This document shows, piece by piece, positions 1-64,000 of a stretch of 64,000 nucleotides of DNA; the first letter of the stretch is position 1, and the number at the start of each line of letters is the position of its first letter. Location of the stretch: assembly GCF_004803465.1 (NCBI RefSeq), contig NZ_SRSF01000001.1, positions 806,501-870,500 of the forward strand. The letters run 5' to 3'. A program made the position numbers and the translations under genes. This stretch comes from Neolewinella litorea (GTDB taxonomy: Bacteria > Bacteroidota > Bacteroidia > Chitinophagales > Saprospiraceae). The notes under the pieces were generated by a model that was not told the DNA's origin, ran no database searches, and saw only the letters and a list, made by a program, of their open reading frames with translations.

Positions 1-381
1 GGCTTTGCGCATGTTGTCGATGTCGCGGCGGGCGTCGCTGGCCACTTTCTGGGCCGCTTCGCGGGCTTCGTTCTTGGCGGCGGCAATCATCTCCTTGCTT
101 TGGCGCTCGGCCTCGGTGATGATACGGGTGCGCTCTTCGCGGGCTTCGATCAGCAAACGCTGGTTCTCGTCGGCCTGGGCCTGCATTTCCGCACGGGCAC
201 GCTTGGCCTCGTCAATGCTGGTCTGAATCTCGTCGTCACGACGGCGCAGGGCACGCTGGATGGGTTTCCAGGCCAGCTTGCCCAGAATAGCGTAGAGAAC
301 GAGGAAGATGATGACGGTCCAGAAAATCAGACCGAAGTCGGGTTTAATGACACTGAAATCAGCAAGGAAGAGCGTAGTCAT
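1..381 (-). CDS. atpF: ATP synthase F0 subunit b, partial (C-terminus outside window)
   Basis: I translated this by hand; it has no stop inside the window. The first 127 residues start MTTLFLADFSVIKPDFGLIF, followed by one membrane helix (about residues 15-37) and a long charged helix rich in Arg, Glu and Ala. This is the architecture of subunit b, the peripheral stalk that ties F1 to the membrane. It is the third gene of an F0 series on this strand (atpB, atpE, atpF), lying 107 bases after atpE. The ATG at 381 is the only reasonable start because the membrane helix follows directly. The rest of the protein, and presumably atpH-atpA-atpG, lie beyond the left edge. Confidence 0.93.
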   Translation of the reverse strand, partial: MTTLFLADFSVIKPDFGLIFWTVIIFLVLYAILGKLAWKPIQRALRRRDDEIQTSIDEAKRARAEMQAQADENQRLLIEAREERTRIITEAERQSKEMIAAAKNEAREAAQKVASDARRDIDNMRKA

Positions 382-488
382 TATATATAGGTTGTTTTAC
401 AACTCGACAGTCGAAGGTAAAGTAAGCCGGCAGCGCTGCCAAGCGCAGTTCGCTGCCGGCTTGTGGTGTGGCCTGGACGGCGCCGCTG

Positions 489-731
<243 letters not shown>

Positions 732-2081
732 TTAGTTCGCCGGGGTGTGCATGCCGGTGACCGCGCCACCCATTACACCGCCTTCCGCGATTTTCTCTTC
801 TCCGTGGTGACCTGCCTCGTCGTGGTGGTGGGCATCTTCTACGGCCGCACCGATGTAGCTGGCCGACAGGATCGCAAAAATGAAGGCCTGCACAAAGGCA
901 ACCAGCAGTTCAATGCAGTTCATGAAAAGGGTGAAGGCAGCCCCGACTACGGCACCCGCGCCCGCGCCAATCACATTTTCACCGTTGTTGCCGAAGATGA
1001 AGATGAGGCTGATGAGACTCAGGATAATGATGTGGCCCGCCGTAATGTTGGCGAACAAACGCACCATGAGCGAGAATGGCTTGATGACCAATCCGAGGAT
1101 CTCAACGGGCGTCAGGATGAATATCTTGATGGCGGCCGGTACGCCGGGCATCCACAGGGTGTGCTCCCAGTAGTGGCGGTTGCCGTGGATGTAGGCCACT
1201 ATGGCCGAGATGACGGCCAGGGCCATGGTCACCGCGATGTTGCCGGTTACGTTGGAGCTGCCGGGGAAAATCGGAATGAGGCCCAGCAGGTTGCAGAACA
1301 GAACGAAGAAAAAGATCGTCATGATGAAGGGCTGGAAGCGCTCGTAATGCTTCTCGCCGATCATGGGAATCGAAATTTCATCGCGCAGAAAGACAAAGAA
1401 GGGTTCCATCAGGCTCTGGATGCCGGTGGGCGCCTTTCCTTCGTTCTTCTTGTATCCCCGGGCCACGGCCGACCAGAGCAGAATCAGCAACAGCGCCGCC
1501 AGCAACATCGTAAAGACGTTCTTGGTGATGCTGAAGTCGTAGAAGCTGGTAATGCCGCCACCCAGAAGTCCGCCGTCGCCCACGCTGGGGGCGTCGAGCA
1601 GGTATGACTCGCCGTTGATGCGGGCGGCGTAGATGTCGCGCGTCTTGCCATCCACCATTTCAGTGGTGTGGGCGATACACTCCACCGCGTGCTCACCTTC
1701 CATGAGTTCGGCGGGGGCGCCGGACAGGCGATTGATCCGGCCGTGGTTCATCACGTAGCCGTCGACGGCCGTTTCACCGTGGTGGAACATGCTGCTGAGC
1801 CCGGTGGTCAGTCCCTCACCCGGAGCATACAGGAAAACCGGCAGTGGAATGGTAAGGTCACCTACGACATGGAATTCATTGGCGTCGGCAATGTGGTGCA
1901 GGATCACGCCGGCGGGATCGTAGTCATCACCGTGAGCGTCGCAGCTCTGGTGGACGTCCGTTTCGTCGCCCGCCGTGCCATGGTCGCCGGCAGTCCCGTG
2001 ATCATTTACCGCCTGGGCCGAAACGAGGGTGAATGCGAGGCTGAAAAGGCAGAAAAATAACGGGCGTGCAATGGACGTCAT
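732..2081 (-). CDS. atpB: ATP synthase F0 subunit a with periplasmic N-terminal extension
   Basis: 449 residues, well above the roughly 270 of E. coli subunit a. The N-terminus is a signal peptide ending near SAQA (residue 24), followed by a soluble segment of about 150 residues with a duplicated HGTAGD motif, which should lie in the periplasm. The membrane part (from about residue 185) contains LMVRLFANITAGH with the essential half-channel arginine at 341, and ELLVAFVQAFIF (391-402) near the C-terminus. The tail is rich in His and Glu (residues 415-430). Extended, signal-peptide-bearing AtpB is typical of Bacteroidota. First gene of the F0 operon; a TACCTTTG -7 box lies 36 bases upstream of the start codon. 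Confidence 0.95.
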   Translation of the reverse strand: MTSIARPLFFCLFSLAFTLVSAQAVNDHGTAGDHGTAGDETDVHQSCDAHGDDYDPAGVILHHIADANEFHVVGDLTIPLPVFLYAPGEGLTTGLSSMFHHGETAVDGYVMNHGRINRLSGAPAELMEGEHAVECIAHTTEMVDGKTRDIYAARINGESYLLDAPSVGDGGLLGGGITSFYDFSITKNVFTMLLAALLLILLWSAVARGYKKNEGKAPTGIQSLMEPFFVFLRDEISIPMIGEKHYERFQPFIMTIFFFVLFCNLLGLIPIFPGSSNVTGNIAVTMALAVISAIVAYIHGNRHYWEHTLWMPGVPAAIKIFILTPVEILGLVIKPFSLMVRLFANITAGHIIILSLISLIFIFGNNGENVIGAGAGAVVGAAFTLFMNCIELLVAFVQAFIFAILSASYIGAAVEDAHHHDEAGHHGEEKIAEGGVMGGAVTGMHTPAN

Positions 2082-2116
2082 ACGTTGGGGGGTTTAACTG
2101 TCCCTCAAATGAGCCG

Positions 2117-2124
2117 CAAAGGTA
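2117..2124 (-). promoter_or_regulatory. -7 promoter element for the atp F0 operon
   Basis: On the minus strand this reads TACCTTTG, an exact match to the Bacteroidota TAnnTTTG -7 element, in the spacer upstream of atpB. It predicts a 5' leader of about 30 bases. No convincing -33 TTTG was found at the usual distance. Confidence 0.6.
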
Positions 2125-2230
2125 ACACAACCCGTGGTATTATACTAGGCGCTGCTTCGGTTTTTTGGCATAGGGGATTATGGGGCGCTGACCCGGGTAC
2201 GCGACCCCGGCCGGCACCCCCTCCCCCGGC

Positions 2231-3436
2231 CTACAGTTCCAGGTCGGCGCCGATCTCCTCGTGCCACTCCAGGCCGTGCTTTCCCAATACGTCGAGGAAG
2301 GGGTCGGGATTGAATTGCTCGACGTTATACACGCCGGCACCCTCCCACTTGCCCTGGATCAGCATCATGGCGCCGGTCATGGCCGGTACGCCGGTGGTGT
2401 AGCTCACGCCCTGCGCCCGCGTTTCCCGGTACGCCCGTTCGTGGCTGCAGTTGTTCCAGATGTAATAGGTCTCTTCCTTGCCGTTCTTCAGGCCCCGAAT
2501 CCGGCATCCGATGCTCGTCTGTCCGCTGTACCCCTCGCCCAGGCCGCCCGGATCGGGAAGCACCGTCTTTAGGAACTCCAGCGGGACGATCTCCACGCCC
2601 TGGTGCACCACGGGCTCGATGCTCGCCATGCCGATGTTCTGAATCACGCGCAGGTGGGTCAGGTATTCCTCGCCGAATGTCATCCAGAAGCGCGCGCGCT
2701 TGAGGGTCGGGAAGTGTTTTACTAGACTTTCCAGTTCCTCGTGGTAGAGGACGTAGCTGGGTTTCGGACCGATGTCCGGGTAGTTGAGGTCCTTGCGGAT
2801 GCTGAAGGGCGGAATTTCCACCCACTCGCCATTCTCGTAATATTTGCCCGGCTGAGTGATCTCGCGAATGTTGATTTCCGGGTTGAAGTTGGTGGCGAAG
2901 GCTTTGCCGTGATCCCCGGCGTTGGCGTCAACGATGTCGAGGTAATGGATCTCGTCGAAAATGTGCGACGCCGCCCGCGCGGTGAAAATGCTGGTCACGC
3001 CCGGGTCGAAGCCGCACCCCAGCACGGCCATCAGCCCGGCAGCCTTGAACTTGTCGTGGTAGGCCCACTGGTGGCTGTACTCGAATTTGGCTTCCTCCTT
3101 CGGCTCGTAATTGGCGGTATCGAGATAATGCACCCCGGCGGCCAGACAGGCGTCCATGATCGTCAGGTCCTGGTAGGGCAGCGCCACGTGGATCACCATG
3201 AAGGGATTGTAATCCTTGATGAGCTGCGTCAGCGCGGGTACGTCTTCGGCGTCGATGGCCGCGGTGGTAATTTTGTCGTACCCAAGGTCCGCCTTTATGT
3301 CGGCGGCAATCTCGTCGCACTTGCGCCTGGTGCGGCTGGCGATCATGAATTCGGTGAACACTTCGGGGTATTCGGCGCACTTGTAGGCCACTACGCGGCC
3401 GACTCCGCCCGCGCCAATGATGAGAACTTTAGACAT
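2231..3436 (-). CDS. saccharopine dehydrogenase family protein, probable carboxynorspermidine synthase
   Basis: 401 residues. A Rossmann nucleotide-binding motif GAGGVGRVV opens the protein (residues 8-16), and the family body follows with VLGCGFDPGVTSIF and the segment DIVDANAGDHG. Within the saccharopine dehydrogenase family, length and motifs resemble the bacterial carboxynorspermidine/carboxyspermidine dehydrogenases, which reductively condense aspartate semialdehyde with a diamine in the alternative spermidine pathway. That assignment is by recalled similarity; lysine-forming saccharopine dehydrogenase is the alternative. The decarboxylase partner (nspC) is not in the window. A TACCATTG sequence at 3480-3487 on this strand is a possible variant -7 box. 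Confidence 0.82.
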   Translation of the reverse strand: MSKVLIIGAGGVGRVVAYKCAEYPEVFTEFMIASRTRRKCDEIAADIKADLGYDKITTAAIDAEDVPALTQLIKDYNPFMVIHVALPYQDLTIMDACLAAGVHYLDTANYEPKEEAKFEYSHQWAYHDKFKAAGLMAVLGCGFDPGVTSIFTARAASHIFDEIHYLDIVDANAGDHGKAFATNFNPEINIREITQPGKYYENGEWVEIPPFSIRKDLNYPDIGPKPSYVLYHEELESLVKHFPTLKRARFWMTFGEEYLTHLRVIQNIGMASIEPVVHQGVEIVPLEFLKTVLPDPGGLGEGYSGQTSIGCRIRGLKNGKEETYYIWNNCSHERAYRETRAQGVSYTTGVPAMTGAMMLIQGKWEGAGVYNVEQFNPDPFLDVLGKHGLEWHEEIGADLEL

Positions 3437-3494
3437 TTGTTGGATTTTCTGACGCTAACGTGAGGCGCGTCCGCAGGTGCAATGGTAAGGCAAA

Positions 3495-4937
3495 TTAATG
3501 CAATACCAACCGGCTGCGGTATCGGCGCTGCTCCGTTTCGGCGGTGAGCAGGTACGTTCCGGCCGGCAAATCCTTGACCCCTAACTCCAGCCTACCGCCC
3601 GAAACCCGCTGCTCCGACCACTTCCTGATGGTTTGCCCGCTCCCGTTGACCAGCCGGATTATTACCGTGCCAAGTACGGCGTGCGGGAACTCCACGGTCA
3701 CCCGCTCCCGGGCGGGATTAGGGTAAATGGTCACCATCTCGGCAGCCTCGGGTCCGCCACGCACCGCCGTTCCGGAGTCGGAAGTCACCTCGTACAGTGT
3801 TCCATCAAAGTCCGCCAGGTAAAGCGATCCGTCGCTTCCCTCTCCGAAGGTGGAGATATTTGTGGCCGGCAGGTCGGTGTACACGACTTGCAGTTCAGTC
3901 TCCCTTACGGGATCGAAGACGAAGAGCCGCTGCAACACGAAATCGCCGAAGACGTACAGGCCCTTGAGGCCCCCATCAGGCCCCCGGTACACGAAGCCAC
4001 CGGTAATTGAGCGACCGTCGATGCCGTTGTTGCCTTCATGGGGATAATCAAAGAGCGGATCGGTAAACGGCAGCGCGCTCTCCGCGCAGCGGTCCTCGGC
4101 GCCCGCGAATGGAATCAGCCCTTCCCGGCAATTCCACCCGAAATTCAGACCGCCGGGGTGGCCCGCGGGCACCATGTTTACTTCTTCGCGCGCTCCCTGA
4201 CCGACATCCGCGATCCAAAGATCCCCCGTCTCGCGGTCAAAGGAGATACGCCACGGATTGCGCAAACCCAGCGCCCATATCTCATCCAGGGTATCGGCTG
4301 CTCCCACAAACGGATTGTCCGCCGGAATCAAATAGTTCTTGCCATCGGACGTGCCGTCCACGTCGATGCGCAGCATCTTGCCGAGCAAACTTTCGGGGTT
4401 TTGACCGTTTCTGAACCGGTCGCCCGCCGCGCCGCCGTCACCGGTGGGCACGTAGAGGTAGCCGTCGGGCCCAAAAGCAAGGTCACCTGCATTGTGGTTC
4501 ACGGCCGGCTGGTCGATGGTAAGCAGTATGCGCTCGCTGAGGTCATCGAAGAGGCCGGTATTGTCGAGGGTGAACCGACTGACGTGCGTTACCATTTCCA
4601 CATCTTCCTCATCTCCCGGCACGGTGTAGTTCACATAGACGTAGTTGCTGTCCGGATAATCGGGGTGAAAGGCCATACCCAGGGCGCCGCCTTCGCTGCG
4701 CGTATCCACGCGGTCGGTGAGGTCCAGCACGACCCCCACGGCCTCTTCCACCAGGTCGTAACGATTGATGAGCCCGCCCTTTTCCACTACGTACAGCAGA
4801 CTGTCGTGCACCCCGTCGCTGACGATATCCGTTGGCTGGTTGAATCGGTCCTTTAGCGGTTCAAGCACCACCATGCCCTGTCCGTAAAGTAGAGTAAGGG
4901 GTAATCCGGCGAAGAGAAAGAGCAACAGTCGGAGCAT
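3495..4937 (-). CDS. secreted PQQ-type sugar dehydrogenase (GSDH fold) with T9SS sorting domain
   Basis: 480 residues from the ATG at 4937, chosen because a clear signal peptide (MLRLLLFLFAGLPLTLLYGQ) starts there; a longer open frame upstream has no such signal. The body is a six-bladed beta-propeller of the soluble glucose dehydrogenase/HHIP type, with family motifs such as AFHPDYPDSNYVYVNYT, NHNAGDLAFGPDGYLY and NPWRISFDRETGDLWIADVGQ. The C-terminal 80 residues hold a type A T9SS sorting domain (IYPNPARERVTVEF ... GTYLLTAE), so the enzyme should be exported and attached to or released from the cell surface. It probably oxidises a sugar or other alcohol; the substrate cannot be read from the sequence. 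Confidence 0.88.
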   Translation of the reverse strand: MLRLLLFLFAGLPLTLLYGQGMVVLEPLKDRFNQPTDIVSDGVHDSLLYVVEKGGLINRYDLVEEAVGVVLDLTDRVDTRSEGGALGMAFHPDYPDSNYVYVNYTVPGDEEDVEMVTHVSRFTLDNTGLFDDLSERILLTIDQPAVNHNAGDLAFGPDGYLYVPTGDGGAAGDRFRNGQNPESLLGKMLRIDVDGTSDGKNYLIPADNPFVGAADTLDEIWALGLRNPWRISFDRETGDLWIADVGQGAREEVNMVPAGHPGGLNFGWNCREGLIPFAGAEDRCAESALPFTDPLFDYPHEGNNGIDGRSITGGFVYRGPDGGLKGLYVFGDFVLQRLFVFDPVRETELQVVYTDLPATNISTFGEGSDGSLYLADFDGTLYEVTSDSGTAVRGGPEAAEMVTIYPNPARERVTVEFPHAVLGTVIIRLVNGSGQTIRKWSEQRVSGGRLELGVKDLPAGTYLLTAETEQRRYRSRLVLH

Positions 4938-5345
4938 AGTGGTATAAATTAAGGCTTTACAGAATGGCCGCCCGCAGGTTACCGGCTTTATGTCAGTTAG
5001 ACTGTTCTTTCGGCTTGTCGGTTCAAACTTTGCGGGGCCTTTAAAGACGGAGCTGAGTCGCCACCGCGGCATACCTTGATAGTAAGTGAGGCAGGCACCC
5101 CCTAGTGCTCCCAAACGGATACTGGCATAACCGGGGGCGCGGCCGCAGGTGCAGTGAAAAGTGAATAAAAGCCATACGCCGTGGTTCCGTAGAATGGAAC
5201 TTAACCGTAAGAAGAGCGCCCTTCAATTCCTCCTCATACCAGGGCATTGCCTTGCCCGCCATCGAACATCACCCCGCCAACACCCTGTTAAATAATGGAA
5301 CCAGCTATTTATACCAGCAATTACGTACTTAAACCACCAAAGAAT
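4938..5345. other. divergent intergenic spacer, 408 bases
   Basis: Lies between the starts of two divergent genes. The open frames here (for example 5041-5262 on the minus strand) have no family features or signal peptide and look spurious. No exact TAnnTTTG box, hairpin or repeat was found, although both genes must be transcribed from here. Confidence 0.5.
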
Positions 5346-5933
5346 ATGAGCATTCGATTTTTACCTTTCCTTCTCTTTTTCACCTTTGCGCTCAGCAGTT
5401 GCGACGTAGACCAAACCCAGGAGGGCGAGCTGCCCGAAGTAGACGTTGACGTCGATACCGAGCCCGGACAAGCCCCCGCCTACGACGTCGATTGGGTAGA
5501 CGTGGAAGTCAATACCACCACCCGGATGGTCGAAGTCCCCAACGTGACCGTAGAGATGGTCGAGGAGCCCGTTGAAGTACCCGTCCTTGACGTGGAATGG
5601 CCCGACGAATACGGCGACGCTGAGGAAACCACCTTTATGGTCGAAGCCGACGTAGACCAGGAAGCCAGTCTCGAGATCGAAGAAATCTATACCACCGGCA
5701 ACCGGATGATCGTCCTCGCACGCCTCGACAAGGACGGCCAAAAGCTTAACGATGGACAAATGATGCGCGTCTCCGACCAGGTTGTTGTTAACGCCCCGGA
5801 TATGGACGTGCGCTACTACATCGTAGGCGACCGCCCCGCAGGAATCACCAATAGCCGCTACCGCTACATCTCCGACCGCAGCGAGATTGCGGACATGATG
5901 GCCAACGGCCAATCCATTTACAGCCGCGACTAA
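5346..5933 (+). CDS. acidic Val/Asp-rich lipoprotein of unknown function
   Basis: 195 residues from the ATG at 5346, preferred over an in-frame ATG at 5295 because a lipoprotein signal MSIRFLPFLLFFTFALSSC starts here, with the lipidated Cys at residue 19. The mature part begins with an acidic segment of alternating Val and Asp/Glu (DVDVDTEPG, VDWVDVEV, VEVPVLDVEW), likely beta-strand forming. A more ordinary domain with EIEEIYTTGNRMIVLARLD and VRVSDQVVVNAPD-like strands follows. I recall similar uncharacterised proteins in Cytophagia and Saprospiria but no assigned function. It ends just before a strong terminator shared with convergent miaA. Confidence 0.8.
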   Translation: MSIRFLPFLLFFTFALSSCDVDQTQEGELPEVDVDVDTEPGQAPAYDVDWVDVEVNTTTRMVEVPNVTVEMVEEPVEVPVLDVEWPDEYGDAEETTFMVEADVDQEASLEIEEIYTTGNRMIVLARLDKDGQKLNDGQMMRVSDQVVVNAPDMDVRYYIVGDRPAGITNSRYRYISDRSEIADMMANGQSIYSRD

Positions 5934-5956
5934 CATTCAGGCCAGTAAAAAAACCG

Positions 5957-5992
5957 AAGCCGCTTCCGACGAATGTCGGAAGCGGCTTTTTT
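5957..5992. terminator. strong, probably bidirectional intrinsic terminator
   Basis: A perfect 14-bp stem (AAGCCGCTTCCGAC, loop GAAT, then its complement) is followed by six T on the plus strand and preceded by seven A (5947-5953), which gives a T-run for the minus strand. It sits between the convergent lipoprotein gene (stop 5933) and miaA (stop 6015), so it can end both transcripts. Confidence 0.92.
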
Positions 5993-6014
5993 CGTTACCC
6001 CCACCGTCTAAATA

Positions 6015-6938
6015 TTAGGTCCCGCGTCCTGACCTGGGCCCGTCAACCCCCCCGACCACCTCGTCAACCAGCCTTATCGCCGCCTGTACATTGGCCACGG
6101 GGGTATATTCCCGGAACCAGGTGGTCTGCCGCTTCGCGTAGCGCCGGCTGTTTCGCTTGATCAATTCAATGGCGCGCGCCTTCGAATACTCCCCGTCGAA
6201 GTAAGGCCACCATTCCTGGTAGCCCACGGTCTGCAAAACGGGCAGGTGACGAAAGGCTTCCAGGCTGCGCACCTCCGCCTCCAGCCCCTCTTTCAGCATA
6301 CGGTCTACCCGGCTGTCGATCCGGGAATAAAGTACCGGACGCTCTACGGCAGGTTGCAGGTACACGCAGTCAAACGGCCGCGGAGCAGCCCTGCCCAGAA
6401 AACTCGAATAAGCCCGCCCGGATGCATAGCACACCCGCAGCGCGCGCTCCAGACGACGGCCGTTTTGCAGGTCGACGGTACGGTAATAGTCTGGGTCCAG
6501 GCGGAGTAGTTCTTCCTGCAGACCCACCAGTCCTTGCTCCTCGGACAACCCCTGCACCCGCGCTGCGGCGCCCTCGGTGACTTCGGGGAATTCGTCCAAT
6601 CCCCGGCACAGCGACCGGATATACAGCCCGCTGCCGCCAACCACCACCGCTACGTGGTGGGTCTGAAACAACGCTTTTAACAGTACCAGGGCCTCTTCTG
6701 CATATGTACCCGCGGTGAGCGGCCGGCGCAGCGACCGGTCGGCAATGAAGTGGTGGGGCACGGCTTCCAGTTCCTCCGAAGTAGGTCGGGCATTGCCAAT
6801 GCGCATCTCGCGGTAAAACTGCCGACTGTCCGCGCTCAGGACCTCAGTGCCGTAGTGCCGCGCCAGTTCAATACCCATGTGGGTCTTGCCCGAAGCGGTA
6901 GGGCCTCCGACGACGATCAGGAGCGGCTTGGCCGGCAT
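6015..6938 (-). CDS. miaA: tRNA dimethylallyltransferase MiaA
   Basis: 307 residues, normal for the family. The P-loop GPTASGKT lies at residues 12-19 and DSRQFYREMRIGNARP follows, the substrate-binding stretch typical of MiaA. The enzyme transfers dimethylallyl from DMAPP to A37 of tRNAs reading UNN codons; MiaB (encoded at 26530) then methylthiolates the product. It starts 17 bases after trpA ends and is inferred to be the last gene of the trp operon. This is notable because tRNA-Trp reads UGG and is itself a MiaA substrate in bacteria where this is known. Confidence 0.97.
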   Translation of the reverse strand: MPAKPLLIVVGGPTASGKTHMGIELARHYGTEVLSADSRQFYREMRIGNARPTSEELEAVPHHFIADRSLRRPLTAGTYAEEALVLLKALFQTHHVAVVVGGSGLYIRSLCRGLDEFPEVTEGAAARVQGLSEEQGLVGLQEELLRLDPDYYRTVDLQNGRRLERALRVCYASGRAYSSFLGRAAPRPFDCVYLQPAVERPVLYSRIDSRVDRMLKEGLEAEVRSLEAFRHLPVLQTVGYQEWWPYFDGEYSKARAIELIKRNSRRYAKRQTTWFREYTPVANVQAAIRLVDEVVGGVDGPRSGRGT

Positions 6939-6955
6939 AAATTGGGTGTAATAGG

Positions 6956-7744
6956 TCAGGAATAACTGGGCTGTAAAATGCTTTTCACGAAATCCTCGGT
7001 GGCCTCCCCTACCCGGTCTTCCTGGTCTTTCAGCGCACGGATGAACGCACTGCCGATGATGGCCCCACTGAAGTACTCGCAGGCGGTGCGAAAAGTGGCG
7101 GCGTCGCTGATGCCGAATCCGATCAATTTGGGGTTCGGCAGATCCAGCGCTGCAATGCGGTCGAAATACGCCCGCTGGCGGTCCGTGATCTCGGAGCTGC
7201 CCCCGGTGATACTGCTGCTGCTTACGATGTACAGGAAACCGCTACTACTGGCCGCGATTTCCCGGATGCGCTCGTCGGGGGTCTGTGGCGTGATCAGGAA
7301 GCTGACCTGCAGGTCGGCCGCCTCGGCCAGCGCGCGAAAATCGCGCTGAAACTCGTAGGCGGGCAGGTCGGGTAATATGAGCCCGTCCACCCCGGCGGCG
7401 GCTGCCGCTTGCACGAAGCGCTCCGGTCCGTACTGCATCACCTGGTTATAATAGCCCATCAGCACCAGGGGGATATCGGTGTGGCGGCGAGCCTCGCTCA
7501 GTTGCTCGAACAGTACTTTCAGGGTCATGCCGTTCTGCAGGGCGGTCATACTGCTCTGTTGGATGGTCTCCCCGTCGGCCATCGGGTCCGAATAGGGCAT
7601 TCCTACCTCAATCAGGTCAGCGCCCGCCGCGGCGAGATGGCGAATGACCGGCACCGTGCTGTCCAGGGCCGGATAGCCGGCCGTGAAGTAGACGTTGAGG
7701 ATGTCGCGGGACTTTTCGGAAAAGAGTCGGCTGAGTCGGTTCAT
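6956..7744 (-). CDS. trpA: tryptophan synthase alpha subunit
   Basis: 262 residues from the ATG at 7744. This start is chosen because it overlaps the trpB stop as ATGA (translational coupling) and gives the standard N-terminus [20 protein letters not shown]. It is a TIM barrel that cleaves indole-3-glycerol phosphate. The catalytic Glu46 (DLIEVGMP) and Asp57 (SDPMADG) are present, as is the phosphate-binding GFGISDA region. Indole is channelled to TrpB. Confidence 0.97.
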
Positions 7745-8937
7745 GCTAGCGGTTCGGATTCGAGATAAGCGGAGAATGCGGCGAGGTCCTTGTCGCCACG
7801 GCCGCTGAGACAAATGACGATTACATCTTCCGGACCGTATTCCATCTGGTCCAGGGCAGCGAAGGCGTGGGCGGTTTCCAGGGCTGGGATGATGCCTTCC
7901 TGCCGGGCCACGAAGAGTGAGGCGGCGAGGGCTTCGTCGTCGGTCACGCTGATGGCCTCGGCGCGCTTGCCGTCAATGAGGAAGGCGTGCAGTGGGCCAA
8001 TGCCCGGGTAGTCGAGTCCGGCGGAAATGCTGTACGGTTCCACGATCTGTCCGTCCTCGGTCTGCATGAGCAGGGTACGGCTGCCGTGGATGATGCCTTC
8101 GGTGCCCAGCTGACTGGTCGCCGCGCTCTCCCCGCTGTTGACGCCCAGTCCGGCGGCCTCGACGGCGATCAGGCGTACGCGCTCGTCGTTGAGATAGTGG
8201 TAGTAAGCGCCCGCGGCGTTGCTGCCGCCGCCCACGCAGGCCACGATCGCGTCGGGATAGTCGCGGCCCAGCTTTTCCTGGAGCTGCCATTTGGTTTCCT
8301 CGGAAATGACCGACTGGAAGCGGGCCACCATGTCGGGGTACGGATGGGGACCCACGACCGACCCGATGATGTAGTGGGTATCCTCCGGGTTGTTGATCCA
8401 GTCGCGGATGGCCTCGTTGGTGGCATCCTTGAGGGTCCGTGAACCGCTACGGGCCGGGCGCACTTCGGCACCCAGCATTCGCATGCGCGCCACGTTCGGG
8501 GCCTGGCGCTCGATGTCGACCTCGCCCATGTATACGATGCACTTCAGGCCTTTGAGCGCGCAAACCGTAGCCGTAGCCACGCCGTGCTGCCCCGCTCCGG
8601 TTTCGGCGATGATTCGCTTTTTCCCAAGCCGCTCAGCCAGGAGGATCTGCCCGATGGTGTTATTGATCTTGTGGGCACCGGTGTGATTGAGGTCCTCGCG
8701 CTTTAGGTAGATGCGCGCCCCGTAGTGCTTGCTCAGCCGGTCAGCGTAGTAGAGCGGACTGGGACGACCCACGTAGTCCTTGAGCAACAGGTCGAACTCC
8801 TGCTTGAAGGCGGGATCCTGGAGCATTTGCAGGTAATTCACCCGCAGCTCTTCCACATTCGCCTGCAACATCTCCGGGATGTAGGCACCTCCGAAGCGGC
8901 CGTAGTAACCTCGCTCGTCTATTTGAGTATGTATCAT
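7741..8937 (-). CDS. trpB: tryptophan synthase beta subunit
   Basis: 398 residues, the length of a TrpB1-type subunit. The PLP lysine is Lys90 in [10 protein letters not shown], and the phosphate-cradling loop [10 protein letters not shown] is intact. It condenses indole with serine and pairs with TrpA, whose gene overlaps by four bases. Upstream is a 91-base spacer to trpG, the largest gap in the operon, holding a G-run repeat on the opposite strand and a small hairpin (GCTGAC/GTCAGC). In most complete trp operons trpD, trpC and trpF would lie near this point; they are absent. Confidence 0.98.
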
Positions 8938-8944
8938 ATTAATA

Positions 8945-8969
8945 AGGGCTAAGGGGTAAAGGGGGTCAG
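8945..8969 (+). repeat. period-8 G-run repeat between trpG and trpB
   Basis: On the plus strand three successive 8-base units AGGGCTAA, GGGGTAAA and GGGGGTCA lie end to end. They match in period and style the arrays at 23970-24068 and 24353-24392. The G-rich strand is antisense to the trp transcript here. Confidence 0.55.
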
Positions 8970-9028
8970 TCCTAGGGTAAAATGTCGGACCATGAATCCA
9001 TTTGCTGACGGGGTGGTCAGCGGATCAG

Positions 9029-9637
9029 TTAAGGGGCTTGGGGGTCCGCGACCAGGCGGCTGTGTACGAAGTTCAGTAAATTCTTGATCATCAGTCGTCC
9101 GTGTTCGGTCATAATGCTCTCGGGGTGGAATTGAACGCCGAAGATGGGATGTTCCCGGTGGCGCATGGCCATGATACCGCCGGCGTCGTCGGTGGCGGTC
9201 ACTTCCAGTTCCGGGGGCAGGGTCTGGGGGTCGATGACCCAGCTGTGGTACCGGCCGGCCCGGAAGCGTGGGGGTACGTCTTGGAAAAGAACGTCGCCTT
9301 CTGGCAGCGTGCGCTGCATATCGGTTTCCACACCGTGGTGTACTTCGGCGAGGTTGTGCAGCGAGGCACCGAATGCCTCACCGATGGCCTGGTGGCCCAG
9401 GCAGACGCCAAAGATGACTTTCTCCCCCGCGTACCGCCGGATCAGGTCGGGCATGATGCCGGCGTCGGCGGGCAGACCCGGTCCCGGACTCAGCACCACC
9501 AGGTCGTAATTAGCCACGTCATCCAGGGAGACCTGGTCGTTGCGAAACACATCCACGGAATGGTCCAGCTCATCCTCGATGTAGTGTACGAGGTTGTAGG
9601 TGAAGGAGTCGTAGTTGTCTAGAATGAGCACTTTCAT
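9029..9637 (-). CDS. trpG: anthranilate synthase component II (glutamine amidotransferase)
   Basis: 202 residues. A class I glutamine amidotransferase with nucleophile Cys79 (FGVCLGHQAIGE) and the His171/Glu173 pair in FGVQFHPES. It supplies ammonia to TrpE, whose gene ends 35 bases upstream. TrpG and PabA are hard to separate by sequence, but the position directly after trpE and before trpBA argues for TrpG; the protein may serve folate synthesis as well. Not fused to TrpD. Confidence 0.95.
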   Translation of the reverse strand: MKVLILDNYDSFTYNLVHYIEDELDHSVDVFRNDQVSLDDVANYDLVVLSPGPGLPADAGIMPDLIRRYAGEKVIFGVCLGHQAIGEAFGASLHNLAEVHHGVETDMQRTLPEGDVLFQDVPPRFRAGRYHSWVIDPQTLPPELEVTATDDAGGIMAMRHREHPIFGVQFHPESIMTEHGRLMIKNLLNFVHSRLVADPQAP

Positions 9638-9672
9638 GATCCTGGTTTTTGGCGTCGGACCGCCGGGGGTAA

Positions 9673-11112
9673 CTAGAAACTGGCGGGCAGGGTTTCGGCC
9701 TTCGTCAGGGCTTTGGTGAGGGCGCCGAGCTTGTTATAGACTTCCTGCGTTTCACTTTCCTCGTCGCTTGCGGCTACTACTCCGGCACCGGCCTGGTAGT
9801 AGAGCGTGTTGTCCTGACTGAAAAAGGAGCGGATGAGGATGGCCTGGTTCATGCCGCCGTCGAAGTCGATGAAGCCGATGGCCCCGCCGTAAAATCCCCG
9901 CTGCCGGTTTTCGTAGCGGTCGATCAACTCAATCGCGCGGTACTTTGGTGCACCGCTCAGCGTGCCGGCCGGGAAGGTATCGCCGAAGACCCGCACGGCC
10001 ACGTCGTCCCGTTCCAGTCTACCATCCACGGTGCTCACCAGGTGGATGACGTGGCTGTAGTAGTGCACCTGCCGCAGGCTGCGTACCGTCACGTCGCGCG
10101 TGTGGCGGCTCAGATCGTTGCGGGCCAGGTCCACCAGCATCACGTGTTCCGCATTTTCTTTCGGATCGGCCAGCAGGCGTTCGGTAGCCTCACGGTCGCG
10201 CTCGGAATCGCCCGTCCGCTTGTAGGTGCCGGCAATTGGGTTAAGGCGGGCCACGCCGTCGCGGATGACCATCTGACTTTCCGGGCTCGAACCCATAATG
10301 CGGTAGTCTCCGTAATCGAAGTAGAACAGGTAAGGCGATGGATTAATGCTGCGCAGGGCGCGGTATACCTGAAATTCATCGCCCTGGAAGCCCTGCTGAA
10401 ACTGCCGGCTAAGCACGATCTGAAAAACGTCGCCGATACGGCAGTGATGCTTACCCTTGGCTACCAGCTCCCGAAACTCGTCGTCCGTAAGGTTGCTACT
10501 TTCCTCACCCGAGGTCTGAAACGGATGCACCGTTCCCCCCGAACGGATGGCCCGCTCCACTTCATCCAGTCGGCTTTCTTCTCCTTCCGGCAGATTTTCC
10601 AGCAGCAACAACTCATCGCGGTAGTGGTGGAACACGAGTAGAAAACGGTACAGGTGATACCGCAGGGCGGGCGCGCGCAGGTGCTGGGGATTGTGGAAGG
10701 AAAGCGTATCAAAGTAGGCTACCCCCTCGAAGTTGGTGTGGCCAATCAATCCGTTGAATTGGCGGATGAGCGGCGTGGTATCGCCATAATCGATGGCGAA
10801 GGAGCCGAGAAAGGAGTGGAGATCTTCGCTTACGGTTTGGCTGTCGTTACACGGCACTTCAGTAGGTGCCTCCCCTACCCTGCCCCTGCGGATCACGCCC
10901 TGATCCACCCGGTAGGCGGCCAGGGTTTCCAGGCCGAGGATACTGAAGTAGTGCTCGTTGTTCCGCGTTTCGTTCGACTCCAGCAAGACCGGATCGGTGA
11001 AGCGGTCGCGGACCGCCAGGTAAACGGACACTGGCGTGAGCTGATCGGCGGTAAGGCGCCGCGTCAGCACCTTCAGTCGGGTCGTGGGTTGCGCCGTAGT
11101 GGATGTGGTCAA
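9673..11112 (-). CDS. trpE: anthranilate synthase component I
   Basis: 479 residues. It contains the chorismate-binding domain with PSPYLFYFDYGDYRIMGSSPE, NPIAGTYKRTG and FPAGTLSGAPKYRAIELI. The N-terminal VLLESNE keeps the LLES motif that in other TrpE proteins forms the tryptophan feedback site, so end-product inhibition is likely. First structural gene of the operon, preceded by the Trp-rich leader peptide and terminator at 11147-11262. It starts 35 bases after the attenuator T-run. Confidence 0.96.
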   Translation of the reverse strand: MTTSTTAQPTTRLKVLTRRLTADQLTPVSVYLAVRDRFTDPVLLESNETRNNEHYFSILGLETLAAYRVDQGVIRRGRVGEAPTEVPCNDSQTVSEDLHSFLGSFAIDYGDTTPLIRQFNGLIGHTNFEGVAYFDTLSFHNPQHLRAPALRYHLYRFLLVFHHYRDELLLLENLPEGEESRLDEVERAIRSGGTVHPFQTSGEESSNLTDDEFRELVAKGKHHCRIGDVFQIVLSRQFQQGFQGDEFQVYRALRSINPSPYLFYFDYGDYRIMGSSPESQMVIRDGVARLNPIAGTYKRTGDSERDREATERLLADPKENAEHVMLVDLARNDLSRHTRDVTVRSLRQVHYYSHVIHLVSTVDGRLERDDVAVRVFGDTFPAGTLSGAPKYRAIELIDRYENRQRGFYGGAIGFIDFDGGMNQAILIRSFFSQDNTLYYQAGAGVVAASDEESETQEVYNKLGALTKALTKAETLPASF

Positions 11113-11146
11113 AGCGTTTAACGTTTAGGTCGGCCTCCGAGGAACC

Positions 11147-11182
11147 AAAAAACAAAGGCCCGCCGGAGCATCCGACGGGCCT
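11147..11182 (-). terminator. trp attenuator terminator
   Basis: On the minus strand a 12-bp stem (AGGCCCGTCGGA, loop TGC, TCCGGCGGGCCT; 11 Watson-Crick pairs and one G-T) is followed by TTGTTTTTT. It lies between the Trp-rich leader peptide and trpE, exactly where a classical attenuator terminator would be. Hand-found competing pairings: region 1 GTGGCTC (11236-11230, over the Trp codons) with region 2 GAGCAC (11213-11208, at the leader stop, one bulge), and region 2 GAGCACGCGG with region 3 CCGTCGGATGCTC (11178-11166, in the terminator stem and loop). These were not scored for energy. Confidence 0.9.
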
Positions 11183-11211
11183 GTAGATTTTTGCAAAGGG
11201 CTACCGCGTGC

Positions 11212-11262
11212 TCAGGGAAGAGTACAGGAGAGCCACCACCAATTACGGGTATTGTTTTGCAT
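11212..11262 (-). CDS. trpL: trp operon leader peptide
   Basis: A 16-codon open frame reading MQNNTRNWWWLSCTLP and a TGA stop, with three consecutive TGG codons at positions 8-10 (11241-11233). Trp is the rarest residue in most proteins, so three in a row in a tiny frame directly ahead of an intrinsic terminator and trpE is strong evidence for ribosome-mediated attenuation. Ribosomes stalling at WWW when charged tRNA-Trp is scarce should favour the antiterminator. A TACCTTAG box ends only four bases upstream of the ATG, so the transcript may be leaderless or nearly so (inference). Confidence 0.9.
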   Translation of the reverse strand: MQNNTRNWWWLSCTLP

Positions 11263-11266
11263 GGCG

Positions 11267-11274
11267 CTAAGGTA
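11267..11274 (-). promoter_or_regulatory. probable -7 element of the trp operon
   Basis: Reads TACCTTAG on the minus strand, one base from TAnnTTTG; the same octamer precedes the divergent gene at 11455. Initiation a few bases downstream would fall at or next to the leader-peptide ATG (11262). The nearest TTTG-like -33 candidate is spaced too far away to be convincing. Confidence 0.5.
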
Positions 11275-11432
11275 AATAGTTTTTCTGGTAATCCAGGCGC
11301 ACAAAAAGGACCACTCTTCATTTTGCGGCTCTGCACCTCCGGCAGCGTGGGACCCGGAGAGCGATGAATCTCACGTATAGCTTACATTGTAAGGATCGCC
11401 GGGCCGGGTAAACACCCCGTTACCGCGGCAGT

Positions 11433-11440
11433 TACCTTAG
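11433..11440 (+). promoter_or_regulatory. probable -7 element for the gene at 11455
   Basis: TACCTTAG, one base off TAnnTTTG and identical to the box of the divergent trp operon, 14 bases before the ATG. Confidence 0.45.
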
Positions 11441-11454
11441 CAAATTGCAGACCC

Positions 11455-12510
11455 ATGACCGACTTCATTCTATACGGCGCATACGGCTATACCGGTCGAT
11501 TGATCACGCGAATGGCAGCGGAATATGGACTGCGCCCGATGCTGAGCGGCCGGGATGCGGGCAAACTGAAAGCCATGTCGGATGAATTCGGTTACCCCTA
11601 CCGGGCGGTCGAACTGGCCGACCGTACCGGGCTGCACGACTTGTTGGATCACGCCGCCGTGGTACTTCACGCCGCCGGCCCCTTTTCCGAGACGGCCCGC
11701 CCCATGATGGAAGCCTGTATTAAAACCGGTACGCACTACCTGGACATAACCGGTGAGATCCCCGTATTCGCGTTGGCGGCGCAACGGGGGGCCGAAGCCG
11801 CGCGGGCCGGGGTAATGCTGATGTCGGGGGTGGGCTTTGACGTAGTACCTACCGACTGCCTGGCAGCCTATCTCAAGGGAAAGATGCCGGAAGCGACCGA
11901 GTTGGTGCTGGCCTTCGCCTGGAAAGGCGGCATGCTCAGCCACGGCACGGCAAAGACCATGATAGGTGGTCTTGGCCTGGGCGGAACCATCCGGGAGCAC
12001 GGCGAGCTGAAGTCCGTACCGGCAGCTCACGAAATACGGAGTTTCCCCTTTACGCCTGAAGTGCCCCTGCAGGCCGTCACCATCCCGTGGGGGGATGTTT
12101 TCACGGCTTACTTTACCACCGGCATCCCGAATATCAAGACCTTCTTCGCACTGCCGCCGGCGCATATCAAAGCCATGCGGCGCAGCAACTGGCTTGGTCC
12201 CGTACTGCGCCTACGATTCGTAAAAAACTTCCTGCGCAAGAAAGTAGAGGCAAAGCCGGTGGGCCCGGATGATGCCCAGCGGGCGGCGGCCGAGTCCTAT
12301 ATATACGGTGAGGTAAAGAACGTTGGCGGCAAAACCGTTGCCGCCCGCCTGCGGACGCCCGAGGGCTATACGCTCACGGCCCACAGTGCGCTGCTGATTG
12401 TCAATAAGGTGTTGGACGGTGAACTGAAAGTTGGCTACCAGACTCCGGCAGGACTATACGGAGCGGATCTGGTGCTTGAGCTCGAAGGCGTGACACGTGA
12501 GGACCTGTGA
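11455..12510 (+). CDS. saccharopine dehydrogenase-like NAD(P)-binding reductase
   Basis: 351 residues starting MTDFILYGAYGYTGRLITR, an N-terminal Rossmann motif (GAYGYTG, residues 8-14) characteristic of the saccharopine dehydrogenase-like / trans-acting enoyl reductase family. A segment MLMSGVGFDVVPTDCLAAYL follows, as in that family. Substrate unknown; relatives act on lipid or polyketide intermediates, but nothing nearby supports a specific pathway. It is divergent from the trp operon and probably monocistronic, with a TACCTTAG box just upstream and a weak hairpin after the stop. Confidence 0.8.
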   Translation: MTDFILYGAYGYTGRLITRMAAEYGLRPMLSGRDAGKLKAMSDEFGYPYRAVELADRTGLHDLLDHAAVVLHAAGPFSETARPMMEACIKTGTHYLDITGEIPVFALAAQRGAEAARAGVMLMSGVGFDVVPTDCLAAYLKGKMPEATELVLAFAWKGGMLSHGTAKTMIGGLGLGGTIREHGELKSVPAAHEIRSFPFTPEVPLQAVTIPWGDVFTAYFTTGIPNIKTFFALPPAHIKAMRRSNWLGPVLRLRFVKNFLRKKVEAKPVGPDDAQRAAAESYIYGEVKNVGGKTVAARLRTPEGYTLTAHSALLIVNKVLDGELKVGYQTPAGLYGADLVLELEGVTREDL

Positions 12511-12513
12511 GCC

Positions 12514-12539
12514 AACCGGAGTGGAACCGACCTCCGGTT
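12514..12539 (+). terminator. weak hairpin after the reductase-like gene
   Basis: An 8-bp stem AACCGGAG / CTCCGGTT with a ten-base loop begins three bases after the stop and is followed by only three T. It may be an inefficient intrinsic terminator. Confidence 0.4.
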
Positions 12540-12612
12540 TAGTAAGACGACCTTAACGTACCCCTGGCAATCCGTTGGGCCGCCTGAGGCGTTCTACGTT
12601 AAATTCCCTGCT

Positions 12613-13347
12613 ATGTTTCGCGTCCTACTTCTCTTGCTATCCGTGTGTTTCTTTACGGCTCCCGCCACCGCTCAGATCGGCAAACTGGGCAAACTGGCCG
12701 ACCGGGCGCAAGGCGTGCTCAGTGGAGGTGCCCCCCTCAGCGACGAGGAGGTGGGCTCCGCGCTTAAGCAGGCGCTGGACCAGGGCGTAGGGCAGGCCGT
12801 CACCTACCTGTCGGCCGAGAACGGATATTTCGAGAGTCCCTATAAAATCCTCCTCCCCGAAGAAGCACAAGCCATCGTAAGCAAGGTGAGCGCACTCCCG
12901 GGTTTTGGCAATGTTGAACAGGACCTTACCCTACGCATCAACCGCGCCGCGGAATTGGCCGCAAAACAGGCCACCCCGATCTTCGTCGGAGCGATCAAGG
13001 GGCTTTCGTTCAAGGATGCCATGAATCTGCTGCTAGGAGACAACGATGCGGCTACCCGCTATTTGGAATCGAACACTTCCGGTGCGCTGACCGGCGAATT
13101 CCGTCCCGTGATCCGCACGGCCCTGGATGAAGTCAACGCTAACGAGATCTGGACGAAGGTGGTCACGGCCTACAACCAGATCCCCTTCGTCAAAAAAACC
13201 GAGCCTGAACTGGACCTGTACGTCACTCAGCGCGCACTGGCAGGAATGTTTGGTCTGATCGAAGTGAAGGAAACGGAATTGCGACAGAACCCCGCGCTAC
13301 GCAATACTGACCTGTTGCGCAAGGTGTTTGCCCGGCAGGATAAGTAG
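12613..13347 (+). CDS. DUF4197 domain-containing exported protein
   Basis: 244 residues with a signal peptide (MFRVLLLLLSVCFFTAPATAQ) and a helical body containing LSDEEVGSALKQALDQGVGQAV and PGFGNVEQDLTLRINRAAE, which I recognise as DUF4197. The family is widespread in Proteobacteria and Bacteroidota and has no established function; periplasmic or envelope location is inferred from the signal. It stands alone, with a short CCTC/GAGG hairpin about 10 bases after the stop. The adjoining spacer carries two AGGTTAAC copies (13381 and 13392), possibly belonging to regulation of the next gene. Confidence 0.85.
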   Translation: MFRVLLLLLSVCFFTAPATAQIGKLGKLADRAQGVLSGGAPLSDEEVGSALKQALDQGVGQAVTYLSAENGYFESPYKILLPEEAQAIVSKVSALPGFGNVEQDLTLRINRAAELAAKQATPIFVGAIKGLSFKDAMNLLLGDNDAATRYLESNTSGALTGEFRPVIRTALDEVNANEIWTKVVTAYNQIPFVKKTEPELDLYVTQRALAGMFGLIEVKETELRQNPALRNTDLLRKVFARQDK

Positions 13348-13481
13348 TTTTGCCACCTCCTCTTTTGAGGAAAGTAAGAAAGGTTAACATTAGGTTAACG
13401 TGAACGTCGCAAAAGGATTAGACCTTTGCGGCAAATTACGCCGGTACAGGCCGGAACCTAATCAACCAAATCTTTCTTAGC

Positions 13482-16400
13482 ATGAGGTTTTTTACCGCAT
13501 TATTCACCTTACTCACGGTGACGCTGCTATCGTTTAGCGCGGCCGCCCAGGGGGTGACCACTTCTTCGATTTACGGCCAGTTGACGGACGCCGGCACGGG
13601 CGAACCGCTCATTGGTGCCACCGTTCAGGCCCTTCACACCCCTTCGGGTACGACCTACGGCAACGTTACCGACGAGAAAGGTTTCTTCCGCCTCCCCGGT
13701 CTGCGCGTCGGTGGTCCCTACACCATCTCCGCTACCTACATCGGCTACGACCCCGTGGTGCAGGATCAGGTTTTCCTCCAGCTGGGTCAGGCCTTCCAGT
13801 TCAGTGTTGAACTCGGAGCGGGCAGCGTCAATCTTGGTGAAGTAACCGTAGTATCCAGCCGTTCCGACGTATTCGACGGAAACCGTACCGGTCAGGAGAC
13901 TACCATCAGCGAAGAACAGATCGACGCCCTTCCGACCGTTAACCGTAACATCGCCGACTACGCGCGCCTTAACCCGCTCGCGAAGATCGAAGAAGGTGAC
14001 GGTTTCGCCATTCAGATCGCCGGCCAGAACAACCGCTTCAACAGCATCTACATCGACGGTGCCGTCAACAACGACGCTTTCGGTCTTTCCGGATCGGGCA
14101 CCAACGGCGGTCAGACCGGCGTGTCGCCGATCTCCATTGACGCCGTCGAGCAGTTCACCGTAGCGGTTGCCCCCTTCGACGTCCGCCAGAGTGGCTTCGC
14201 CGGTGGCTCCATCAGTGCCGTTACCCGGTCGGGAACCAACAACCTCGAGGGCTCGGCCTACTACTTCTTCCGTAATGATGGACTTACCCGCGACGCCGGC
14301 TTCACCAATGAGGAAGGGTTCGAATTTGACCCCATCGCCGAGTTTTCGGCCAAGACCTACGGTGCCCGCCTCGGTGGACCCATCGTGAAAGACAAGGTAT
14401 TCTTCTTCGTCAACGCCGAACTGCAGCGCGACGAAACGCCCCAGCCCTTCTCCATCGCCAACTACCAGGGCCGGAGCAGCGCCAGCGACATTGAGGACCT
14501 CTCCAGCTTTATCCAGAACACTTACGGCTACGACCCCGGCAGCTACGATGATAACACCGCCTACCTGAACAGCGACAAGCTGCTCGGCAAGCTCGACTTC
14601 AACATCAGCGACGTACACAAATTGTCCGTCCGTCACTCCTACGTGTTCGCCGAAAACCTGGAAGCCCGCAACTCTGGCAGCCGGAGCATCAACTTCATCA
14701 ACGGCTCGGAGTTCTTCCTTTCCAAGACCAACAGCTCGGCCGTGGAACTGAACAGCTTGTTCAGCAACTCCGCCAACAACCTGACCATCGGTTACACCAC
14801 CGTACGCGACGACCGCGACCCGCTGGGTCCCGACTTCCCCACCCTGCGCCTGCAGGACGGTGACAACGGTCGCATTGAGCTGGGTGCCGAGCGCTTCTCA
14901 ACGGCCAACCTGCTCAACCAGGACATCTTTACCATCAAGAACGACTACAGCATCTACGCCGGTCGCCACAACATCCTGGTTGGTGCCAACCTGGAATACT
15001 TCAAGGCCGGTAACCTCTTCATCCGGGAGAACTTCGGTTCTTACCAGTACTTCGACAACGATTCCCTGACCGGCGTGCAGCAGTTTCTCGCCGGCGCCCC
15101 CGCCAGCCAGTTTGATCGCAGCTACAGCCAGGTTGACAACGTGACCGGCGACGAAAGCGCCGCCATTGCAACCATCAAGCAAACGCTGATCGGATTTTAC
15201 GTACAGGATGAGTTTCAGGTCAACGAGCAGCTTCGCCTCACGGGTGGTCTGCGGGTAGACGTCCCCGTATGGCCCAACGACGTTCCGGAGAACCGCCAGT
15301 TCAACGAAGAGACCATCCCCCTGCTCGAAGGTGCCGGCTACGACCTGGAAGGTGCACGCACCGGACAGTTCATTAAGTCGAGCATTCTGTTCAGCCCGCG
15401 TATCGGCTTCAACTACGACGTGCTCGGTAACAAGACGCTTCAACTGCGAGGCGGTATCGGCATCTTCACCAGCCGCGTTCCCCTCGTGTGGCCCGGCGGT
15501 GCCTACAACAACTACGGCTTCAACGTCGGCGGCGTACGCCTCCGCAACGAAGTGACGTTCAACCCCGACGTTAACAGCCAGCCTCCGGGCGACATCAACC
15601 TGTCGAACCCCGACCCCTCCGGCCAGATCGACCTTTTTGCCGAGAACTTCAAGCTGCCCCAGACCACCAAGGTGAACCTGGCCGTCGACTACAAACTCCC
15701 CCACAACTTCATCCTGACGGTGGAGGGTCTGTACACCAAGTTCAACAACTACGTCCGCTACCAGAGCCTGAACCTCAATCCGGCCAACATTGCCCGCCTG
15801 ACCGGTTCGCCCGACAACCGGGTATACTACACCAGCTCCAGCGCCCTGGACCGCACCTACACCGGCATCTACCTCGGCACCAACACCGACAAGGGATATA
15901 GCTGGAACTTCAGCGCCGTACTGCAGAAGCCCTTCCTGAACGGCTTCGTGGGTACCCTGGGCTACTCCTACGGCGACAGCTACACGCTTTTCGACGGTAC
16001 CTCCAGCCAGAACTCTTCGCAGTGGCGGAGCTACTACAACCCGGAAGGACGTAACAACGAAGGCCCCGTACAGCGCTCCGCCTTCGCCGCCGGCCACCGC
16101 CTCTTCGGTTCGGCTACCTACAGCTTCGAAGGAACCGAAAACACCAAGCAGACCTTCTCGGTATTCATGAACGGCGACGTTCGGGGTGCCTACACCTACG
16201 TGGTAGGATCCTCCAACCGTGATTTCGTGAACGACTTCGGTTTCGACTTCAACGAAGTGGCCTACATTCCCGCCGACGCCAGCGAGATCAACCTCGTGGA
16301 AGACCGCAACGGCAACTCCCCCGCCGCCCAATACGCCGCCCTCGATGCCTTCATCGAATCCGACCCCTACCTGAGCGAGAACCGCGGACAGTTTGCCGAG

Positions 16401-16754
16401 CGCAACAGCAACTGGTCGCCTTTCAAGACGATTTTTGATGCCCGCTTCCTGCAAGACTTCTACATCGAAACCGGCAAGGGCCACCGCAATACCCTGCAGT
16501 TCTCGCTTGACGTCTTCAACCTCAACAACCTCCTGAATAAGGAGTGGGGTCAGCTCAACAGCCTGGGCTTTGGTACCTACTCGCTGGTTAACCTCGACGA
16601 CATCTCCGACGAAGGAGTACCTACCTACACCGTCAACCGCGAGATCCTCAACGGCGTCCAGCCCGACGAGATCTTCGCCGATAACCTCGACGACTCCGGC
16701 CTCCGCAGCAGCCGCTGGACCATGCAGCTGGGCGTCCGCTACATCTTCAAGTAA
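13482..16754 (+). CDS. TonB-dependent receptor, Oar-like, with carboxypeptidase-regulatory N-terminal domain
   Basis: 1090 residues. In order: signal peptide (to about residue 23), a carboxypeptidase-regulatory-like beta domain (about 28-110, IYGQLTDAGTGEPLIGATV), a plug (about 120-240, with INRNIADYARLNPLA-type and YIDGAVNNDAFGL segments), and a long beta-barrel ending in LGVRYIFK, the aromatic C-terminus of outer membrane barrels. The motif FAGGSISAVTRSGTNNLEGSAYYFFR is typical of Oar-type receptors. No SusD-like partner gene follows, so it is not a standard SusCD glycan transporter; ligand unknown. Upstream, GACCTTTG (about 13430) resembles a -7 box, with paired GTTAAC palindromes near -33. 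A strong terminator follows. Confidence 0.92.
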   Translation: MRFFTALFTLLTVTLLSFSAAAQGVTTSSIYGQLTDAGTGEPLIGATVQALHTPSGTTYGNVTDEKGFFRLPGLRVGGPYTISATYIGYDPVVQDQVFLQLGQAFQFSVELGAGSVNLGEVTVVSSRSDVFDGNRTGQETTISEEQIDALPTVNRNIADYARLNPLAKIEEGDGFAIQIAGQNNRFNSIYIDGAVNNDAFGLSGSGTNGGQTGVSPISIDAVEQFTVAVAPFDVRQSGFAGGSISAVTRSGTNNLEGSAYYFFRNDGLTRDAGFTNEEGFEFDPIAEFSAKTYGARLGGPIVKDKVFFFVNAELQRDETPQPFSIANYQGRSSASDIEDLSSFIQNTYGYDPGSYDDNTAYLNSDKLLGKLDFNISDVHKLSVRHSYVFAENLEARNSGSRSINFINGSEFFLSKTNSSAVELNSLFSNSANNLTIGYTTVRDDRDPLGPDFPTLRLQDGDNGRIELGAERFSTANLLNQDIFTIKNDYSIYAGRHNILVGANLEYFKAGNLFIRENFGSYQYFDNDSLTGVQQFLAGAPASQFDRSYSQVDNVTGDESAAIATIKQTLIGFYVQDEFQVNEQLRLTGGLRVDVPVWPNDVPENRQFNEETIPLLEGAGYDLEGARTGQFIKSSILFSPRIGFNYDVLGNKTLQLRGGIGIFTSRVPLVWPGGAYNNYGFNVGGVRLRNEVTFNPDVNSQPPGDINLSNPDPSGQIDLFAENFKLPQTTKVNLAVDYKLPHNFILTVEGLYTKFNNYVRYQSLNLNPANIARLTGSPDNRVYYTSSSALDRTYTGIYLGTNTDKGYSWNFSAVLQKPFLNGFVGTLGYSYGDSYTLFDGTSSQNSSQWRSYYNPEGRNNEGPVQRSAFAAGHRLFGSATYSFEGTENTKQTFSVFMNGDVRGAYTYVVGSSNRDFVNDFGFDFNEVAYIPADASEINLVEDRNGNSPAAQYAALDAFIESDPYLSENRGQFAERNSNWSPFKTIFDARFLQDFYIETGKGHRNTLQFSLDVFNLNNLLNKEWGQLNSLGFGTYSLVNLDDISDEGVPTYTVNREILNGVQPDEIFADNLDDSGLRSSRWTMQLGVRYIFK

Positions 16755-16788
16755 GCAGTTCCGGATTGCCGGCTGCAATACCATCAGA

Positions 16789-16820
16789 CCCCCGATCAGC
16801 AAGCTGATCGGGGGTTTTTT
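16789..16820 (+). terminator. intrinsic terminator after the Oar-like receptor
   Basis: CCCCCGATCAGC and its perfect complement, separated by AA, followed by six T. The innermost pairs must open to form a loop, leaving at least nine pairs. It isolates the receptor gene from the downstream cluster. Confidence 0.92.
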
Positions 16821-16893
16821 ATGTCTTATTGGGTGGTAAATGGGAAAAAATCCAACATTTCAGAACAAATACCCCCCTTTTGCACATGTATAA

Positions 16894-17328
16894 ATGATGG
16901 CAGACGACAAACAACGGAATAGAAATGAGGTGATTAACCGCGAAGTACCTGCGGACGAAGCCATTATTCCGGTAGTCAAGGAACAACTGGTTTTCACTAG
17001 TCAACCCACAGTCACCGGTGAAGTAAAGGTGGAAAAGCGGGTACGCACGGAAACCGTTGATGTGCCACTTACTACCATCGACACCTCTTACCGTGAACGG
17101 CGCCACACCGTCAATCGGGTGATCGACAGCATTCCCGAGGTGAGGTATGAAGGCGACAGGATTGTCATTCCTGTAGTACGGGAAGAAGAGGTAGTCACCA
17201 AGCGCCTGGTGCTTGTAGAGGAAATACACCTCACCAAAGAGCAGCGCGTCACCGAACGCACCACTTCCGTTTCGCTGCGATCAGAACAAGTAAACATCGC
17301 TCATGAAGAGCGCGGCTCCGATACCTAG
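16894..17328 (+). CDS. DUF2382 (YsnF/AvaK-type) stress protein, short form
   Basis: 144 residues, soluble and highly charged. It shows the DUF2382 pattern of repeated VxVPVVREE / ExVVTKRLVLVEEIHLTKEQ strands ending in alternating Thr/Glu/Arg. The family is found in many desiccation- and radiation-tolerant bacteria and in YsnF of Bacillus, a general-stress protein; its molecular function is unknown. Two adjacent ATG codons (16894, 16897) are equally possible starts. First gene of a four-gene block with gaps of about 50-90 bases, transcribed after a terminator. Confidence 0.83.
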   Translation: MMADDKQRNRNEVINREVPADEAIIPVVKEQLVFTSQPTVTGEVKVEKRVRTETVDVPLTTIDTSYRERRHTVNRVIDSIPEVRYEGDRIVIPVVREEEVVTKRLVLVEEIHLTKEQRVTERTTSVSLRSEQVNIAHEERGSDT

Positions 17329-17379
17329 TATCAGGACCCGGAACCTATATATTTTCTAACCAAACCAATATCATAAATT

Positions 17380-18201
17380 ATGGACAACCACAATAATCAA
17401 ACAGTAATAGGAATATTCGATACCATGACCCAGGCCCGCAGTGCCAAGAAAGCACTGGCCGATGCCGGATTCAGCGGCGATGCCGTTGACGTCAGCAAGT
17501 ACGGCGAGCACGGTACCGTAGGAGACAACTACAAGCGCGACTCGCATAAAGTGGAAGGATTCTTTGACCGTCTTTTCGGCGATCACAAGGACGACAACCG
17601 CAACTACCATCGTAAAGATGCGGCGCGTGAAGTAGCCAGCCGGGGTACGGTAGTCACCGTACACACCGCCAATATGGAAAAAGCCAAACGGGCGGCCGCC
17701 ATTTTGGACCAGTACGGTGCCATCGATCTTGATGATCGGTACAACAAGTACAACAACAACAGCTTTAACGCCGATGAAAACCGCAAGTCCCTTAACCAAC
17801 GCTACGGCAACGTAGACAAGGAAGGCACCATCGAAGTGCTTAAAGAGGACGTAGCCATTGGCAAGAGGGACGTAAATACCGGAAGCATTTCGGTACGCAG
17901 CCACATCGTAGAGCGCCCGGTTGAGGAAACCCTCCGCCTGCGCACCGAAGAGGCCTATATTGAACGCAACAAGGTGGATCGGCCCGCCACTGGTGCCGAA
18001 TTCAAGGACCAGAACATCACCGTAAAAGAAACCTCCGAAGAAGCGGTCGTGCAGAAAAAAGCACGCGTAGTGGAGGAGATCAAAGTCGGCAAAAATGTGG
18101 ATACCCGTACCGAGAAGGTCCGGGAGACGGCACGGGAGACCGAGGTGGACATCGTCAAGAACGGCGAGAAAAACCGCAAGCACGAAACCGCCAAGCGGTA
18201 A
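17380..18201 (+). CDS. GSP17M-DUF2382 fusion stress protein
   Basis: 273 residues. The N-terminal part (about 8-110: VIGIFDTMTQARSAKKALADAGFSGDAVDV and GTVVTVHTANMEKAKRAAAIL) is the general-stress-protein-17M-like fold. The C-terminal part (about 145-255: EVLKEDVAIGKRDVNTGSISVRSHIVERPVEE) is DUF2382. This is the long form of its neighbour at 16894, which has the second domain only. The linker is rich in Asn and Tyr. A soluble cytoplasmic location is likely; no catalytic residues are evident. Confidence 0.85.
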   Translation: MDNHNNQTVIGIFDTMTQARSAKKALADAGFSGDAVDVSKYGEHGTVGDNYKRDSHKVEGFFDRLFGDHKDDNRNYHRKDAAREVASRGTVVTVHTANMEKAKRAAAILDQYGAIDLDDRYNKYNNNSFNADENRKSLNQRYGNVDKEGTIEVLKEDVAIGKRDVNTGSISVRSHIVERPVEETLRLRTEEAYIERNKVDRPATGAEFKDQNITVKETSEEAVVQKKARVVEEIKVGKNVDTRTEKVRETARETEVDIVKNGEKNRKHETAKR

Positions 18202-18291
18202 ACTAAACCCTCCTTCTCACCCAACAAAGGCCGCTTACTCCACATAATAGAGGAGTAAGCAGCCTATTTTATCACCCAAAACACATTTATC

Positions 18292-18954
18292 ATGACACAG
18301 ATTAGAATAGAAGAAAAACCGAATGGCGGCACCTCAATATGGCCGTGGATCATCGGATTACTGATCCTTGGACTCGCCGTCTGGGGAATCGCCGAAGCTT
18401 TTGAAGAGTCGGACGAAACCTACACCGAAGAAGTGCTGGAAGACGACGATAACGTCGCAGGCGTAGCCACCGGCATCGACGAGAATAACAATTACAAGGA
18501 GTACGAGACCGGCGCTGATTACACCAGCGCAGTAAGTGCCTACATGAGCACTACCGCCGATATGGAGGGCGAAATGGGGCTGGACCACGAATTCAGCCAT
18601 CAAGCCCTTACCGAACTGGCCCAGGCCACCGTAGCCATTGCTGAGAATAAAGGCTTATTGACCGACGTATCCGCCCGCGAAAAGGCTGATCGGGTAAAGC
18701 GCCTTTCCGATGACATCATGAAGGACCCACTGGCCGGCGACCACGCCGATAAGATCAAGATGGCCGCCATGTTGATCACGGAAATGCTCGAAGACATCGA
18801 CACCAAAGCCTACAACAGCCAGAGTGCTGACGACCTGAGTAAACTGCGCCAGGAAGCCCAGGCCATTTCCCCGGAAACACTGACCCTCAATCAGAAAGAG
18901 GACGTTCGTACCTTCCTCGGACAGGCCCGCATGGTTCTGGAACGGATGAGCTGA
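18292..18954 (+). CDS. membrane-anchored helical protein of the stress cluster, unknown function
   Basis: 220 residues with a single membrane helix near the N-terminus (SIWPWIIGLLILGLAVWGIA, about 15-34) and no cleavable signal. A very acidic linker (EESDETYTEEVLEDDD) follows, then a largely helical soluble domain of about 130 residues (LTELAQATVAIAENKG, HADKIKMAAMLITEMLEDI). The body is probably extracytoplasmic. No family is recognised with certainty; similar small anchored proteins accompany DUF2382 and PRC-barrel genes in other Bacteroidota by recollection only. Confidence 0.75.
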   Translation: MTQIRIEEKPNGGTSIWPWIIGLLILGLAVWGIAEAFEESDETYTEEVLEDDDNVAGVATGIDENNNYKEYETGADYTSAVSAYMSTTADMEGEMGLDHEFSHQALTELAQATVAIAENKGLLTDVSAREKADRVKRLSDDIMKDPLAGDHADKIKMAAMLITEMLEDIDTKAYNSQSADDLSKLRQEAQAISPETLTLNQKEDVRTFLGQARMVLERMS

Positions 18955-19002
18955 TTCAGCAATTCCATTCCTGTATTTTTTTCAACCATAAAAAGTAAAA
19001 CC

Positions 19003-19578
19003 ATGAGTACCATAGTAAACGATCCAAACACCCGAAACGACGACAACGTCCGCACCACCAATAGTCGCCTCAAGTTTCTTGACGACATTTCCGGGTACAA
19101 GGTCCACCACGACGATATTGACCCCAGGGGCTATACCGTCAAGTTGACCTCCGGAGAAACCATAGGTGAGGTAGAAGGCCTGCTGGCCGACATGGACGCC
19201 AAGTTGGTTCGGTACATCGAAGTCGAAATTGACGACGACATTATCGATCGCCACGAACGCGGACTGTATGACGACGAAGACCGCCACGCCCTCATTCCCG
19301 TAGGGCTGGTACACATCGACAAGTCGACCAACAGTGTTGTGGTTTCGGGCCTCGGCTACGACCACTTGGTAGATTATCCCCGTTCCCACCGGGATCGCGG
19401 ATACACCACGGGCTACGAGATCGACACCAACGATTACCTGGCCGGATTCCACGATTACGGCAACAGCTACAAGCGCGACCGGTACGCATCCGATGATTAC
19501 CGTAATGCCGATCGGCTCGACGACGATTTCTACACCAGCGATTTCTACGCTACCCGTCCCTCCCGGAACAAAATGTAG
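19003..19578 (+). CDS. PRC-barrel domain protein of the stress cluster
   Basis: 191 residues. A PRC-barrel-like domain covers about residues 25-125 (FLDDISGYKVHHDDIDPRGYTV, GETIGEVEGLLADMDAKLVRYIEVEID, LIPVGLVHIDKSTNSVVV). The tail of about 60 residues is rich in Asp, Arg and Tyr (RSHRDRGYTTGYEIDTNDY ...) and looks disordered. PRC-barrels of this kind often occur with DUF2382 proteins and may bind RNA or proteins; the role here is unknown. Last gene of the cluster, followed by a strong terminator. Confidence 0.83.
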   Translation: MSTIVNDPNTRNDDNVRTTNSRLKFLDDISGYKVHHDDIDPRGYTVKLTSGETIGEVEGLLADMDAKLVRYIEVEIDDDIIDRHERGLYDDEDRHALIPVGLVHIDKSTNSVVVSGLGYDHLVDYPRSHRDRGYTTGYEIDTNDYLAGFHDYGNSYKRDRYASDDYRNADRLDDDFYTSDFYATRPSRNKM

Positions 19579-19607
19579 TACCAGCCTCGCTGAGTAACAA
19601 TTGACGC

Positions 19608-19642
19608 AACCCGTTTCGCCCCCGTGGCGAAACGGGTTTTTT
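19608..19642 (+). terminator. intrinsic terminator of the stress cluster
   Basis: A perfect 13-bp stem AACCCGTTTCGCC / GGCGAAACGGGTT with loop CCCGT, the right arm running into six T. It abuts the stop codon of convergent lptD (19641). No matching T-run for the minus strand, so it acts for the plus strand. Confidence 0.93.
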
Positions 19643-22388
19643 AATTCCCGAACAGTCGTTGGCCATCGTATCGGTTCTGATTGATGGGTACTTCCAGGAA
19701 GTCAAAGGTACCGGGCTTGACAGCGATACTGAACTGGTAAGTATTGCGCTGCGGTGCCCAACTGAAGCGCATCTCCCAGCAGTGCAGGTCGCGCGCAAAA
19801 CTCAGGTATGGATAGGTAATGCGCTTGCTGGTAAAGTCATAACCGATCTGGCCGACGTTTACGCTCCAGTTCTCGGTTAACTGCAGCGCGCCCCGCAGTT
19901 CCAGGCTGTTCGCCGTCGTGTTGAAGCGGAGGGTATCGCGGGCGCCAACCACGTCGGAAACCTCCCGGTCCAGGCTATAATTTAGGGTGTGCCGGATACT
20001 GAATTTTTCGAAGAGGCTCAAAATGTCCGTCTCCTCGAACAGGGTGTTCTCTTCCTCCCGCCGCTGGCGGCGCTCTTCGGCGATATCCGTCACGTACTCT
20101 TCTTCTTCCCCCTGAAACAACTGCCGGATCTTCGCTACCGTAACGTTGGTGGAAACGGTGCCGTTAAAGCGGTTCAGTTGAAAGGGCACGCCCCGGTCGC
20201 TGAGCGTAGTGCGGTTGATGCGCTCAATGGTCTCCGATTCGGGATCGAAAACGGTCAGGTAAGGATCAAGGGTTGCGCGCAGGTTCACCTGGGTGAGGCC
20301 TTTGAACAGACGGGTACTTCCTCCAATGTTGATGGTGCTCCACTGCAGGCTGTCGGCACCCAGGTCGTAGCTGCCGTTCACGCCGATGTTCTGGAAAAGC
20401 TTGATGATGTTGTCGGTGCTGTCCTTCCGACTGTACACCTTCGCCTCGAAGAGGTTGGAAATGCTGTAGTTGGCACGGAAACTCAAGTCCGACATACTTG
20501 GCGCGGAAAAGATTTGACCGGCAAAGGGGGTAACGAAACGGTTGGGATTACCCCGGGCCGGGTCGATTATATTTTCCTGAATGAAGTACGGCAGTCCACT
20601 GATGTAGTCCCGTGCATTAGAATAATCCGGGCTGTAGGAAATGGACACTGTGGGTTTCATCACGTGCCTTAACCCTTTCAACCCGAACAGGCCCCTACCC
20701 CGCAGTTGTACGGTTCCGAATAGCTGGGTGCTCACGCTCACGCCCGTATTGAAGGTGCGGTAACTGGCCAGCCCCGGATTCAATCGACTCGCGATGGTGG
20801 CAAAGGAGGTCGTATCAATGCGCACGTTGCCTTCCTCGTCAATCACCTCCTCGGTCTCGATCGTGGACGGATCCAGAAAATACTCCAGGGTTTTTCCGTA
20901 GTACACCTCGGCGTAGCTGGCGTTGGGGCTCACGTTAAAATACTTCAGCACGTTGAGGCTCAGGGCGGTGTTCACGCTGTGCTGGAAGCCGTAGCGCGCC
21001 TCGTCAAAAGTCTGCTGCGTGAAAAAAGTCGTATCCGTGCCGGTGAATTCCGTTTTGAGCTGACTGTTGTACCGGAAGCTCAGTTTCTTGTACCAGGCGT
21101 TCAGGTTGCCCGGCAGGTTGCGCAGGGGGTAGATCGTCTGGGTCTGGAAGCGGGCATCGGGAAAGCTGACCGAGATCTCTCGCGTCTGGTTGTTCTGGCT
21201 GTGGTTCAGGCCGGCCGTGAGGGTCGACTTTAGTGCGGGGAAGGTCTTGGTGATGTTCATCGACGACCGGATCACGTTCGTGCTCACCGCCTCGTAACTG
21301 TTCAAGAATCGCTGGTCGGCGAGGTTGGTCTGGAAGTTGATCGAGCCGCCGAAATTGAAGGTGGGGTGCGCCCGCTGGTCCTGCCGGTGCCGCCAGCCCA
21401 GGCTGATGCCGCGCTCGACAAACTGCTGCAGCTCACGGTCCTCCTGCCGCAGGTGCCGGTAACTAAAGTCGAAGTTACCCGAGTACTTGTAGCGCCGCCG
21501 GTAGCTAGTGGCCGTGTTGAGGGTGAAGGTGCCGTTGAGGTAGATATCAGCCGTAGCCTGCAAGTTGACGTGCTCCCCGATGGGGAAGAACCAGCCAATA
21601 CCTTGAAAACCGAATCCCCACTGCTGGCTGTACTGGTAGTCGCTGGGAAACAACAGGCCGGTGCTCCGCCCGCTCTTCAGGGGAAAGAACCCGAACGGCA
21701 ACCAGAAGGGGGTAGGCACACCCATGATTTCCAGATTGGACGGACCGATGATCGCCAGTTTGTGCGGCACCACCTTGGCCTTGGAGGTGCGGACCCCGAA
21801 GTGGGGATGGTCCAGCGAGCAACTGGTGAAGATGGCCCCCTCGGTGTAGATCACGTCGGAGCGGGTACTGTCGTTGGTCTGGACGGCCCCGCTCACGAAC
21901 TGCGACTTGCCACCCCGCACGAAAACGTCATCCTGCGTGGTTACGGTTTCCGTGACAATGCCCTTCCGGCTCTTGAAGTTGTACTTTATACTCTTGGCGC
22001 TAAACTCCTGACCTCCATCGCTGAACTGTGGATCACCTCTTAACGTTCCAGAACTATCCGGCCATGGCTCGGCGACCACTAGATTGGTACCGTAATCGAG
22101 TACGATGTGGTCGGCCCGCAGGTTAATTTGCTGGTACTTCACCTGTGCTTCCCCGTAGAGGTGGATCTGCTGATTCTCCAGATCGACTTCCATGCTGTCG
22201 CGGCTGCTGTAGTCCACGGGTGCGTCCAGGCTGTCCTCACTGATCCGGTATTGGGCGGTGGAACCGACGAACCCGGCATCGATGGCAGAACTGTCTACCT
22301 GCGCGCCCGCCCAAGAAGAGAGCAGGAGAAGTCCGAAGATCAGGGCGCCGGTGCGCAGGTGCAAGGGGGGGTGGGTCAAGCTGGTCAA
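19641..22388 (-). CDS. lptD: LPS-assembly protein LptD (putative), outer membrane
   Basis: About 915 residues. After a hydrophobic signal (ALIFGLLLLSSWAGAQ) comes an OstA/LptA-like beta-jellyroll (SRDSMEVDLENQQIHLYGEAQVKYQQINLRADHIVLDY), then a large barrel containing PTPFWLPFGFFPLKSGRSTGLLFPS, the hallmark LptD segment, and PGTFDFLEVPINQNRYD at the C-terminus. It inserts lipopolysaccharide into the outer leaflet. The start is uncertain: the frame stays open to a GTG at 22487, but that codon lies upstream of a TACTTTTG promoter box (22470-22477). I therefore prefer TTG at 22388 (or 22379) just before the signal peptide. Confidence 0.88.
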   Translation of the reverse strand: MTSLTHPPLHLRTGALIFGLLLLSSWAGAQVDSSAIDAGFVGSTAQYRISEDSLDAPVDYSSRDSMEVDLENQQIHLYGEAQVKYQQINLRADHIVLDYGTNLVVAEPWPDSSGTLRGDPQFSDGGQEFSAKSIKYNFKSRKGIVTETVTTQDDVFVRGGKSQFVSGAVQTNDSTRSDVIYTEGAIFTSCSLDHPHFGVRTSKAKVVPHKLAIIGPSNLEIMGVPTPFWLPFGFFPLKSGRSTGLLFPSDYQYSQQWGFGFQGIGWFFPIGEHVNLQATADIYLNGTFTLNTATSYRRRYKYSGNFDFSYRHLRQEDRELQQFVERGISLGWRHRQDQRAHPTFNFGGSINFQTNLADQRFLNSYEAVSTNVIRSSMNITKTFPALKSTLTAGLNHSQNNQTREISVSFPDARFQTQTIYPLRNLPGNLNAWYKKLSFRYNSQLKTEFTGTDTTFFTQQTFDEARYGFQHSVNTALSLNVLKYFNVSPNASYAEVYYGKTLEYFLDPSTIETEEVIDEEGNVRIDTTSFATIASRLNPGLASYRTFNTGVSVSTQLFGTVQLRGRGLFGLKGLRHVMKPTVSISYSPDYSNARDYISGLPYFIQENIIDPARGNPNRFVTPFAGQIFSAPSMSDLSFRANYSISNLFEAKVYSRKDSTDNIIKLFQNIGVNGSYDLGADSLQWSTINIGGSTRLFKGLTQVNLRATLDPYLTVFDPESETIERINRTTLSDRGVPFQLNRFNGTVSTNVTVAKIRQLFQGEEEEYVTDIAEERRQRREEENTLFEETDILSLFEKFSIRHTLNYSLDREVSDVVGARDTLRFNTTANSLELRGALQLTENWSVNVGQIGYDFTSKRITYPYLSFARDLHCWEMRFSWAPQRNTYQFSIAVKPGTFDFLEVPINQNRYDGQRLFGN

Positions 22389-22469
22389 GTAGGCTGCCAG
22401 GGCAACGATGCCCGTACCGCATCCGCGGTTGGTTACTCCGGGCTTTAACGGTTCATTAATGAGGGGCGG

Positions 22470-22477
22470 CAAAAGTA
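22470..22477 (-). promoter_or_regulatory. -7 promoter element of lptD
   Basis: TACTTTTG on the minus strand, an exact TAnnTTTG match, in the spacer between divergent lptD and the HEPN-type gene. It implies initiation near 22465 and argues against the GTG at 22487 as the lptD start. Confidence 0.6.
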
Positions 22478-22565
22478 CGACAGCCACTGTTGTCGCCCTC
22501 CGGGGCGAAATGGCTATATTTCCGAGAATCCAATATTTATCAACTACTAGTCAATTATCTATGAT

Positions 22566-23969
22566 ATGCCCTCCAACTTCATCTTCGAGCTACTGTGCAT
22601 CGACCCCGACGACATCAGCGATCAGCGCGGCTTTATTCACGCCATCAGCTACAGTAATGACGTGTGGAATGGGCGTTCCCCCATCATCACGAAAGACAAG
22701 AACGGCAATGACTATATCAAGGGGGAAAGTGGACTAACCGTTACCGTTATCAATGTTGACACGAGCAAAATCCTCACTGATCTGGTTGAAGCAGCCTTCG
22801 TCCTGCGCGTGGAGAGCCCCATGTTTGAACCCTTGGAGCCCTTCCGCCAGCGCCTGCTGCGCCACCTGAGCGAGAAATTGCGGTTCGCCCACCTGCGCGT
22901 GCTGCAGGACGACATCAGCAGCGAAATCGCCAACCAGCTCTATCCCAAGATCAATGCCGTAGAGAACCTGCTGCGGCGCTACCTGATCAAATTCTTCTTC
23001 CAGCGCGTGGGGATGTCCTGGTGGGAAGTGACGGCTACTCCGAAAATGATCGAGAAGGTCAAGGCGCGGCAGCGCAACCGGTCGAACCAGTTCAGCTACT
23101 TCATCAATAGCGACATCGAGTTTGCCGACTTCGACGACCTGGGACTGCTGATCTATAAGCAGTCGACCGGCTTTAACGAACCGGAGAAAGTGCTGGAAAA
23201 GCTCACCAGCATCGAAACCCTGGAAGAGCTGCAGGACCTCAAAAGCAACCTGGAAGGCAACTACACCAAGTACTTCAAGACCTTCTTCCGCGACAAGAAT
23301 TTCGAACGCTTGTGGAAGGAAATGTCCAAGATCCGGAACAAGGTGGCCCACCAGGCAACCTTCTTCCACAGCGAGTTGCGCAAGGGTATCGAACTATCGG
23401 CTGAATTGACTTCCATCATCAAGGAGGCCGAAAACCACATTGACGAGATCGTCCTCTCCCTCAAGGAGAAACAGGCCATCCACCAGGCCGCCGCCGAAGT
23501 GGTGCGCGAAGAACAGGAAGAAGCCGAAGCCGCCGTTCAGCAGGCGCAGGAAATTACCAACCGTACCTCCCACGCCTCGCCCGAAGAGTCGGCCGCGGCC
23601 CAGTTGGCCAGTCACGCCGAACACGTCCAGGAAAGAGGCGACCACCGCGTAAAACTCACCGGCCCGAAGATCATCGGTAAGATCAAGCTGGAACACAAGA
23701 CCAACACCTACCGCGATACCGCGCCTCCGGGCTACCGGGTTATCACCGCCGAGGAGATACTGGAAGAACTGCACGAAGCCCTCCACCTGAACTTCACCAC
23801 CTACGTAGGGCTGAAGTGGTTCGTCACCCAGTACCTCGCCAACAAAGGTTACGCCATCGGCACTACCTACTCCCTGGTCAACATCCTCATCGAGCAAACC
23901 CAGATCGAACTTTACGACTACGAAAGCTCCGAAGGGTACATGATCAAGGCTGTGCGGCTGCCTAAATAA
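22566..23969 (+). CDS. HEPN-type RX4H motif protein, candidate ribonuclease
   Basis: 467 residues, no signal or membrane helix. An unrecognised N-terminal domain (1-110) precedes a helical segment YPKINAVENLLRRYLIKFFF (about 126-145) and, after roughly 110 residues, LWKEMSKIRNKVAHQ. There Arg257-NKVA-His262 forms the RX4H signature of HEPN ribonucleases. The spacing of the two helices is longer than in minimal HEPN toxins, as in Apea- or Swt1-like HEPN domains. An Ala/Glu/Gln-rich coiled coil (about 300-370) leads to a C-terminal winged-helix-like domain (about 395-467). The gene stands alone, without an obvious antitoxin partner. RNase activity and a defence role are inference; the RX4H motif is what the sequence shows. 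Confidence 0.72.
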   Translation: MPSNFIFELLCIDPDDISDQRGFIHAISYSNDVWNGRSPIITKDKNGNDYIKGESGLTVTVINVDTSKILTDLVEAAFVLRVESPMFEPLEPFRQRLLRHLSEKLRFAHLRVLQDDISSEIANQLYPKINAVENLLRRYLIKFFFQRVGMSWWEVTATPKMIEKVKARQRNRSNQFSYFINSDIEFADFDDLGLLIYKQSTGFNEPEKVLEKLTSIETLEELQDLKSNLEGNYTKYFKTFFRDKNFERLWKEMSKIRNKVAHQATFFHSELRKGIELSAELTSIIKEAENHIDEIVLSLKEKQAIHQAAAEVVREEQEEAEAAVQQAQEITNRTSHASPEESAAAQLASHAEHVQERGDHRVKLTGPKIIGKIKLEHKTNTYRDTAPPGYRVITAEEILEELHEALHLNFTTYVGLKWFVTQYLANKGYAIGTTYSLVNILIEQTQIELYDYESSEGYMIKAVRLPK

Positions 23970-24068
23970 GGGGCTAAGGGGCTAAGGATTCAATCTGTCC
24001 TGCTCTTTTGTATTCGCTAATTTCAATGGGTCAATGGGTCAATGGGTCAATGGGTCAATGGGTCAATG
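23970..24068 (+). repeat. period-8 G-run repeats in the 3' region of the HEPN-type gene
   Basis: Two units of GGGGCTAA start at 23970, immediately after the stop. At 24024-24068 lie 5.6 perfect copies of CAATGGGT, giving five GGG runs separated by five bases on the sense strand of the preceding gene. The pattern meets a relaxed G-quadruplex rule. The rest of the convergent spacer (24069-24352) shows no gene, tRNA or hairpin terminator that I can support. Confidence 0.85.
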
Positions 24069-24352
24069 CTCCCTGCTTTTCTGTGTTTATCTAGGGCAGG
24101 TTGCGTGGGTGGTAATAAGGAACGTAATGAATGGCGTAATGGAGCTTGCGGGGTTCAAAACACCTCGTGGCTCCTGCCTTGAGTGATTACTCCCTGGCTC
24201 ACGATTTGGTCACACGTGAAGGTCTTGCACATAAGCTCACCTGACTTCACGCATAGCGCCGAGTTCAGCCAACGCCCCCAGTATTCAATTATGATTTAGG
24301 TCCGCCCCCCTTTACTACGTGGATGCCCAAAAGTCTCAGGATTATACATGGG

Positions 24353-24392
24353 CCCCCTTGACCCCCTGACCCCCTGACCCCCTGACCCCCTA
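24353..24392 (-). repeat. tandem GGGGGTCA repeat at the 3' end of the PorE-like gene
   Basis: On the minus strand five runs of five G are separated by three TCA loops and one TCAA, starting inside the TAG stop codon of the gene at 24390. This satisfies a strict intramolecular G-quadruplex pattern on the sense strand of that gene. Period 8, like the array on the opposite strand at 23970-24068. Confidence 0.88.
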
Positions 24393-26372
24393 CTCCAAAA
24401 TCCGAAAAGTAGTACGCCGGTTAAGCTGGTGCTGGTCTTCGGTACAGCGTTCGCAGATGCACTCGGCGATGGGTTGACTTTCCCCGTAGCCGCGGGCGGC
24501 TAGGCGGTCGGCGCTGATGCCTTTGCTGATGAGGTAGTCTACGGCGGCTTGGGCGCGGGCCTGGCTCAGGGTTTCGTTGTAGGCATCGCGACCGCGGCAA
24601 TCGGTGTGGCTGCCCAATTCGATGCGGATGTCGGGATTGCGGGTGAGGACTTGCGATAGCTCATTAAGGGTGGGCTGGGCGTCCTGGCGGATGAAGCTTT
24701 CGTCGAAGTCGTAGTAGATATTCTCCAGGACGATCTCCTGGTTGCGGAAGATCTTCTCGATCTCCAATTCCAGTTCGTAACGCTGCTCGGGTGCTTCGGG
24801 ATCCCGGGGCAGATTGCGGCTGCTGAATCGGCCTTCGTCGGAAAGGTAGTCGGGGCGTTCGGCACGAAACTGATACTCCTGATTGTCAACGAGGACAAGG
24901 CTGAGTTGCCCTTCCTCATTGGTGGTAACGGTGCGGCTCTGGTCGCCGATACTGGCTATGACCGTGGCGTTCGGTACCGGCCGGAGGCCCAGTACCCGGC
25001 TACGGGGATTGCCGGGCTCCTCGAAAATTTTTTCTACCACCGTTACGTCCAGGACGTTGCGGAAGACCACGGGATCGGGACTGGGCGGTGGCGGCGGAAG
25101 TACGGTCTTGGTATAGGCGTAGATGTCGTCGCTGCCTGCGCCCCCCGGCCGGGAACTGCTGAAGTAGCCGGTGGTGGTGGATCCAATACCGGTACCGTTT
25201 CGTTCGACAATGGTGTAGGCAAAGTCGTCGGCACCACTATTGATGGGCATCTTGAGGTTTCGGGGGGCGTTGTAGCGACCGTCTTCCAGGGGCCAGGTGC
25301 GGAAAATATCCAGTCCGCCGAGGCCCTCCAGCCCATCGCTGGAAAAGTACAGGGTATCGCCGTCGAGAGTAGGAAACTGCTCGTTGCCATCGGTATTAAT
25401 GGCGCGGCTCATTAGATCCGGCGTGCCCCATTTGCCGTCGGGGAGCCGGTCTACGGCATAGAGGTCGTAGCCCCCCCACCCTTCGTTCAGATTGGCGGAG
25501 AAGATCAGCCGGTTGCCATCGGCCGTAACTGCCGGGTGCATGTAATTGGCATCGGGGGTTACGAAGGGTAGTTTCTCCGCGGAACTCCAGCCGCCGCCCA
25601 CCCGCTCACTCCGGTAGATGCCGCAATAGGCGTCGCTCCGCTTGGCCGGCGGACTGCAACGGGTAAAGTACATGGTGTTGCCGTCGGGGCTGAACGACGG
25701 GGTTCCCTCGTTAAATTCGGTATTGACGGAAGGATTGAAGGGGGTCACAGCCGAGGATGTGGGATCCGGAGCGGCAAACAGATCGCTGAAACTACGGCCC
25801 GTCCATTTGTAGGTATCGTCGCCGGTGGCGGCACTGCGGTCGCTGGTGAACACCAACCCATCGTCGAGGGATACGGCTGCGTAATCCGCGCCGGGACTAT
25901 TGAATGCAACGGGGCTTACCTCGTATTCCGGCACCTCTTGCGCTTCCCGTTCCGCCTTGAGCCGCATGGCGAGTTCGGCGCCGGCGATGTCCTTCCGAAA
26001 TTCGTAACGGGAACCGATCTCAAATCCCAGGTCGGTATAGGTCTGAATGGCCTCCTCATACCTTTCCAGCCGCTTGAGCGCGGAAGCTTTCTCCCGCAGC
26101 GCATCCGGCCCGACGCCATTGTCGTACGCCATCTGGAACCATTCCACGGCTTGCGCGTCCCGTCCAGTTTCCCGGTAACTGATGGCCAGGTTCATCGCGA
26201 TTCTGCCTTGCTCGCCACGGCTCTTGGCCCGCTTGAATTCCCTTTCCAGCATGGGCACGGCTACGTCGTACTGCTTCCGTTCCACCGCCGTGGTCCCGTC
26301 GGTGATCTTCGCGGTGTAGGTGCAGCCGCCGGCCAGAAGGAGAACGAAAGCAATCAACAGAATACGGTACAT
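24390..26372 (-). CDS. OmpA-family lipoprotein with TPR and PD40 propeller, PorE-like
   Basis: 660 residues. Lipoprotein signal MYRILLIAFVLLLAGGC (Cys17); TPR-like helices (about 28-140, VERKQYDVAVPMLEREFKRA); a WD40-like PD40 propeller (about 150-430, with TPSFSPDGNTMYFTR and NEQFPTLDGDTLYFSSDG); a carboxypeptidase-regulatory-like domain (about 440-530); and an OmpA C-terminal peptidoglycan-binding domain (about 540-660, IRIELGSHTDCRGRDAYN). The order TPR-propeller-CRD-OmpA is that of PorE, an accessory component of the type IX secretion system. Saprospiria carry several such paralogues, so the T9SS role is plausible, not certain. Confidence 0.85.
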   Translation of the reverse strand: MYRILLIAFVLLLAGGCTYTAKITDGTTAVERKQYDVAVPMLEREFKRAKSRGEQGRIAMNLAISYRETGRDAQAVEWFQMAYDNGVGPDALREKASALKRLERYEEAIQTYTDLGFEIGSRYEFRKDIAGAELAMRLKAEREAQEVPEYEVSPVAFNSPGADYAAVSLDDGLVFTSDRSAATGDDTYKWTGRSFSDLFAAPDPTSSAVTPFNPSVNTEFNEGTPSFSPDGNTMYFTRCSPPAKRSDAYCGIYRSERVGGGWSSAEKLPFVTPDANYMHPAVTADGNRLIFSANLNEGWGGYDLYAVDRLPDGKWGTPDLMSRAINTDGNEQFPTLDGDTLYFSSDGLEGLGGLDIFRTWPLEDGRYNAPRNLKMPINSGADDFAYTIVERNGTGIGSTTTGYFSSSRPGGAGSDDIYAYTKTVLPPPPPSPDPVVFRNVLDVTVVEKIFEEPGNPRSRVLGLRPVPNATVIASIGDQSRTVTTNEEGQLSLVLVDNQEYQFRAERPDYLSDEGRFSSRNLPRDPEAPEQRYELELEIEKIFRNQEIVLENIYYDFDESFIRQDAQPTLNELSQVLTRNPDIRIELGSHTDCRGRDAYNETLSQARAQAAVDYLISKGISADRLAARGYGESQPIAECICERCTEDQHQLNRRTTFRILE

Positions 26373-26502
26373 CGCAGGTAGGCTTTGCTCGAAAACGGTT
26401 GGACCCGACCATTGTTGCCGGGCGGGCGTCAGCGGGATGGCGCAGGGTCTTTTACCCCACAGTTATAGTCCTGAATACTGACAATCTGTCAGCTAAAAAT
26501 AC

Positions 26503-26510
26503 TACCTTTG
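26503..26510 (+). promoter_or_regulatory. -7 promoter element of miaB
   Basis: TACCTTTG, an exact match to TAnnTTTG, 19 bases before the miaB ATG. The extended sequence TACCTTTGCGCGCTAAA is identical to that in front of ahcY (43702). Confidence 0.7.
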
Positions 26511-26529
26511 CGCGCTAAAGCGGCATCAG

Positions 26530-27987
26530 ATGTACAACGACAATCCGACCATCAACGAACTAAAGCCCGACAAGACCGTCGACGAAACGGCCCAGGGCCA
26601 GGTGTACGGTGAGGTTGTGCTAGAGGATCCCGCGGTCGCCAAACGGTTCTACATCGAGAGCTACGGTTGTCAGATGAACTTCAGCGATTCGGAGATCGTA
26701 GCCAGCATCCTCGGAGAAGCGGGCTACGGCCCGACGCGCAACGTCGAGGCGGCCGACCTGATCCTGATCAATACCTGCTCCATCCGGGAAAAAGCCGAGG
26801 ACACGGTGCGCAAACGCCTACGCGTGTTTGACAAGGTAAAGCGTAAGCGCCCCGGCACGATGGTGGGTGTACTGGGCTGCATGGCCGAGCGTCTGAAAGC
26901 TAAATTCCTCGAAGAAGAGAAGCTTGTTGACCTGGTGGTCGGACCAGATGCCTACCGCGACCTGCCCGGTCTGGTGGCCGGCGCGGAGGAAGGTGAAAAA
27001 GGGGTGAACGTGTTCCTGAGCCGCGAGGAAACCTACGCCGACATCAATCCCCTGCGCCTGCAGAGCAACGGGGTCACAGCCTTCATCTCTATTATGCGGG
27101 GCTGCGACAATATGTGTTCCTTCTGCGTGGTGCCCTACACCCGGGGCCGGGAACGCAGTCGGAATGCCTTCAGCATAGTTGCGGAAGCTACCGACCTGTT
27201 TAATCGGGGCTTCCGGGAGGTCACCCTGCTCGGCCAGAATGTTGACAGCTACAAATGGACCAATCCGGAAACCCAGGAGACGGTCAATTTTGCCGGCCTC
27301 CTCAAGCTTACCGCACAGGTTGATACCGACCTGCGTATTCGCTTCAGTACCAGTCACCCAAAGGACATCACCGACGAAGTACTTTACACCATGCGGGACC
27401 ACGATAACATCTGTAAGTACATCCACCTGCCGGTCCAGTCGGGCAACAGTCGCATACTGGACCTGATGAACCGTACCTACGACCGGGAGTGGTACAAGGC
27501 CAAGATCGACCGCATCTATGACGTCATGCCGGACTGCGCCATCAGTTCCGACATCATCACCGGATTTTGTACGGAAACCGAGGAAGAGCACCAGGACACA
27601 CTGAGCATGATTGATTACGCCCGCTACAGCATGTCGTACATGTTCTACTACTCCGAGCGCCCTGGTACACCAGCGGCCCGCAAGCTGAATGATGACGTGC
27701 CTCTGGAGGTAAAGAAGCGCCGCCTGCAAGAAATCATCGATCGCCAAACCGCGCTGAGTGACGCCCTTAACCGGCAGGACATCGGGAAAACATACCGCGT
27801 ACTGATCGAAGGGGCCAGCAAGCGGTCGGATCAGGATTGGAAAGGCAGGAACAGCCAGAACAAGATGGTCATCTTCCCGAAACTTGATGGGTCCGCACCC
27901 GGCGATTACGTTCACGTTACCATTCACGACGCAACCAGTGCCACTCTCCTGGGCACCCAGCAAACAACTGTCACCGCATTCCGGTAA
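26530..27987 (+). CDS. miaB: tRNA-2-methylthio-N6-dimethylallyladenosine synthase MiaB
   Basis: 485 residues. The N-terminal UPF0004 domain has its three cluster cysteines (Cys47, Cys83, Cys117). The radical SAM domain has Cys192-x3-Cys196-x2-Cys199 in [24 protein letters not shown]-terminal TRAM domain covers about 415-480. It adds the methylthio group to i6A37 made by MiaA. The extra N-terminal 35 residues are polar and poorly conserved, but the promoter box supports the ATG at 26530. It is followed by a sigma-54-type activator, a neighbourhood conserved in other Bacteroidota as I recall it. Confidence 0.97.
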
Positions 27988-28069
27988 GGCAGAGGGTCCT
28001 TTGAGGACAAGCGAATCTGATTAACCCACGCCAGTAAGCACCAGCGCGAAAGCAGCCAGAGTTCATCAA

Positions 28070-29332
28070 ATGTCTAACTACACGAGTATCAAGCGCCGCT
28101 ACGGCATCGTCGGTCGCTCCCCCGTCCTGGAAAATGCCCTGCACACCGCAGTACGGGTCGCGCCTACGGAACTGTCGATCCTCATCACCGGCGAGTCCGG
28201 CGTCGGCAAAGAAGTTTTCAGCCGGATCATTCATGACAATAGTCCGCGCAAGCACGAGAAATTCATCGCCATCAACTGCGGCGCAATTCCGGAGGGCACT
28301 ATCAACAGTGAACTGTTCGGTCACGTCAAGGGAGCCTTCACCAACGCAACCGGCGATCGCAAGGGCTACTTCGAGACCTACGACGGGGGAACCATCTTTC
28401 TGGATGAGATCGGGGAGATGCCGCTTGACACCCAGACCTATCTGCTGCGAGTACTGGAAAGTGGGGAATTCATTCGCGTGGGTTCCAGCACGGTGCAGCG
28501 TACGGATGTCAGGATCGTGGCGGCCACCAACCGCAAGCTGACGGACCGCATCAAGAGTGGAAAGTTTCGGGAGGACCTATACTACCGCCTGGCTACCGTC
28601 AATATTGAGTTGCCTAGTTTACGTGAGCGGCCGGAGGACATTTACCTGCTCTTTCGCTATTTCGCCAACAACTTCGCCGAGCGGCAGGGCTTCGACCCCG
28701 TACAGATCGACGATGAGGCCCGGTGGCTGCTGGAGAATTACCGCTGGCCGGGTAACATCCGCGAACTGAAAAACGTGGCCGAGCAACTCAGCATTCTGGC
28801 CGAGAAGCGCGACCTCACCGCCGTCGACCTCCTCTCCATGATGCCGAAACTGCGCGAACGCAACCTGCCGGCAGTAACCGCGAACGCCTCGAGTGACGGG
28901 ATGCAGGAACGGGAGATCCTATATAAAGTACTATTCGACATGAAGTCGGATCTCAACGACCTTAAGGGTCTCATCTTCGAACTGATCCGCAACAATGACC
29001 TGCGGGTACCCGATATGGGCAAGATTCGGTCGCTCCAGTTGCCCGGTGCCTATCCCGATGCCGCCGATGAGATCGACCGCCGGGCCGGTGTGGAAATGGA
29101 GGAATTCCGATCGAACACGGAAGACCCCATTATCGTGGATACTGGCCTGCAGCGGGCCTACGACCGCAGTGAGATCGTGGAGGAAGACCTCAGCCTGGCC
29201 AATGCCGAGCGTGAGCTCATCAGCAAGGCCCTCAAAAAGCACAACGGCCGCCGCAAGGAGGCCTCCAATGAACTGGGCATCAGCGAACGGACGCTGTACC
29301 GTAAAATAAAGGAATACGAGATCGAGGAATGA
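28070..29332 (+). CDS. sigma-54-interacting transcriptional activator without receiver domain
   Basis: 420 residues starting almost directly with the AAA+ domain: Walker A GESGVGKE (41-48), Walker B GGTIFLDEIGE (106-116), sensor and arginine-finger regions (FREDLYYRLATVNIELPSLRERPEDI, NYRWPGNIRELKN). A middle linker (about 265-370) precedes a Fis-type helix-turn-helix at the C-terminus (KKHNGRRKEASNELGISERTLYRKIKEY). The loop that contacts sigma-54, normally GAFTGA, reads GAFTNA (88-93). No regulatory input domain is present, so activity may be controlled by abundance or a partner. Follows miaB by 82 bases; target genes unknown. Confidence 0.92.
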   Translation: MSNYTSIKRRYGIVGRSPVLENALHTAVRVAPTELSILITGESGVGKEVFSRIIHDNSPRKHEKFIAINCGAIPEGTINSELFGHVKGAFTNATGDRKGYFETYDGGTIFLDEIGEMPLDTQTYLLRVLESGEFIRVGSSTVQRTDVRIVAATNRKLTDRIKSGKFREDLYYRLATVNIELPSLRERPEDIYLLFRYFANNFAERQGFDPVQIDDEARWLLENYRWPGNIRELKNVAEQLSILAEKRDLTAVDLLSMMPKLRERNLPAVTANASSDGMQEREILYKVLFDMKSDLNDLKGLIFELIRNNDLRVPDMGKIRSLQLPGAYPDAADEIDRRAGVEMEEFRSNTEDPIIVDTGLQRAYDRSEIVEEDLSLANAERELISKALKKHNGRRKEASNELGISERTLYRKIKEYEIEE

Positions 29333-29434
29333 TCTGCCCCGCGGCCGCCGGGCAAACCTAACTTGCGGCCGTTGTGTTACAGTCCCGTGTTTCATCCAGG
29401 GCATGTTATGTGCCCCCCATTATGACCCCTCCCT

Positions 29435-30472
29435 ATGCGTTACGAAGTAAAGATTGGAATCCTGGCCGTAGTGGCTATTCTACTTGCCTTTTGGGGTTTC
29501 AAATTTATTCAGGGGAGCAATCTCTTCACTTCGTCCCAGACCTATTACGTAGAATATAAAGACGTCGCCGGCCTCACGGTAGGCACTCCCGTTCAGATCA
29601 GCGGCGTATCGGTGGGTTCGGTAAAGGCCATTCAACTTGACCAGCAGAAAAAGCTCGTCGTAGTAACCCTGGAGGTCCGCAAGAACGTCAACATTCCCGA
29701 AGGTACCCGCGCGTACATTACTACCGTTAGCCTCCTGGGCGAAAAGGCCGTTGAACTGCAATACGAACGGCCCTGCTTTGGTGACGGAGACTGCGCCGAG
29801 AGCGGCTCCTTCCTGACTGGATCATCCAAGGGGATCCTTGCTTCTTTTTTGGGCACCGATCCGGACGGAGATCCCGCGTCGGCCATCAAGGATCAGGTCA
29901 CCGAAGCGGTGGACAGTCTGCAGTGGACGCTATTCAGCGAAGAAAGCAACAATCCGATCGCCCGCTCTTCCCGTGACCTGGCCGTCACCATGGAAAACCT
30001 TAAGGCCACCACCGCCCAGTTGCAGGCGATTATGAACGCCAACTCGCGGCAGATCAATTCTACCTTCCGCAACCTCGAAAGTCTTACCGGTGCCCTCAGT
30101 GATAAGGAAGAAAGTATCAGTAGCATCATTGATAACGCGGACACCCTAACCAGTAACCTGAGCAACCTCGAGCTGCAGCAGACCGTGGAGGAAGTGAACG
30201 CCAGCATAGTTCGGCTGCGCGGTACACTCGACGAAGCCGACCGCGCCCTGGGCGGCGTGACCGCCGTCATGCAGGAAGTTCAGAACGGTGAGGGTACCCT
30301 CGGTAAATTGCTCACCGACGACGAAATCTACCAGCGCCTTAACCGGGCAAGTCTCGCGGCGGATACCCTGCTCTCCGATTTCCAGGAGCGTCCTTACCGC
30401 TACGTCCCCTTCAAGAGCCGTAAGCGGGTGTTGAAGTTCGATCGCAAGGACGACGAATTGGAAATAGAATAG
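29435..30472 (+). CDS. MCE/MlaD-family lipid-transport protein
   Basis: 345 residues. One N-terminal membrane helix (about 5-25) anchors a periplasmic MCE domain (about 38-115: YYVEYKDVAGLTVGTPVQISGVSVGSVKAI ... TVSLLGEKAVELQY). A long helical region (about 165-310) with spaced Leu and Ser/Thr/Asn heptads follows, as in MlaD-like substrate-binding proteins of lipid ABC transporters. No MlaE permease or MlaF ATPase is adjacent, so its partners are encoded elsewhere. It ends 12 bases before nnr, so the two are probably cotranscribed. Confidence 0.9.
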   Translation: MRYEVKIGILAVVAILLAFWGFKFIQGSNLFTSSQTYYVEYKDVAGLTVGTPVQISGVSVGSVKAIQLDQQKKLVVVTLEVRKNVNIPEGTRAYITTVSLLGEKAVELQYERPCFGDGDCAESGSFLTGSSKGILASFLGTDPDGDPASAIKDQVTEAVDSLQWTLFSEESNNPIARSSRDLAVTMENLKATTAQLQAIMNANSRQINSTFRNLESLTGALSDKEESISSIIDNADTLTSNLSNLELQQTVEEVNASIVRLRGTLDEADRALGGVTAVMQEVQNGEGTLGKLLTDDEIYQRLNRASLAADTLLSDFQERPYRYVPFKSRKRVLKFDRKDDELEIE

Positions 30473-30484
30473 CCAATCACCACC

Positions 30485-32005
30485 ATGCTCATCCTTACGG
30501 CACAGCAGCACCGGGCGCTCGATCAGGCCACCCTGCAACGGGACGGTATCAGCAGCTTGGAACTCATGGAGCGTGCCGCCACCGCCTGGGCTACGCACTT
30601 CGTTGAGCGGTACCCCGACAAGAGCCGAGAAATCGTGGTGCTGTGTGGCCCAGGGAATAATGGTGGAGACGGCCTGGCCATAGCTCGGCTGTTGCGTTTC
30701 GAAGCCTACACGATCAGCGTCATCGTGGCTGATATTGCACCCGCGTCGCCCGACAACCAAATCAACCGCAAGCGCGCCAAGGACGTAGGCGTCCACATCC
30801 GCACCCTGCGGGAGAATGACCCCCTACCCTCCTTCCGTAAGCGCAGTATTGTCATCGACGCCCTTTTCGGCACGGGTCTCAGCCGGCCGATTGAAGGATA
30901 CTGGGCCACCCTCATCGAGCACCTGAATGAACAGCCCGTTGTCCGGGTAGCGGTTGATCTGCCCAGCGGGCTGCGCACGGATGAACCCTCCGACGGGGCG
31001 GTGGTGCAGGCGCATACCACCCTGAGCCTGGGGTATCCAAAACTTGCCCTGTTCTCCCCGGCCAGCACTACTTTTCTGGGTGACTGGGATCTGGTTTCCT
31101 TCAGGCTGGCCGACCCCTTGCAACTCGAAGAAGTTGACGAATCTACGCCCCGGATGCTCACGACTGGCCCGGTGGCACAGTTGCTTAAAAAGCGACACGC
31201 CAACGATCATAAGGGAACATTCGGGCACGCCCTCTTGGTGGCCGGCGGCTTCGGCAAAATGGGTGCTGCCGTGATTAGCGCGCGTGCCGTACTTCGCGCC
31301 GGTGCCGGACTCGTGACCGTGCACATTCCCCGCGTGGGATACGAGATCCTCCAGATCAGTCTGCCGGAAGCCATGTGCAGCGTCGACGAGCACCGCTACA
31401 TCATCACTGCAGTAGGTGATCCGGGGGCTTATAAGACCATCGGGGTCGGTCCGGGCCTAGGCACCCGATCCGCTACCCAAAACGCCTTCTTTGAGCTGCT
31501 GGACAATTTCTCCCGGCCCATGGTTATCGACGCCGATGCCCTGAATATGCTGGCCCAGTCGCCGGAACGGCTCGGAGACCTACCGGCCGGGAGCCTCCTC
31601 ACCCCCCACCCCAAGGAATTTGAACGGTTGTTCGGGGCTACCGAAAACGACTTCGCTCGTTGGGAGCTACAGCGCAACAAAGCACGGGAACTGAACTGCG
31701 TGGTGATTCTGAAGACGGGCTACACCTCCATTGCCACCCCGGACGGGCGCCAGTATTTTAATACCACCGGCAACCCCGGAATGGGCACCGGCGGAACCGG
31801 CGACGCGCTCACGGGTATCCTTACCGGCTTACTGGCCCAGGGTTACGCTCCGGCGAACGCGGCTCGGTTGGGCGTTTATCTGCACGGACTCGCCGGAGAC
31901 CTGGCGGCCCGCGACCTGGAACAGGAAAGCCTGTTGGCCGAAGACCTGGTGAGTCACCTCGGCAAAGCCTTCAAGAAATTGCACCGGGCGGCCGAGGATC
32001 ACTAA
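30485..32005 (+). CDS. nnr: bifunctional NAD(P)H-hydrate repair enzyme Nnr
   Basis: 506 residues. The N-terminal YjeF epimerase domain (1-210) has GPGNNGGDGLAIARLL, and the C-terminal ADP-dependent dehydratase domain (about 230-500) has LTPHPKEFERLFG and NPGMGTGGTGDALTGILTGLLAQG. It repairs damaged NADH/NADPH hydrates in the cytoplasm. The stop overlaps the convergent SDR gene by four bases. Confidence 0.96.
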   Translation: MLILTAQQHRALDQATLQRDGISSLELMERAATAWATHFVERYPDKSREIVVLCGPGNNGGDGLAIARLLRFEAYTISVIVADIAPASPDNQINRKRAKDVGVHIRTLRENDPLPSFRKRSIVIDALFGTGLSRPIEGYWATLIEHLNEQPVVRVAVDLPSGLRTDEPSDGAVVQAHTTLSLGYPKLALFSPASTTFLGDWDLVSFRLADPLQLEEVDESTPRMLTTGPVAQLLKKRHANDHKGTFGHALLVAGGFGKMGAAVISARAVLRAGAGLVTVHIPRVGYEILQISLPEAMCSVDEHRYIITAVGDPGAYKTIGVGPGLGTRSATQNAFFELLDNFSRPMVIDADALNMLAQSPERLGDLPAGSLLTPHPKEFERLFGATENDFARWELQRNKARELNCVVILKTGYTSIATPDGRQYFNTTGNPGMGTGGTGDALTGILTGLLAQGYAPANAARLGVYLHGLAGDLAARDLEQESLLAEDLVSHLGKAFKKLHRAAEDH

Positions 32006-32772
32006 TAGCCGATCACCTTTTTCAGCAAAAACCGCCGCAAACCGAAAGGAAGAAACCGACCAGCCACCGAGAAGACCTTGGTGTCCGCCCCAACGTAGTG
32101 GTGCACCTTGCTGGAGGACAAACTGCCGAATACCGCCTCTGCGATGTCCTCGGCCGTCAGGCGGATCCCGCTTTCCGGTAGTTTGCGAAGTAGGTGGCGG
32201 TTCTCGGTGATGAGGGGGGTACGTGCGTACATGGGGTTAATGTCGCATACCCGGATGTCGTCCCTCTCCCAGGCGATGTCCAGACTTTCCGTGAAACTGT
32301 TCACCGCCCGCTTGCTGAGGCTGTAGGCGACGAGCTCCGGATTCCCGTGCAGGGCGGAAGCGCTGCCCAGATTAATTAACCGTGCACCCGGCGTGGCCTT
32401 AAGCAAGGGGTAGCCGTAGTATGCCATGTTCATCACCCCTTTTACGTTCACGTCGATGACCCGGTGCTCGGCCGCAAGCGGCAGCGTGTCAAAACTGCCT
32501 ACGCTGATGATGCCGGCGTTGTTGAGCAACACGTCCAGCCGTCCGCCGGTCCGCTCCCCGAAGGCCGCCATGGCGTCCCGGCAATCCTCCGGGTCGGTGA
32601 CGTCCAGCCGGCGCACGAAGCAGTGCTCGGCCCCGTATTGATCCCGCATTTCCTGCAGTCCTGGCTCGTCCAGATCGAACAGCCCGAGGAAATAGCCGGC
32701 GGAGGCAAAACGCCGTGCGCAGGCCCTTCCGAATCCCCCCGCGGCACCCGTTATAACAATCGTTTTTTGCAT
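32002..32772 (-). CDS. short-chain dehydrogenase/reductase
   Basis: 256 residues from the ATG at 32772, chosen because MQKTIVITGAAGGFGRACARRF starts the Rossmann strand directly; the longer open frame upstream is meaningless sequence. Cofactor motif TGAAGGFGR, NNAG motif (LLNNAGIISVG), and catalytic Ser/Tyr/Lys in NLGSASALHGNPELVAYSLSKRAV (YSLSK). A C-terminal hydrophobic/basic tail (VAGRFLPFGLRRFLLKK) could associate with membranes. Substrate unknown. TACCTTAC at 32785-32778 ends five bases before the ATG, suggesting a very short 5' leader. Confidence 0.9.
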   Translation of the reverse strand: MQKTIVITGAAGGFGRACARRFASAGYFLGLFDLDEPGLQEMRDQYGAEHCFVRRLDVTDPEDCRDAMAAFGERTGGRLDVLLNNAGIISVGSFDTLPLAAEHRVIDVNVKGVMNMAYYGYPLLKATPGARLINLGSASALHGNPELVAYSLSKRAVNSFTESLDIAWERDDIRVCDINPMYARTPLITENRHLLRKLPESGIRLTAEDIAEAVFGSLSSSKVHHYVGADTKVFSVAGRFLPFGLRRFLLKKVIGY

Positions 32773-32884
32773 AGCGTGTAAGGTAATTCCACCGTTGAAC
32801 AAAAACGGACGGTCGTCAGTATTGTAGCGAAAGCCAAAGCCGCAGCCCTTGCAAGACGAAACCCAACAGAACGATATTAACGGA

Positions 32885-35266
32885 ATGATGCACGACGGAG
32901 CCATGCAGCTTGTTGATCCGTCCCTGCCCCAGCTACTGACCATTTTACCCCTGTCCCAGCGCCCCATTTTCCCCGGCACCGCCCTGCCCATGACCTTCAG
33001 CGGCCAGGACAAAATGACCGCGATCAAGATCGCCATTGATCAGCACGATGGCTACATCGGCGCGGTACTTGAGAAGGAAACCAACGACGACGACTACCGG
33101 GAGTCGGAATACTACGAAGTAGGCACGGTCTACCAGATCATCAAGGCGATGCCGATGGGGCCGAACGGCATCCAGGTCCTCGGCCGCACCATCAAGCGGT
33201 TTCGCCGGCAGCGGGTAGTACAGACCGAGCCAAGCCTGCGGTGGCGGGTGGAATACGACAACCAGCCCGTGGTTAAGCCGGATCCCGAACTGAAAGCCTA
33301 CATGCTGGCCATCAGTTCCGACATCAAAAGCCTGCTGGCCCTCAACCCCCTATTCCAGGAACAGGTCAATATGGTGGTCACGCAGCTGAACTACGACAAG
33401 CCCGGACAGACCATCGACGTGATTTCCAACCTCGTAAGTTCGGAGCGGGACAAACTGCAGGAACTGCTGGAAACCTGGAACATCGTCGACCGCGCCAAGC
33501 TGCTGCTGAACATCATCAAGGATGAGCTGCAGGTTGCCAGGATCCAGTCGCGCATCAACCAGCAGATCGAAGAGGGGGTCAACGCCAAGCAAAAGGAGTA
33601 CTTCCTGCGCGAGCAACTCTCGGCTATCCGCCGTGAACTGGGCGAGGAACAGGACGAAGGAGAAAGCATCACCGAACGTATTCTGGCAATGCTGGAAGGC
33701 AAAGAAATGCCCGAGGCGGTGCGGGAAGTCTTCGACCGGGAGATGAGTAAGCTTCGATCCCTTAATACCCAGAGCCCGGAATTCAACGTCACCCGTACTT
33801 ACCTGGAAACCCTGGCCGGACTGCCATGGGGAGTCTTCAGTCCGGATACCAACGACATCGCCGAAGCCCGACGCATTCTTGACGCCGACCACTACGGACT
33901 GGAGGACGTCAAGGACAACATTCTGGAGTTTTTGGCTACCATCATCAAGCGCAGTTCCGTGGCCGGTAGCATCATCTGCCTCGTCGGCCCCCCGGGCGTC
34001 GGCAAAACCAGCATCGGCCAGAGCATTGCCCGTGCCCTGGGTCGGGAGTTTTACCGCTTCAGCGTGGGCGGCATGCGCGACGAGGCCGAGATCAAGGGGC
34101 ACCGCCGCACTTACATCGGTGCCATGCCCGGCAGGCTCATTCAGGCCATCAATCGGGCCAAAAGCAGCAATCCCGTGATCCTCATCGACGAGATCGACAA
34201 ACTGGGTAGCGGCCACGGCGATCCGGCTTCCGCCCTGCTGGAAGTGCTGGACCCTGAACAGAACGAAACGTTCATGGACCACTACCTGGATGTTCCTTTC
34301 GACCTGTCCAACGTCCTTTTCCTGACCACGGCCAACCAGCTGGACACCATCCCCGGACCCCTTCTAGACCGCATGGAAGTTATACGACTCAGCGGTTACA
34401 TCAAAAATGAGAAGGTCAAGATCGCCCAGCAGTACCTCATCCCCCGGCAACTTAAGGAACACGGCTTCGCCACCGACGAGGTCACCTTCACCGACGAAGC
34501 TCTGGACTTCCTGGTCGACCGCTACGCCAGGGAAGCCGGGGTGCGCAACCTCGAAAAGCAAATCCGCAAGATCATTCGCAAGCTGGTCCTGAAACAGGCG
34601 GAAACCGAGCAGCACAGTTTCGAAGTTACCGAGGAGGCCGTCAAGGAAATGCTCGGCCGGCCCCGTTTCACGACCGAAAAGTTGTACGACGCCCCGATCC
34701 CGGGCGTCGTGCTTGGACTTGCCTACACCGCCCTCGGGGGCGCAACCCTTTATATCGAGGCGCAGGGCATCCCAGCCGAATCTTCCGGCTTCCGACTTAC
34801 CGGACAACTGGGGGACGTGATGAAGGAGAGTGCCCAGATCGCCCTGAGCTACGTGAAGGCCCTACTGACCAGTCAGGACAACCACTATTACGATAAGCAC
34901 CAGGTACACCTGCACGTGCCGGCGGGTGCCACGCCGAAGGATGGCCCCAGCGCGGGAATTACCATGGCCCTGGCCCTCTATACCCTCGCCACCGGGCAGC
35001 CGCCGCGCGACAGCCTGGCAATGACGGGGGAACTCACCCTCACCGGGCGGGTACTCCCGATCGGAGGGGTGAAGGAAAAGACCATCGGGGCCCGCCGGGT
35101 AGGCATCGACACCCTCATCTTCCCGGAGGAAAACCGCCAGGATTATGAGGATCTCGATGACTATTTGAAGGAGGGACTGACGGCCCACTTCGCCAAGACG
35201 TTCACCAACGTCCTGGATATCGCGCTGACTAAGACTCCGTCTTCTTCCGCTTCCGTGGTGTCTTGA
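32885..35266 (+). CDS. lon: ATP-dependent protease Lon
   Basis: 793 residues from the ATG at 32885 (ATG at 32888 also possible; the frame extends upstream to a TTG at 32849). N-terminal substrate domain, AAA+ module with Walker A GPPGVGKTS, and the C-terminal protease with the Ser689/Lys732 dyad (PKDGPSAGIT, GGVKEKTIGA) spaced 43 residues apart as in E. coli Lon. It degrades misfolded and regulatory proteins in the cytoplasm. The last 38 bases overlap the end of the convergent gene at 35229. Confidence 0.97.
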   Translation: MMHDGAMQLVDPSLPQLLTILPLSQRPIFPGTALPMTFSGQDKMTAIKIAIDQHDGYIGAVLEKETNDDDYRESEYYEVGTVYQIIKAMPMGPNGIQVLGRTIKRFRRQRVVQTEPSLRWRVEYDNQPVVKPDPELKAYMLAISSDIKSLLALNPLFQEQVNMVVTQLNYDKPGQTIDVISNLVSSERDKLQELLETWNIVDRAKLLLNIIKDELQVARIQSRINQQIEEGVNAKQKEYFLREQLSAIRRELGEEQDEGESITERILAMLEGKEMPEAVREVFDREMSKLRSLNTQSPEFNVTRTYLETLAGLPWGVFSPDTNDIAEARRILDADHYGLEDVKDNILEFLATIIKRSSVAGSIICLVGPPGVGKTSIGQSIARALGREFYRFSVGGMRDEAEIKGHRRTYIGAMPGRLIQAINRAKSSNPVILIDEIDKLGSGHGDPASALLEVLDPEQNETFMDHYLDVPFDLSNVLFLTTANQLDTIPGPLLDRMEVIRLSGYIKNEKVKIAQQYLIPRQLKEHGFATDEVTFTDEALDFLVDRYAREAGVRNLEKQIRKIIRKLVLKQAETEQHSFEVTEEAVKEMLGRPRFTTEKLYDAPIPGVVLGLAYTALGGATLYIEAQGIPAESSGFRLTGQLGDVMKESAQIALSYVKALLTSQDNHYYDKHQVHLHVPAGATPKDGPSAGITMALALYTLATGQPPRDSLAMTGELTLTGRVLPIGGVKEKTIGARRVGIDTLIFPEENRQDYEDLDDYLKEGLTAHFAKTFTNVLDIALTKTPSSSASVVS

Positions 35267-36632
35267 AGAATTCCTTGAGCTGTTTGTCGGTCATGAAGTT
35301 GTAGTCCGTCCACGTAGATACGGTCGTCTTCTTGATGTCCCGGTAATCCTTGCCGCGCTTGTTGGTGTGTACCTTGATCAAACGCTTGGTGTAGCGGATA
35401 GCCAGGCGGCGCAGTTCCTGGTTGAACTGCTCGTTGGCGAAGATTTTCATGTAGACCGGGAACTGCTTGCCGGTGACGCTGAACCACTCATTGTAATCGT
35501 CGGTACCGAGGCTGGCGGCCAGGCGGTCGAAGTACACCAGTACACTCTTGCGCACGTTTTCGTTGAAGTCGCTCAGACCCTCGTGCTTCAGCACTTCTGC
35601 CTGAATGGCTTCCTGTACGTCGGGCTCGGTGAAGCCTTCGTTGTGGAGGCGGTCGGTAAGGTTGAAGTAGGCAGTCAGGTCATCCTCGATGCTGCGGTCG
35701 ACAATCTGACCCAGGGCCAGTTCCTGGTCGGGACCGAAGGTTACTTTAGGGTCGTTCTTGAGGCGGAGCAGGAAGCTCATCACCTGTGCTTCTACGCGTT
35801 CGGGATTCTCTTTACGTTCCCGGTTCAGGACGGCGACAATGTCGTCCCGCGTTTCCCCTTCAGGGGTCAGGAAGGCACCATAGATGATAATCGGTTCGAT
35901 GAGTTCCTTACGGCCGGCGAAGTCGGAGTTGGTGGCAAACTGGTAGAGGGGTGCCGGCAGGGCGTCGTTGTTCAGTTCGGCGTTGGATACCCGGTACAGG
36001 AGGAAGTCCACCATGTGATCGGTGTGCGAGATCAGTTCGGCAGCCTCCAGGGGGAAGGGCGCGTACTGGTAATTGCGGCTCATGAACTGCCGCTTGTAGC
36101 GGTCGTAGATCTGCTTGCGACCGGCGGCCGTGCGGGCGTCGTCGGACTTCTGCTGGAGCAGGAACTGACGTACCCGCTTGGTGGGGATGCCATCTACCAG
36201 ACCCGTTACGTAGATGTCGCTGCTCAGGGCGAATCCTACCTGTACGGCCTGGCCGATCCGGCTGCGCAGCTGGTCGAAGTTCATGTTCCCGGCAATGTAG
36301 GTCAGCACTTCCCCGAAGTGGTCGTTCTGCCGCGTATAGTGGTAGTGCTCGTTGATCTGGGGGCGCAGTACGCTGTACCCGAGTACCCGGGGCAGGAACA
36401 GTCCTTCAAAGCGGTCGTCCAAGAGGTACCGCTCAAAGCTTTCGATCTCGAATGGCGAATAGTGGTTGATCTGCTCGTGTGCGGCCTCGATCTGAGGCTC
36501 GAATTCAGCTTTCAGGGCTTCGTAGTATTCGTCCTCTTCCTCTTCCAGGTATTGGGCCAGGGTGGGACTTTCCTGGATCGCGTCGGCGATCGCGTCTAGG
36601 TGGGCTTTATAGGTATCGTTCAGTTCGTACAT
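35229..36632 (-). CDS. uncharacterised 467-residue cytoplasmic protein
   Basis: I do not recognise a family. There is no signal peptide or membrane helix. The protein is acidic and mostly helical, with an acidic N-terminus (ESPTLAQYLEEEEDEYYEAL) and a very basic C-terminal tail (RGKDYRDIKKTT, TPRKRKKTES). Central segments such as FEIESFERYLLDDRFEGLFLPR and HTDHMVDFLLYRVSNAELNN look like a helical-repeat scaffold. The even base composition and full-length frame argue that it is real. It converges on lon with a 38-base coding overlap. The basic tail suggests nucleic-acid contact, a weak inference. Confidence 0.75.
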   Translation of the reverse strand: MYELNDTYKAHLDAIADAIQESPTLAQYLEEEEDEYYEALKAEFEPQIEAAHEQINHYSPFEIESFERYLLDDRFEGLFLPRVLGYSVLRPQINEHYHYTRQNDHFGEVLTYIAGNMNFDQLRSRIGQAVQVGFALSSDIYVTGLVDGIPTKRVRQFLLQQKSDDARTAAGRKQIYDRYKRQFMSRNYQYAPFPLEAAELISHTDHMVDFLLYRVSNAELNNDALPAPLYQFATNSDFAGRKELIEPIIIYGAFLTPEGETRDDIVAVLNRERKENPERVEAQVMSFLLRLKNDPKVTFGPDQELALGQIVDRSIEDDLTAYFNLTDRLHNEGFTEPDVQEAIQAEVLKHEGLSDFNENVRKSVLVYFDRLAASLGTDDYNEWFSVTGKQFPVYMKIFANEQFNQELRRLAIRYTKRLIKVHTNKRGKDYRDIKKTTVSTWTDYNFMTDKQLKEFFKTPRKRKKTES

Positions 36633-37009
36633 ATCGTGCGTAAACTTTAGCGTAGTAAAAGAAAACCCGGTAGTGCCACTTAAGGCATTACCAGGATCTT
36701 GCGGCTCCCGTGAGCGCGCTTGTCCGGCGAAGATAGCGATTTTATCCGGTATTGCCCCTGCTCACCGGGCTTACCTGCCACGACCCGTTCGGTGCGTATA
36801 CCCTTTTGCGGCGGAGCGCGGGTGCCGGGCAAGGAGAAGCGGCCAGGGGCCGCGCCAGTCGGTTTGGCAGGGTAGAATAGGGATCGGCGCCCGGGCTACG
36901 CCACCGGGCCGCCCTGATTTCGACCAATGGGCCGTGAGGCGCGCCCAACGTCCGTCCCTTCCGCAACTGCTTATCGTCAATAACGTTATCTTACCATAAA
37001 TCCCTGATC
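36633..37009. other. GC-rich divergent spacer, 377 bases
   Basis: Lies between the starts of the 467-residue protein gene and the SPFH gene. Open frames on both strands here are low-complexity Arg/Pro-rich translations and look spurious. It must hold both promoters, but no exact TAnnTTTG box, repeat or RNA gene was identified. Confidence 0.45.
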
Positions 37010-37966
37010 ATGTCAATCGCATTTATAGTAATCCTGGTATTTGCCCTGTTGGTAATTACCGGAAGCTTCTTCACCGTCCGCCAGCAAAGCGCCGCCATCC
37101 TGGAGCGCCTGGGCCGTTTTCAATCCATTCGCGGACCGGGCTTCCATTTCAAGGCCCCCTTTATTGACCGTGTCGCCGGCAAGGTGAGCCTTAAGGTGCA
37201 ACAGCTCGACGTCAACGTCGAAACCAAGACGAAGGACAACGTTTTCGTCAAATTGAAGGTCGGCGTGCAGTTCGCCGTCGGCCCGGAAAGCGTCTACGAT
37301 GCGTTTTACAAGCTCGACAACCCCTACGAGCAGATCAACAGCTACATCTTCGACGTGGTCCGTGCCGAGGTACCCAAGATGAAACTTGACGACGTCTTCG
37401 AACGCAAGGATGATATCGCCAACGCCATCAAGACGGAACTGCAGGAGGCCATGACCAGCTACGGCTACAACATTGTCAAGGCCCTGGTCACCGATATTGA
37501 CCCCGACGCCACGGTAAAAGTGGCGATGAACCGCATCAACGCCGCTGAGCGCGAAAAGCTGGCCGCCGAATACGAAGGTGAGGCCGACCGCATCCGGATT
37601 GTTGCCAAAGCCCGCGCCGAAGCGGAAAGCAAGCGCTTACAGGGACAAGGTATCGCCGACCAGCGTCGCGAGATCGCCAAGGGACTTGAGGAGTCGGTCG
37701 ACATCCTCAACAGCGTGGGCATCAACAGCCAGGAAGCATCCGCCCTCATCGTGGTCACCCAGCACTATGACACCCTGCAGAGCATGGGCGAAAACGTGAA
37801 TTCCAACCTCATCATGCTGCCCAACGCCCCCACGGCGGGTTCCGACATGCTGGCCAACATGACCGCCAGCTTTGTAGCCAGCCAGCAAATGGGTGAAGAG
37901 ATGAAGGAGCAGAGCGAAAAACTCAAGGCCCAGAAGAAACGCGACCGGATCAAGCTGGAGCGGTAA
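37010..37966 (+). CDS. SPFH/stomatin-family membrane protein
   Basis: 318 residues: an N-terminal membrane helix (about 3-22), then a band-7/SPFH domain (RLGRFQSIRGPGFHFKAPFIDRVAGKVSLKVQQLDV) and a long Ala/Glu/Arg coiled coil (NAAEREKLAAEYEGEADRIRIVAKARAEAESKRLQG) ending in a charged tail. It resembles QmcA/slipin-type proteins that assemble in membranes and often regulate proteases or organise membrane domains. No NfeD partner is adjacent. Lon two genes upstream is not FtsH, so no proteolytic link can be drawn. It is followed without a gap by a small kinase-like gene. Confidence 0.92.
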   Translation: MSIAFIVILVFALLVITGSFFTVRQQSAAILERLGRFQSIRGPGFHFKAPFIDRVAGKVSLKVQQLDVNVETKTKDNVFVKLKVGVQFAVGPESVYDAFYKLDNPYEQINSYIFDVVRAEVPKMKLDDVFERKDDIANAIKTELQEAMTSYGYNIVKALVTDIDPDATVKVAMNRINAAEREKLAAEYEGEADRIRIVAKARAEAESKRLQGQGIADQRREIAKGLEESVDILNSVGINSQEASALIVVTQHYDTLQSMGENVNSNLIMLPNAPTAGSDMLANMTASFVASQQMGEEMKEQSEKLKAQKKRDRIKLER

Positions 37967-38467
37967 TTGAAGATTCTGGTTACCGGCCCCGAGAGCTCGG
38001 GGAAGTCTACCCTATCCCGACAGTTGGCCTGGGCGCTCGACGGCATCTTTATAGCCGAACAGGCCCGGGCCTACCTCCACGCCCTGGACCGGCCCTACTC
38101 CATGGCCGACCTGCCATTGATCTGGACCCGCCAACGACAGGCCGAGGACGAAGCCATGCGCACGGAAGCGTCCTTTATCGTTTGCGATACTGGTCCGGAA
38201 GTGATCCGGGTGTGGTCGGAAGTCAAATACGGCGAATGTGCCCCTGGTGTGATGCGGGCTTTCCATGAGCGCCCTTACGACCTTGTATTGCTGTGTCACC
38301 CCGATTTGACCTGGATCCCTGACCCCCTGCGGGAACATCCCGACCCATCCGACCGCCGGGCCATTTATGCCATCTACGAAAAATACCTCCCCGGGGCCAT
38401 TTCCATTCGTGGATCCAACCGCCTTGCTCAGGCCTTGCGCGCGGTGTGGACTTTTCTGGGCCGGTAG
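37967..38467 (+). CDS. NadR-like P-loop ATPase/kinase
   Basis: 166 residues starting with TTG at 37967, immediately after the upstream TAA. No other start keeps the first beta strand and the P-loop (KILVTGPESSGKST, Walker A at about residues 7-15). The segments EQARAYLH, CDTGPEVIRVWSEVKYG and LVLLCHPDLTWIPDPLREHP match the ribosylnicotinamide-kinase-like (AAA_28) domain of NadR. It has only the kinase half, with no adenylyltransferase or HTH domain. Probable role: phosphorylation of nicotinamide riboside or a related nucleoside. The zero-base spacing suggests coupling to the SPFH gene. Confidence 0.82.
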   Translation: MKILVTGPESSGKSTLSRQLAWALDGIFIAEQARAYLHALDRPYSMADLPLIWTRQRQAEDEAMRTEASFIVCDTGPEVIRVWSEVKYGECAPGVMRAFHERPYDLVLLCHPDLTWIPDPLREHPDPSDRRAIYAIYEKYLPGAISIRGSNRLAQALRAVWTFLGR

Positions 38468-38471
38468 GTGC

Positions 38472-39998
38472 CTATTCCTGCGCCGGCAAGCGCGAAAGTA
38501 TGTCCTCCACTACACCCCGGTGGTTCACCAGCCGTGGCACCTTGTGTTGCCCACCCAGTTTACCGCGATCCGCCAGCCACTGCCGAAAAAATCCGTCGGG
38601 CAGGACGGTGAGGGCGTGTCGGTTGATCGCGAAATCGTTGCTGCGTTTGGTGCGGTAATTGCCATTGTGCCGCTGCAGCGCCTCGTCGAGGGCCCGGTTG
38701 AAACGCTCGAGGTCCGAGGGTTCCCGCTCGAATTCGATCAACCAGTGGTGGCGGCCCTTGCGGTCCACCTCGATGTACTGCGGCGCTACCGTAAACTCCC
38801 GCACCGAGGCCCCGGTCGAGGTACAAGCTTCCAGCAGGGCACCCTCCGCTTCTGACCGCAGCAGGTCCTCCCCAAAAGCGTTGATGAACTCCTGGGTGCG
38901 ACCGACGATGACCAATCGGTAGGGATCAACTTCCGTAAACCGGATAAGGTCGCCCATCGGATACCGGTACAGCCCGGCGGCGGTCGTAATCAGCATGACG
39001 TAGATCTCATCCACCCGTACCCCTTGCAGGGAAACCGCCTCTTGACTTCCCTGCTGATAGTCGTCCCAGGGGATGAATTCGTAATAGATTCCGGTAGTCA
39101 GAAGCAGGAGCATGGTCCGGAGGTCATCGCGGTCCTGTACGGCAAAGAAGCCTTCGGTCGCATTATAGATCTCCTGAAAAATGAAGCCCGGCTTGGGGAA
39201 CAGTCGCTCGAACTGGGCGCGGTAGGGGGCGAAATTGACTCCCCCGTGCTTGAAGACGGCCGCATCCGGCCAGACGTCGAGCATGGTGTCTCCACCGTGG
39301 ATTTCAAGAATGCGCCGGTAGAGGGGCAGGTTCCAGGTGGGTACGCCGCCGAGAATCGTGATGCCGGGTTCGAAGGCAACCTGATGGGCGATCTTCTCGA
39401 TTTTCTCTTCGTAGTTCGGGGCAGTAGCCAGCTGTACATCGGGGATGTAAAGCGGGCGCATGATGCGCGGAATGCTCAGGATAATGGCGGCGCTGATGTC
39501 GGCCTTGGGTAGTCCGGAAGCTTCATGGATACCCTGGTACGCGCCCCCGATGAGCAAATTTTTGTGGCTGAAGACTTCCAGTTCCTCATTCTTCTCGTAC
39601 AGGGCCGCGAGGCTGAGCCAACTGCCCTTGAGGTGGATGGCCCCTACGGCCGATTGGGGAATGGGCAGGAACTTGACCGCCCCGGTAGTACCGCTGGTAG
39701 TGGCGATCCAGGCTGGCGGATCGTGGGTGAGCACCCGCTCCTCTCCCGCCAGAATGCGATCGATATAGGGGCGATGTTGCTCGTAATTTCTTACCGGAAC
39801 CGTGGTGGCGAATCGCTCGGGTTCGGTAATCAGGCGTTCGAAGTCGTGCTCTTGGCCGAAGGCCGTATACCGGTTGGTGCGCAGAATCTGCCGAAGTACC
39901 TCCTCCTGTAATTCAAGCGGGCGTTCGTAGTGGGCCTGCAACTCGCGGCGGTACCTACCCAAATAGGTTTTGAACAGCGTATTGACGATGCTCAGCAT
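38472..39998 (-). CDS. GH3-family acyl-adenylate-forming protein
   Basis: 508 residues. The ATP-binding motif TTSGTTGAVKFLPIP (about residues 104-118) and YRYPMGDLIRFTEVDPYRLVIVGRTQEFINAFGEDL identify the GH3 auxin-responsive-promoter family, a branch of the ANL adenylating enzymes. Plant members conjugate amino acids to jasmonate or auxin; bacterial members are common in Bacteroidota and mostly uncharacterised. The stop lies four bases from the end of the convergent NadR-like gene. Confidence 0.92.
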   Translation of the reverse strand: MLSIVNTLFKTYLGRYRRELQAHYERPLELQEEVLRQILRTNRYTAFGQEHDFERLITEPERFATTVPVRNYEQHRPYIDRILAGEERVLTHDPPAWIATTSGTTGAVKFLPIPQSAVGAIHLKGSWLSLAALYEKNEELEVFSHKNLLIGGAYQGIHEASGLPKADISAAIILSIPRIMRPLYIPDVQLATAPNYEEKIEKIAHQVAFEPGITILGGVPTWNLPLYRRILEIHGGDTMLDVWPDAAVFKHGGVNFAPYRAQFERLFPKPGFIFQEIYNATEGFFAVQDRDDLRTMLLLLTTGIYYEFIPWDDYQQGSQEAVSLQGVRVDEIYVMLITTAAGLYRYPMGDLIRFTEVDPYRLVIVGRTQEFINAFGEDLLRSEAEGALLEACTSTGASVREFTVAPQYIEVDRKGRHHWLIEFEREPSDLERFNRALDEALQRHNGNYRTKRSNDFAINRHALTVLPDGFFRQWLADRGKLGGQHKVPRLVNHRGVVEDILSRLPAQE

Positions 39999-40047
39999 GG
40001 TGACCGCTTTGTGTAGGGCCTAAGGAAAGCAAAGAAAAGGAGTGAGA

Positions 40048-40848
40048 TCATAAAATTTCGAGCAGCTCGCGCTTACTTTCCAGCAAACGCAAAATATAGG
40101 GCAGGCGTTTGCGGGTGTGCTCGTACCCCACGTCGTGCAAGTCCGTCAGGCGGTTCAGGTTGAAGATATGATAATCGTTAAGGTTGCTCGGTTCCAGTAC
40201 CACGTCGCACAGTTCGGCGGAGGGCAGGGTGTTGGCCATGATCGACAGATCGAAGCACCGCCAGACGATCCCGATGACGGTTTTCACGTCGGCGGGTTTG
40301 AGGCTTTCGTAGGGCATCAGGTTGCTGCCGATGATGAAGTCGGTCTGATTGAGCAGTGGTTTGACGGGCATATTCTCGATCACCCCCCCGTCGACGTATT
40401 GCGCTCCGTCGATGACCACCGGCCGAAACAGGAAAGGAATACCGCAACTGGCCGCCACTAGCTCGTGCAGCGGACCGCTGTCGTGGCATTCGAGCTGGCC
40501 GGTGTTCAGGTTGGTAACGCCCACGTAGAAGTGTCGCTGCAGCTGTTCGAAGCTATTGTCGGGAATCACCGTGGCCAGGCGCTCCTGCAAGTAGACGCTG
40601 CTGGTCAGTCCGGTAAGGGGCATACCCAACTTGTAGAAGCGAAAGATGGAGGACTCCAGGGCGAAGGTCATCATGTCGTCCGGACTCACCCCCGCGGCGT
40701 AGAGCGCCCCGACCAAGGCACCGGCGCTCACGCCTACGACCTTTTCGGGTTCGATACCGGCTTCGGTAAGCGCGCGTAGCGCCCCGATGTGTGCGGCACC
40801 CCGCGCGCCGCCGCCCGAAAGCGTGATGCCAATGGTCAACTTCTCCAT
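40048..40848 (-). CDS. patatin-like phospholipase
   Basis: 266 residues from the ATG at 40848 (an in-frame start at 40875 adds only nine basic residues). Oxyanion motif GGGARG (12-17), nucleophile Ser41 in GVSAG, and the catalytic Asp in VDGGVIENMP. No signal peptide, so it is probably cytoplasmic or peripheral, unlike PlpD-type exported patatins. It should hydrolyse acyl esters of phospholipids; the biological target is unknown. Confidence 0.93.
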   Translation of the reverse strand: MEKLTIGITLSGGGARGAAHIGALRALTEAGIEPEKVVGVSAGALVGALYAAGVSPDDMMTFALESSIFRFYKLGMPLTGLTSSVYLQERLATVIPDNSFEQLQRHFYVGVTNLNTGQLECHDSGPLHELVAASCGIPFLFRPVVIDGAQYVDGGVIENMPVKPLLNQTDFIIGSNLMPYESLKPADVKTVIGIVWRCFDLSIMANTLPSAELCDVVLEPSNLNDYHIFNLNRLTDLHDVGYEHTRKRLPYILRLLESKRELLEIL

Positions 40849-40922
40849 CAGACTTACAGACACCCTACGCCGCACCCTGGTTCAGGCCCCAACCTTTAAA
40901 GGAGGATTGCGTTGCAAACAGC

Positions 40923-41639
40923 ATGAAAGATCTCAAGCAAAAGACCGCCTACGTCACCGGCGGCAGTAAAGGAATCGGCTACGGAATTGCCGAAAAACTG
41001 ATGGAAAATGGTGTCAATGTCGTCATTACCAGCCGCAGTCAGGACGCCGCCACCGAGGCCGCGGATCGCCTTAATGCCCTGGGCCATCCCGGCCGCTGCG
41101 TGGGTACGGAAGCCGACGTACGTAGCCTGAAAAGCCAGCAGAAAGCCGTAGCCCTGGCCCGCGACACCTTTGGCGGACTGGACATCGTGGTTGCCAACGC
41201 CGGCGTGGGGCACTTCGCCCCGGTACAGGAACTGACGGAGGAGCAGTGGAACGAGACGATCGATATCAACCTCACCGGCACCTTCCTGACCGTGAAGGCC
41301 AGCATCGACGAACTCATCAAGTCGAAGGGCTACCTGTTTACCATAGCCAGTCTGGCCGGCACCAATTTCTTTGCCAGCGGCTCGGCGTATAACGCCAGTA
41401 AATTCGGCGTGGTGGGCTTTACGCAGGCCGTAATGCTAGACGTGCGCAAACAAGAGGTGAAGGTATCGACCATCATGCCCGGTTCGGTAGCCACGCACTT
41501 CAACGGCAACGAGCCGGATGAGAGCGACGCCTGGAAAATCCAGATCGAGGATCTTGGGCAGCTGGTAATCGACCTCCTGAAGATGCCCGCCCGGACGCTG
41601 CCGAGTAAGGTGGAGGTGCGGCCTGCTGTGCCTCAGTAG
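40923..41639 (+). CDS. short-chain dehydrogenase/reductase
   Basis: 238 residues. Cofactor motif TGGSKGIGYGIAEKL, NAG motif (VANAGVGHFA), catalytic Tyr and Lys in YNASKFGVVGF. Typical length of classical SDRs such as 3-oxoacyl-reductase-like enzymes; substrate not predictable. An unusually perfect AAAGGAGGA lies at 40898-40906, 16 bases before the ATG, too far to be a standard ribosome-binding site, and no in-frame start lies closer. Divergent from the patatin gene. Confidence 0.92.
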   Translation: MKDLKQKTAYVTGGSKGIGYGIAEKLMENGVNVVITSRSQDAATEAADRLNALGHPGRCVGTEADVRSLKSQQKAVALARDTFGGLDIVVANAGVGHFAPVQELTEEQWNETIDINLTGTFLTVKASIDELIKSKGYLFTIASLAGTNFFASGSAYNASKFGVVGFTQAVMLDVRKQEVKVSTIMPGSVATHFNGNEPDESDAWKIQIEDLGQLVIDLLKMPARTLPSKVEVRPAVPQ

Positions 41640-41681
41640 GGATTCTATAATTTACAAGGGGTAAAGTACCATTTACAATTT

Positions 41682-42067
41682 GCGGCTCTGCTCACTCCGT
41701 TCGTCTAGCGGCTCTGCTCGCTTAGCTCGTCCTACGGCTCTGCTCGCTTAGCTCGTCTGGCGACTCTGCTCGCTACGTCCGTCTTACAGCTCTGTTCGCT
41801 TTGCTCGTCTGACGGCTTTGCTCACTACGTTCGACTGACGGGTCTGCTTGCTTTGCACGGCTGGCGGCTTAGCTCACTACGTTCATCTGACGGTTTTGCT
41901 GGCTTTGCTGGTCTGGCAGCTTTGCTTGCAACGGTTGCTTGATGGCCCTACTCAGATCGCCTCTTTGACCGCTTTGTTCGCTTCGCTTATCTGGGGCTCT
42001 ATTCTCTTTGATTGGTATTACCAACCGGGCACTTTTCCAGAGTGAGAGCGTAGCGAGCAAGGCCGCC
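41682..42067. repeat. array of degenerate 26-bp tandem repeats with an inverted terminal copy
   Basis: Twelve to thirteen direct units of 25-27 bases (first GCGGCTCTGCTC...CGTCTA at 41682-41707) follow one another to about 42015, with a general form SGGCTYTGCTCRCTNNGYTCGTCTGA. Units diverge progressively towards the right. Two unit types (CTCACTACGTTC and CTCGCTTAGCTC cores) partly alternate, giving a 52-base higher-order period in the middle. An inverted copy lies at 42041-42067. No spacers, so it is not a CRISPR. The period is not a multiple of three, so it is unlikely to code. The remaining bases of this 468-base spacer (41640-41681, 42016-42040, 42068-42107) show nothing recognised. Confidence 0.85.
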
Positions 42068-42107
42068 ATTTTTAACTTGTATGTACTCAATAGTACATTG
42101 AGTCGGT

Positions 42108-43427
42108 TCAATCATTGCCACTCTCGGCAGCATCCTCTCCCGTGCCGATGTTTTCGCTGGGGTCGGGTGTTTGGGTGCGGCGGATCACCTTGTCGATGCG
42201 GGTAGCCAGCACCTGGTGGTCGTAGGCGGAGTTGCGGCCCAGCACGTTGGACATGAGGGCTACCAGGTAGCGGGTGCCGTCGGGTTGCTCGACGATGGCT
42301 ACGGAGTTCATGTAGTTCATGCGGTTGCCCTTGTACTTGGCGCAGCTGGTGCCGGGCCGGCAGCCGTACAGGGATCCTGATTTGAAGTAGACGCCGGCAG
42401 AATCGAGGGCGGGTGCGTGGGCGTAGCGGATGCGGCGGTCGGTCATGTACATCAGGCGCTTCAGTTCGAGGCTGGAGGGGGCGTCCACTACCCTGCCCGA
42501 TTCGAGGGCGGTAAGCCACTTCATTAGTCCGCGGACCGTGCCGATGCTTCCCCCCTTTGGAGGAACGATGCCGCTGGCCCCGCGGGTGAACATCGTTCCC
42601 AGCCGCCAGGCGTCGCCGTCAATGCCCATATCGCGGAGCGGACCGTTCACGACGTCCTCACCCAGGTCGCGCAGCGTGGTGCGATCCGTGGTTTTGAAGT
42701 AGTCCATCATCTCCTCGTAGGTAAGGTCGGGGTACCGCTCGCCGAATACGCGCATCAGGAGGGCTTCGCGCCACACGATGCTGGCGGCGCCGTTGTTGCT
42801 GACCGAGAGCATATGATCGACCCATTGGTAGAGGTTGAACTCGTCGGAGGGGTCGACCCGCTTCCGGGAGTAGCGCTCGGTTTCCGGATCGTAGATGGGG
42901 ATGGTGTGGTGGTCGTACACGCCGAAGGGGCCGGCCTTAACCACCTTGCGGCGCATCAGGTCCCAGCGTTTGTGGATGCTGTCGGGGTACATATTCTGCA
43001 GTTCGCAGAAAAAGGCGGTGGCCACGGCGAGTTTGCCTACACTACCGGGTTGGTAGCCGGCGGTGGGGTTGCGCTCGGCGTAGCGGTGCGGGCGGCCGGG
43101 GGTCATATCGAACACGGCTACCGAGTAAGAGGGGTGCATGTTGGGGAAGATCTTGCCGATCTCCTGCTGCAGCGCCGGGTCAACGGCCGGGAGGCTGTCG
43201 AGGGGGTCTTCCATGAGGTTCAGCCGAACGTATTCGAGACTGTGGCGGGCGCCGTAGGGCAAGGCGCGGACGATGGCCGCGCTGTCCATACGCGCCAGAC
43301 GGACCAGCCGTTCGATGCCGGTCTTTTCGTAGCCGTCAATGGGATAGGTGCCGGCGGGGGCGGCGGGGAACAGTACCGCCAAGATAACGGCACAGAACAG
43401 GAATATGCGGAAGTGTTGGAGAGTCAT
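42108..43427 (-). CDS. exported serine hydrolase, beta-lactamase/transpeptidase fold
   Basis: 439 residues with an N-terminal signal (about 1-26). It keeps the penicillin-binding/class A signature: Ser129-Val-Gly-Lys132 (QPGSVGKLAVA), SNN at 210-212, and Lys349-Ser-Gly (YFKSGSLYG). The N-terminal 100 residues and the long insert between motifs 1 and 2 exceed a typical class A beta-lactamase. A cell-wall carboxypeptidase/esterase role is as likely as drug hydrolysis. TACCTTTA six bases before the ATG is a probable -7 box. The 26-bp repeat array lies just beyond its stop. Confidence 0.85.
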   Translation of the reverse strand: MTLQHFRIFLFCAVILAVLFPAAPAGTYPIDGYEKTGIERLVRLARMDSAAIVRALPYGARHSLEYVRLNLMEDPLDSLPAVDPALQQEIGKIFPNMHPSYSVAVFDMTPGRPHRYAERNPTAGYQPGSVGKLAVATAFFCELQNMYPDSIHKRWDLMRRKVVKAGPFGVYDHHTIPIYDPETERYSRKRVDPSDEFNLYQWVDHMLSVSNNGAASIVWREALLMRVFGERYPDLTYEEMMDYFKTTDRTTLRDLGEDVVNGPLRDMGIDGDAWRLGTMFTRGASGIVPPKGGSIGTVRGLMKWLTALESGRVVDAPSSLELKRLMYMTDRRIRYAHAPALDSAGVYFKSGSLYGCRPGTSCAKYKGNRMNYMNSVAIVEQPDGTRYLVALMSNVLGRNSAYDHQVLATRIDKVIRRTQTPDPSENIGTGEDAAESGND

Positions 43428-43433
43428 CGCCGG

Positions 43434-43441
43434 TAAAGGTA
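43434..43441 (-). promoter_or_regulatory. probable -7 element of the serine hydrolase gene
   Basis: TACCTTTA on the minus strand, one base from TAnnTTTG, ending six bases before the ATG at 43427. It predicts a nearly leaderless transcript. Confidence 0.45.
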
Positions 43442-43485
43442 ATGAGGAGATTTGAGGGGGGATTTGGGATTGTGGATTTGGTGTC

Positions 43486-43533
43486 AGACATCCGACGTGT
43501 CAGTCCTGCCAGGCTGGCAGACGTCGGACGTCT
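43486..43533. repeat. GACGTC-type palindromic repeats, left pair
   Basis: AGACATCCGACGTGTCA (43486-43502) and AGACGTCGGACGTCT (43519-43533) are variants of one element. Between and overlapping them, CTGCCA-GGC-TGGCAG (43506-43520) forms a small hairpin. The same element recurs at 43635 and 43668. The 301-base spacer between the serine hydrolase and ahcY otherwise holds an AT-rich middle (43534-43634) without a gene. Confidence 0.7.
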
Positions 43534-43634
43534 GTCATAATGTCATTCCCAGAAATCCTAGGATATACTTAGAGCCCGGCGTCTCATTTTGCTTTACGGA
43601 ATGAAATATTCAAAAATTTGAGAATCCCTGAGCC

Positions 43635-43686
43635 TGCCACGTCCGACGTCTGCAAAATTGTCAGCACTGCCACGTCCGACGTCTAA
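43635..43686. repeat. GACGTC-type palindromic repeats, right pair
   Basis: TGCCACGTCCGACGTCT occurs exactly twice (from 43635 and from 43668), 33 bases apart in the same orientation, and opposite in orientation to the left pair. The second copy lies 15-34 bases before the ahcY -7 box, about where a -33 element and an operator would be. Confidence 0.75.
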
Positions 43687-43701
43687 CTCACCAAAAAACC
43701 C

Positions 43702-43709
43702 TACCTTTG
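43702..43709 (+). promoter_or_regulatory. -7 promoter element of ahcY
   Basis: TACCTTTG, exact TAnnTTTG, 19 bases before the ahcY ATG, within the 17-base block TACCTTTGCGCGCTAAA that is shared with the miaB promoter at the same distance from the start codon. Confidence 0.7.
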
Positions 43710-43728
43710 CGCGCTAAAATCGAAACTT

Positions 43729-45042
43729 ATGCCCGCCACGGACACCCGCCCGAATTATAAAGTAAAAGACATCAACCTGGCCGATTGGGGCCGCAAGGAG
43801 ATCCGCCTCGCCGAAGCCGAAATGCCCGGCCTGATCGCCCTGCGCGAGCAGTACGGCCAAAGCAAACCCCTTAAGGGCGCCCGCATCGCCGGCTGCCTGC
43901 ACATGACCATCCAGACCGCAGTGCTGATCGAGACACTGGTCGAACTCGGTGCCGAAGTGACTTGGTCAAGCTGCAACATCTTCTCCACCCAAGATCACGC
44001 CGCGGCCGCCATCGCCGCCGCTGGAGTACCCGTCTACGCCTGGAAAGGAATGACGCAGGAGGAATTTGACTGGGCCATCGAGCAGACGCTGTATGCCTTC
44101 CCCGACGGACAGCCCCTCAACATGATCCTCGACGACGGCGGTGACCTCACCAATATGGTCTTCGACGATCACCCCGAGCTCGTCGACGGTATCCGCGGCC
44201 TTTCTGAGGAGACCACCACCGGCGTCCACCGCCTGTACGAGCGTATGAAGAACGGCACCCTCGTAATGCCCGCCATCAACGTGAATGACTCGGTAACCAA
44301 ATCGAAGTTCGACAACAAGTACGGTTGCAAGGAATCGGCCGTCGACGCCATCCGCCGCGCCACCGACGTCATGATGGCCGGCAAAGTGGCCGTGGTAGCC
44401 GGCTACGGCGACGTGGGCAAGGGTACCGCCGCTAGCCTCCGCGGAGCCGGTTGCCGGGTCATCGTCACCGAAATCGATCCCATCTGCGCCCTGCAGGCCG
44501 CCATGGACGGCTTTGAAGTGAAGCGCATGGAGAACGCTGTTCCCCGTGCCGACATCATCGTCACCGCCACGGGCAACTTCAATATCCTCACCGAGCAGCA
44601 CTTCCGCGCGATGAAGGACAAGACCATCGTCTGCAACATCGGCCACTTCGATAACGAGATCGACATGGCGTGGCTCAACAAGAACTACGGCCACACCAAG
44701 GATAACATCAAAGCGCAGGTCGACCTCTACAACATCGAAGGCAACGACGTCATCATCCTGGCGGAAGGTCGCCTGGTGAACCTGGGTTGCGGCACGGGCC
44801 ACCCGAGTTTCGTAATGTCCAACAGCTTTACCAACCAGGTGCTGGCTCAAATGGAACTATGGAACAACCGCGACAGCTACGAGAACAAGGTTTACATGCT
44901 GCCCAAGCACCTTGACGAGCAGGTAGCCCGCCTGCACCTTGAAAAGATCGGCGTGGAACTGGAAGACCTCAGCGAAGCCCAGGCCAAGTACATCGGCGTA
45001 GACCAGAACGGTCCCTTCAAGCCCGACCACTACCGGTACTAG
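43729..45042 (+). CDS. ahcY: adenosylhomocysteinase
   Basis: 437 residues. [36 protein letters not shown] and the NAD-binding [19 protein letters not shown] are diagnostic, and the C-terminus FKPDHYRY carries the conserved Lys-x-x-x-Tyr-Tyr-type end. It hydrolyses S-adenosylhomocysteine to adenosine and homocysteine, completing the methyl cycle. Own promoter and terminator; four palindromic repeats upstream suggest regulation. Confidence 0.98.
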
Positions 45043-45063
45043 ACCCGCAAAGGACCACCACGC

Positions 45064-45098
45064 AAACAGGTGTACCGGCAGTGCCGGTACACCTGTTT
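45064..45098 (+). terminator. intrinsic terminator of ahcY
   Basis: A long perfect inverted repeat (AAACAGGTGTACCGGCA, one base, then its complement), starting 22 bases after the stop and followed by TGTTTTGTTTTG. Loop constraints leave about 15 pairs. The outer A/T pairs make it potentially bidirectional. Confidence 0.88.
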
Positions 45099-45104
45099 TG
45101 TTTT

Positions 45105-45416
45105 GTCGATGGTGGTTTGGTGTGCAAAGATTATCCCATGCATGCGTCCCATGCGCTGCATGGTAATTGGTCTAGCAGATCTTTGGATGTACCTATCGCG
45201 CGGGCTTGCTTTGCTCCCCCGCCTGGTTGAAAGCTGTAAAGGGCTGGATACGGGCCACGGTGAAAAGCTTTCAAAAAATCGGGATGGCACACATAGCCGT
45301 ATGAGTCCTCAAGCAGGAGGCACACTCACTGCGTGGGTTGAGGTTGCTCTGTATTTACCGAGGAATCAGACTACTCCTCCCCCAGCCTTCACAGGAGACA
45401 AAATTTTCCATTCCAC
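45105..45416. other. unexplained spacer, about 310 bases
   Basis: Between the ahcY terminator and the small secreted protein gene. Open frames on both strands (for example 45131-45325 minus) are unlike any protein I know. The composition is richer in A/T than the neighbours. It could be a decayed gene or mobile-element remnant, but no terminal repeats or motifs support that. Confidence 0.4.
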
Positions 45417-45746
45417 TCAGATCGACCGAATGAAAATGGCGTGTTCTTCCAGCAGCGTGGAGAGGTCTTCGAACAGTTCGCGCACGGCGTGGAATGCCGA
45501 TTGATCTTCTGTGCCGGTCGGTACCAGGTTTACCGTCTCCCGCTGATAAAATGGTTCCAGGGGGTATTTCTCGGTCACGGCGGCATCAGGGCTCGCCACC
45601 AGGGGGACGGAAGGCGGCAGCAGCAGCTCAAAGGTGGGTCTCGGGTCTGTCGGTGATGGACCGTGCCCGACGCTGCGGGGTTGCTGGGCCGCCAGCGTGG
45701 TGGAAAACAATACGAACAGAAAGACAAAGGGTAGTTGTTGGGACAT
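45417..45746 (-). CDS. small secreted protein, unknown function
   Basis: 109 residues starting MSQQLPFVFLFVLFSTTLAAQ, a clear Sec signal peptide with cleavage after AAQ. The mature part of about 88 residues is Pro-rich at first (GHGPSPTDPRPTFELLLPPSVPL) and ends in an amphipathic helix (FHAVRELFEDLSTLLEEHAIFIRSI). No cysteine and no family recognised. It is on the same strand as the downstream-facing DUF3857 genes but 140 bases beyond their end. Confidence 0.65.
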   Translation of the reverse strand: MSQQLPFVFLFVLFSTTLAAQQPRSVGHGPSPTDPRPTFELLLPPSVPLVASPDAAVTEKYPLEPFYQRETVNLVPTGTEDQSAFHAVRELFEDLSTLLEEHAIFIRSI

Positions 45747-45886
45747 AGCAAGGCATAGGCTGAGGGTTAAACCATACCAAATGGTTAACCCCGGACGGCA
45801 ATATTGCCGCCGGATAAACTGCCTACATGCACGAGTTATTTCCCCCTTACCGTTCTTTTAGATTTGTTTCTTCGCGCTTCTTCTAT

Positions 45887-47800
45887 TTATTTCGTTCGAC
45901 GCTCGCGGAAGACCAGTTGTATGGATTCAGCCTTGGCGACGTCGACAAAAAACTGCCGGAATTCAGGGAATTCCTCTGCCGGCACCAAGGCCGGGCGCAG
46001 TAAGAGCGTCCGGATCCACAGCAGGCCCTCATCCGTAGCGCGCATCTCGGCGCGGTATTCACCCACCGCGTGCTCGTATACCAGGGCTTCGCTCAGAAGC
46101 CCGGACTCAATCTCGAGGCTTTCGTCGTAGTGCACCCGTACAGTATCAACCAGGAATCGGGTTGTACGGTAATCTACCGGTAAGCGCCGCTCTTCCTGGG
46201 GATCGGGAATGTTGGTATAGGGGTGAGGGTTCAGCGCAAAAAAGCGACGACTGCCCATTTTGCGTACCCGGCTGTTCAATGTGGTGTTATAGGCCAGTGT
46301 AACTTCTGGCGCGTCCTCGGCAACGGTGTATGTAAAGGCACTACCGGAAACGTCGGGCAGAAAATTGTTCCGGTGTAGCCAGTCCAGGCGGTCCTGCGTG
46401 CTTCCGAAGTAGGCCGCCAGCTCCCTAAACAGCTCCTGCGCACCACCGAAGTAGGTGGCACTGAGTTCAAATTCCACCGCATTGTCGCCATCCAGCGTTT
46501 GGGTAACCGACCGTAAGTGACCGTGTTCCGACGGCACGAGCGAAGGCGTACGCGCCAGTCGCCCGCCCTCCGGGGTAATCCACAATACGCCTCGGTCCAG
46601 GGTGGATTCCCCGAGGTAGCCCGTGGGGGCGTGCTTGCTGGTACATTCCAGATACATCTCTTCGGACGGCACGTACAGCACCATATGGTTGAAGGCCGAA
46701 GTCGCAAAATCCTCCCGAATGGCATAGTACGGCACATCGGAGCTGTTGATGAGTACGGGATAGGATGCGATACCCACCTCCTTCAGCATGGCCCCCATGT
46801 AGTTGCTCAACGCCTTGCAATCGCCGTAGCGATTCTCATCGACGTAGGTGGCGCTGAAGGGTTGCCAGCCTCCGATGCCCAGCTGGACGCTTACGTAGCG
46901 GCAGCGGGTCTGCATGAAGCGGTACAGGCGGTCTACCCGCTCGCGGTCGGTAGCGGCGCCCTCCACCACGGCGTGTACCTCCGCGGCAAGTTGATCGGGC
47001 AACTGGTCCCGGCCGGTCATGATGCTCCCGATGAAGCTTCCAAACCGGCTCCAGTCGCTGAAACTGCCGCGGTAGTTTTCAATCTGGAAGTCGCCCAGGG
47101 CCACCCGTACGTAAGGCAGCGTTTCCGTTGCCACCGGCGCTAGTGGTTCGCTCGGTTGGGCGGGGATATTCTCAAGGGTCCAGCGGTAAATCCGGTCCTT
47201 ACCCTCCACGGACACCTGCGGGTCGGCCACGAGAGAGGAAGCGTAAAGCAGGTCTATCTCATTCGGCACGTAAGCGGTGAAGGTCGACTTCACCAAGGAT
47301 TGATCGCGCTGTACAGGACTCCAGTGGGGAAAGGCCATGGCCGCGAAGTCGGTAAGCTTTCGCTCGATTTCCACCGCGATCGTGCAGGGGTATGCGGTAC
47401 AGGGCACTTTGGTGTACCGTACCCAGCGATCTTCAAGGAAGGATACCTCGGAGGTGACCCGTTCGTCCTGGATGTTTCCCTTCTTGGCGCGGAAGAATTC
47501 CCGGCCGAACAGATCGGTGGCCGCTACCTCGAATGTATTGATCTTCGATTCTCCATCGTAGGCGGCGATGATCAGATCCTCGCGATCGTGCCGACTGTTC
47601 AGGAGCGTAACGACCCACCGCTCGAGAATGGTAGCCGAACGCAGCGAGGTTACCCGGTACTCCAGGTCGTGAGCCATCACTACGGAGTTGGCGTTTTGCC
47701 GCAGACTATCGGGTAGTGCCAAAACGCCCAGCGCTTCGGACTGGCCTTGCACCTGCGCCCCCGCCCAGATGAATAAGAAAAGCAAGCAGGGACGAATCAT
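45887..47800 (-). CDS. DUF3857/transglutaminase-like exported protein, Cys retained
   Basis: 637 residues. Signal peptide (to about residue 19), an N-terminal DUF3857 beta-domain (about 45-215), and a transglutaminase-like cysteine-protease fold whose Cys328 (RYGDCKALSNYM) and His372 (FNHMVLYV) are intact. The third residue is Glu385 (YLECTS) instead of the usual Asp. A C-terminal beta domain follows. Function of the family in Bacteroidota is unknown; a periplasmic or surface role is inferred. The ATG overlaps the TGA of the gene at 47797 (ATGA), so the two are translationally coupled. Confidence 0.88.
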   Translation of the reverse strand: MIRPCLLFLFIWAGAQVQGQSEALGVLALPDSLRQNANSVVMAHDLEYRVTSLRSATILERWVVTLLNSRHDREDLIIAAYDGESKINTFEVAATDLFGREFFRAKKGNIQDERVTSEVSFLEDRWVRYTKVPCTAYPCTIAVEIERKLTDFAAMAFPHWSPVQRDQSLVKSTFTAYVPNEIDLLYASSLVADPQVSVEGKDRIYRWTLENIPAQPSEPLAPVATETLPYVRVALGDFQIENYRGSFSDWSRFGSFIGSIMTGRDQLPDQLAAEVHAVVEGAATDRERVDRLYRFMQTRCRYVSVQLGIGGWQPFSATYVDENRYGDCKALSNYMGAMLKEVGIASYPVLINSSDVPYYAIREDFATSAFNHMVLYVPSEEMYLECTSKHAPTGYLGESTLDRGVLWITPEGGRLARTPSLVPSEHGHLRSVTQTLDGDNAVEFELSATYFGGAQELFRELAAYFGSTQDRLDWLHRNNFLPDVSGSAFTYTVAEDAPEVTLAYNTTLNSRVRKMGSRRFFALNPHPYTNIPDPQEERRLPVDYRTTRFLVDTVRVHYDESLEIESGLLSEALVYEHAVGEYRAEMRATDEGLLWIRTLLLRPALVPAEEFPEFRQFFVDVAKAESIQLVFRERRTK

Positions 47801-49791
47801 AGTTGTTTCTTGAAGATAAGGGGTGAGGTCTGCAGTTCCGTAATGCGGCGGAACATTTCCCGCAGGGCCGGATATTCATCGGCGGCGTATAGCGTGCGAT
47901 CCAGGATGACGGTGTAGACGACCGAAACGTGGCCGGGCGAAACCTCCTGTACCTGATAGGTAGCGGTCATACTTCCGTCGGCGGCGCGCAGGCGCACGGG
48001 AGCGGGGGCCTCTTCAAGGGCGTAGCCCGCCGGTAGCCGCAGGTTGGCCACGTAGCGCTGCTGCCACGGGTAGGGGAAATCGATAGGAAAGCTGCGCGTG
48101 TCCACGTCGGCCAATTCACCGTCTACCAGTGGCAGCAGGATGGGCTGAATATAAAGGTGGTCGTCGACCGCCTGCGCCACGGGGGCCGTAAGGCGCAGTT
48201 CGTAGGTGAACTGGTTGCGGGGTGCGTCGTCCGGTTCCTCGGCGGAGAAGGAGGTGACGCGTGCCTCGGGCATTACCTGCAATATGGCGGGTACCATCGG
48301 GGCCTCGGCGTCGCTTTTCCGCTGGTTAAGGGCAGTACGGCCATCAAAGGCGAAGTAGTCCAGCATCCGCGACTTGACGACTACCTCGGCCTCCCCGGAC
48401 TCCGCAACGTCCACGTCGAGCATCATAACCTGGCGCGACGAGGGTACGTCCAGCGAGATCCAGCGCGGGTCGCTCTTGTCGGCTACCCAGCCCCGGTGGT
48501 TGAGCGCGCGCTCGCGGGGCAGACCGGCCGGGCGGTCGGCCGATCCCGTATCCAGAAGCAAGGGCTTCCCGTCCGCCTCGGTGTAAACCATGAGGTGGTT
48601 GAACTGATGAAGCAGCGGGTACTGCTCGATGGGGGCGCCGGTGTTGCGCAGGGATACCAACAGGGGGTGGGCCTCCACCCCGGCCTCGTTGAGCAGGCTC
48701 AACAGAGCAATATTCAGATCGGCGGAATTGCCGCTTTTCGACTGAAAGACCTGGTCGGGAGTCTTGGAAGCCAGCATGTCGTAATTGCCGTTCCAGCTGA
48801 TGTTGCGGTTGATGAAGGCGTAGGCCGCCTCTATCTTTTCGCCCTCGGAGGCCTGCTGTGCGATCAGGGGCTCGGCGGCTTTCCACAAAGCATTGTAGTT
48901 GATCTTGTTGCGGTAGTACCGCCCGAAATCCTGCCGGTCCTGAAGTTCCTTGACCGTCTCCTTCCAGTTGCTGAAAATGGACCGCTCCGGACTGCCGGGG
49001 TACTGCACGGCCTGCAACTGCAGGCGGACGCTGGGCAGGTAATCGCCGGCGTTGTTGCTGTAGGGTTGATTGCGGAAAGCGGGCAGGTCGCGCATCGCCC
49101 AGAGGATGTCCGAATGCTCGATCTTTTGCTGACCGCCATTGTAGGCTCCGGTATTGAAGCGGGGACCCCAGGCGCGGGGCGTCAGCTTGACCTCGTTAAC
49201 GTCAAGACGCGGCGCGGTGAGCGAAACGTAGCGGTAATAAGGCGGAATCATTGCGTCGTACTGGGCCCAACGTACCGGTATATCCTCCTGAAAAGTGTAC
49301 GATGAGGGTATGAGGATATTCTTCCGCCTTTCCAGGTACCGGTATTCCACGATCGCGCCTTCGCTTACCTGGGGGAAGGTGAACTTGAACGCTTCGCGGG
49401 TGCCTTCAAGTTTCTCGCGGTATATCTGTGCGGCCGGTACCGGAAGGGAACCGCCGCCGGGGAGGTGAATGAAGGCTTCCACTTCACTGATCTCGGCGTA
49501 TTCCCGGTTGAAGGTCAGCGTGATATTGGCCCGGTCGAAGGAGGACGGTTTGAGCAGTTTCACGCGGCGGTGGTGGCGCTCGGTGAGCGACGGCCCGTCC
49601 GAATCACTGTATTCGAAATCCAGACTCAGGCGGTCGTAAAGCACATATGCATCGGCCGTGGGGTCACCGGGCACCTCCATTAGCGCACGCTCTTCGTCGG
49701 TCACCCGTCCGAAGGATACTTCGGGGGTGGATTGAGCAGCGACCTGGATTGTCATCAGACAAAAAACCAGCGTGCAAAAGTCTCGGATCAT
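47797..49791 (-). CDS. DUF3857/transglutaminase-like exported protein, catalytic Cys replaced
   Basis: 664 residues: signal peptide (to about residue 20), DUF3857 (about 50-240), transglutaminase-like fold. At the nucleophile position the sequence is GNSADLN (354-360), with Ser356 where the paralogue has Cys328; His399 (FNHLMVY) and Asp414 (LLLDTGS) remain. The protein therefore probably lacks cysteine chemistry. It shares the whole architecture and stretches such as LPRERALNHRGWVAD with the gene at 49863, its closest paralogue. Middle gene of the trio. Confidence 0.88.
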   Translation of the reverse strand: MIRDFCTLVFCLMTIQVAAQSTPEVSFGRVTDEERALMEVPGDPTADAYVLYDRLSLDFEYSDSDGPSLTERHHRRVKLLKPSSFDRANITLTFNREYAEISEVEAFIHLPGGGSLPVPAAQIYREKLEGTREAFKFTFPQVSEGAIVEYRYLERRKNILIPSSYTFQEDIPVRWAQYDAMIPPYYRYVSLTAPRLDVNEVKLTPRAWGPRFNTGAYNGGQQKIEHSDILWAMRDLPAFRNQPYSNNAGDYLPSVRLQLQAVQYPGSPERSIFSNWKETVKELQDRQDFGRYYRNKINYNALWKAAEPLIAQQASEGEKIEAAYAFINRNISWNGNYDMLASKTPDQVFQSKSGNSADLNIALLSLLNEAGVEAHPLLVSLRNTGAPIEQYPLLHQFNHLMVYTEADGKPLLLDTGSADRPAGLPRERALNHRGWVADKSDPRWISLDVPSSRQVMMLDVDVAESGEAEVVVKSRMLDYFAFDGRTALNQRKSDAEAPMVPAILQVMPEARVTSFSAEEPDDAPRNQFTYELRLTAPVAQAVDDHLYIQPILLPLVDGELADVDTRSFPIDFPYPWQQRYVANLRLPAGYALEEAPAPVRLRAADGSMTATYQVQEVSPGHVSVVYTVILDRTLYAADEYPALREMFRRITELQTSPLIFKKQL

Positions 49792-49862
49792 ATAGGGGTG
49801 AGTGGTGTGCGGAACGCTCCGGAAGGTCGAAAATATTCCCCAGTGGGGAGTACAATCGTTAA

Positions 49863-51854
49863 TTATTTGGCGCGACGAAATACAATTGTGGCCTCCTGCA
49901 ATTCGATGATCCGGCGGTACATATCCCGCAGCATGGGATAGGCATCGGCGGGGTACACCGTTTGGTCCAGGTTTACCCGAAATACAATCGAGATCGTGCC
50001 GTTGGCGTCGTCCGAAGCGGAATAAAAAGCCGCCATGCCCCCATCTGCACTGCGCAGGCGCACGGACGCCGGCAGTTCTTCAACGGCATACCCCTCTGGC
50101 ACCTTGATGTTGGCGATGTAATTGACCTGCCAGGGATAGGGAAAATCAATCGGATAGAGCCGCTGTTCCACATCATCAAGTTCGTCGTCGAGCAGTGGAA
50201 TGACCACCGGCTGCAAATAGAGGTAATCATCCGCCACCATACCGGCCGGTACGTCCAGTTCGGCGGTGATGCCCAGGGCACCGGAGGGGTCGTCAACCCC
50301 GTGGGTTACCTCGTGCGACCGAACTTGCGTTTCCGGGAAGCCGGCGACGATCTCCCGCACCAGCGGTCCGTCGAGGGGTGAATCCATACGCGACAGTTCC
50401 TGCCGGCCCCGCAGGGCATAGTAGCTGTTCAATTTGCTCTCTATCTTGATTTGGGACGCACCGGCTTCGTCAAGACCAATGTGTGCCATCACGATCTGTT
50501 TGGCCTGGGGCACAAACACGTCCACCCATCGTGGGTGAGCCGGATCGGCTACCCAGCCCCGGTGGTTGAGGGCCTTTTCGCGGGGCAGGCCGGGGGGGCG
50601 ACCCGCGTTGTTGGCGTCCAGCAGGTACGGTTGCCCCTCCACTTCCGTGTACACGAGCAGGTGATCGAACTGCGTCAGTATGGGATAAATTTCCACGGGC
50701 GAGCCCTGGTCCCGCAGGGAGACGAGCAGGGGGTAAGCCGGGATACCGGCTTCGTGCAGCAGGGCCAACAGGGCGAGATTAAGGTCGGCGCTGTTGCCCT
50801 CCCCTTTTTCCAGTACCTGGTTTGGGCTGTCGGTCCCGAAAATACTGGTGGATCCGTTCCAGCGGAGGTTCCCACAGACGTAGCGGTAGGCGGCATCAAT
50901 GCGCGCCTGAACCCCTTCGGCTGCGGAGATGGCCGGCTCAGCCGCTTCCCAGACCTGTTTGTAGTTGGACCGGTTCAAATAGGCGCGGCCAAAATTGCGG
51001 TGATCGGTGAGGTTCTCGACCGTCTCTTTCCAGTTGCTGAAGACCGGTTGCGCGATTTCACCGGGGTAGTTGACCGACTGCAGTTGCAGCCGTACGCGGG
51101 GCAGATAGTCGGTAGCATTGTTCGTATAGGGCTGGTACTCGAAAGCCGGTACATCCTGCATGGCCCAGCGGATGTCCTGGTGCGCCACACGCTCGTGGGC
51201 GGTAGGCACCTTGCGGAATACCGGTCCCCAGGGTTTGCGGGTGGTCTTGACGTCATTGACGACGTAGTTTCCGGAGATTCCGAGACTTACGTACTTGTAG
51301 TATTCGGGGACGAAAGCGGTATACTCGGACCAGCGCACGGGCACGTCGCGCTGAAAGGCGAAGCGGGTGGGAATGAGAATATTCTCCGAGCGCTGCGTGT
51401 AGGTGTATTCGATGACTGCCCCGGGTGTCACCTGCGGAAAGGTAAACTTGAGGGTATTGTAGTCGCCGTCGCGCTCGCGGATGAAGTCCTTGCCCGACAA
51501 CTTGATGCGTTCCCCGTCGGGCAGGTGGATGACCGCCTTCAGGCCCGAGATGGCTTCAACATCACGGTTGTAGCGCAGGGAAACGTTAGCGCGGTCGAAC
51601 GCGGCGGGCGTGATCAGTTTTACCCGGGTGTGAAATTCCTCGATCGTAGTGGGTCCCTTGTCGCGCAGGTAATCGAACTTCAGGTCGAGCCGGTCGTACA
51701 GGATGTAAGCCGCGGCGGCGGAGTCCTTTCCCGGGGGCATGGCCGCCAGGTCCTCCGCGGTAATTTTGCCGAATTTAACGTCCCCATATTCCTGGGCCAG
51801 TAATAAGGTGGAAAAAAGCAGAGCGGGTAATAACCCCAGCAGGCGAAGTAACAT
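49863..51854 (-). CDS. DUF3857/transglutaminase-like exported protein, second Cys-less paralogue
   Basis: 663 residues from the ATG at 51854, where a signal peptide starts (MLLRLLGLLPALLFSTLLLAQ); the frame opens 75 bases earlier without sense. Same architecture as its neighbour: DUF3857, then a transglutaminase-like fold with GNSADLN in place of the Cys motif, FDHLLVY and LLDANN. LPREKALNHRGWVAD is shared nearly word for word with the gene at 47797. First gene of the trio, 71 bases upstream of the second. Confidence 0.88.
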   Translation of the reverse strand: MLLRLLGLLPALLFSTLLLAQEYGDVKFGKITAEDLAAMPPGKDSAAAAYILYDRLDLKFDYLRDKGPTTIEEFHTRVKLITPAAFDRANVSLRYNRDVEAISGLKAVIHLPDGERIKLSGKDFIRERDGDYNTLKFTFPQVTPGAVIEYTYTQRSENILIPTRFAFQRDVPVRWSEYTAFVPEYYKYVSLGISGNYVVNDVKTTRKPWGPVFRKVPTAHERVAHQDIRWAMQDVPAFEYQPYTNNATDYLPRVRLQLQSVNYPGEIAQPVFSNWKETVENLTDHRNFGRAYLNRSNYKQVWEAAEPAISAAEGVQARIDAAYRYVCGNLRWNGSTSIFGTDSPNQVLEKGEGNSADLNLALLALLHEAGIPAYPLLVSLRDQGSPVEIYPILTQFDHLLVYTEVEGQPYLLDANNAGRPPGLPREKALNHRGWVADPAHPRWVDVFVPQAKQIVMAHIGLDEAGASQIKIESKLNSYYALRGRQELSRMDSPLDGPLVREIVAGFPETQVRSHEVTHGVDDPSGALGITAELDVPAGMVADDYLYLQPVVIPLLDDELDDVEQRLYPIDFPYPWQVNYIANIKVPEGYAVEELPASVRLRSADGGMAAFYSASDDANGTISIVFRVNLDQTVYPADAYPMLRDMYRRIIELQEATIVFRRAK

Positions 51855-51985
51855 GTAACGGGATATGCAGATGGATACCAAAAAGCACCATCCGGGGTGA
51901 AATGCAATAGCACGTATTAGGTAAACCATAATCCCTTGTCGATTATTGGATATTACCCATCATTAATAAACGCGTTTCGGCGAAT

Positions 51986-52894
51986 ATGAAATTTGGAAAA
52001 GTAACCGACCCCTCCGCCATCGAATACCAACTTCCGGTGGAGCCACTGGCCAACCGTGCGCGTCTCGACCGCTACGAACTGGGCGTGGGGGAAGGGCGCC
52101 CACGCATTTACATCGGCGCCACCGGGTGGAGTATGAAGGAATGGGTGGGCAAGTGGTACCCCGACGGTGCCCGCACGTCAGATTATCTGGACCACTACGG
52201 CGCTCAATTCAATACCATCGAACTCAACACCACGCACTACCGCATCCCCACGCCGGAAATGGTGGAGAAATGGTACGCACAGGTGCCCGCTGACTTTCGC
52301 TTCTGCCCCAAGGTGCCGCAATTTATCAGCCATTCCCGCAACCTGGGAGCGGGCGACGGCGGACTGCAAAAGTTCGTCGCTGCCCTCGACGGGCTCCGGG
52401 AGAAAATGGGCTGTGCCTTCATTCAGTTGCCACCTTATTTCGGGGCGGACCGCCTGCCCGTGCTGGATGCTTTCCTGGGGCGGTGGCCGCGGGTGCTGCC
52501 TCTCGCCGTGGAAGCCCGCCATGAAAGCTGGTTCAGCGACCCCTTCGCCACCGAGGCCTTGATGGATACCCTGGCACGGCACGGTACCGCGGCGGTAATC
52601 ACCGACGTAGCCGGCCGACGCGATGTGCTGCACGGCTACGTGACCGCTCCGCGCACCATGATCCGCTTCGTGGGCAACGGACTGATCGAGAGTGATTTCA
52701 CCCGGCTGGCGGCCTGGGCGCGGAAGCTGCGGGAGTGGAATCTGCCGGAAACGTTTATCTTTCCCCACGAACCCGACAATGTGCTGGCCCCCGATGCCGC
52801 CGCCTGGTTGGCCGCTCACCTTGCCGAACTTGACTTTGCCGAGACCCGCGGCCCCCAACCCCACCGTGGCCCGGAGCAGATGAGCCTTTTTTAG
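51986..52894 (+). CDS. DUF72 (YecE-like) protein
   Basis: 302 residues. A TIM-barrel family with the motifs IYIGATGWSMKEWVGKWYP, FNTIELNTTHYRIP, FRFCPKVPQFISH, FIQLPPYFG and VEARHESWF. The biochemical function of DUF72 is unestablished; the barrel resembles sugar isomerases and endonuclease IV. The N-terminal 30 residues precede the domain. It ends 18 bases before ppk1, so the two are probably cotranscribed. Confidence 0.92.
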   Translation: MKFGKVTDPSAIEYQLPVEPLANRARLDRYELGVGEGRPRIYIGATGWSMKEWVGKWYPDGARTSDYLDHYGAQFNTIELNTTHYRIPTPEMVEKWYAQVPADFRFCPKVPQFISHSRNLGAGDGGLQKFVAALDGLREKMGCAFIQLPPYFGADRLPVLDAFLGRWPRVLPLAVEARHESWFSDPFATEALMDTLARHGTAAVITDVAGRRDVLHGYVTAPRTMIRFVGNGLIESDFTRLAAWARKLREWNLPETFIFPHEPDNVLAPDAAAWLAAHLAELDFAETRGPQPHRGPEQMSLF

Positions 52895-52912
52895 CCCTTT
52901 TCCGATTTATCC

Positions 52913-54988
52913 ATGAAAAACGATTACCCGGCCATCCCCCGCGACATCAGTTGGCTCTCCTTCAACCACCGGGTGTTGCAGGAGGCCAAGGACGAGAGCC
53001 TGCCCCTTTTCGAACGGCTGAAGTTCCTGGCCATCTACAGTTCGAACCTGGACGAATTCTTCCGGGTACGGATGGCCAACCACCGCAACCTCCTGCGCGT
53101 GAACAAGAAAACGAAGCGCGAGCTCGATATCAGCCCGAAGCAGACCGTCCGCACCATCCAGCGCATCGTCAACCGCCAGCAGGAAGAGTTCAGCCGCATT
53201 TTCGAGAAGAAGATCATCCCGCAACTGGCCAAGCACGGCATCCACCTGAAGCGCCGCCTGGACATGACGGAGGAAGACCAGGAGTTCGTACAGAACTACT
53301 TCAAGGAGTACATGCTTCCCTACGTGCAGCCCGTACTGCTGATCAAGGACATGGTACGTCCGTTCCTGAACAACGCGCAGTTGTACCTCTCCATATTGAT
53401 GAAGGAGAAGGGAAAGGGAAAAACGGCCTACGCCATCGTGAAGATTCCCAGCGACCACCTGCCGCGCTTCATCGAGTTACCGAGCACCGACGGGGAACAT
53501 AACCTGATTATGCTCGACGACATCGTGCGGCACTCTGTTTCCTGGATGTTCCCGGGTTACGATATCGACGACACCTTCAGCATCAAACTGACGCGCGACG
53601 CCGAGCTTTATATCGATGACGAATTTACGGGTGACCTGCTGGCCAAGATCAAGACCAGCCTGAACCGCCGGCATGTCGGACCGGCCAGCCGCTTCGTCTA
53701 CGACCGCACGATGCCCACCCAACTGCGCACCTATCTGGAGGACACCTTCGAGCTGGACCGCTACGACATCCTCGCCGAGGGGCGCTACCACAACAACTTT
53801 GACTTCTTCAGCTTCCCGAATTTCGGGATGACGAAGTTGCTCTACCCGCCGCAGCCGCCGCTGCCCTACCCCGCCCTGGAAGAATCCGAAAACTTCTGGG
53901 CTTCGGTGCAGGAGGCGGATCACCTGCTGCATTACCCCTACCACAGCTACGAGTCGGTGGTGCGCTTCTTCGAACGCGCGGCCGAGGATCCGGCCGTGAG
54001 TCACATCAAGATCGTCCAGTACCGCGTGGCCCGCAAGTCGCGGATCATGCAGGCCCTCATGCGGGCCGTTACGCTGGGCAAGCAGGTAAGCGTATTCATC
54101 GAGGTGAAGGCCCGTTTCGACGAGGAGGCTAACTTGCGGTGGGGCGAAAAACTGGAGCAGGCCGGGGTGCACGTGCACTACAGTTTTCCCGGCGTTAAAG
54201 TCCATTCCAAGCTTGCACTGGTCCGCCGGGTCGAGAACGGTAAAGAGCGGATATACAATTACTTGTCCACCGGCAACTTCCACGAAGATACCGCCAAGGT
54301 TTACAGCGATTTCGGACTGTTCACGGCCGACGAAAGAATCACCAGCGAGGTATCCAGGATCTTCAGCTTTCTGGAAAACGTGATGATTCCGGAGCAACCG
54401 TTCCAGCACCTACTTGTCGGTCAGTTCAACCTGCGCAGCGCCCTGGAGAACCTGATAGAATTTGAAATCGCTGAGGCCCAGGCCGGTCGGTCGGCGGCCA
54501 TGACCCTGAAGATGAACAGCTTGCAGGACAAGGCCATGATCGACCTGCTCTACCGCGCAAGCCAGGCGGGCGTCATGATTAACCTCATCGTGCGGGGCAT
54601 CTGCTGCCTGGTACCGGGGCGGAAGGGCTACAGCGAGAATATTCACGGCATCAGCATCGTCGATCGCTACCTGGAACACGCCCGGATTTTCCACTTCCAC
54701 CATGCGGGGGAGGAACTGGTGTACCTCTCATCGGCCGACTTCATGACGCGTAACCTGAGCCACCGGGTGGAGACCACCTTCCCTATCTACGATGAGGAAC
54801 TGAAAGACAAGATTCTGGAGATACTGGACATTCAGCTGGCCGACAACGTAAAGGCGCGGCTGCTCAGCGATCAGCAGGGCAATACCTACTACCGCGGCGG
54901 CAGCGACCTCTCGATTCGCAGCCAGGAAGAAACCTACCACCTGATCAAGCGGACCCTGGTAGCTGAACAGATGGAACTCGAAGAGTAG
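52913..54988 (+). CDS. ppk1: polyphosphate kinase 1
   Basis: 691 residues, standard for PPK1. N-terminal IPRDISWLSFNHRVLQEAKD and SNLDEFFRVRMAN. The phospho-accepting His is residue 431 in VHSKLALVRR, followed by YNYLSTGNFHEDTAKVYSDFGLFT and a second phospholipase D-like half (YLSSADFMTRNLSHRVE). It makes polyphosphate reversibly from ATP, at the membrane or in granules. No ppx or pstS neighbour here; the only likely operon partner is the DUF72 gene. Confidence 0.97.
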   Translation: MKNDYPAIPRDISWLSFNHRVLQEAKDESLPLFERLKFLAIYSSNLDEFFRVRMANHRNLLRVNKKTKRELDISPKQTVRTIQRIVNRQQEEFSRIFEKKIIPQLAKHGIHLKRRLDMTEEDQEFVQNYFKEYMLPYVQPVLLIKDMVRPFLNNAQLYLSILMKEKGKGKTAYAIVKIPSDHLPRFIELPSTDGEHNLIMLDDIVRHSVSWMFPGYDIDDTFSIKLTRDAELYIDDEFTGDLLAKIKTSLNRRHVGPASRFVYDRTMPTQLRTYLEDTFELDRYDILAEGRYHNNFDFFSFPNFGMTKLLYPPQPPLPYPALEESENFWASVQEADHLLHYPYHSYESVVRFFERAAEDPAVSHIKIVQYRVARKSRIMQALMRAVTLGKQVSVFIEVKARFDEEANLRWGEKLEQAGVHVHYSFPGVKVHSKLALVRRVENGKERIYNYLSTGNFHEDTAKVYSDFGLFTADERITSEVSRIFSFLENVMIPEQPFQHLLVGQFNLRSALENLIEFEIAEAQAGRSAAMTLKMNSLQDKAMIDLLYRASQAGVMINLIVRGICCLVPGRKGYSENIHGISIVDRYLEHARIFHFHHAGEELVYLSSADFMTRNLSHRVETTFPIYDEELKDKILEILDIQLADNVKARLLSDQQGNTYYRGGSDLSIRSQEETYHLIKRTLVAEQMELEE

Positions 54989-54997
54989 CAATAGCAA

Positions 54998-56050
54998 TCA
55001 ATAGCGGGCGTGGATGGTGCCGGGCTTGTGCTTCAGCGAGGTACCCGGCCTTTCCCGGAACACGCGAATAATCTCGGCCACCACGGCTACGGAAATTTCT
55101 TCCGGCGTTTCCGCTCCGATGTCCAGACCGATAGGAGAAAAGAGTCGACCGTACCCCATCAGGTCCAGGCCGGTGGCTTCCCGCAGTTCCGCATCCATTT
55201 TCACGGTACGCTTCCGCGGCCCCAGCAATCCCAGGTAGCGGGGTGATTTGGGCAGAAATACCTGCAGCATCTCCTGGTCGCGGACATAATCGTGCGACAT
55301 GCACGCTACCGCGGTGTAGTCGTCGACCGGCAGGTCGCCCGCCTGCCCGTAATCGCAAAGGGCATCGGCCACGGCGGCCAGTTCTGCGGTAAACTTGCGG
55401 CGCGTGCCGATCACGCTGCTACGCCAGCCAAGGTGGCGGGCCGTGGTGACGAGCGGAAGAATATCGTAATTGTCGCCCACCACGATCAGATGCAGTTCCG
55501 GGTGCAGGCGCTCGTACAAACGCTGCCACCGGCGGCCCTCGGCGTCGGTTTCCTCGCGGATTACGCTTCGCCCCCCCGGCAGGGCAACGGTGTCATCCGG
55601 CACTTCACGCAGACGACCGTCCAGGGTTTCCCCGGGGGGCGCGCTGACGGTCTGCACCAATACCTTCGGTTCGCGGATGCCGGTACGGGCGCGGAGTACT
55701 TCGATCTGGTTGCTCGGGTCTTCGACGTCGAGGGGGACGAACAGTACGTCAATGCGTCCGTTGCAGCCCAGTCCGATGCCAATTTCCCTATCCTCCCCAT
55801 CCAGTGTATCGTATACCCGCTTCGAAGGGCGGGCCTGGTGGATGGCCCGCTGGGCGCGGCGCAAGGCGTCGCCCTCCAGGCAACCACCGCTGATGCCACC
55901 GGTGTAGCGGCCATCGGCTCCGACCAAAAGGCGGGCCCCGATCCGCCGGTAGGAGGAACCCTCAACACTCACCACCGTAGCCAGGGCACTTGGGGTACCC
56001 GCCGCGGTAAGGTCGTCGTAGAGGGCAATGATGTTACGAATCTCCTTCAT
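54998..56050 (-). CDS. xdhC: XdhC-family molybdoenzyme accessory protein
   Basis: 350 residues. N-terminal XdhC/CoxI domain with VVSVEGSSYRRIGARLLVG and GGISGGCLEGD, and a C-terminal Rossmann domain (VVGDNYDILPLVTTARHLGW, YLGLLGPRKRTVKM). XdhC proteins bind and protect the molybdenum cofactor and help its sulfuration before insertion into xanthine-dehydrogenase-type enzymes. No such enzyme is encoded in the window. Its start overlaps the end of the MocA-like gene by 17 bases. Confidence 0.92.
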   Translation of the reverse strand: MKEIRNIIALYDDLTAAGTPSALATVVSVEGSSYRRIGARLLVGADGRYTGGISGGCLEGDALRRAQRAIHQARPSKRVYDTLDGEDREIGIGLGCNGRIDVLFVPLDVEDPSNQIEVLRARTGIREPKVLVQTVSAPPGETLDGRLREVPDDTVALPGGRSVIREETDAEGRRWQRLYERLHPELHLIVVGDNYDILPLVTTARHLGWRSSVIGTRRKFTAELAAVADALCDYGQAGDLPVDDYTAVACMSHDYVRDQEMLQVFLPKSPRYLGLLGPRKRTVKMDAELREATGLDLMGYGRLFSPIGLDIGAETPEEISVAVVAEIIRVFRERPGTSLKHKPGTIHARY

Positions 56051-56624
56051 GGCGGTGGTAGTCTTCCATTGTATCGATGTCGAACACGGTGAACGCCGGT
56101 GTCAGCCGCTGAATACCAACGTCCATGGCGTTGAGGAGTTGCCCGGCACCCGCGTCCCCGCCCAAGTGGCGCAGGGTGGCAAAATGAGAGGAGGGAAAGA
56201 CGGCCGGCACGCCGGCGCGTTGACCGTAGTCCGTGGCGACAATCTCCCCGGTCCGTGCCGCGTGCTCCAGCAACTCCTGTAAGTAGTTCGTATCAACCGC
56301 CGGCTGGTCGGCCAGCATAATGAGCAGATGGGTGTAGATCTGGTCGGTGCGGTCGGTGAGACAGACGGCCGCCGCACGAATACTGGAGCCCAAACCCTCG
56401 GTGTAAAGGGGATTATCTATCCAGCTGACGTCCAATTCTTTGAGTTGCTGTACTATTTGCGTTTTTTCGGCACCTACTACTACGTAGGTATCTGTATTCG
56501 GACAAGCGCGTGCCTGCCGTATGGCGTGTCCCAGCAAGGTGGTATCGCCCCAGGGAAGCAGTTGCTTGGGGCGCCCCATTCGACGGGACTGCCCCGCCGC
56601 CAGAATGACCACGGCGGCTTTCAT
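56034..56624 (-). CDS. MocA-like molybdenum cofactor nucleotidyltransferase
   Basis: 196 residues. The nucleotidyltransferase signature VVILAAGQSRRMGRPKQLLPWGDTTLL opens the protein, with GLGSSIRAA and MLADQPAVD following. This is the MobA/MocA fold; pairing with xdhC points to MocA, which makes molybdopterin cytosine dinucleotide for XDH-family enzymes. It begins one base after the upstream lipoprotein gene ends and overlaps xdhC by 17 bases. Confidence 0.9.
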   Translation of the reverse strand: MKAAVVILAAGQSRRMGRPKQLLPWGDTTLLGHAIRQARACPNTDTYVVVGAEKTQIVQQLKELDVSWIDNPLYTEGLGSSIRAAAVCLTDRTDQIYTHLLIMLADQPAVDTNYLQELLEHAARTGEIVATDYGQRAGVPAVFPSSHFATLRHLGGDAGAGQLLNAMDVGIQRLTPAFTVFDIDTMEDYHRHEGDS

Positions 56625-56625
56625 A

Positions 56626-57186
56626 TCACTGGCGGATTAGGATGATCTCCTCAATCGGCGTTTCGGCGGGAACCCCCGCACCGGAGGCGGACGGCGCGTA
56701 GGCACCCAGCTGGTAGCTGAGCCAATCCGGTCCCTTGATCACGGGCCGGCCGGCCACGGTGCTCGGGGCTGGCAATTTACCCAGGCGCTCCACGAGTTCG
56801 CCATAGGTATTACCGACGCGCAGGCCATCGCGGGTGACCACGTCGGACGAAGTGATGTGGATGGCGGAAATGAAGCGGTCACCGCGGTCGACTAGCAGGT
56901 AGGCCAGCGTATCCTGCCGGCGGCCGGTAAGAAAATACCGGTCGAAGGTTTGGTCGCCCACCGTAAGGACCCCGGCCTCCCGCAGCGATTCGGTCTGGGG
57001 CAGGGCCATTCCCGGACTCAGGTCGAGGAAGCTGCTGTCGGCGATTTCGTATGGGTCATCGGCATCGACGTCATATATCGCGGTATTGCCGGCATTAGGG
57101 TTTTCGACCGGACGGGTCTCAGGGGTAGTCGGCGGGGAGTCCGAACACCCTAGCAGAAAGATGACCGGCAGCGCGTATCGAATCAT
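56626..57186 (-). CDS. lipoprotein of unknown function heading the mocA-xdhC operon
   Basis: 186 residues. A short lipoprotein signal MIRYALPVIFLLGC puts the lipid-bearing Cys at residue 14. A Pro/Thr/Asn-rich linker (about 17-45) leads to a compact domain (about 50-185) with SFLDLSPGMALPQTESLREAG and LRVGNTYGELVERLGKLP, reminiscent of small periplasmic domains but not assigned. Tight spacing with mocA and xdhC suggests co-expression; a functional link to molybdoenzyme maturation is unproven. TAACTTTA (57204-57197), ten bases before the ATG, is a possible -7 box. Confidence 0.78.
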   Translation of the reverse strand: MIRYALPVIFLLGCSDSPPTTPETRPVENPNAGNTAIYDVDADDPYEIADSSFLDLSPGMALPQTESLREAGVLTVGDQTFDRYFLTGRRQDTLAYLLVDRGDRFISAIHITSSDVVTRDGLRVGNTYGELVERLGKLPAPSTVAGRPVIKGPDWLSYQLGAYAPSASGAGVPAETPIEEIILIRQ

Positions 57187-57266
57187 AGCTTTACTTTAAA
57201 GTTACCGCAATCCCAGGCAATGATAGTACTATCGTGCGGATCTTTGTTTTTCAGCCCCTACCGCCT

Positions 57267-58124
57267 ATGACCCTTCTTGCCCGGCTTCGCATCGTCGATA
57301 TTTCCCTCATCGTCCTGGGCGTTTTCCTGGCCGCCTTCGGTCTGGAGGGTTTTCTGTTGCCCAATCAGTTTATCGACGGCGGGGTGACGGGCATTTGTTT
57401 GCTGGTGTCTCAGGTGACCGGCCTGCCGCTGGCCTTGCTGCTGATCGTGATCAACCTGCCCTTTTTGTATTTGGCCGGACAGGTCATCGGCCGCAAGTTT
57501 GCCATCAAGACCGCCATGGCGATCTTCCTGCTGGCGCTTGTGGTCTACTTCGTACACTTTCCCCAATTGACCAACGACACCTTGCTGGTATCGGTCTTTG
57601 GTGGCTTTTTTCTTGGAACCGGGATCGGCCTGTCGATGCGCGGCGGCAGTGTATTGGACGGCACGGAGGTACTGGCCATTTACCTTAGCCGTCGGATCGG
57701 GGCCAAGGTGAGCGACTGGGTCATTCTCATCAACGTTATCATCTTCCTCACCGCTGCCATGCTGTTATCGGTCGAACAGGCATTGTACAGTGTGCTTACC
57801 TACTTCGTGGCTTCGAAGGCGCTGGACTTCATCATTGACGGGGTAGAGGAATACACGGGCATTTTCATCATCAGCCCCCTCAACGACGAAATCCGGACGG
57901 CATTGATCAGCCAGGTCGGTTGCGGGGTGACGCAGTTGCGTGGCCAGGGTGGTTTCGGGCTACCCGACGATGCCCCGGACCGGCAGATTCTGTACGTGGT
58001 GGTGACCCGGCTTGAAATTTACCGCCTGCTCAAGGTGGTGCGCGGCATTGACGAGCACGCTTTCATTACCATGAACAGCATCAACGACGTGCACGGCGGT
58101 ATGGTGAAGCGGCGCAAGATTTAG
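57267..58124 (+). CDS. YitT family membrane protein
   Basis: 285 residues from the ATG at 57267 (a GTG 33 bases upstream is possible but adds an unlikely leader). Five to six membrane helices (DISLIVLGVFLAAFGLEGFL ... LLIVINLPFLYLAG ... SVFGGFFLGTGIGLSMRGGSVLDGTE) precede a soluble DUF2179 domain (about 200-285, YTGIFIISPLNDEIRTALISQVGCGVTQLRGQGGF). YitT proteins are widespread inner-membrane proteins of unknown transport function. Confidence 0.92.
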   Translation: MTLLARLRIVDISLIVLGVFLAAFGLEGFLLPNQFIDGGVTGICLLVSQVTGLPLALLLIVINLPFLYLAGQVIGRKFAIKTAMAIFLLALVVYFVHFPQLTNDTLLVSVFGGFFLGTGIGLSMRGGSVLDGTEVLAIYLSRRIGAKVSDWVILINVIIFLTAAMLLSVEQALYSVLTYFVASKALDFIIDGVEEYTGIFIISPLNDEIRTALISQVGCGVTQLRGQGGFGLPDDAPDRQILYVVVTRLEIYRLLKVVRGIDEHAFITMNSINDVHGGMVKRRKI

Positions 58125-58143
58125 GATACCGGATCGGACTGGC

Positions 58144-60252
58144 CTACCACTGCGGACGGATGCCAGGCGCGTAGGGATAATCCAGCGACCGGTAATGGTC
58201 CACATCGTGTGGCGGGGGTGTCACCCCATCCGGAAAAGGCCGCTGTGCGAACGTCTGAAAGTAGGCCAGACAGGCATTTTTCCACCATTCGGCTTCCCGT
58301 TGCTGGATGGTGAGATACTGGCTGACCTCAGCGTGCCGCTCCGGATCGATTTCCCCTTCAAGCGCAGCCCATTTGATGGCCAGCCATTCCGTGCCGTCCA
58401 CTCCGGCCTGGTACCGGTAGCAGAGTTCTTCCCAGAGGGTGTTGCCATTATCCATCTGGAAGTCCCAGGGCAGGTGATGGAACCACAGGAGATATTCCGG
58501 CGGGCAGGTCTCGGGGTCGGCGAATTTGGCCCGCACCTCCGGGGCGTACTGGGCCACGGCGTTGCTACCGGTGACGGTTCGGTCAAACCCGATCCCGGCG
58601 CTGTCCGCCCGGTGATAATACGCAGGGTTCCATTCCGGGCGGGAAAGGTCAGACACCCAGGGTCCGGGGCCGTAATGGTGACCGGTGGCCATGAGGTGGT
58701 GCAAACCGAGCGGCGTCATGTAATTGACGCAGATCTCCCGGGAGGTAATGAGCATCTCAGTGATCGTACTGCGCACCTTGCTCTCTGGTCGGTAGGTCAT
58801 GGCGGCCCATTCGTCGTAGATGCGCTCCGGGCCAAGGGCGGGGTCCCAGGCCAGCCGTCCGAAAGCGTACCAGTCGGCCTGGCCGAAGGGGTGGCCGGTC
58901 CAGTTGCGCGCGGTACCGACGTTGCTCACGCCGGCAAGCCCCGACACGGTGGAAGCCACGGTGGTTCCGGGACCGTTTTGCCGGGTATCCGCCTGCAGCA
59001 CTTCGGAGAAGAGGGGCGCCAGGCCGACCAGGTGGGTGCCTTGTCCCAGGTATTCTTTCGTGATCTGGAGTTCGAGCAGCAGGGGTGTTTCCGGAGTGGC
59101 GCCGAACAGGGGGCTAAAGGGTTCACGTGGCTGAAAGTCGATGGGTCCGTTTTTGACCTGCACCATCACGTTGTCCCGAAATTTGCCATCCAGGGGTACG
59201 AATTCCTCGTAGGCCTGGGCGGCGCGGTCGGCTTCGGGATCGCTGTTGTAGACGAAGGCGCGCCACATGACGATCCCGCCGTAGGGGGCCAGGGCGTCGG
59301 CGAGGACATTGGCCCCCTCGGCGTGGCTGCGGCCGTATTCCCGGGGGCCGGGCTGTCCTTCACTGTTGGCCTTCACGACGAATCCGCCAAAATCGGGAAT
59401 ATGCTCATAGATTTCTCGCGTCTTCTCCGCCCACCAGGCAATCACCGCAGGGTCCAGTGGATCGGCGGTCTCCAATCCACCCAGTTCGACGGGGGCACTG
59501 AAGCGCGCCGTGAGGTAGAGTCTGACACCGTAGGGCCGGAAAACGTCCGCCAGGGCGGCGGCCTTTTCCAGGTAATCTTCGCGGAAGATGAGCGAATTGG
59601 CGTTGACGTTGGTCACTACGCTGCCGTTGATACCCACTGAGGCGCACGCCCGGGCATAATCGGTGTACCGGGGGTCAAGGACGTCGGGTAGCGTGTGCCA
59701 GTTGAAAATGGAGAAGCCCGCGTAGCCGCGCTCCACGGTACCGTCCAGATTATCCCAGTGGTTCAGGATGCGGAGTTCCTTGGCGGGCGTTTCCAATAGA
59801 TCCAGGCCCTTTAGGTCCGCTTCCGTTTGTAGCAGACGTAGCAGGTGAAACGTCCCGTACAGAAATCCAACATTGCTGGATGCTGCCAGTTCCAGTTGGC
59901 CGTCCCGTTGGCGCAGACGATAACCCTCCCGCGCTACCTCATCCTCCCCTACCCTTTTCCATCTGAGTCCACCGGCAGCGCCAGACGTACCAACGCTAAT
60001 TCGGGCGGGAGTAAGCTCTACCCCGAGCAGTCCGCGCAATCCATTGCGTAACTCCAATAAAGAAGCGGCCAGCGTGGCCTGGGTGGTATCCACGTCGGGG
60101 CCGATGGATAGTTGCCCTAATTGGGCGCGGTAGGCGCTGCCGAGGGCAGTATTCTGGATCGGATCGTAGCGAAGCCACAATCGGTAGCCATCCTCCGCCT
60201 GCAGGCTCAGGGTAGACAGACCAAAACAAAAAAGCAGGAGTAGTAGGCGCAT
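58144..60252 (-). CDS. aguA: GH67 alpha-glucuronidase
   Basis: 702 residues with a signal peptide (to about residue 19). The GH67 signature NHWDNLDGTVERGYAGFSIF is present, the general acid Glu lies in VVKANSEGQPGPREYG, and the C-terminal domain carries LLWFHHLPWDFQMDNGNTLWEELCYRYQAG. It removes (4-O-methyl)glucuronic acid from xylo-oligosaccharides, so the organism probably uses glucuronoxylan. No xylanase or SusCD genes lie beside it. Upstream palindromes (60265-60290) look like an operator for a sugar-responsive regulator. Confidence 0.95.
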   Translation of the reverse strand: MRLLLLLFCFGLSTLSLQAEDGYRLWLRYDPIQNTALGSAYRAQLGQLSIGPDVDTTQATLAASLLELRNGLRGLLGVELTPARISVGTSGAAGGLRWKRVGEDEVAREGYRLRQRDGQLELAASSNVGFLYGTFHLLRLLQTEADLKGLDLLETPAKELRILNHWDNLDGTVERGYAGFSIFNWHTLPDVLDPRYTDYARACASVGINGSVVTNVNANSLIFREDYLEKAAALADVFRPYGVRLYLTARFSAPVELGGLETADPLDPAVIAWWAEKTREIYEHIPDFGGFVVKANSEGQPGPREYGRSHAEGANVLADALAPYGGIVMWRAFVYNSDPEADRAAQAYEEFVPLDGKFRDNVMVQVKNGPIDFQPREPFSPLFGATPETPLLLELQITKEYLGQGTHLVGLAPLFSEVLQADTRQNGPGTTVASTVSGLAGVSNVGTARNWTGHPFGQADWYAFGRLAWDPALGPERIYDEWAAMTYRPESKVRSTITEMLITSREICVNYMTPLGLHHLMATGHHYGPGPWVSDLSRPEWNPAYYHRADSAGIGFDRTVTGSNAVAQYAPEVRAKFADPETCPPEYLLWFHHLPWDFQMDNGNTLWEELCYRYQAGVDGTEWLAIKWAALEGEIDPERHAEVSQYLTIQQREAEWWKNACLAYFQTFAQRPFPDGVTPPPHDVDHYRSLDYPYAPGIRPQW

Positions 60253-60264
60253 AGTAATCGTTCA

Positions 60265-60290
60265 GTTACGTAACGGTAAGTTACCGTAAC
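60265..60290. promoter_or_regulatory. palindromic candidate operator upstream of aguA
   Basis: GTTACGTAAC (60265-60274) is a perfect 10-base palindrome, and ACGGTAA-G-TTACCGT (60273-60287) is a perfect inverted repeat overlapping it. Further GTTAC/GTAAC half-sites lie at 60286-60290 and near 60306. They begin 13 bases upstream of the aguA ATG, suitable for a repressor or activator site. Confidence 0.55.
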
Positions 60291-60357
60291 CGATGGAAAT
60301 GCCTAGGTAACTGACCACAGTGATTACCCAGGTGCAAAACACTACCGCGGAGCAGAG

Positions 60358-61224
60358 CTATTTAGGCTTATGCGAGCTGACGTAGCTGAAAACCTGGCGC
60401 ACCACGCGCCGCTTGATGTCGCGCTGGCGGGCCCGGTCGAGACTTTTGAGGCGGAACTGAAACTTGAGTTCCATGAAATCCTTTTTCACCTCGACGATCT
60501 TGAGCAGGTAGGAATCTTCTTCGATCACTTCAGCGTATTCGGCGATACTCTCGGTGAGTTCCTTTTCCAGCGTATCCACATTATGGATAGCCCGGATGTC
60601 CATTTCAAAGTCGATACTGAGCAGCCGTACGTCGCGGCGGGTGTAGTTGATGATTTCGTTAGAGTACACCTTGCCGTTAGGCAGGATCACTACGTCGTCG
60701 TTGTCGTTGAGCAACTTCACCTTCAAGAGCCCGATGTCCGCCACCCGCCCCCGGTAGGTATAGAAGCGCACGTAGTCGCCCACTTCAAACACATCGGTAA
60801 AGCTGTAGTAAATGCCCACGATCAGGTCGTTCACGAAATCCTTGCTCACGATCGCGATCGCCGCCGCCACAATGCTCAGGGAGGTAAACAACGTCCTGAA
60901 ATCGATCCCGATCAGACTGAAGATGGTGAAGATGACTACCCCACCGATAAGGAGCTTACGGATGTTTTCGACGCCGTAAATGAAGTTTTTGGCACCCCGG
61001 CGCTTGGCGTAATTCTGTTGCTGGTAGAGCCACTTGATGAAGCGGGTGATCACGTTGAGCACCGCCACGGTCATGAGGAAATACAGCAGGATCCGCCAGA
61101 ACTCTGGGCGCCCTTCCAGCCACCGCAGCCGCTCGTCGAACTGGATGAGGTATATCCCGCCGATGATCACCGAAAGCTCGAAAAAAAGAAACAGGAGGGT
61201 ACCCGCGAGGCTGCGATCCTTCAT
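60358..61224 (-). CDS. MscS-family mechanosensitive channel
   Basis: 288 residues from the ATG at 61224, chosen because it follows the promoter box at 61288 and gives a sensible N-terminus; an in-frame start at 61290 lies inside that box. Three to four membrane helices, then the MscS pore and beta domain (IAIVSKDFVNDLIVGIYYSFTDVFEVGDYVRF, LLNDNDDVVILPNGKVYSNEIINYT). The C-terminal alpha/beta domain is present. It releases solutes on hypo-osmotic shock. Confidence 0.93.
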   Translation of the reverse strand: MKDRSLAGTLLFLFFELSVIIGGIYLIQFDERLRWLEGRPEFWRILLYFLMTVAVLNVITRFIKWLYQQQNYAKRRGAKNFIYGVENIRKLLIGGVVIFTIFSLIGIDFRTLFTSLSIVAAAIAIVSKDFVNDLIVGIYYSFTDVFEVGDYVRFYTYRGRVADIGLLKVKLLNDNDDVVILPNGKVYSNEIINYTRRDVRLLSIDFEMDIRAIHNVDTLEKELTESIAEYAEVIEEDSYLLKIVEVKKDFMELKFQFRLKSLDRARQRDIKRRVVRQVFSYVSSHKPK

Positions 61225-61287
61225 GTAGCAATACGTTGTCAGGTCCGGTGCTGCCGTGTTTCCGACGTGCACCCGCCTATGGAGCCG

Positions 61288-61295
61288 CAAAAGTA
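61288..61295 (-). promoter_or_regulatory. -7 promoter element of the MscS gene
   Basis: TACTTTTG on the minus strand, exact TAnnTTTG and identical to the lptD box, 63 bases upstream of the chosen ATG. Between it and the pgi stop lies a CCGCTAT/ATAGCGG hairpin (61319-61342) without a T-run. Confidence 0.6.
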
Positions 61296-61353
61296 GCGGT
61301 GCGCCGGGGATAAGCGCACCGCTATCCTGAACTAAATAGCGGCAATTTTCAAA

Positions 61354-63006
61354 TTACCGCCAGCCCTTGTAGGCGTTGATGAGTCCGTTCGTTGAGCTGT
61401 CGTGCGTGCTCACGGGTCCGTCGCCCTTGAGTTCCGACAAGATGGCCTTCGCGAGCTGCTTGCCCAGTTCCACGCCCCACTGATCGAAGCTGTAAATATT
61501 CCAGATGATGCCCTGCACGAATATCTTGTGTTCGTAGAGTGCGATGAGCTGCCCCAGGGTATAGGGGCTTATCTGCCGCACCAGAATGCTGTTCGTGGGC
61601 TGGTTGCCGTCGAATACCTTGAAAGGTACCAGGCGCGTGATATCCTCATCCGATTTGCCATCCGCACGCAGCTCAGCCTCTCCTTCTGCGGCAGTTTTGC
61701 CGTTCATCAGGGCTTCGGTCTGGGCGAAGAAGTTGCTCAGCAGGATCGCATGGTGATCGCCCAAAGGGTTTTGCGAGACCGCGGGTGCAATGAAATCGCA
61801 GGGAATGAGCCGTGTACCCTGGTGGATGAGTTGGTAAAAGGCGTGCTGCCCGTTGGTGCCCGGTTCGCCCCAGATGATGGGACCGGTGTTGTAATCCTCA
61901 ATCGGATTGCCGTCGCGATCGACGCTCTTTCCGTTGCTTTCCATGTTGCCCTGCTGGAAATAGGCCGGGAACCGGTGCATGTACTGGTCGTAGGGCAAGA
62001 TAGCCTCGGTCTCCGCATCCCAGAAGTTGGTGTACCAGATTCCGATCAGGGCCAGCTTGGCGGGCAGGTTGTCGGCCAGGGGGGCATGGCGAAAGTGCTC
62101 GTCCATGGCGTGCAGTCCGTCCAGCAGTTCGGCGAAGCGGTCGAAACCTACCGTCAGGGCTATGCTAAGGCCGATGCTGCTCGACAAACTGTAGCGGCCG
62201 CCCACCCAGTCCCAAAAGCCAAACATGTTGGCTTCGTCGATGCCGAATTCCTTCACGCCCCCGGCATTGGTACTCAAGGCCACGAAGTGCTTGGCCACCT
62301 CTTCGCTGCTTCCGCCCTGCTCGAGGAACCAGTCGCGTGCGCTGCGGGCGTTGGTCATGGTTTCCTGCGTGGTGAAGGTTTTGGAAGCCACCAGGAACAG
62401 CGTTGTTTCCGGATCGACTTTTTTCAAGACTTCGCTCAGGTGGGTGCCGTCGATGTTGGACACGAAGTATACCTCCCGTCCCTCAATCCAGTAAGGCTTA
62501 AGGGCTTCGGTGACCATAACGGGACCGAGGTCGGAACCACCGATGCCGATATTTACCACCTTCGTGAGGGGCTTACCGCTGTAACCGGTGTGCTCCCCCG
62601 AATGTATCCGGCGGGTGAAGGCCCGCATGCGGTCCAGGACCTCGTTTACCTCGGGCATTACGTCCTCACCGTCGACCAGGATGGGTTGGTTTCCGCGGTT
62701 ACGCAGGGCCACGTGCAGTACGGCCCGACCTTCCGTTCCGTTGATCACCTCACCGTTGAACATCTTCTCGGTGGCTTCCTTGACACCGCATTCCTCCGCC
62801 AGGCGCAGCAGCAGGTCCATGGTTTCCTGCGTGATGATGTTCTTGGAGTAGTCCACCAGGATGTCCTCGAGTTGCTGGCTGAACCGGTCGAACCGGTCCG
62901 GGTCCTGCGCGAAGAGGTCCTTCATATGGCGCTGCTGCATTTCGTGGGCGTGCATCTCCAGTTCCTTCCAACTGAGGGTGGTGGTGGGATTCAGGTTATT
63001 GAGCAT
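61354..63006 (-). CDS. pgi: glucose-6-phosphate isomerase
   Basis: 550 residues from the ATG at 63006, where the usual N-terminus [19 protein letters not shown] begins; the frame upstream is unrelated sequence. Family motifs: [54 protein letters not shown], the catalytic Glu in [18 protein letters not shown] (with the conserved His), and Lys near the end ([10 protein letters not shown]). Interconverts glucose 6-phosphate and fructose 6-phosphate. Confidence 0.97.
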
Positions 63007-63195
63007 GGCGAATTCTGGTTGTGTCGTTTGGCATAGATACGTCTTGCCCTGCGATATGTGCACCACGGCGGATATGACACCACCGCCCCCCTTGGTGCCT
63101 TTTCCCGAACAACCCCTTTGTGCACACGTTCTATTAGCAACCAACACAGTGCTTTACCCCAGCACTCCTTTATTTATTTACGAAAAACCTTCAAG

Positions 63196-64000
63196 ATGAA
63201 ATCATTATTTTCAAGCCTTCTGGCGCTTTTATTGCTGCTGGCCTTTACGCCAGGTAGCGTAAGCGCGCAGACCATGTCCGACGAGTCCGACATGACCGAG
63301 TCTACCGAAATGTCTGACAAGACCATCGTAGAGCTCGCTGTTGAAACCCAAGATCTGAGTACCCTGGTAGCCGCTGTTCAAGCCGCCGGCCTCGCCGAAG
63401 CGCTGGGCGCCGAAGGAACCCTTACGGTCTTTGCCCCTACTAACGCTGCATTTGAGCAACTCCCCGCCGGTGTTCTCGATGCCCTGCTTAAACCCGAGAA
63501 CAAAGAGGCTCTGGTCAATATCCTTAAGTACCACGTAGCCAGCACCCAACTTGCTTCGACTGATATCGTAGCCGGAATCGAAGAAGCCGGTGACACCGGT
63601 CTTTCCGCCACCACCATGAACGGCGACTTCACTGTCCGCAGTGAGGATGGCAATGTGATGATCGAAGATGCCATGGGTAACATGGCCACCGTTCAGCAGG
63701 CCGATATTATGGCTTCTAACGGTGTAGTCCACCTCATCGACCGTGTGCTCGTACCCTCTAACGTTGACGTAATGGCCCTCGTCGGAAACGGCGCCATGGG
63801 AATGGTCCGCGACGAACAGGAAGCCATGCGCTCCGACATGAACGACATGAAGGAGGATATGACCGCCAAGAAGGACGAAATGGCCGCTGAAATGGGCGAG
63901 ATGAAAGAGGAAATGCACGCCAAGAAGGACGAGATGTCTGCCGACATGAAAGAGATGAAGGAAGACATGAAGGCCACCAAAAAGGAAATGGCCGCCGGCA
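63196..64000 (+). CDS. FAS1 (fasciclin) domain protein with Met-rich 18-residue repeats, partial
   Basis: I translated 268 codons by hand; the frame is still open at the window edge. A signal peptide (MKSLFSSLLALLLLLAFTPG..., ending near AQ at residue 25) precedes a short Met/Ser/Asp/Glu linker and a FAS1 domain (about 42-196, TLVAAVQAAGLAEALGAEGTLTVFAPTNAAFEQLP ... NGVVHLIDRVLVP). From residue 211 an 18-residue unit repeats at least three times, with Met at positions 1, 5, 8 and 12 and otherwise Lys/Glu/Asp/Ala, predicting a long charged helix or coiled coil. FAS1 domains mediate adhesion; the tail is unusual. Confidence 0.88.
   Translation, partial: MKSLFSSLLALLLLLAFTPGSVSAQTMSDESDMTESTEMSDKTIVELAVETQDLSTLVAAVQAAGLAEALGAEGTLTVFAPTNAAFEQLPAGVLDALLKPENKEALVNILKYHVASTQLASTDIVAGIEEAGDTGLSATTMNGDFTVRSEDGNVMIEDAMGNMATVQQADIMASNGVVHLIDRVLVPSNVDVMALVGNGAMGMVRDEQEAMRSDMNDMKEDMTAKKDEMAAEMGEMKEEMHAKKDEMSADMKEMKEDMKATKKEMAAG

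Follow-up and report, generated by a model that had tools for sequence, protein, structure and literature searches.

The window, by which we mean the whole stretch of 64,000 nucleotides of Neolewinella litorea DNA that was analysed, carries on its minus strand four genes of tryptophan biosynthesis followed by miaA:

9673..11112, minus strand: trpE, anthranilate synthase component I (profile match), with a TTG start at 11112
9029..9637, minus strand: trpG, anthranilate synthase component II (profile match)
7741..8937, minus strand: trpB (TIGR00263 above cut-off)
6956..7744, minus strand: trpA (TIGR00262 above cut-off), its ATG overlapping the trpB stop codon
6015..6938, minus strand: miaA, tRNA A37 dimethylallyltransferase (TIGR00174 above cut-off), starting 17 nt past the trpA ORF

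The best NCBIfam match of trpE is TIGR00564 (E 3.3e-115, 385.7 bits, below the cut-off of 517.7), and this trpE is 74-88% identical to those of five named Neolewinella/Lewinella strains (L002-L006). The start of trpA was taken from the ORF translation, as the mechanically called ORF begins at TTG 7813. In the 4.4 Mb source genome, trpD and trpC lie elsewhere (trpC was placed by PF00218), and this separate trpD-trpC locus (L244) has no WW leader. The region upstream of trpE contains the parts of a putative ribosome-mediated attenuator, all of them on the minus strand as well:

11267..11274, minus strand: -7 promoter box TACCTTAG, fitting the TAnnTTTG consensus (sigma-ABfr type), its first base 12 nt 5' of the leader ATG
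11262 (ATG) to 11212 (stop), minus strand: trpL leader peptide ORF MQNNTRNWWWLSCTLP, 16 codons by ORF translation, with a counterpart in 21/21 genomes of the genus
11233..11241, minus strand: three consecutive Trp codons, TGG TGG TGG, in the leader translation, with at least WW in 21/21 genus genomes
11220..11234, minus strand: region 1 (GGCU..GUACUC), from folds, its GTACTC invariant in nine aligned leaders
11199..11213, minus strand: region 2 (GAGCACGCGG..AGCC), from folds and aligned leaders, overlapping the leader stop codon
11166..11181, minus strand: region 3, comprising the terminator's rising arm and its loop, and antiterminator partner of region 2, from nascent folds and complementarity tests
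11146..11182, minus strand: intrinsic terminator from the terminator scan, with a 12-bp stem, a loop of 3 and a T-rich tail

Every element described in an earlier note on this DNA, which had pointed to a 16-codon WWW frame, a 12-bp stem with a T-run and then trpE, is present by ORF translation and terminator scan; the stretch it singled out ended at 11274, where the -7 box begins, and four bases separate this box (11274-11267) from the leader ATG. Region 1 starts inside the third Trp codon, and nine of the 12 pairs of the terminator stem, which the scan placed at 11182-11156, are G-C, for a folding energy of -24.1 kcal/mol. The terminator hairpin by itself is not unusual, since 0.8 terminator-like sites are expected upon shuffling the 701-base stretch. 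The 117-nt leader folds at -42.3 kcal/mol compared to -30.6 (sd 3.3) for dinucleotide shuffles (z -3.5), and none of 200 shuffles folded as well.

All 21 genomes of the genus, the source genome included, have a terminator preceded by a leader in which two or more Trp codons are consecutive; the terminator hairpins span -18.7 to -26.7 kcal/mol. The conservation of Trp codons and terminator among close relatives, on which the earlier note had made its reading depend, thus holds throughout the genus and far beyond it. For example, the 79 trpE loci with at least 120 nt of upstream sequence among the best 80 of 589 confirmed stretches (L033 was left out) were searched for an ATG frame of 6-40 codons that contains WW and lies no more than 400 nt upstream, and for a terminator of -10 kcal/mol or lower after this leader. 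A WW leader was present at 73 of these 79 named Bacteroidota loci, and a leader plus terminator at 71 of the 79, versus 1 of 336 control ORFs, these controls being other ORFs of at least 200 codons in the same loci that were picked mechanically and are perhaps not all genes. The sole positive control (L079) is a WWW leader ahead of the trpB of a trp operon in which trpB precedes trpE. Re-inspection of the six misses by looser, post hoc rules brought the number of loci with a leader to 78 of 79 (again from the best 80 of 589): the leader of L007 lies 479 nt upstream, L009 encodes WWW although its start region contains an N, L023 and L038 read WHW, and L079 is the locus just mentioned with its leader ahead of trpB, while L065 has no leader in its 283 nt of upstream sequence even by the looser rules.

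A wider sample of the phylum, in which trpE was found in 202 of 238 genomes, gave a similar picture for the class of the window (taken as Bacteroidia). All 52 other matched genomes of this class, excluding G000 and G003, have a leader (WW or WxW, with an ATG or GTG start) and 50 of the 52 have a scan terminator (not L110 and L119), so the attenuator is not special to the source genome. From the other classes, 36 of 148 matched genomes were picked from the listed matches to spread over families; 24 of the 36 genomes examined have a leader (WW or WxW), 23 of them together with a scan terminator, and the leader is absent by the rule used in 12. The combination of leader and terminator is absent in 2, 4, 1, 2 and 2 genomes of families f12, f17, f18, f28 and f37, respectively.

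Tandem trp attenuators, with two leader and terminator units in series 5' of trpE, occur in eight loci (L044, L049, L051, L052, L071, L074, L077 and L081), where the first unit mostly encodes IWLPWWGLL or similar and the second mostly NWWWRSNF or similar.

The two pairings that the earlier note proposed fared differently when relatives and folds were considered. An alignment of nine leaders, among them that of the window, shows GTACTC and TGAGCAC to be invariant, whereas the bases next to the Trp codons on their 3' side vary; the proposed 1:2 register GTGGCTC:GAGCAC was rejected as the main pairing because what stays invariant alongside GAGCAC is GTACTC rather than the CTC that follows the Trp codons. 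The folded 1:2 hairpin instead pairs GGCU..GUACUC with GAGCAC..AGCC. By contrast, the proposed 2:3 pairing of GAGCACGCGG with CCGTCGGATGCTC is formed by the nascent RNA in folding once the Trp codons are masked. To represent a stalled ribosome, the 5' part was masked up to the leading edge that a ribosome would have when halted on the Trp codons, and the transcript was cut just past the terminator loop; the fold under these conditions, at -13.0 kcal/mol, joins region 2 (GAGCACGCGG..) to the rising arm and the loop. The ribosome-free fold forms the 1:2 hairpin, and a ribosome at the stop codon hides region 2 and leaves the terminator alone, so the masked folding that the earlier note had suggested yields states that behave as an attenuation model demands.

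Inspection of nascent folds with the Trp codons masked showed region 2 paired to the rising arm in all 21 genus leaders, with a shifted register in L089, and compensating changes preserve the pairing, GAGC:GCUC becoming GAGU:ACUC in L091 and L101 and CUGAG:CUCAG in L102. No pair count was drawn from a MAFFT alignment of all 21 leaders, because it misaligned region 2 between two subclades. As a separate feature, members of the second subclade (L091-L101) have a small extra hairpin between the leader stop codon and the terminator, TTTGTTT..AAACAAA, which reads TGGTTT..AAACCA in L100; both sides change together across this subclade.

The terminator of the window (-24.1 kcal/mol) is far stronger than its antiterminator (-13.0 kcal/mol) and forms at equilibrium even with the Trp codons masked. 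Full-length thermodynamic folding is therefore uninformative as a test of the switch, as the terminator forms every time, and the order of synthesis, that is, kinetics, must decide the outcome. A need for kinetic ordering is usual in this class of attenuators.

Statistical support for the antiterminator was sought in 164 leader-terminator pairs from 156 loci, in which the sequence 3' of the Trp codons was compared with the terminator's rising arm plus its loop, using mononucleotide shuffles as the null; L002-L006 were removed from the pooled statistics as duplicates of five genus genomes. Complementarity between regions 2 and 3 had a mean z of -2.49, with 144 of 164 rows, which are related and not independent, below -1, and a rerun gave a mean z of -2.43 with 143 of 164 below -1. 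The controls were an equal stretch upstream of the leader (mean z -0.06, 30 of 164 below -1) and downstream stretches (mean z -0.48, 18 of 62 below -1). Native pairs also beat swapped ones across the whole set, with a mean rank of 0.156 versus 0.5 expected. Within the genus the swap test did not discriminate (20 rows, L087 being absent from the scan), as foreign regions were better on average in 8 of the 20 rows, including the window's own (L082), and it is uninformative for such close relatives. Antiterminator complementarity is thus under selection, and the predicted folds together with this selected 2:3 complementarity support the mutually exclusive 1:2, 2:3 and 3:4 pairings of an attenuator, in which a ribosome on the Trp codons would expose 2:3.

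The position of the leader relative to its promoter bears on how its translation would begin. A box of the form [TC]AnnTT starts 12 nt 5' of the ATG in 20 of the 21 genus genomes and 13 nt in the other (L092), where the box-fitting ATG was chosen for the 9 of 21 leaders with several in-frame ATGs; the twelve genus leaders with a single ATG have the same spacing (11 at 12 nt and one at 13 nt). Column conservation across the 21 genomes marks a TTTGG-like block near -35 (10 to 16 of 21 per column), the box and CGCC-ATG-CAA, and is weaker elsewhere. TAnnTTTG is described as the -7 box consensus of the sigma-ABfr type, and promoter elements of B. thetaiotaomicron as centred at -7 and -33 (PMC7366714). 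Because of these element positions and the box spacing, transcription of the leader would begin on the ATG itself or 1-2 nt 5' of it; the 5' UTR, deduced from box spacing alone, would probably be 0-3 nt and the leader probably starts leaderless. The earlier note had raised leaderless initiation as a possible twist, and the box-to-ATG spacing in the genus plus the TTTGG-like block near -35 support it short of proof.

Looking beyond the genus, 32 of 116 single-ATG leaders, of which 7 are in the genus and 25 outside, carry TAnnTTTG (allowing up to 1 mismatch) 10-16 nt 5' of the ATG, versus 8 of 336 control starts. The same box occurs at 17-45 nt in 45 of 116 leaders versus 53 of 336 control starts, with a cluster at 24-26 nt. 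From these spacings there seem to be two promoter-leader architectures, and leaderlessness would not be general, because the second group of leaders has its box 24-26 nt upstream. The existence of this second group, the absence from the window's own promoter of a clear TTTG properly spaced for a -33 element and the report that only ~3.7% of B. thetaiotaomicron 5' UTRs are <10 nt (PMC7366714) would all fit a genuine attenuator whose transcript begins further upstream and carries an ordinary 5' UTR. We consider such a start unlikely, although a serious contender, given that the box sits 12 nt (20 genomes) or 13 nt (one genome) from the ATG in 21 genomes and that sequences further upstream are poorly conserved apart from the TTTGG-like block. 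On the opposite strand, the box TACCTTAG recurs at 11433-11440 (+) in front of the divergent gene at 11455 (+), and a short 5' UTR is expected for this gene because the box sits 22 nt before its ATG.

A second question is whether, besides attenuation, the terminated RNA of ~115 nt or its peptide acts in trans, like rnTrpL and peTrpL of Sinorhizobium meliloti. If leaderless, the product would have the same gross form, being a small RNA that runs from the ATG to a terminator (PMC7298713), but there is no evidence for a target and the N-terminus of the leader peptide diverges inside the genus, so we regard this additional role as improbable.

Two other explanations are much less likely. Although a hairpin with a T-run is nothing exceptional here (mean of 0.8 in shuffles), it is scarcely credible that the leader frame is fortuitous and that the hairpin acts before trpE as an insulator or a constitutive terminator, since a WW ORF plus terminator recurs at 71 of 79 trpE loci (from the best 80 of 589) versus 1 of 336 control ORFs, the 2:3 complementarity is selected, and a constitutive terminator would block its own operon permanently. 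Other phyla regulate trp by T-box, TRAP or TrpR, but a Trp- or tRNA-binding RNA or protein as the sensor, with the ORF incidental, is very improbable here because 12 loci, one from the source genome, had no Rfam match at gathering score except a tRNA, no TrpR domain (PF01371) was found in the one genome searched, that of the source, and the Trp codons are conserved. Rfam matches in the window were sub-threshold and unrelated, and Trp_leader (presumably RF00513) was not among the matches up to E 10 for window positions 10500-12000.

Given the conservation of leader and terminator and the selected complementarity of the antiterminator, we propose that a trpL-type, ribosome-mediated transcription attenuator very probably controls trpEGBA and, probably, miaA, which agrees with the attenuation logic that the earlier note had suggested from the same DNA. 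RNA polymerase would start at, or within ~2 bases of, the leader ATG, and a ribosome would begin the WWW peptide at once; Bacteroidota ribosomes make little use of Shine-Dalgarno sequences. When charged tRNA-Trp is ample, the ribosome would reach the stop codon and hide the overlapping region 2, allowing the terminator (3:4) to form. When tRNA-Trp is uncharged, the ribosome would halt on the Trp codons and cover region 1, leaving region 2 free to pair with what would otherwise become the terminator's rising arm and loop (2:3), so that transcription would continue into trpE. In the absence of a ribosome the 1:2 hairpin would form and termination would be the default.

The inclusion of miaA in this circuit is suggested by gene order. 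Of the 20 other genus genomes, 19 (all but G019) provided stretches 3' of trpE, and 17 of these stretches hold trpA and extend far enough; miaA is next after trpA in 15 of these 17, 9 to 271 nt away by match ends, as it is in the window, but not in L255 and L262. In L261 trpB and trpA were not seen, and L263 ends too early. If miaA is co-transcribed with trpEGBA, the attenuator would co-regulate it. The miaA product modifies tRNA-Trp. The i6A modification of this tRNA is described as optimizing bacterial trp attenuation (Eisenberg, Yarus and Soll 1979, as cited in PMC7694415), and the neighbouring miaA makes feedback via tRNA modification testable.

Comparison with known systems places the element within an established logic. 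Like Escherichia coli trpL, it has a short leader with consecutive Trp codons, the 1:2/2:3/3:4 logic, a stop codon at region 2 and an intrinsic terminator before trpE; unlike trpL, it has no Rfam match, a Bacteroidota -7 box, probably no 5' UTR, WWW and no TrpR found, and miaA follows EGBA in its gene order, trpD and trpC being located elsewhere. With the trpL of trpE(G) in Sinorhizobium meliloti it would share attenuation before trpE, no transcription repression and probably, going by box spacing, a leader RNA from the ATG, although the phylum and the promoter type are others. The S. meliloti rnTrpL has the trpL ATG at its 5' end (Bae and Crawford 1990, as cited in PMC7298713), so a leaderless trpL is not new as such.

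As for priority, Vitreschak et al. are said to have predicted amino-acid leader attenuators in Bacteroidetes/Chlorobi for some operons in 2004, so this kind of attenuator was probably predicted earlier. A literature search found no report of a Bacteroidota trp attenuator, but it did not cover the likeliest sources and leaves priority unsettled. A known attenuation logic in a new instance, with wide reach in the phylum, is well supported.

The histidine operon offers a related observation. A tRNA-Phe gene precedes hisG in 21 of 21 genus genomes (L191, L195-L214; at 2274-2347, minus strand, upstream of hisG in the source genome, L191), and a His leader (at least HHH) precedes hisG in 19 of the 21, with none in L202 and L206. 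In seven of the 21 (L191, L195, L196, L197, L201, L204 and L207) the leader ATG directly follows the tRNA end called by ARAGORN, so tRNA 3' processing would create a leaderless His leader mRNA; the same seven genomes also have an in-frame ATG inside the tRNA-Phe gene. Among 28 further loci of the family, tRNA-Phe was present in 11 and a His leader in 20. No attenuators were seen upstream of two ILVD/EDD genes of the source genome (L192, L193), and the homoserine dehydrogenase (L194) fell outside the survey because its frame runs to the locus edge. The tandem trp attenuators and the His leader abutting a tRNA-Phe gene may be more novel than the main finding.

Taken together, these observations allow a broader proposal that we put forward tentatively, as its parts need not all hold: trp attenuation would be ancestral and phylum-wide; many lineages would lock the promoter to the leader ATG, such that the first ribosome loads on a bare 5' AUG leaving the polymerase; the Neolewinella attenuator would set the level of miaA and hence its own sensitivity, as a decoding feedback; and some His operons would reach an equivalent state via a 5' end from tRNA-Phe excision. 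The attenuator could serve as a model in which to study how transcription is coupled to translation and how leaderless initiation proceeds, in a phylum that has its own sigma factor.
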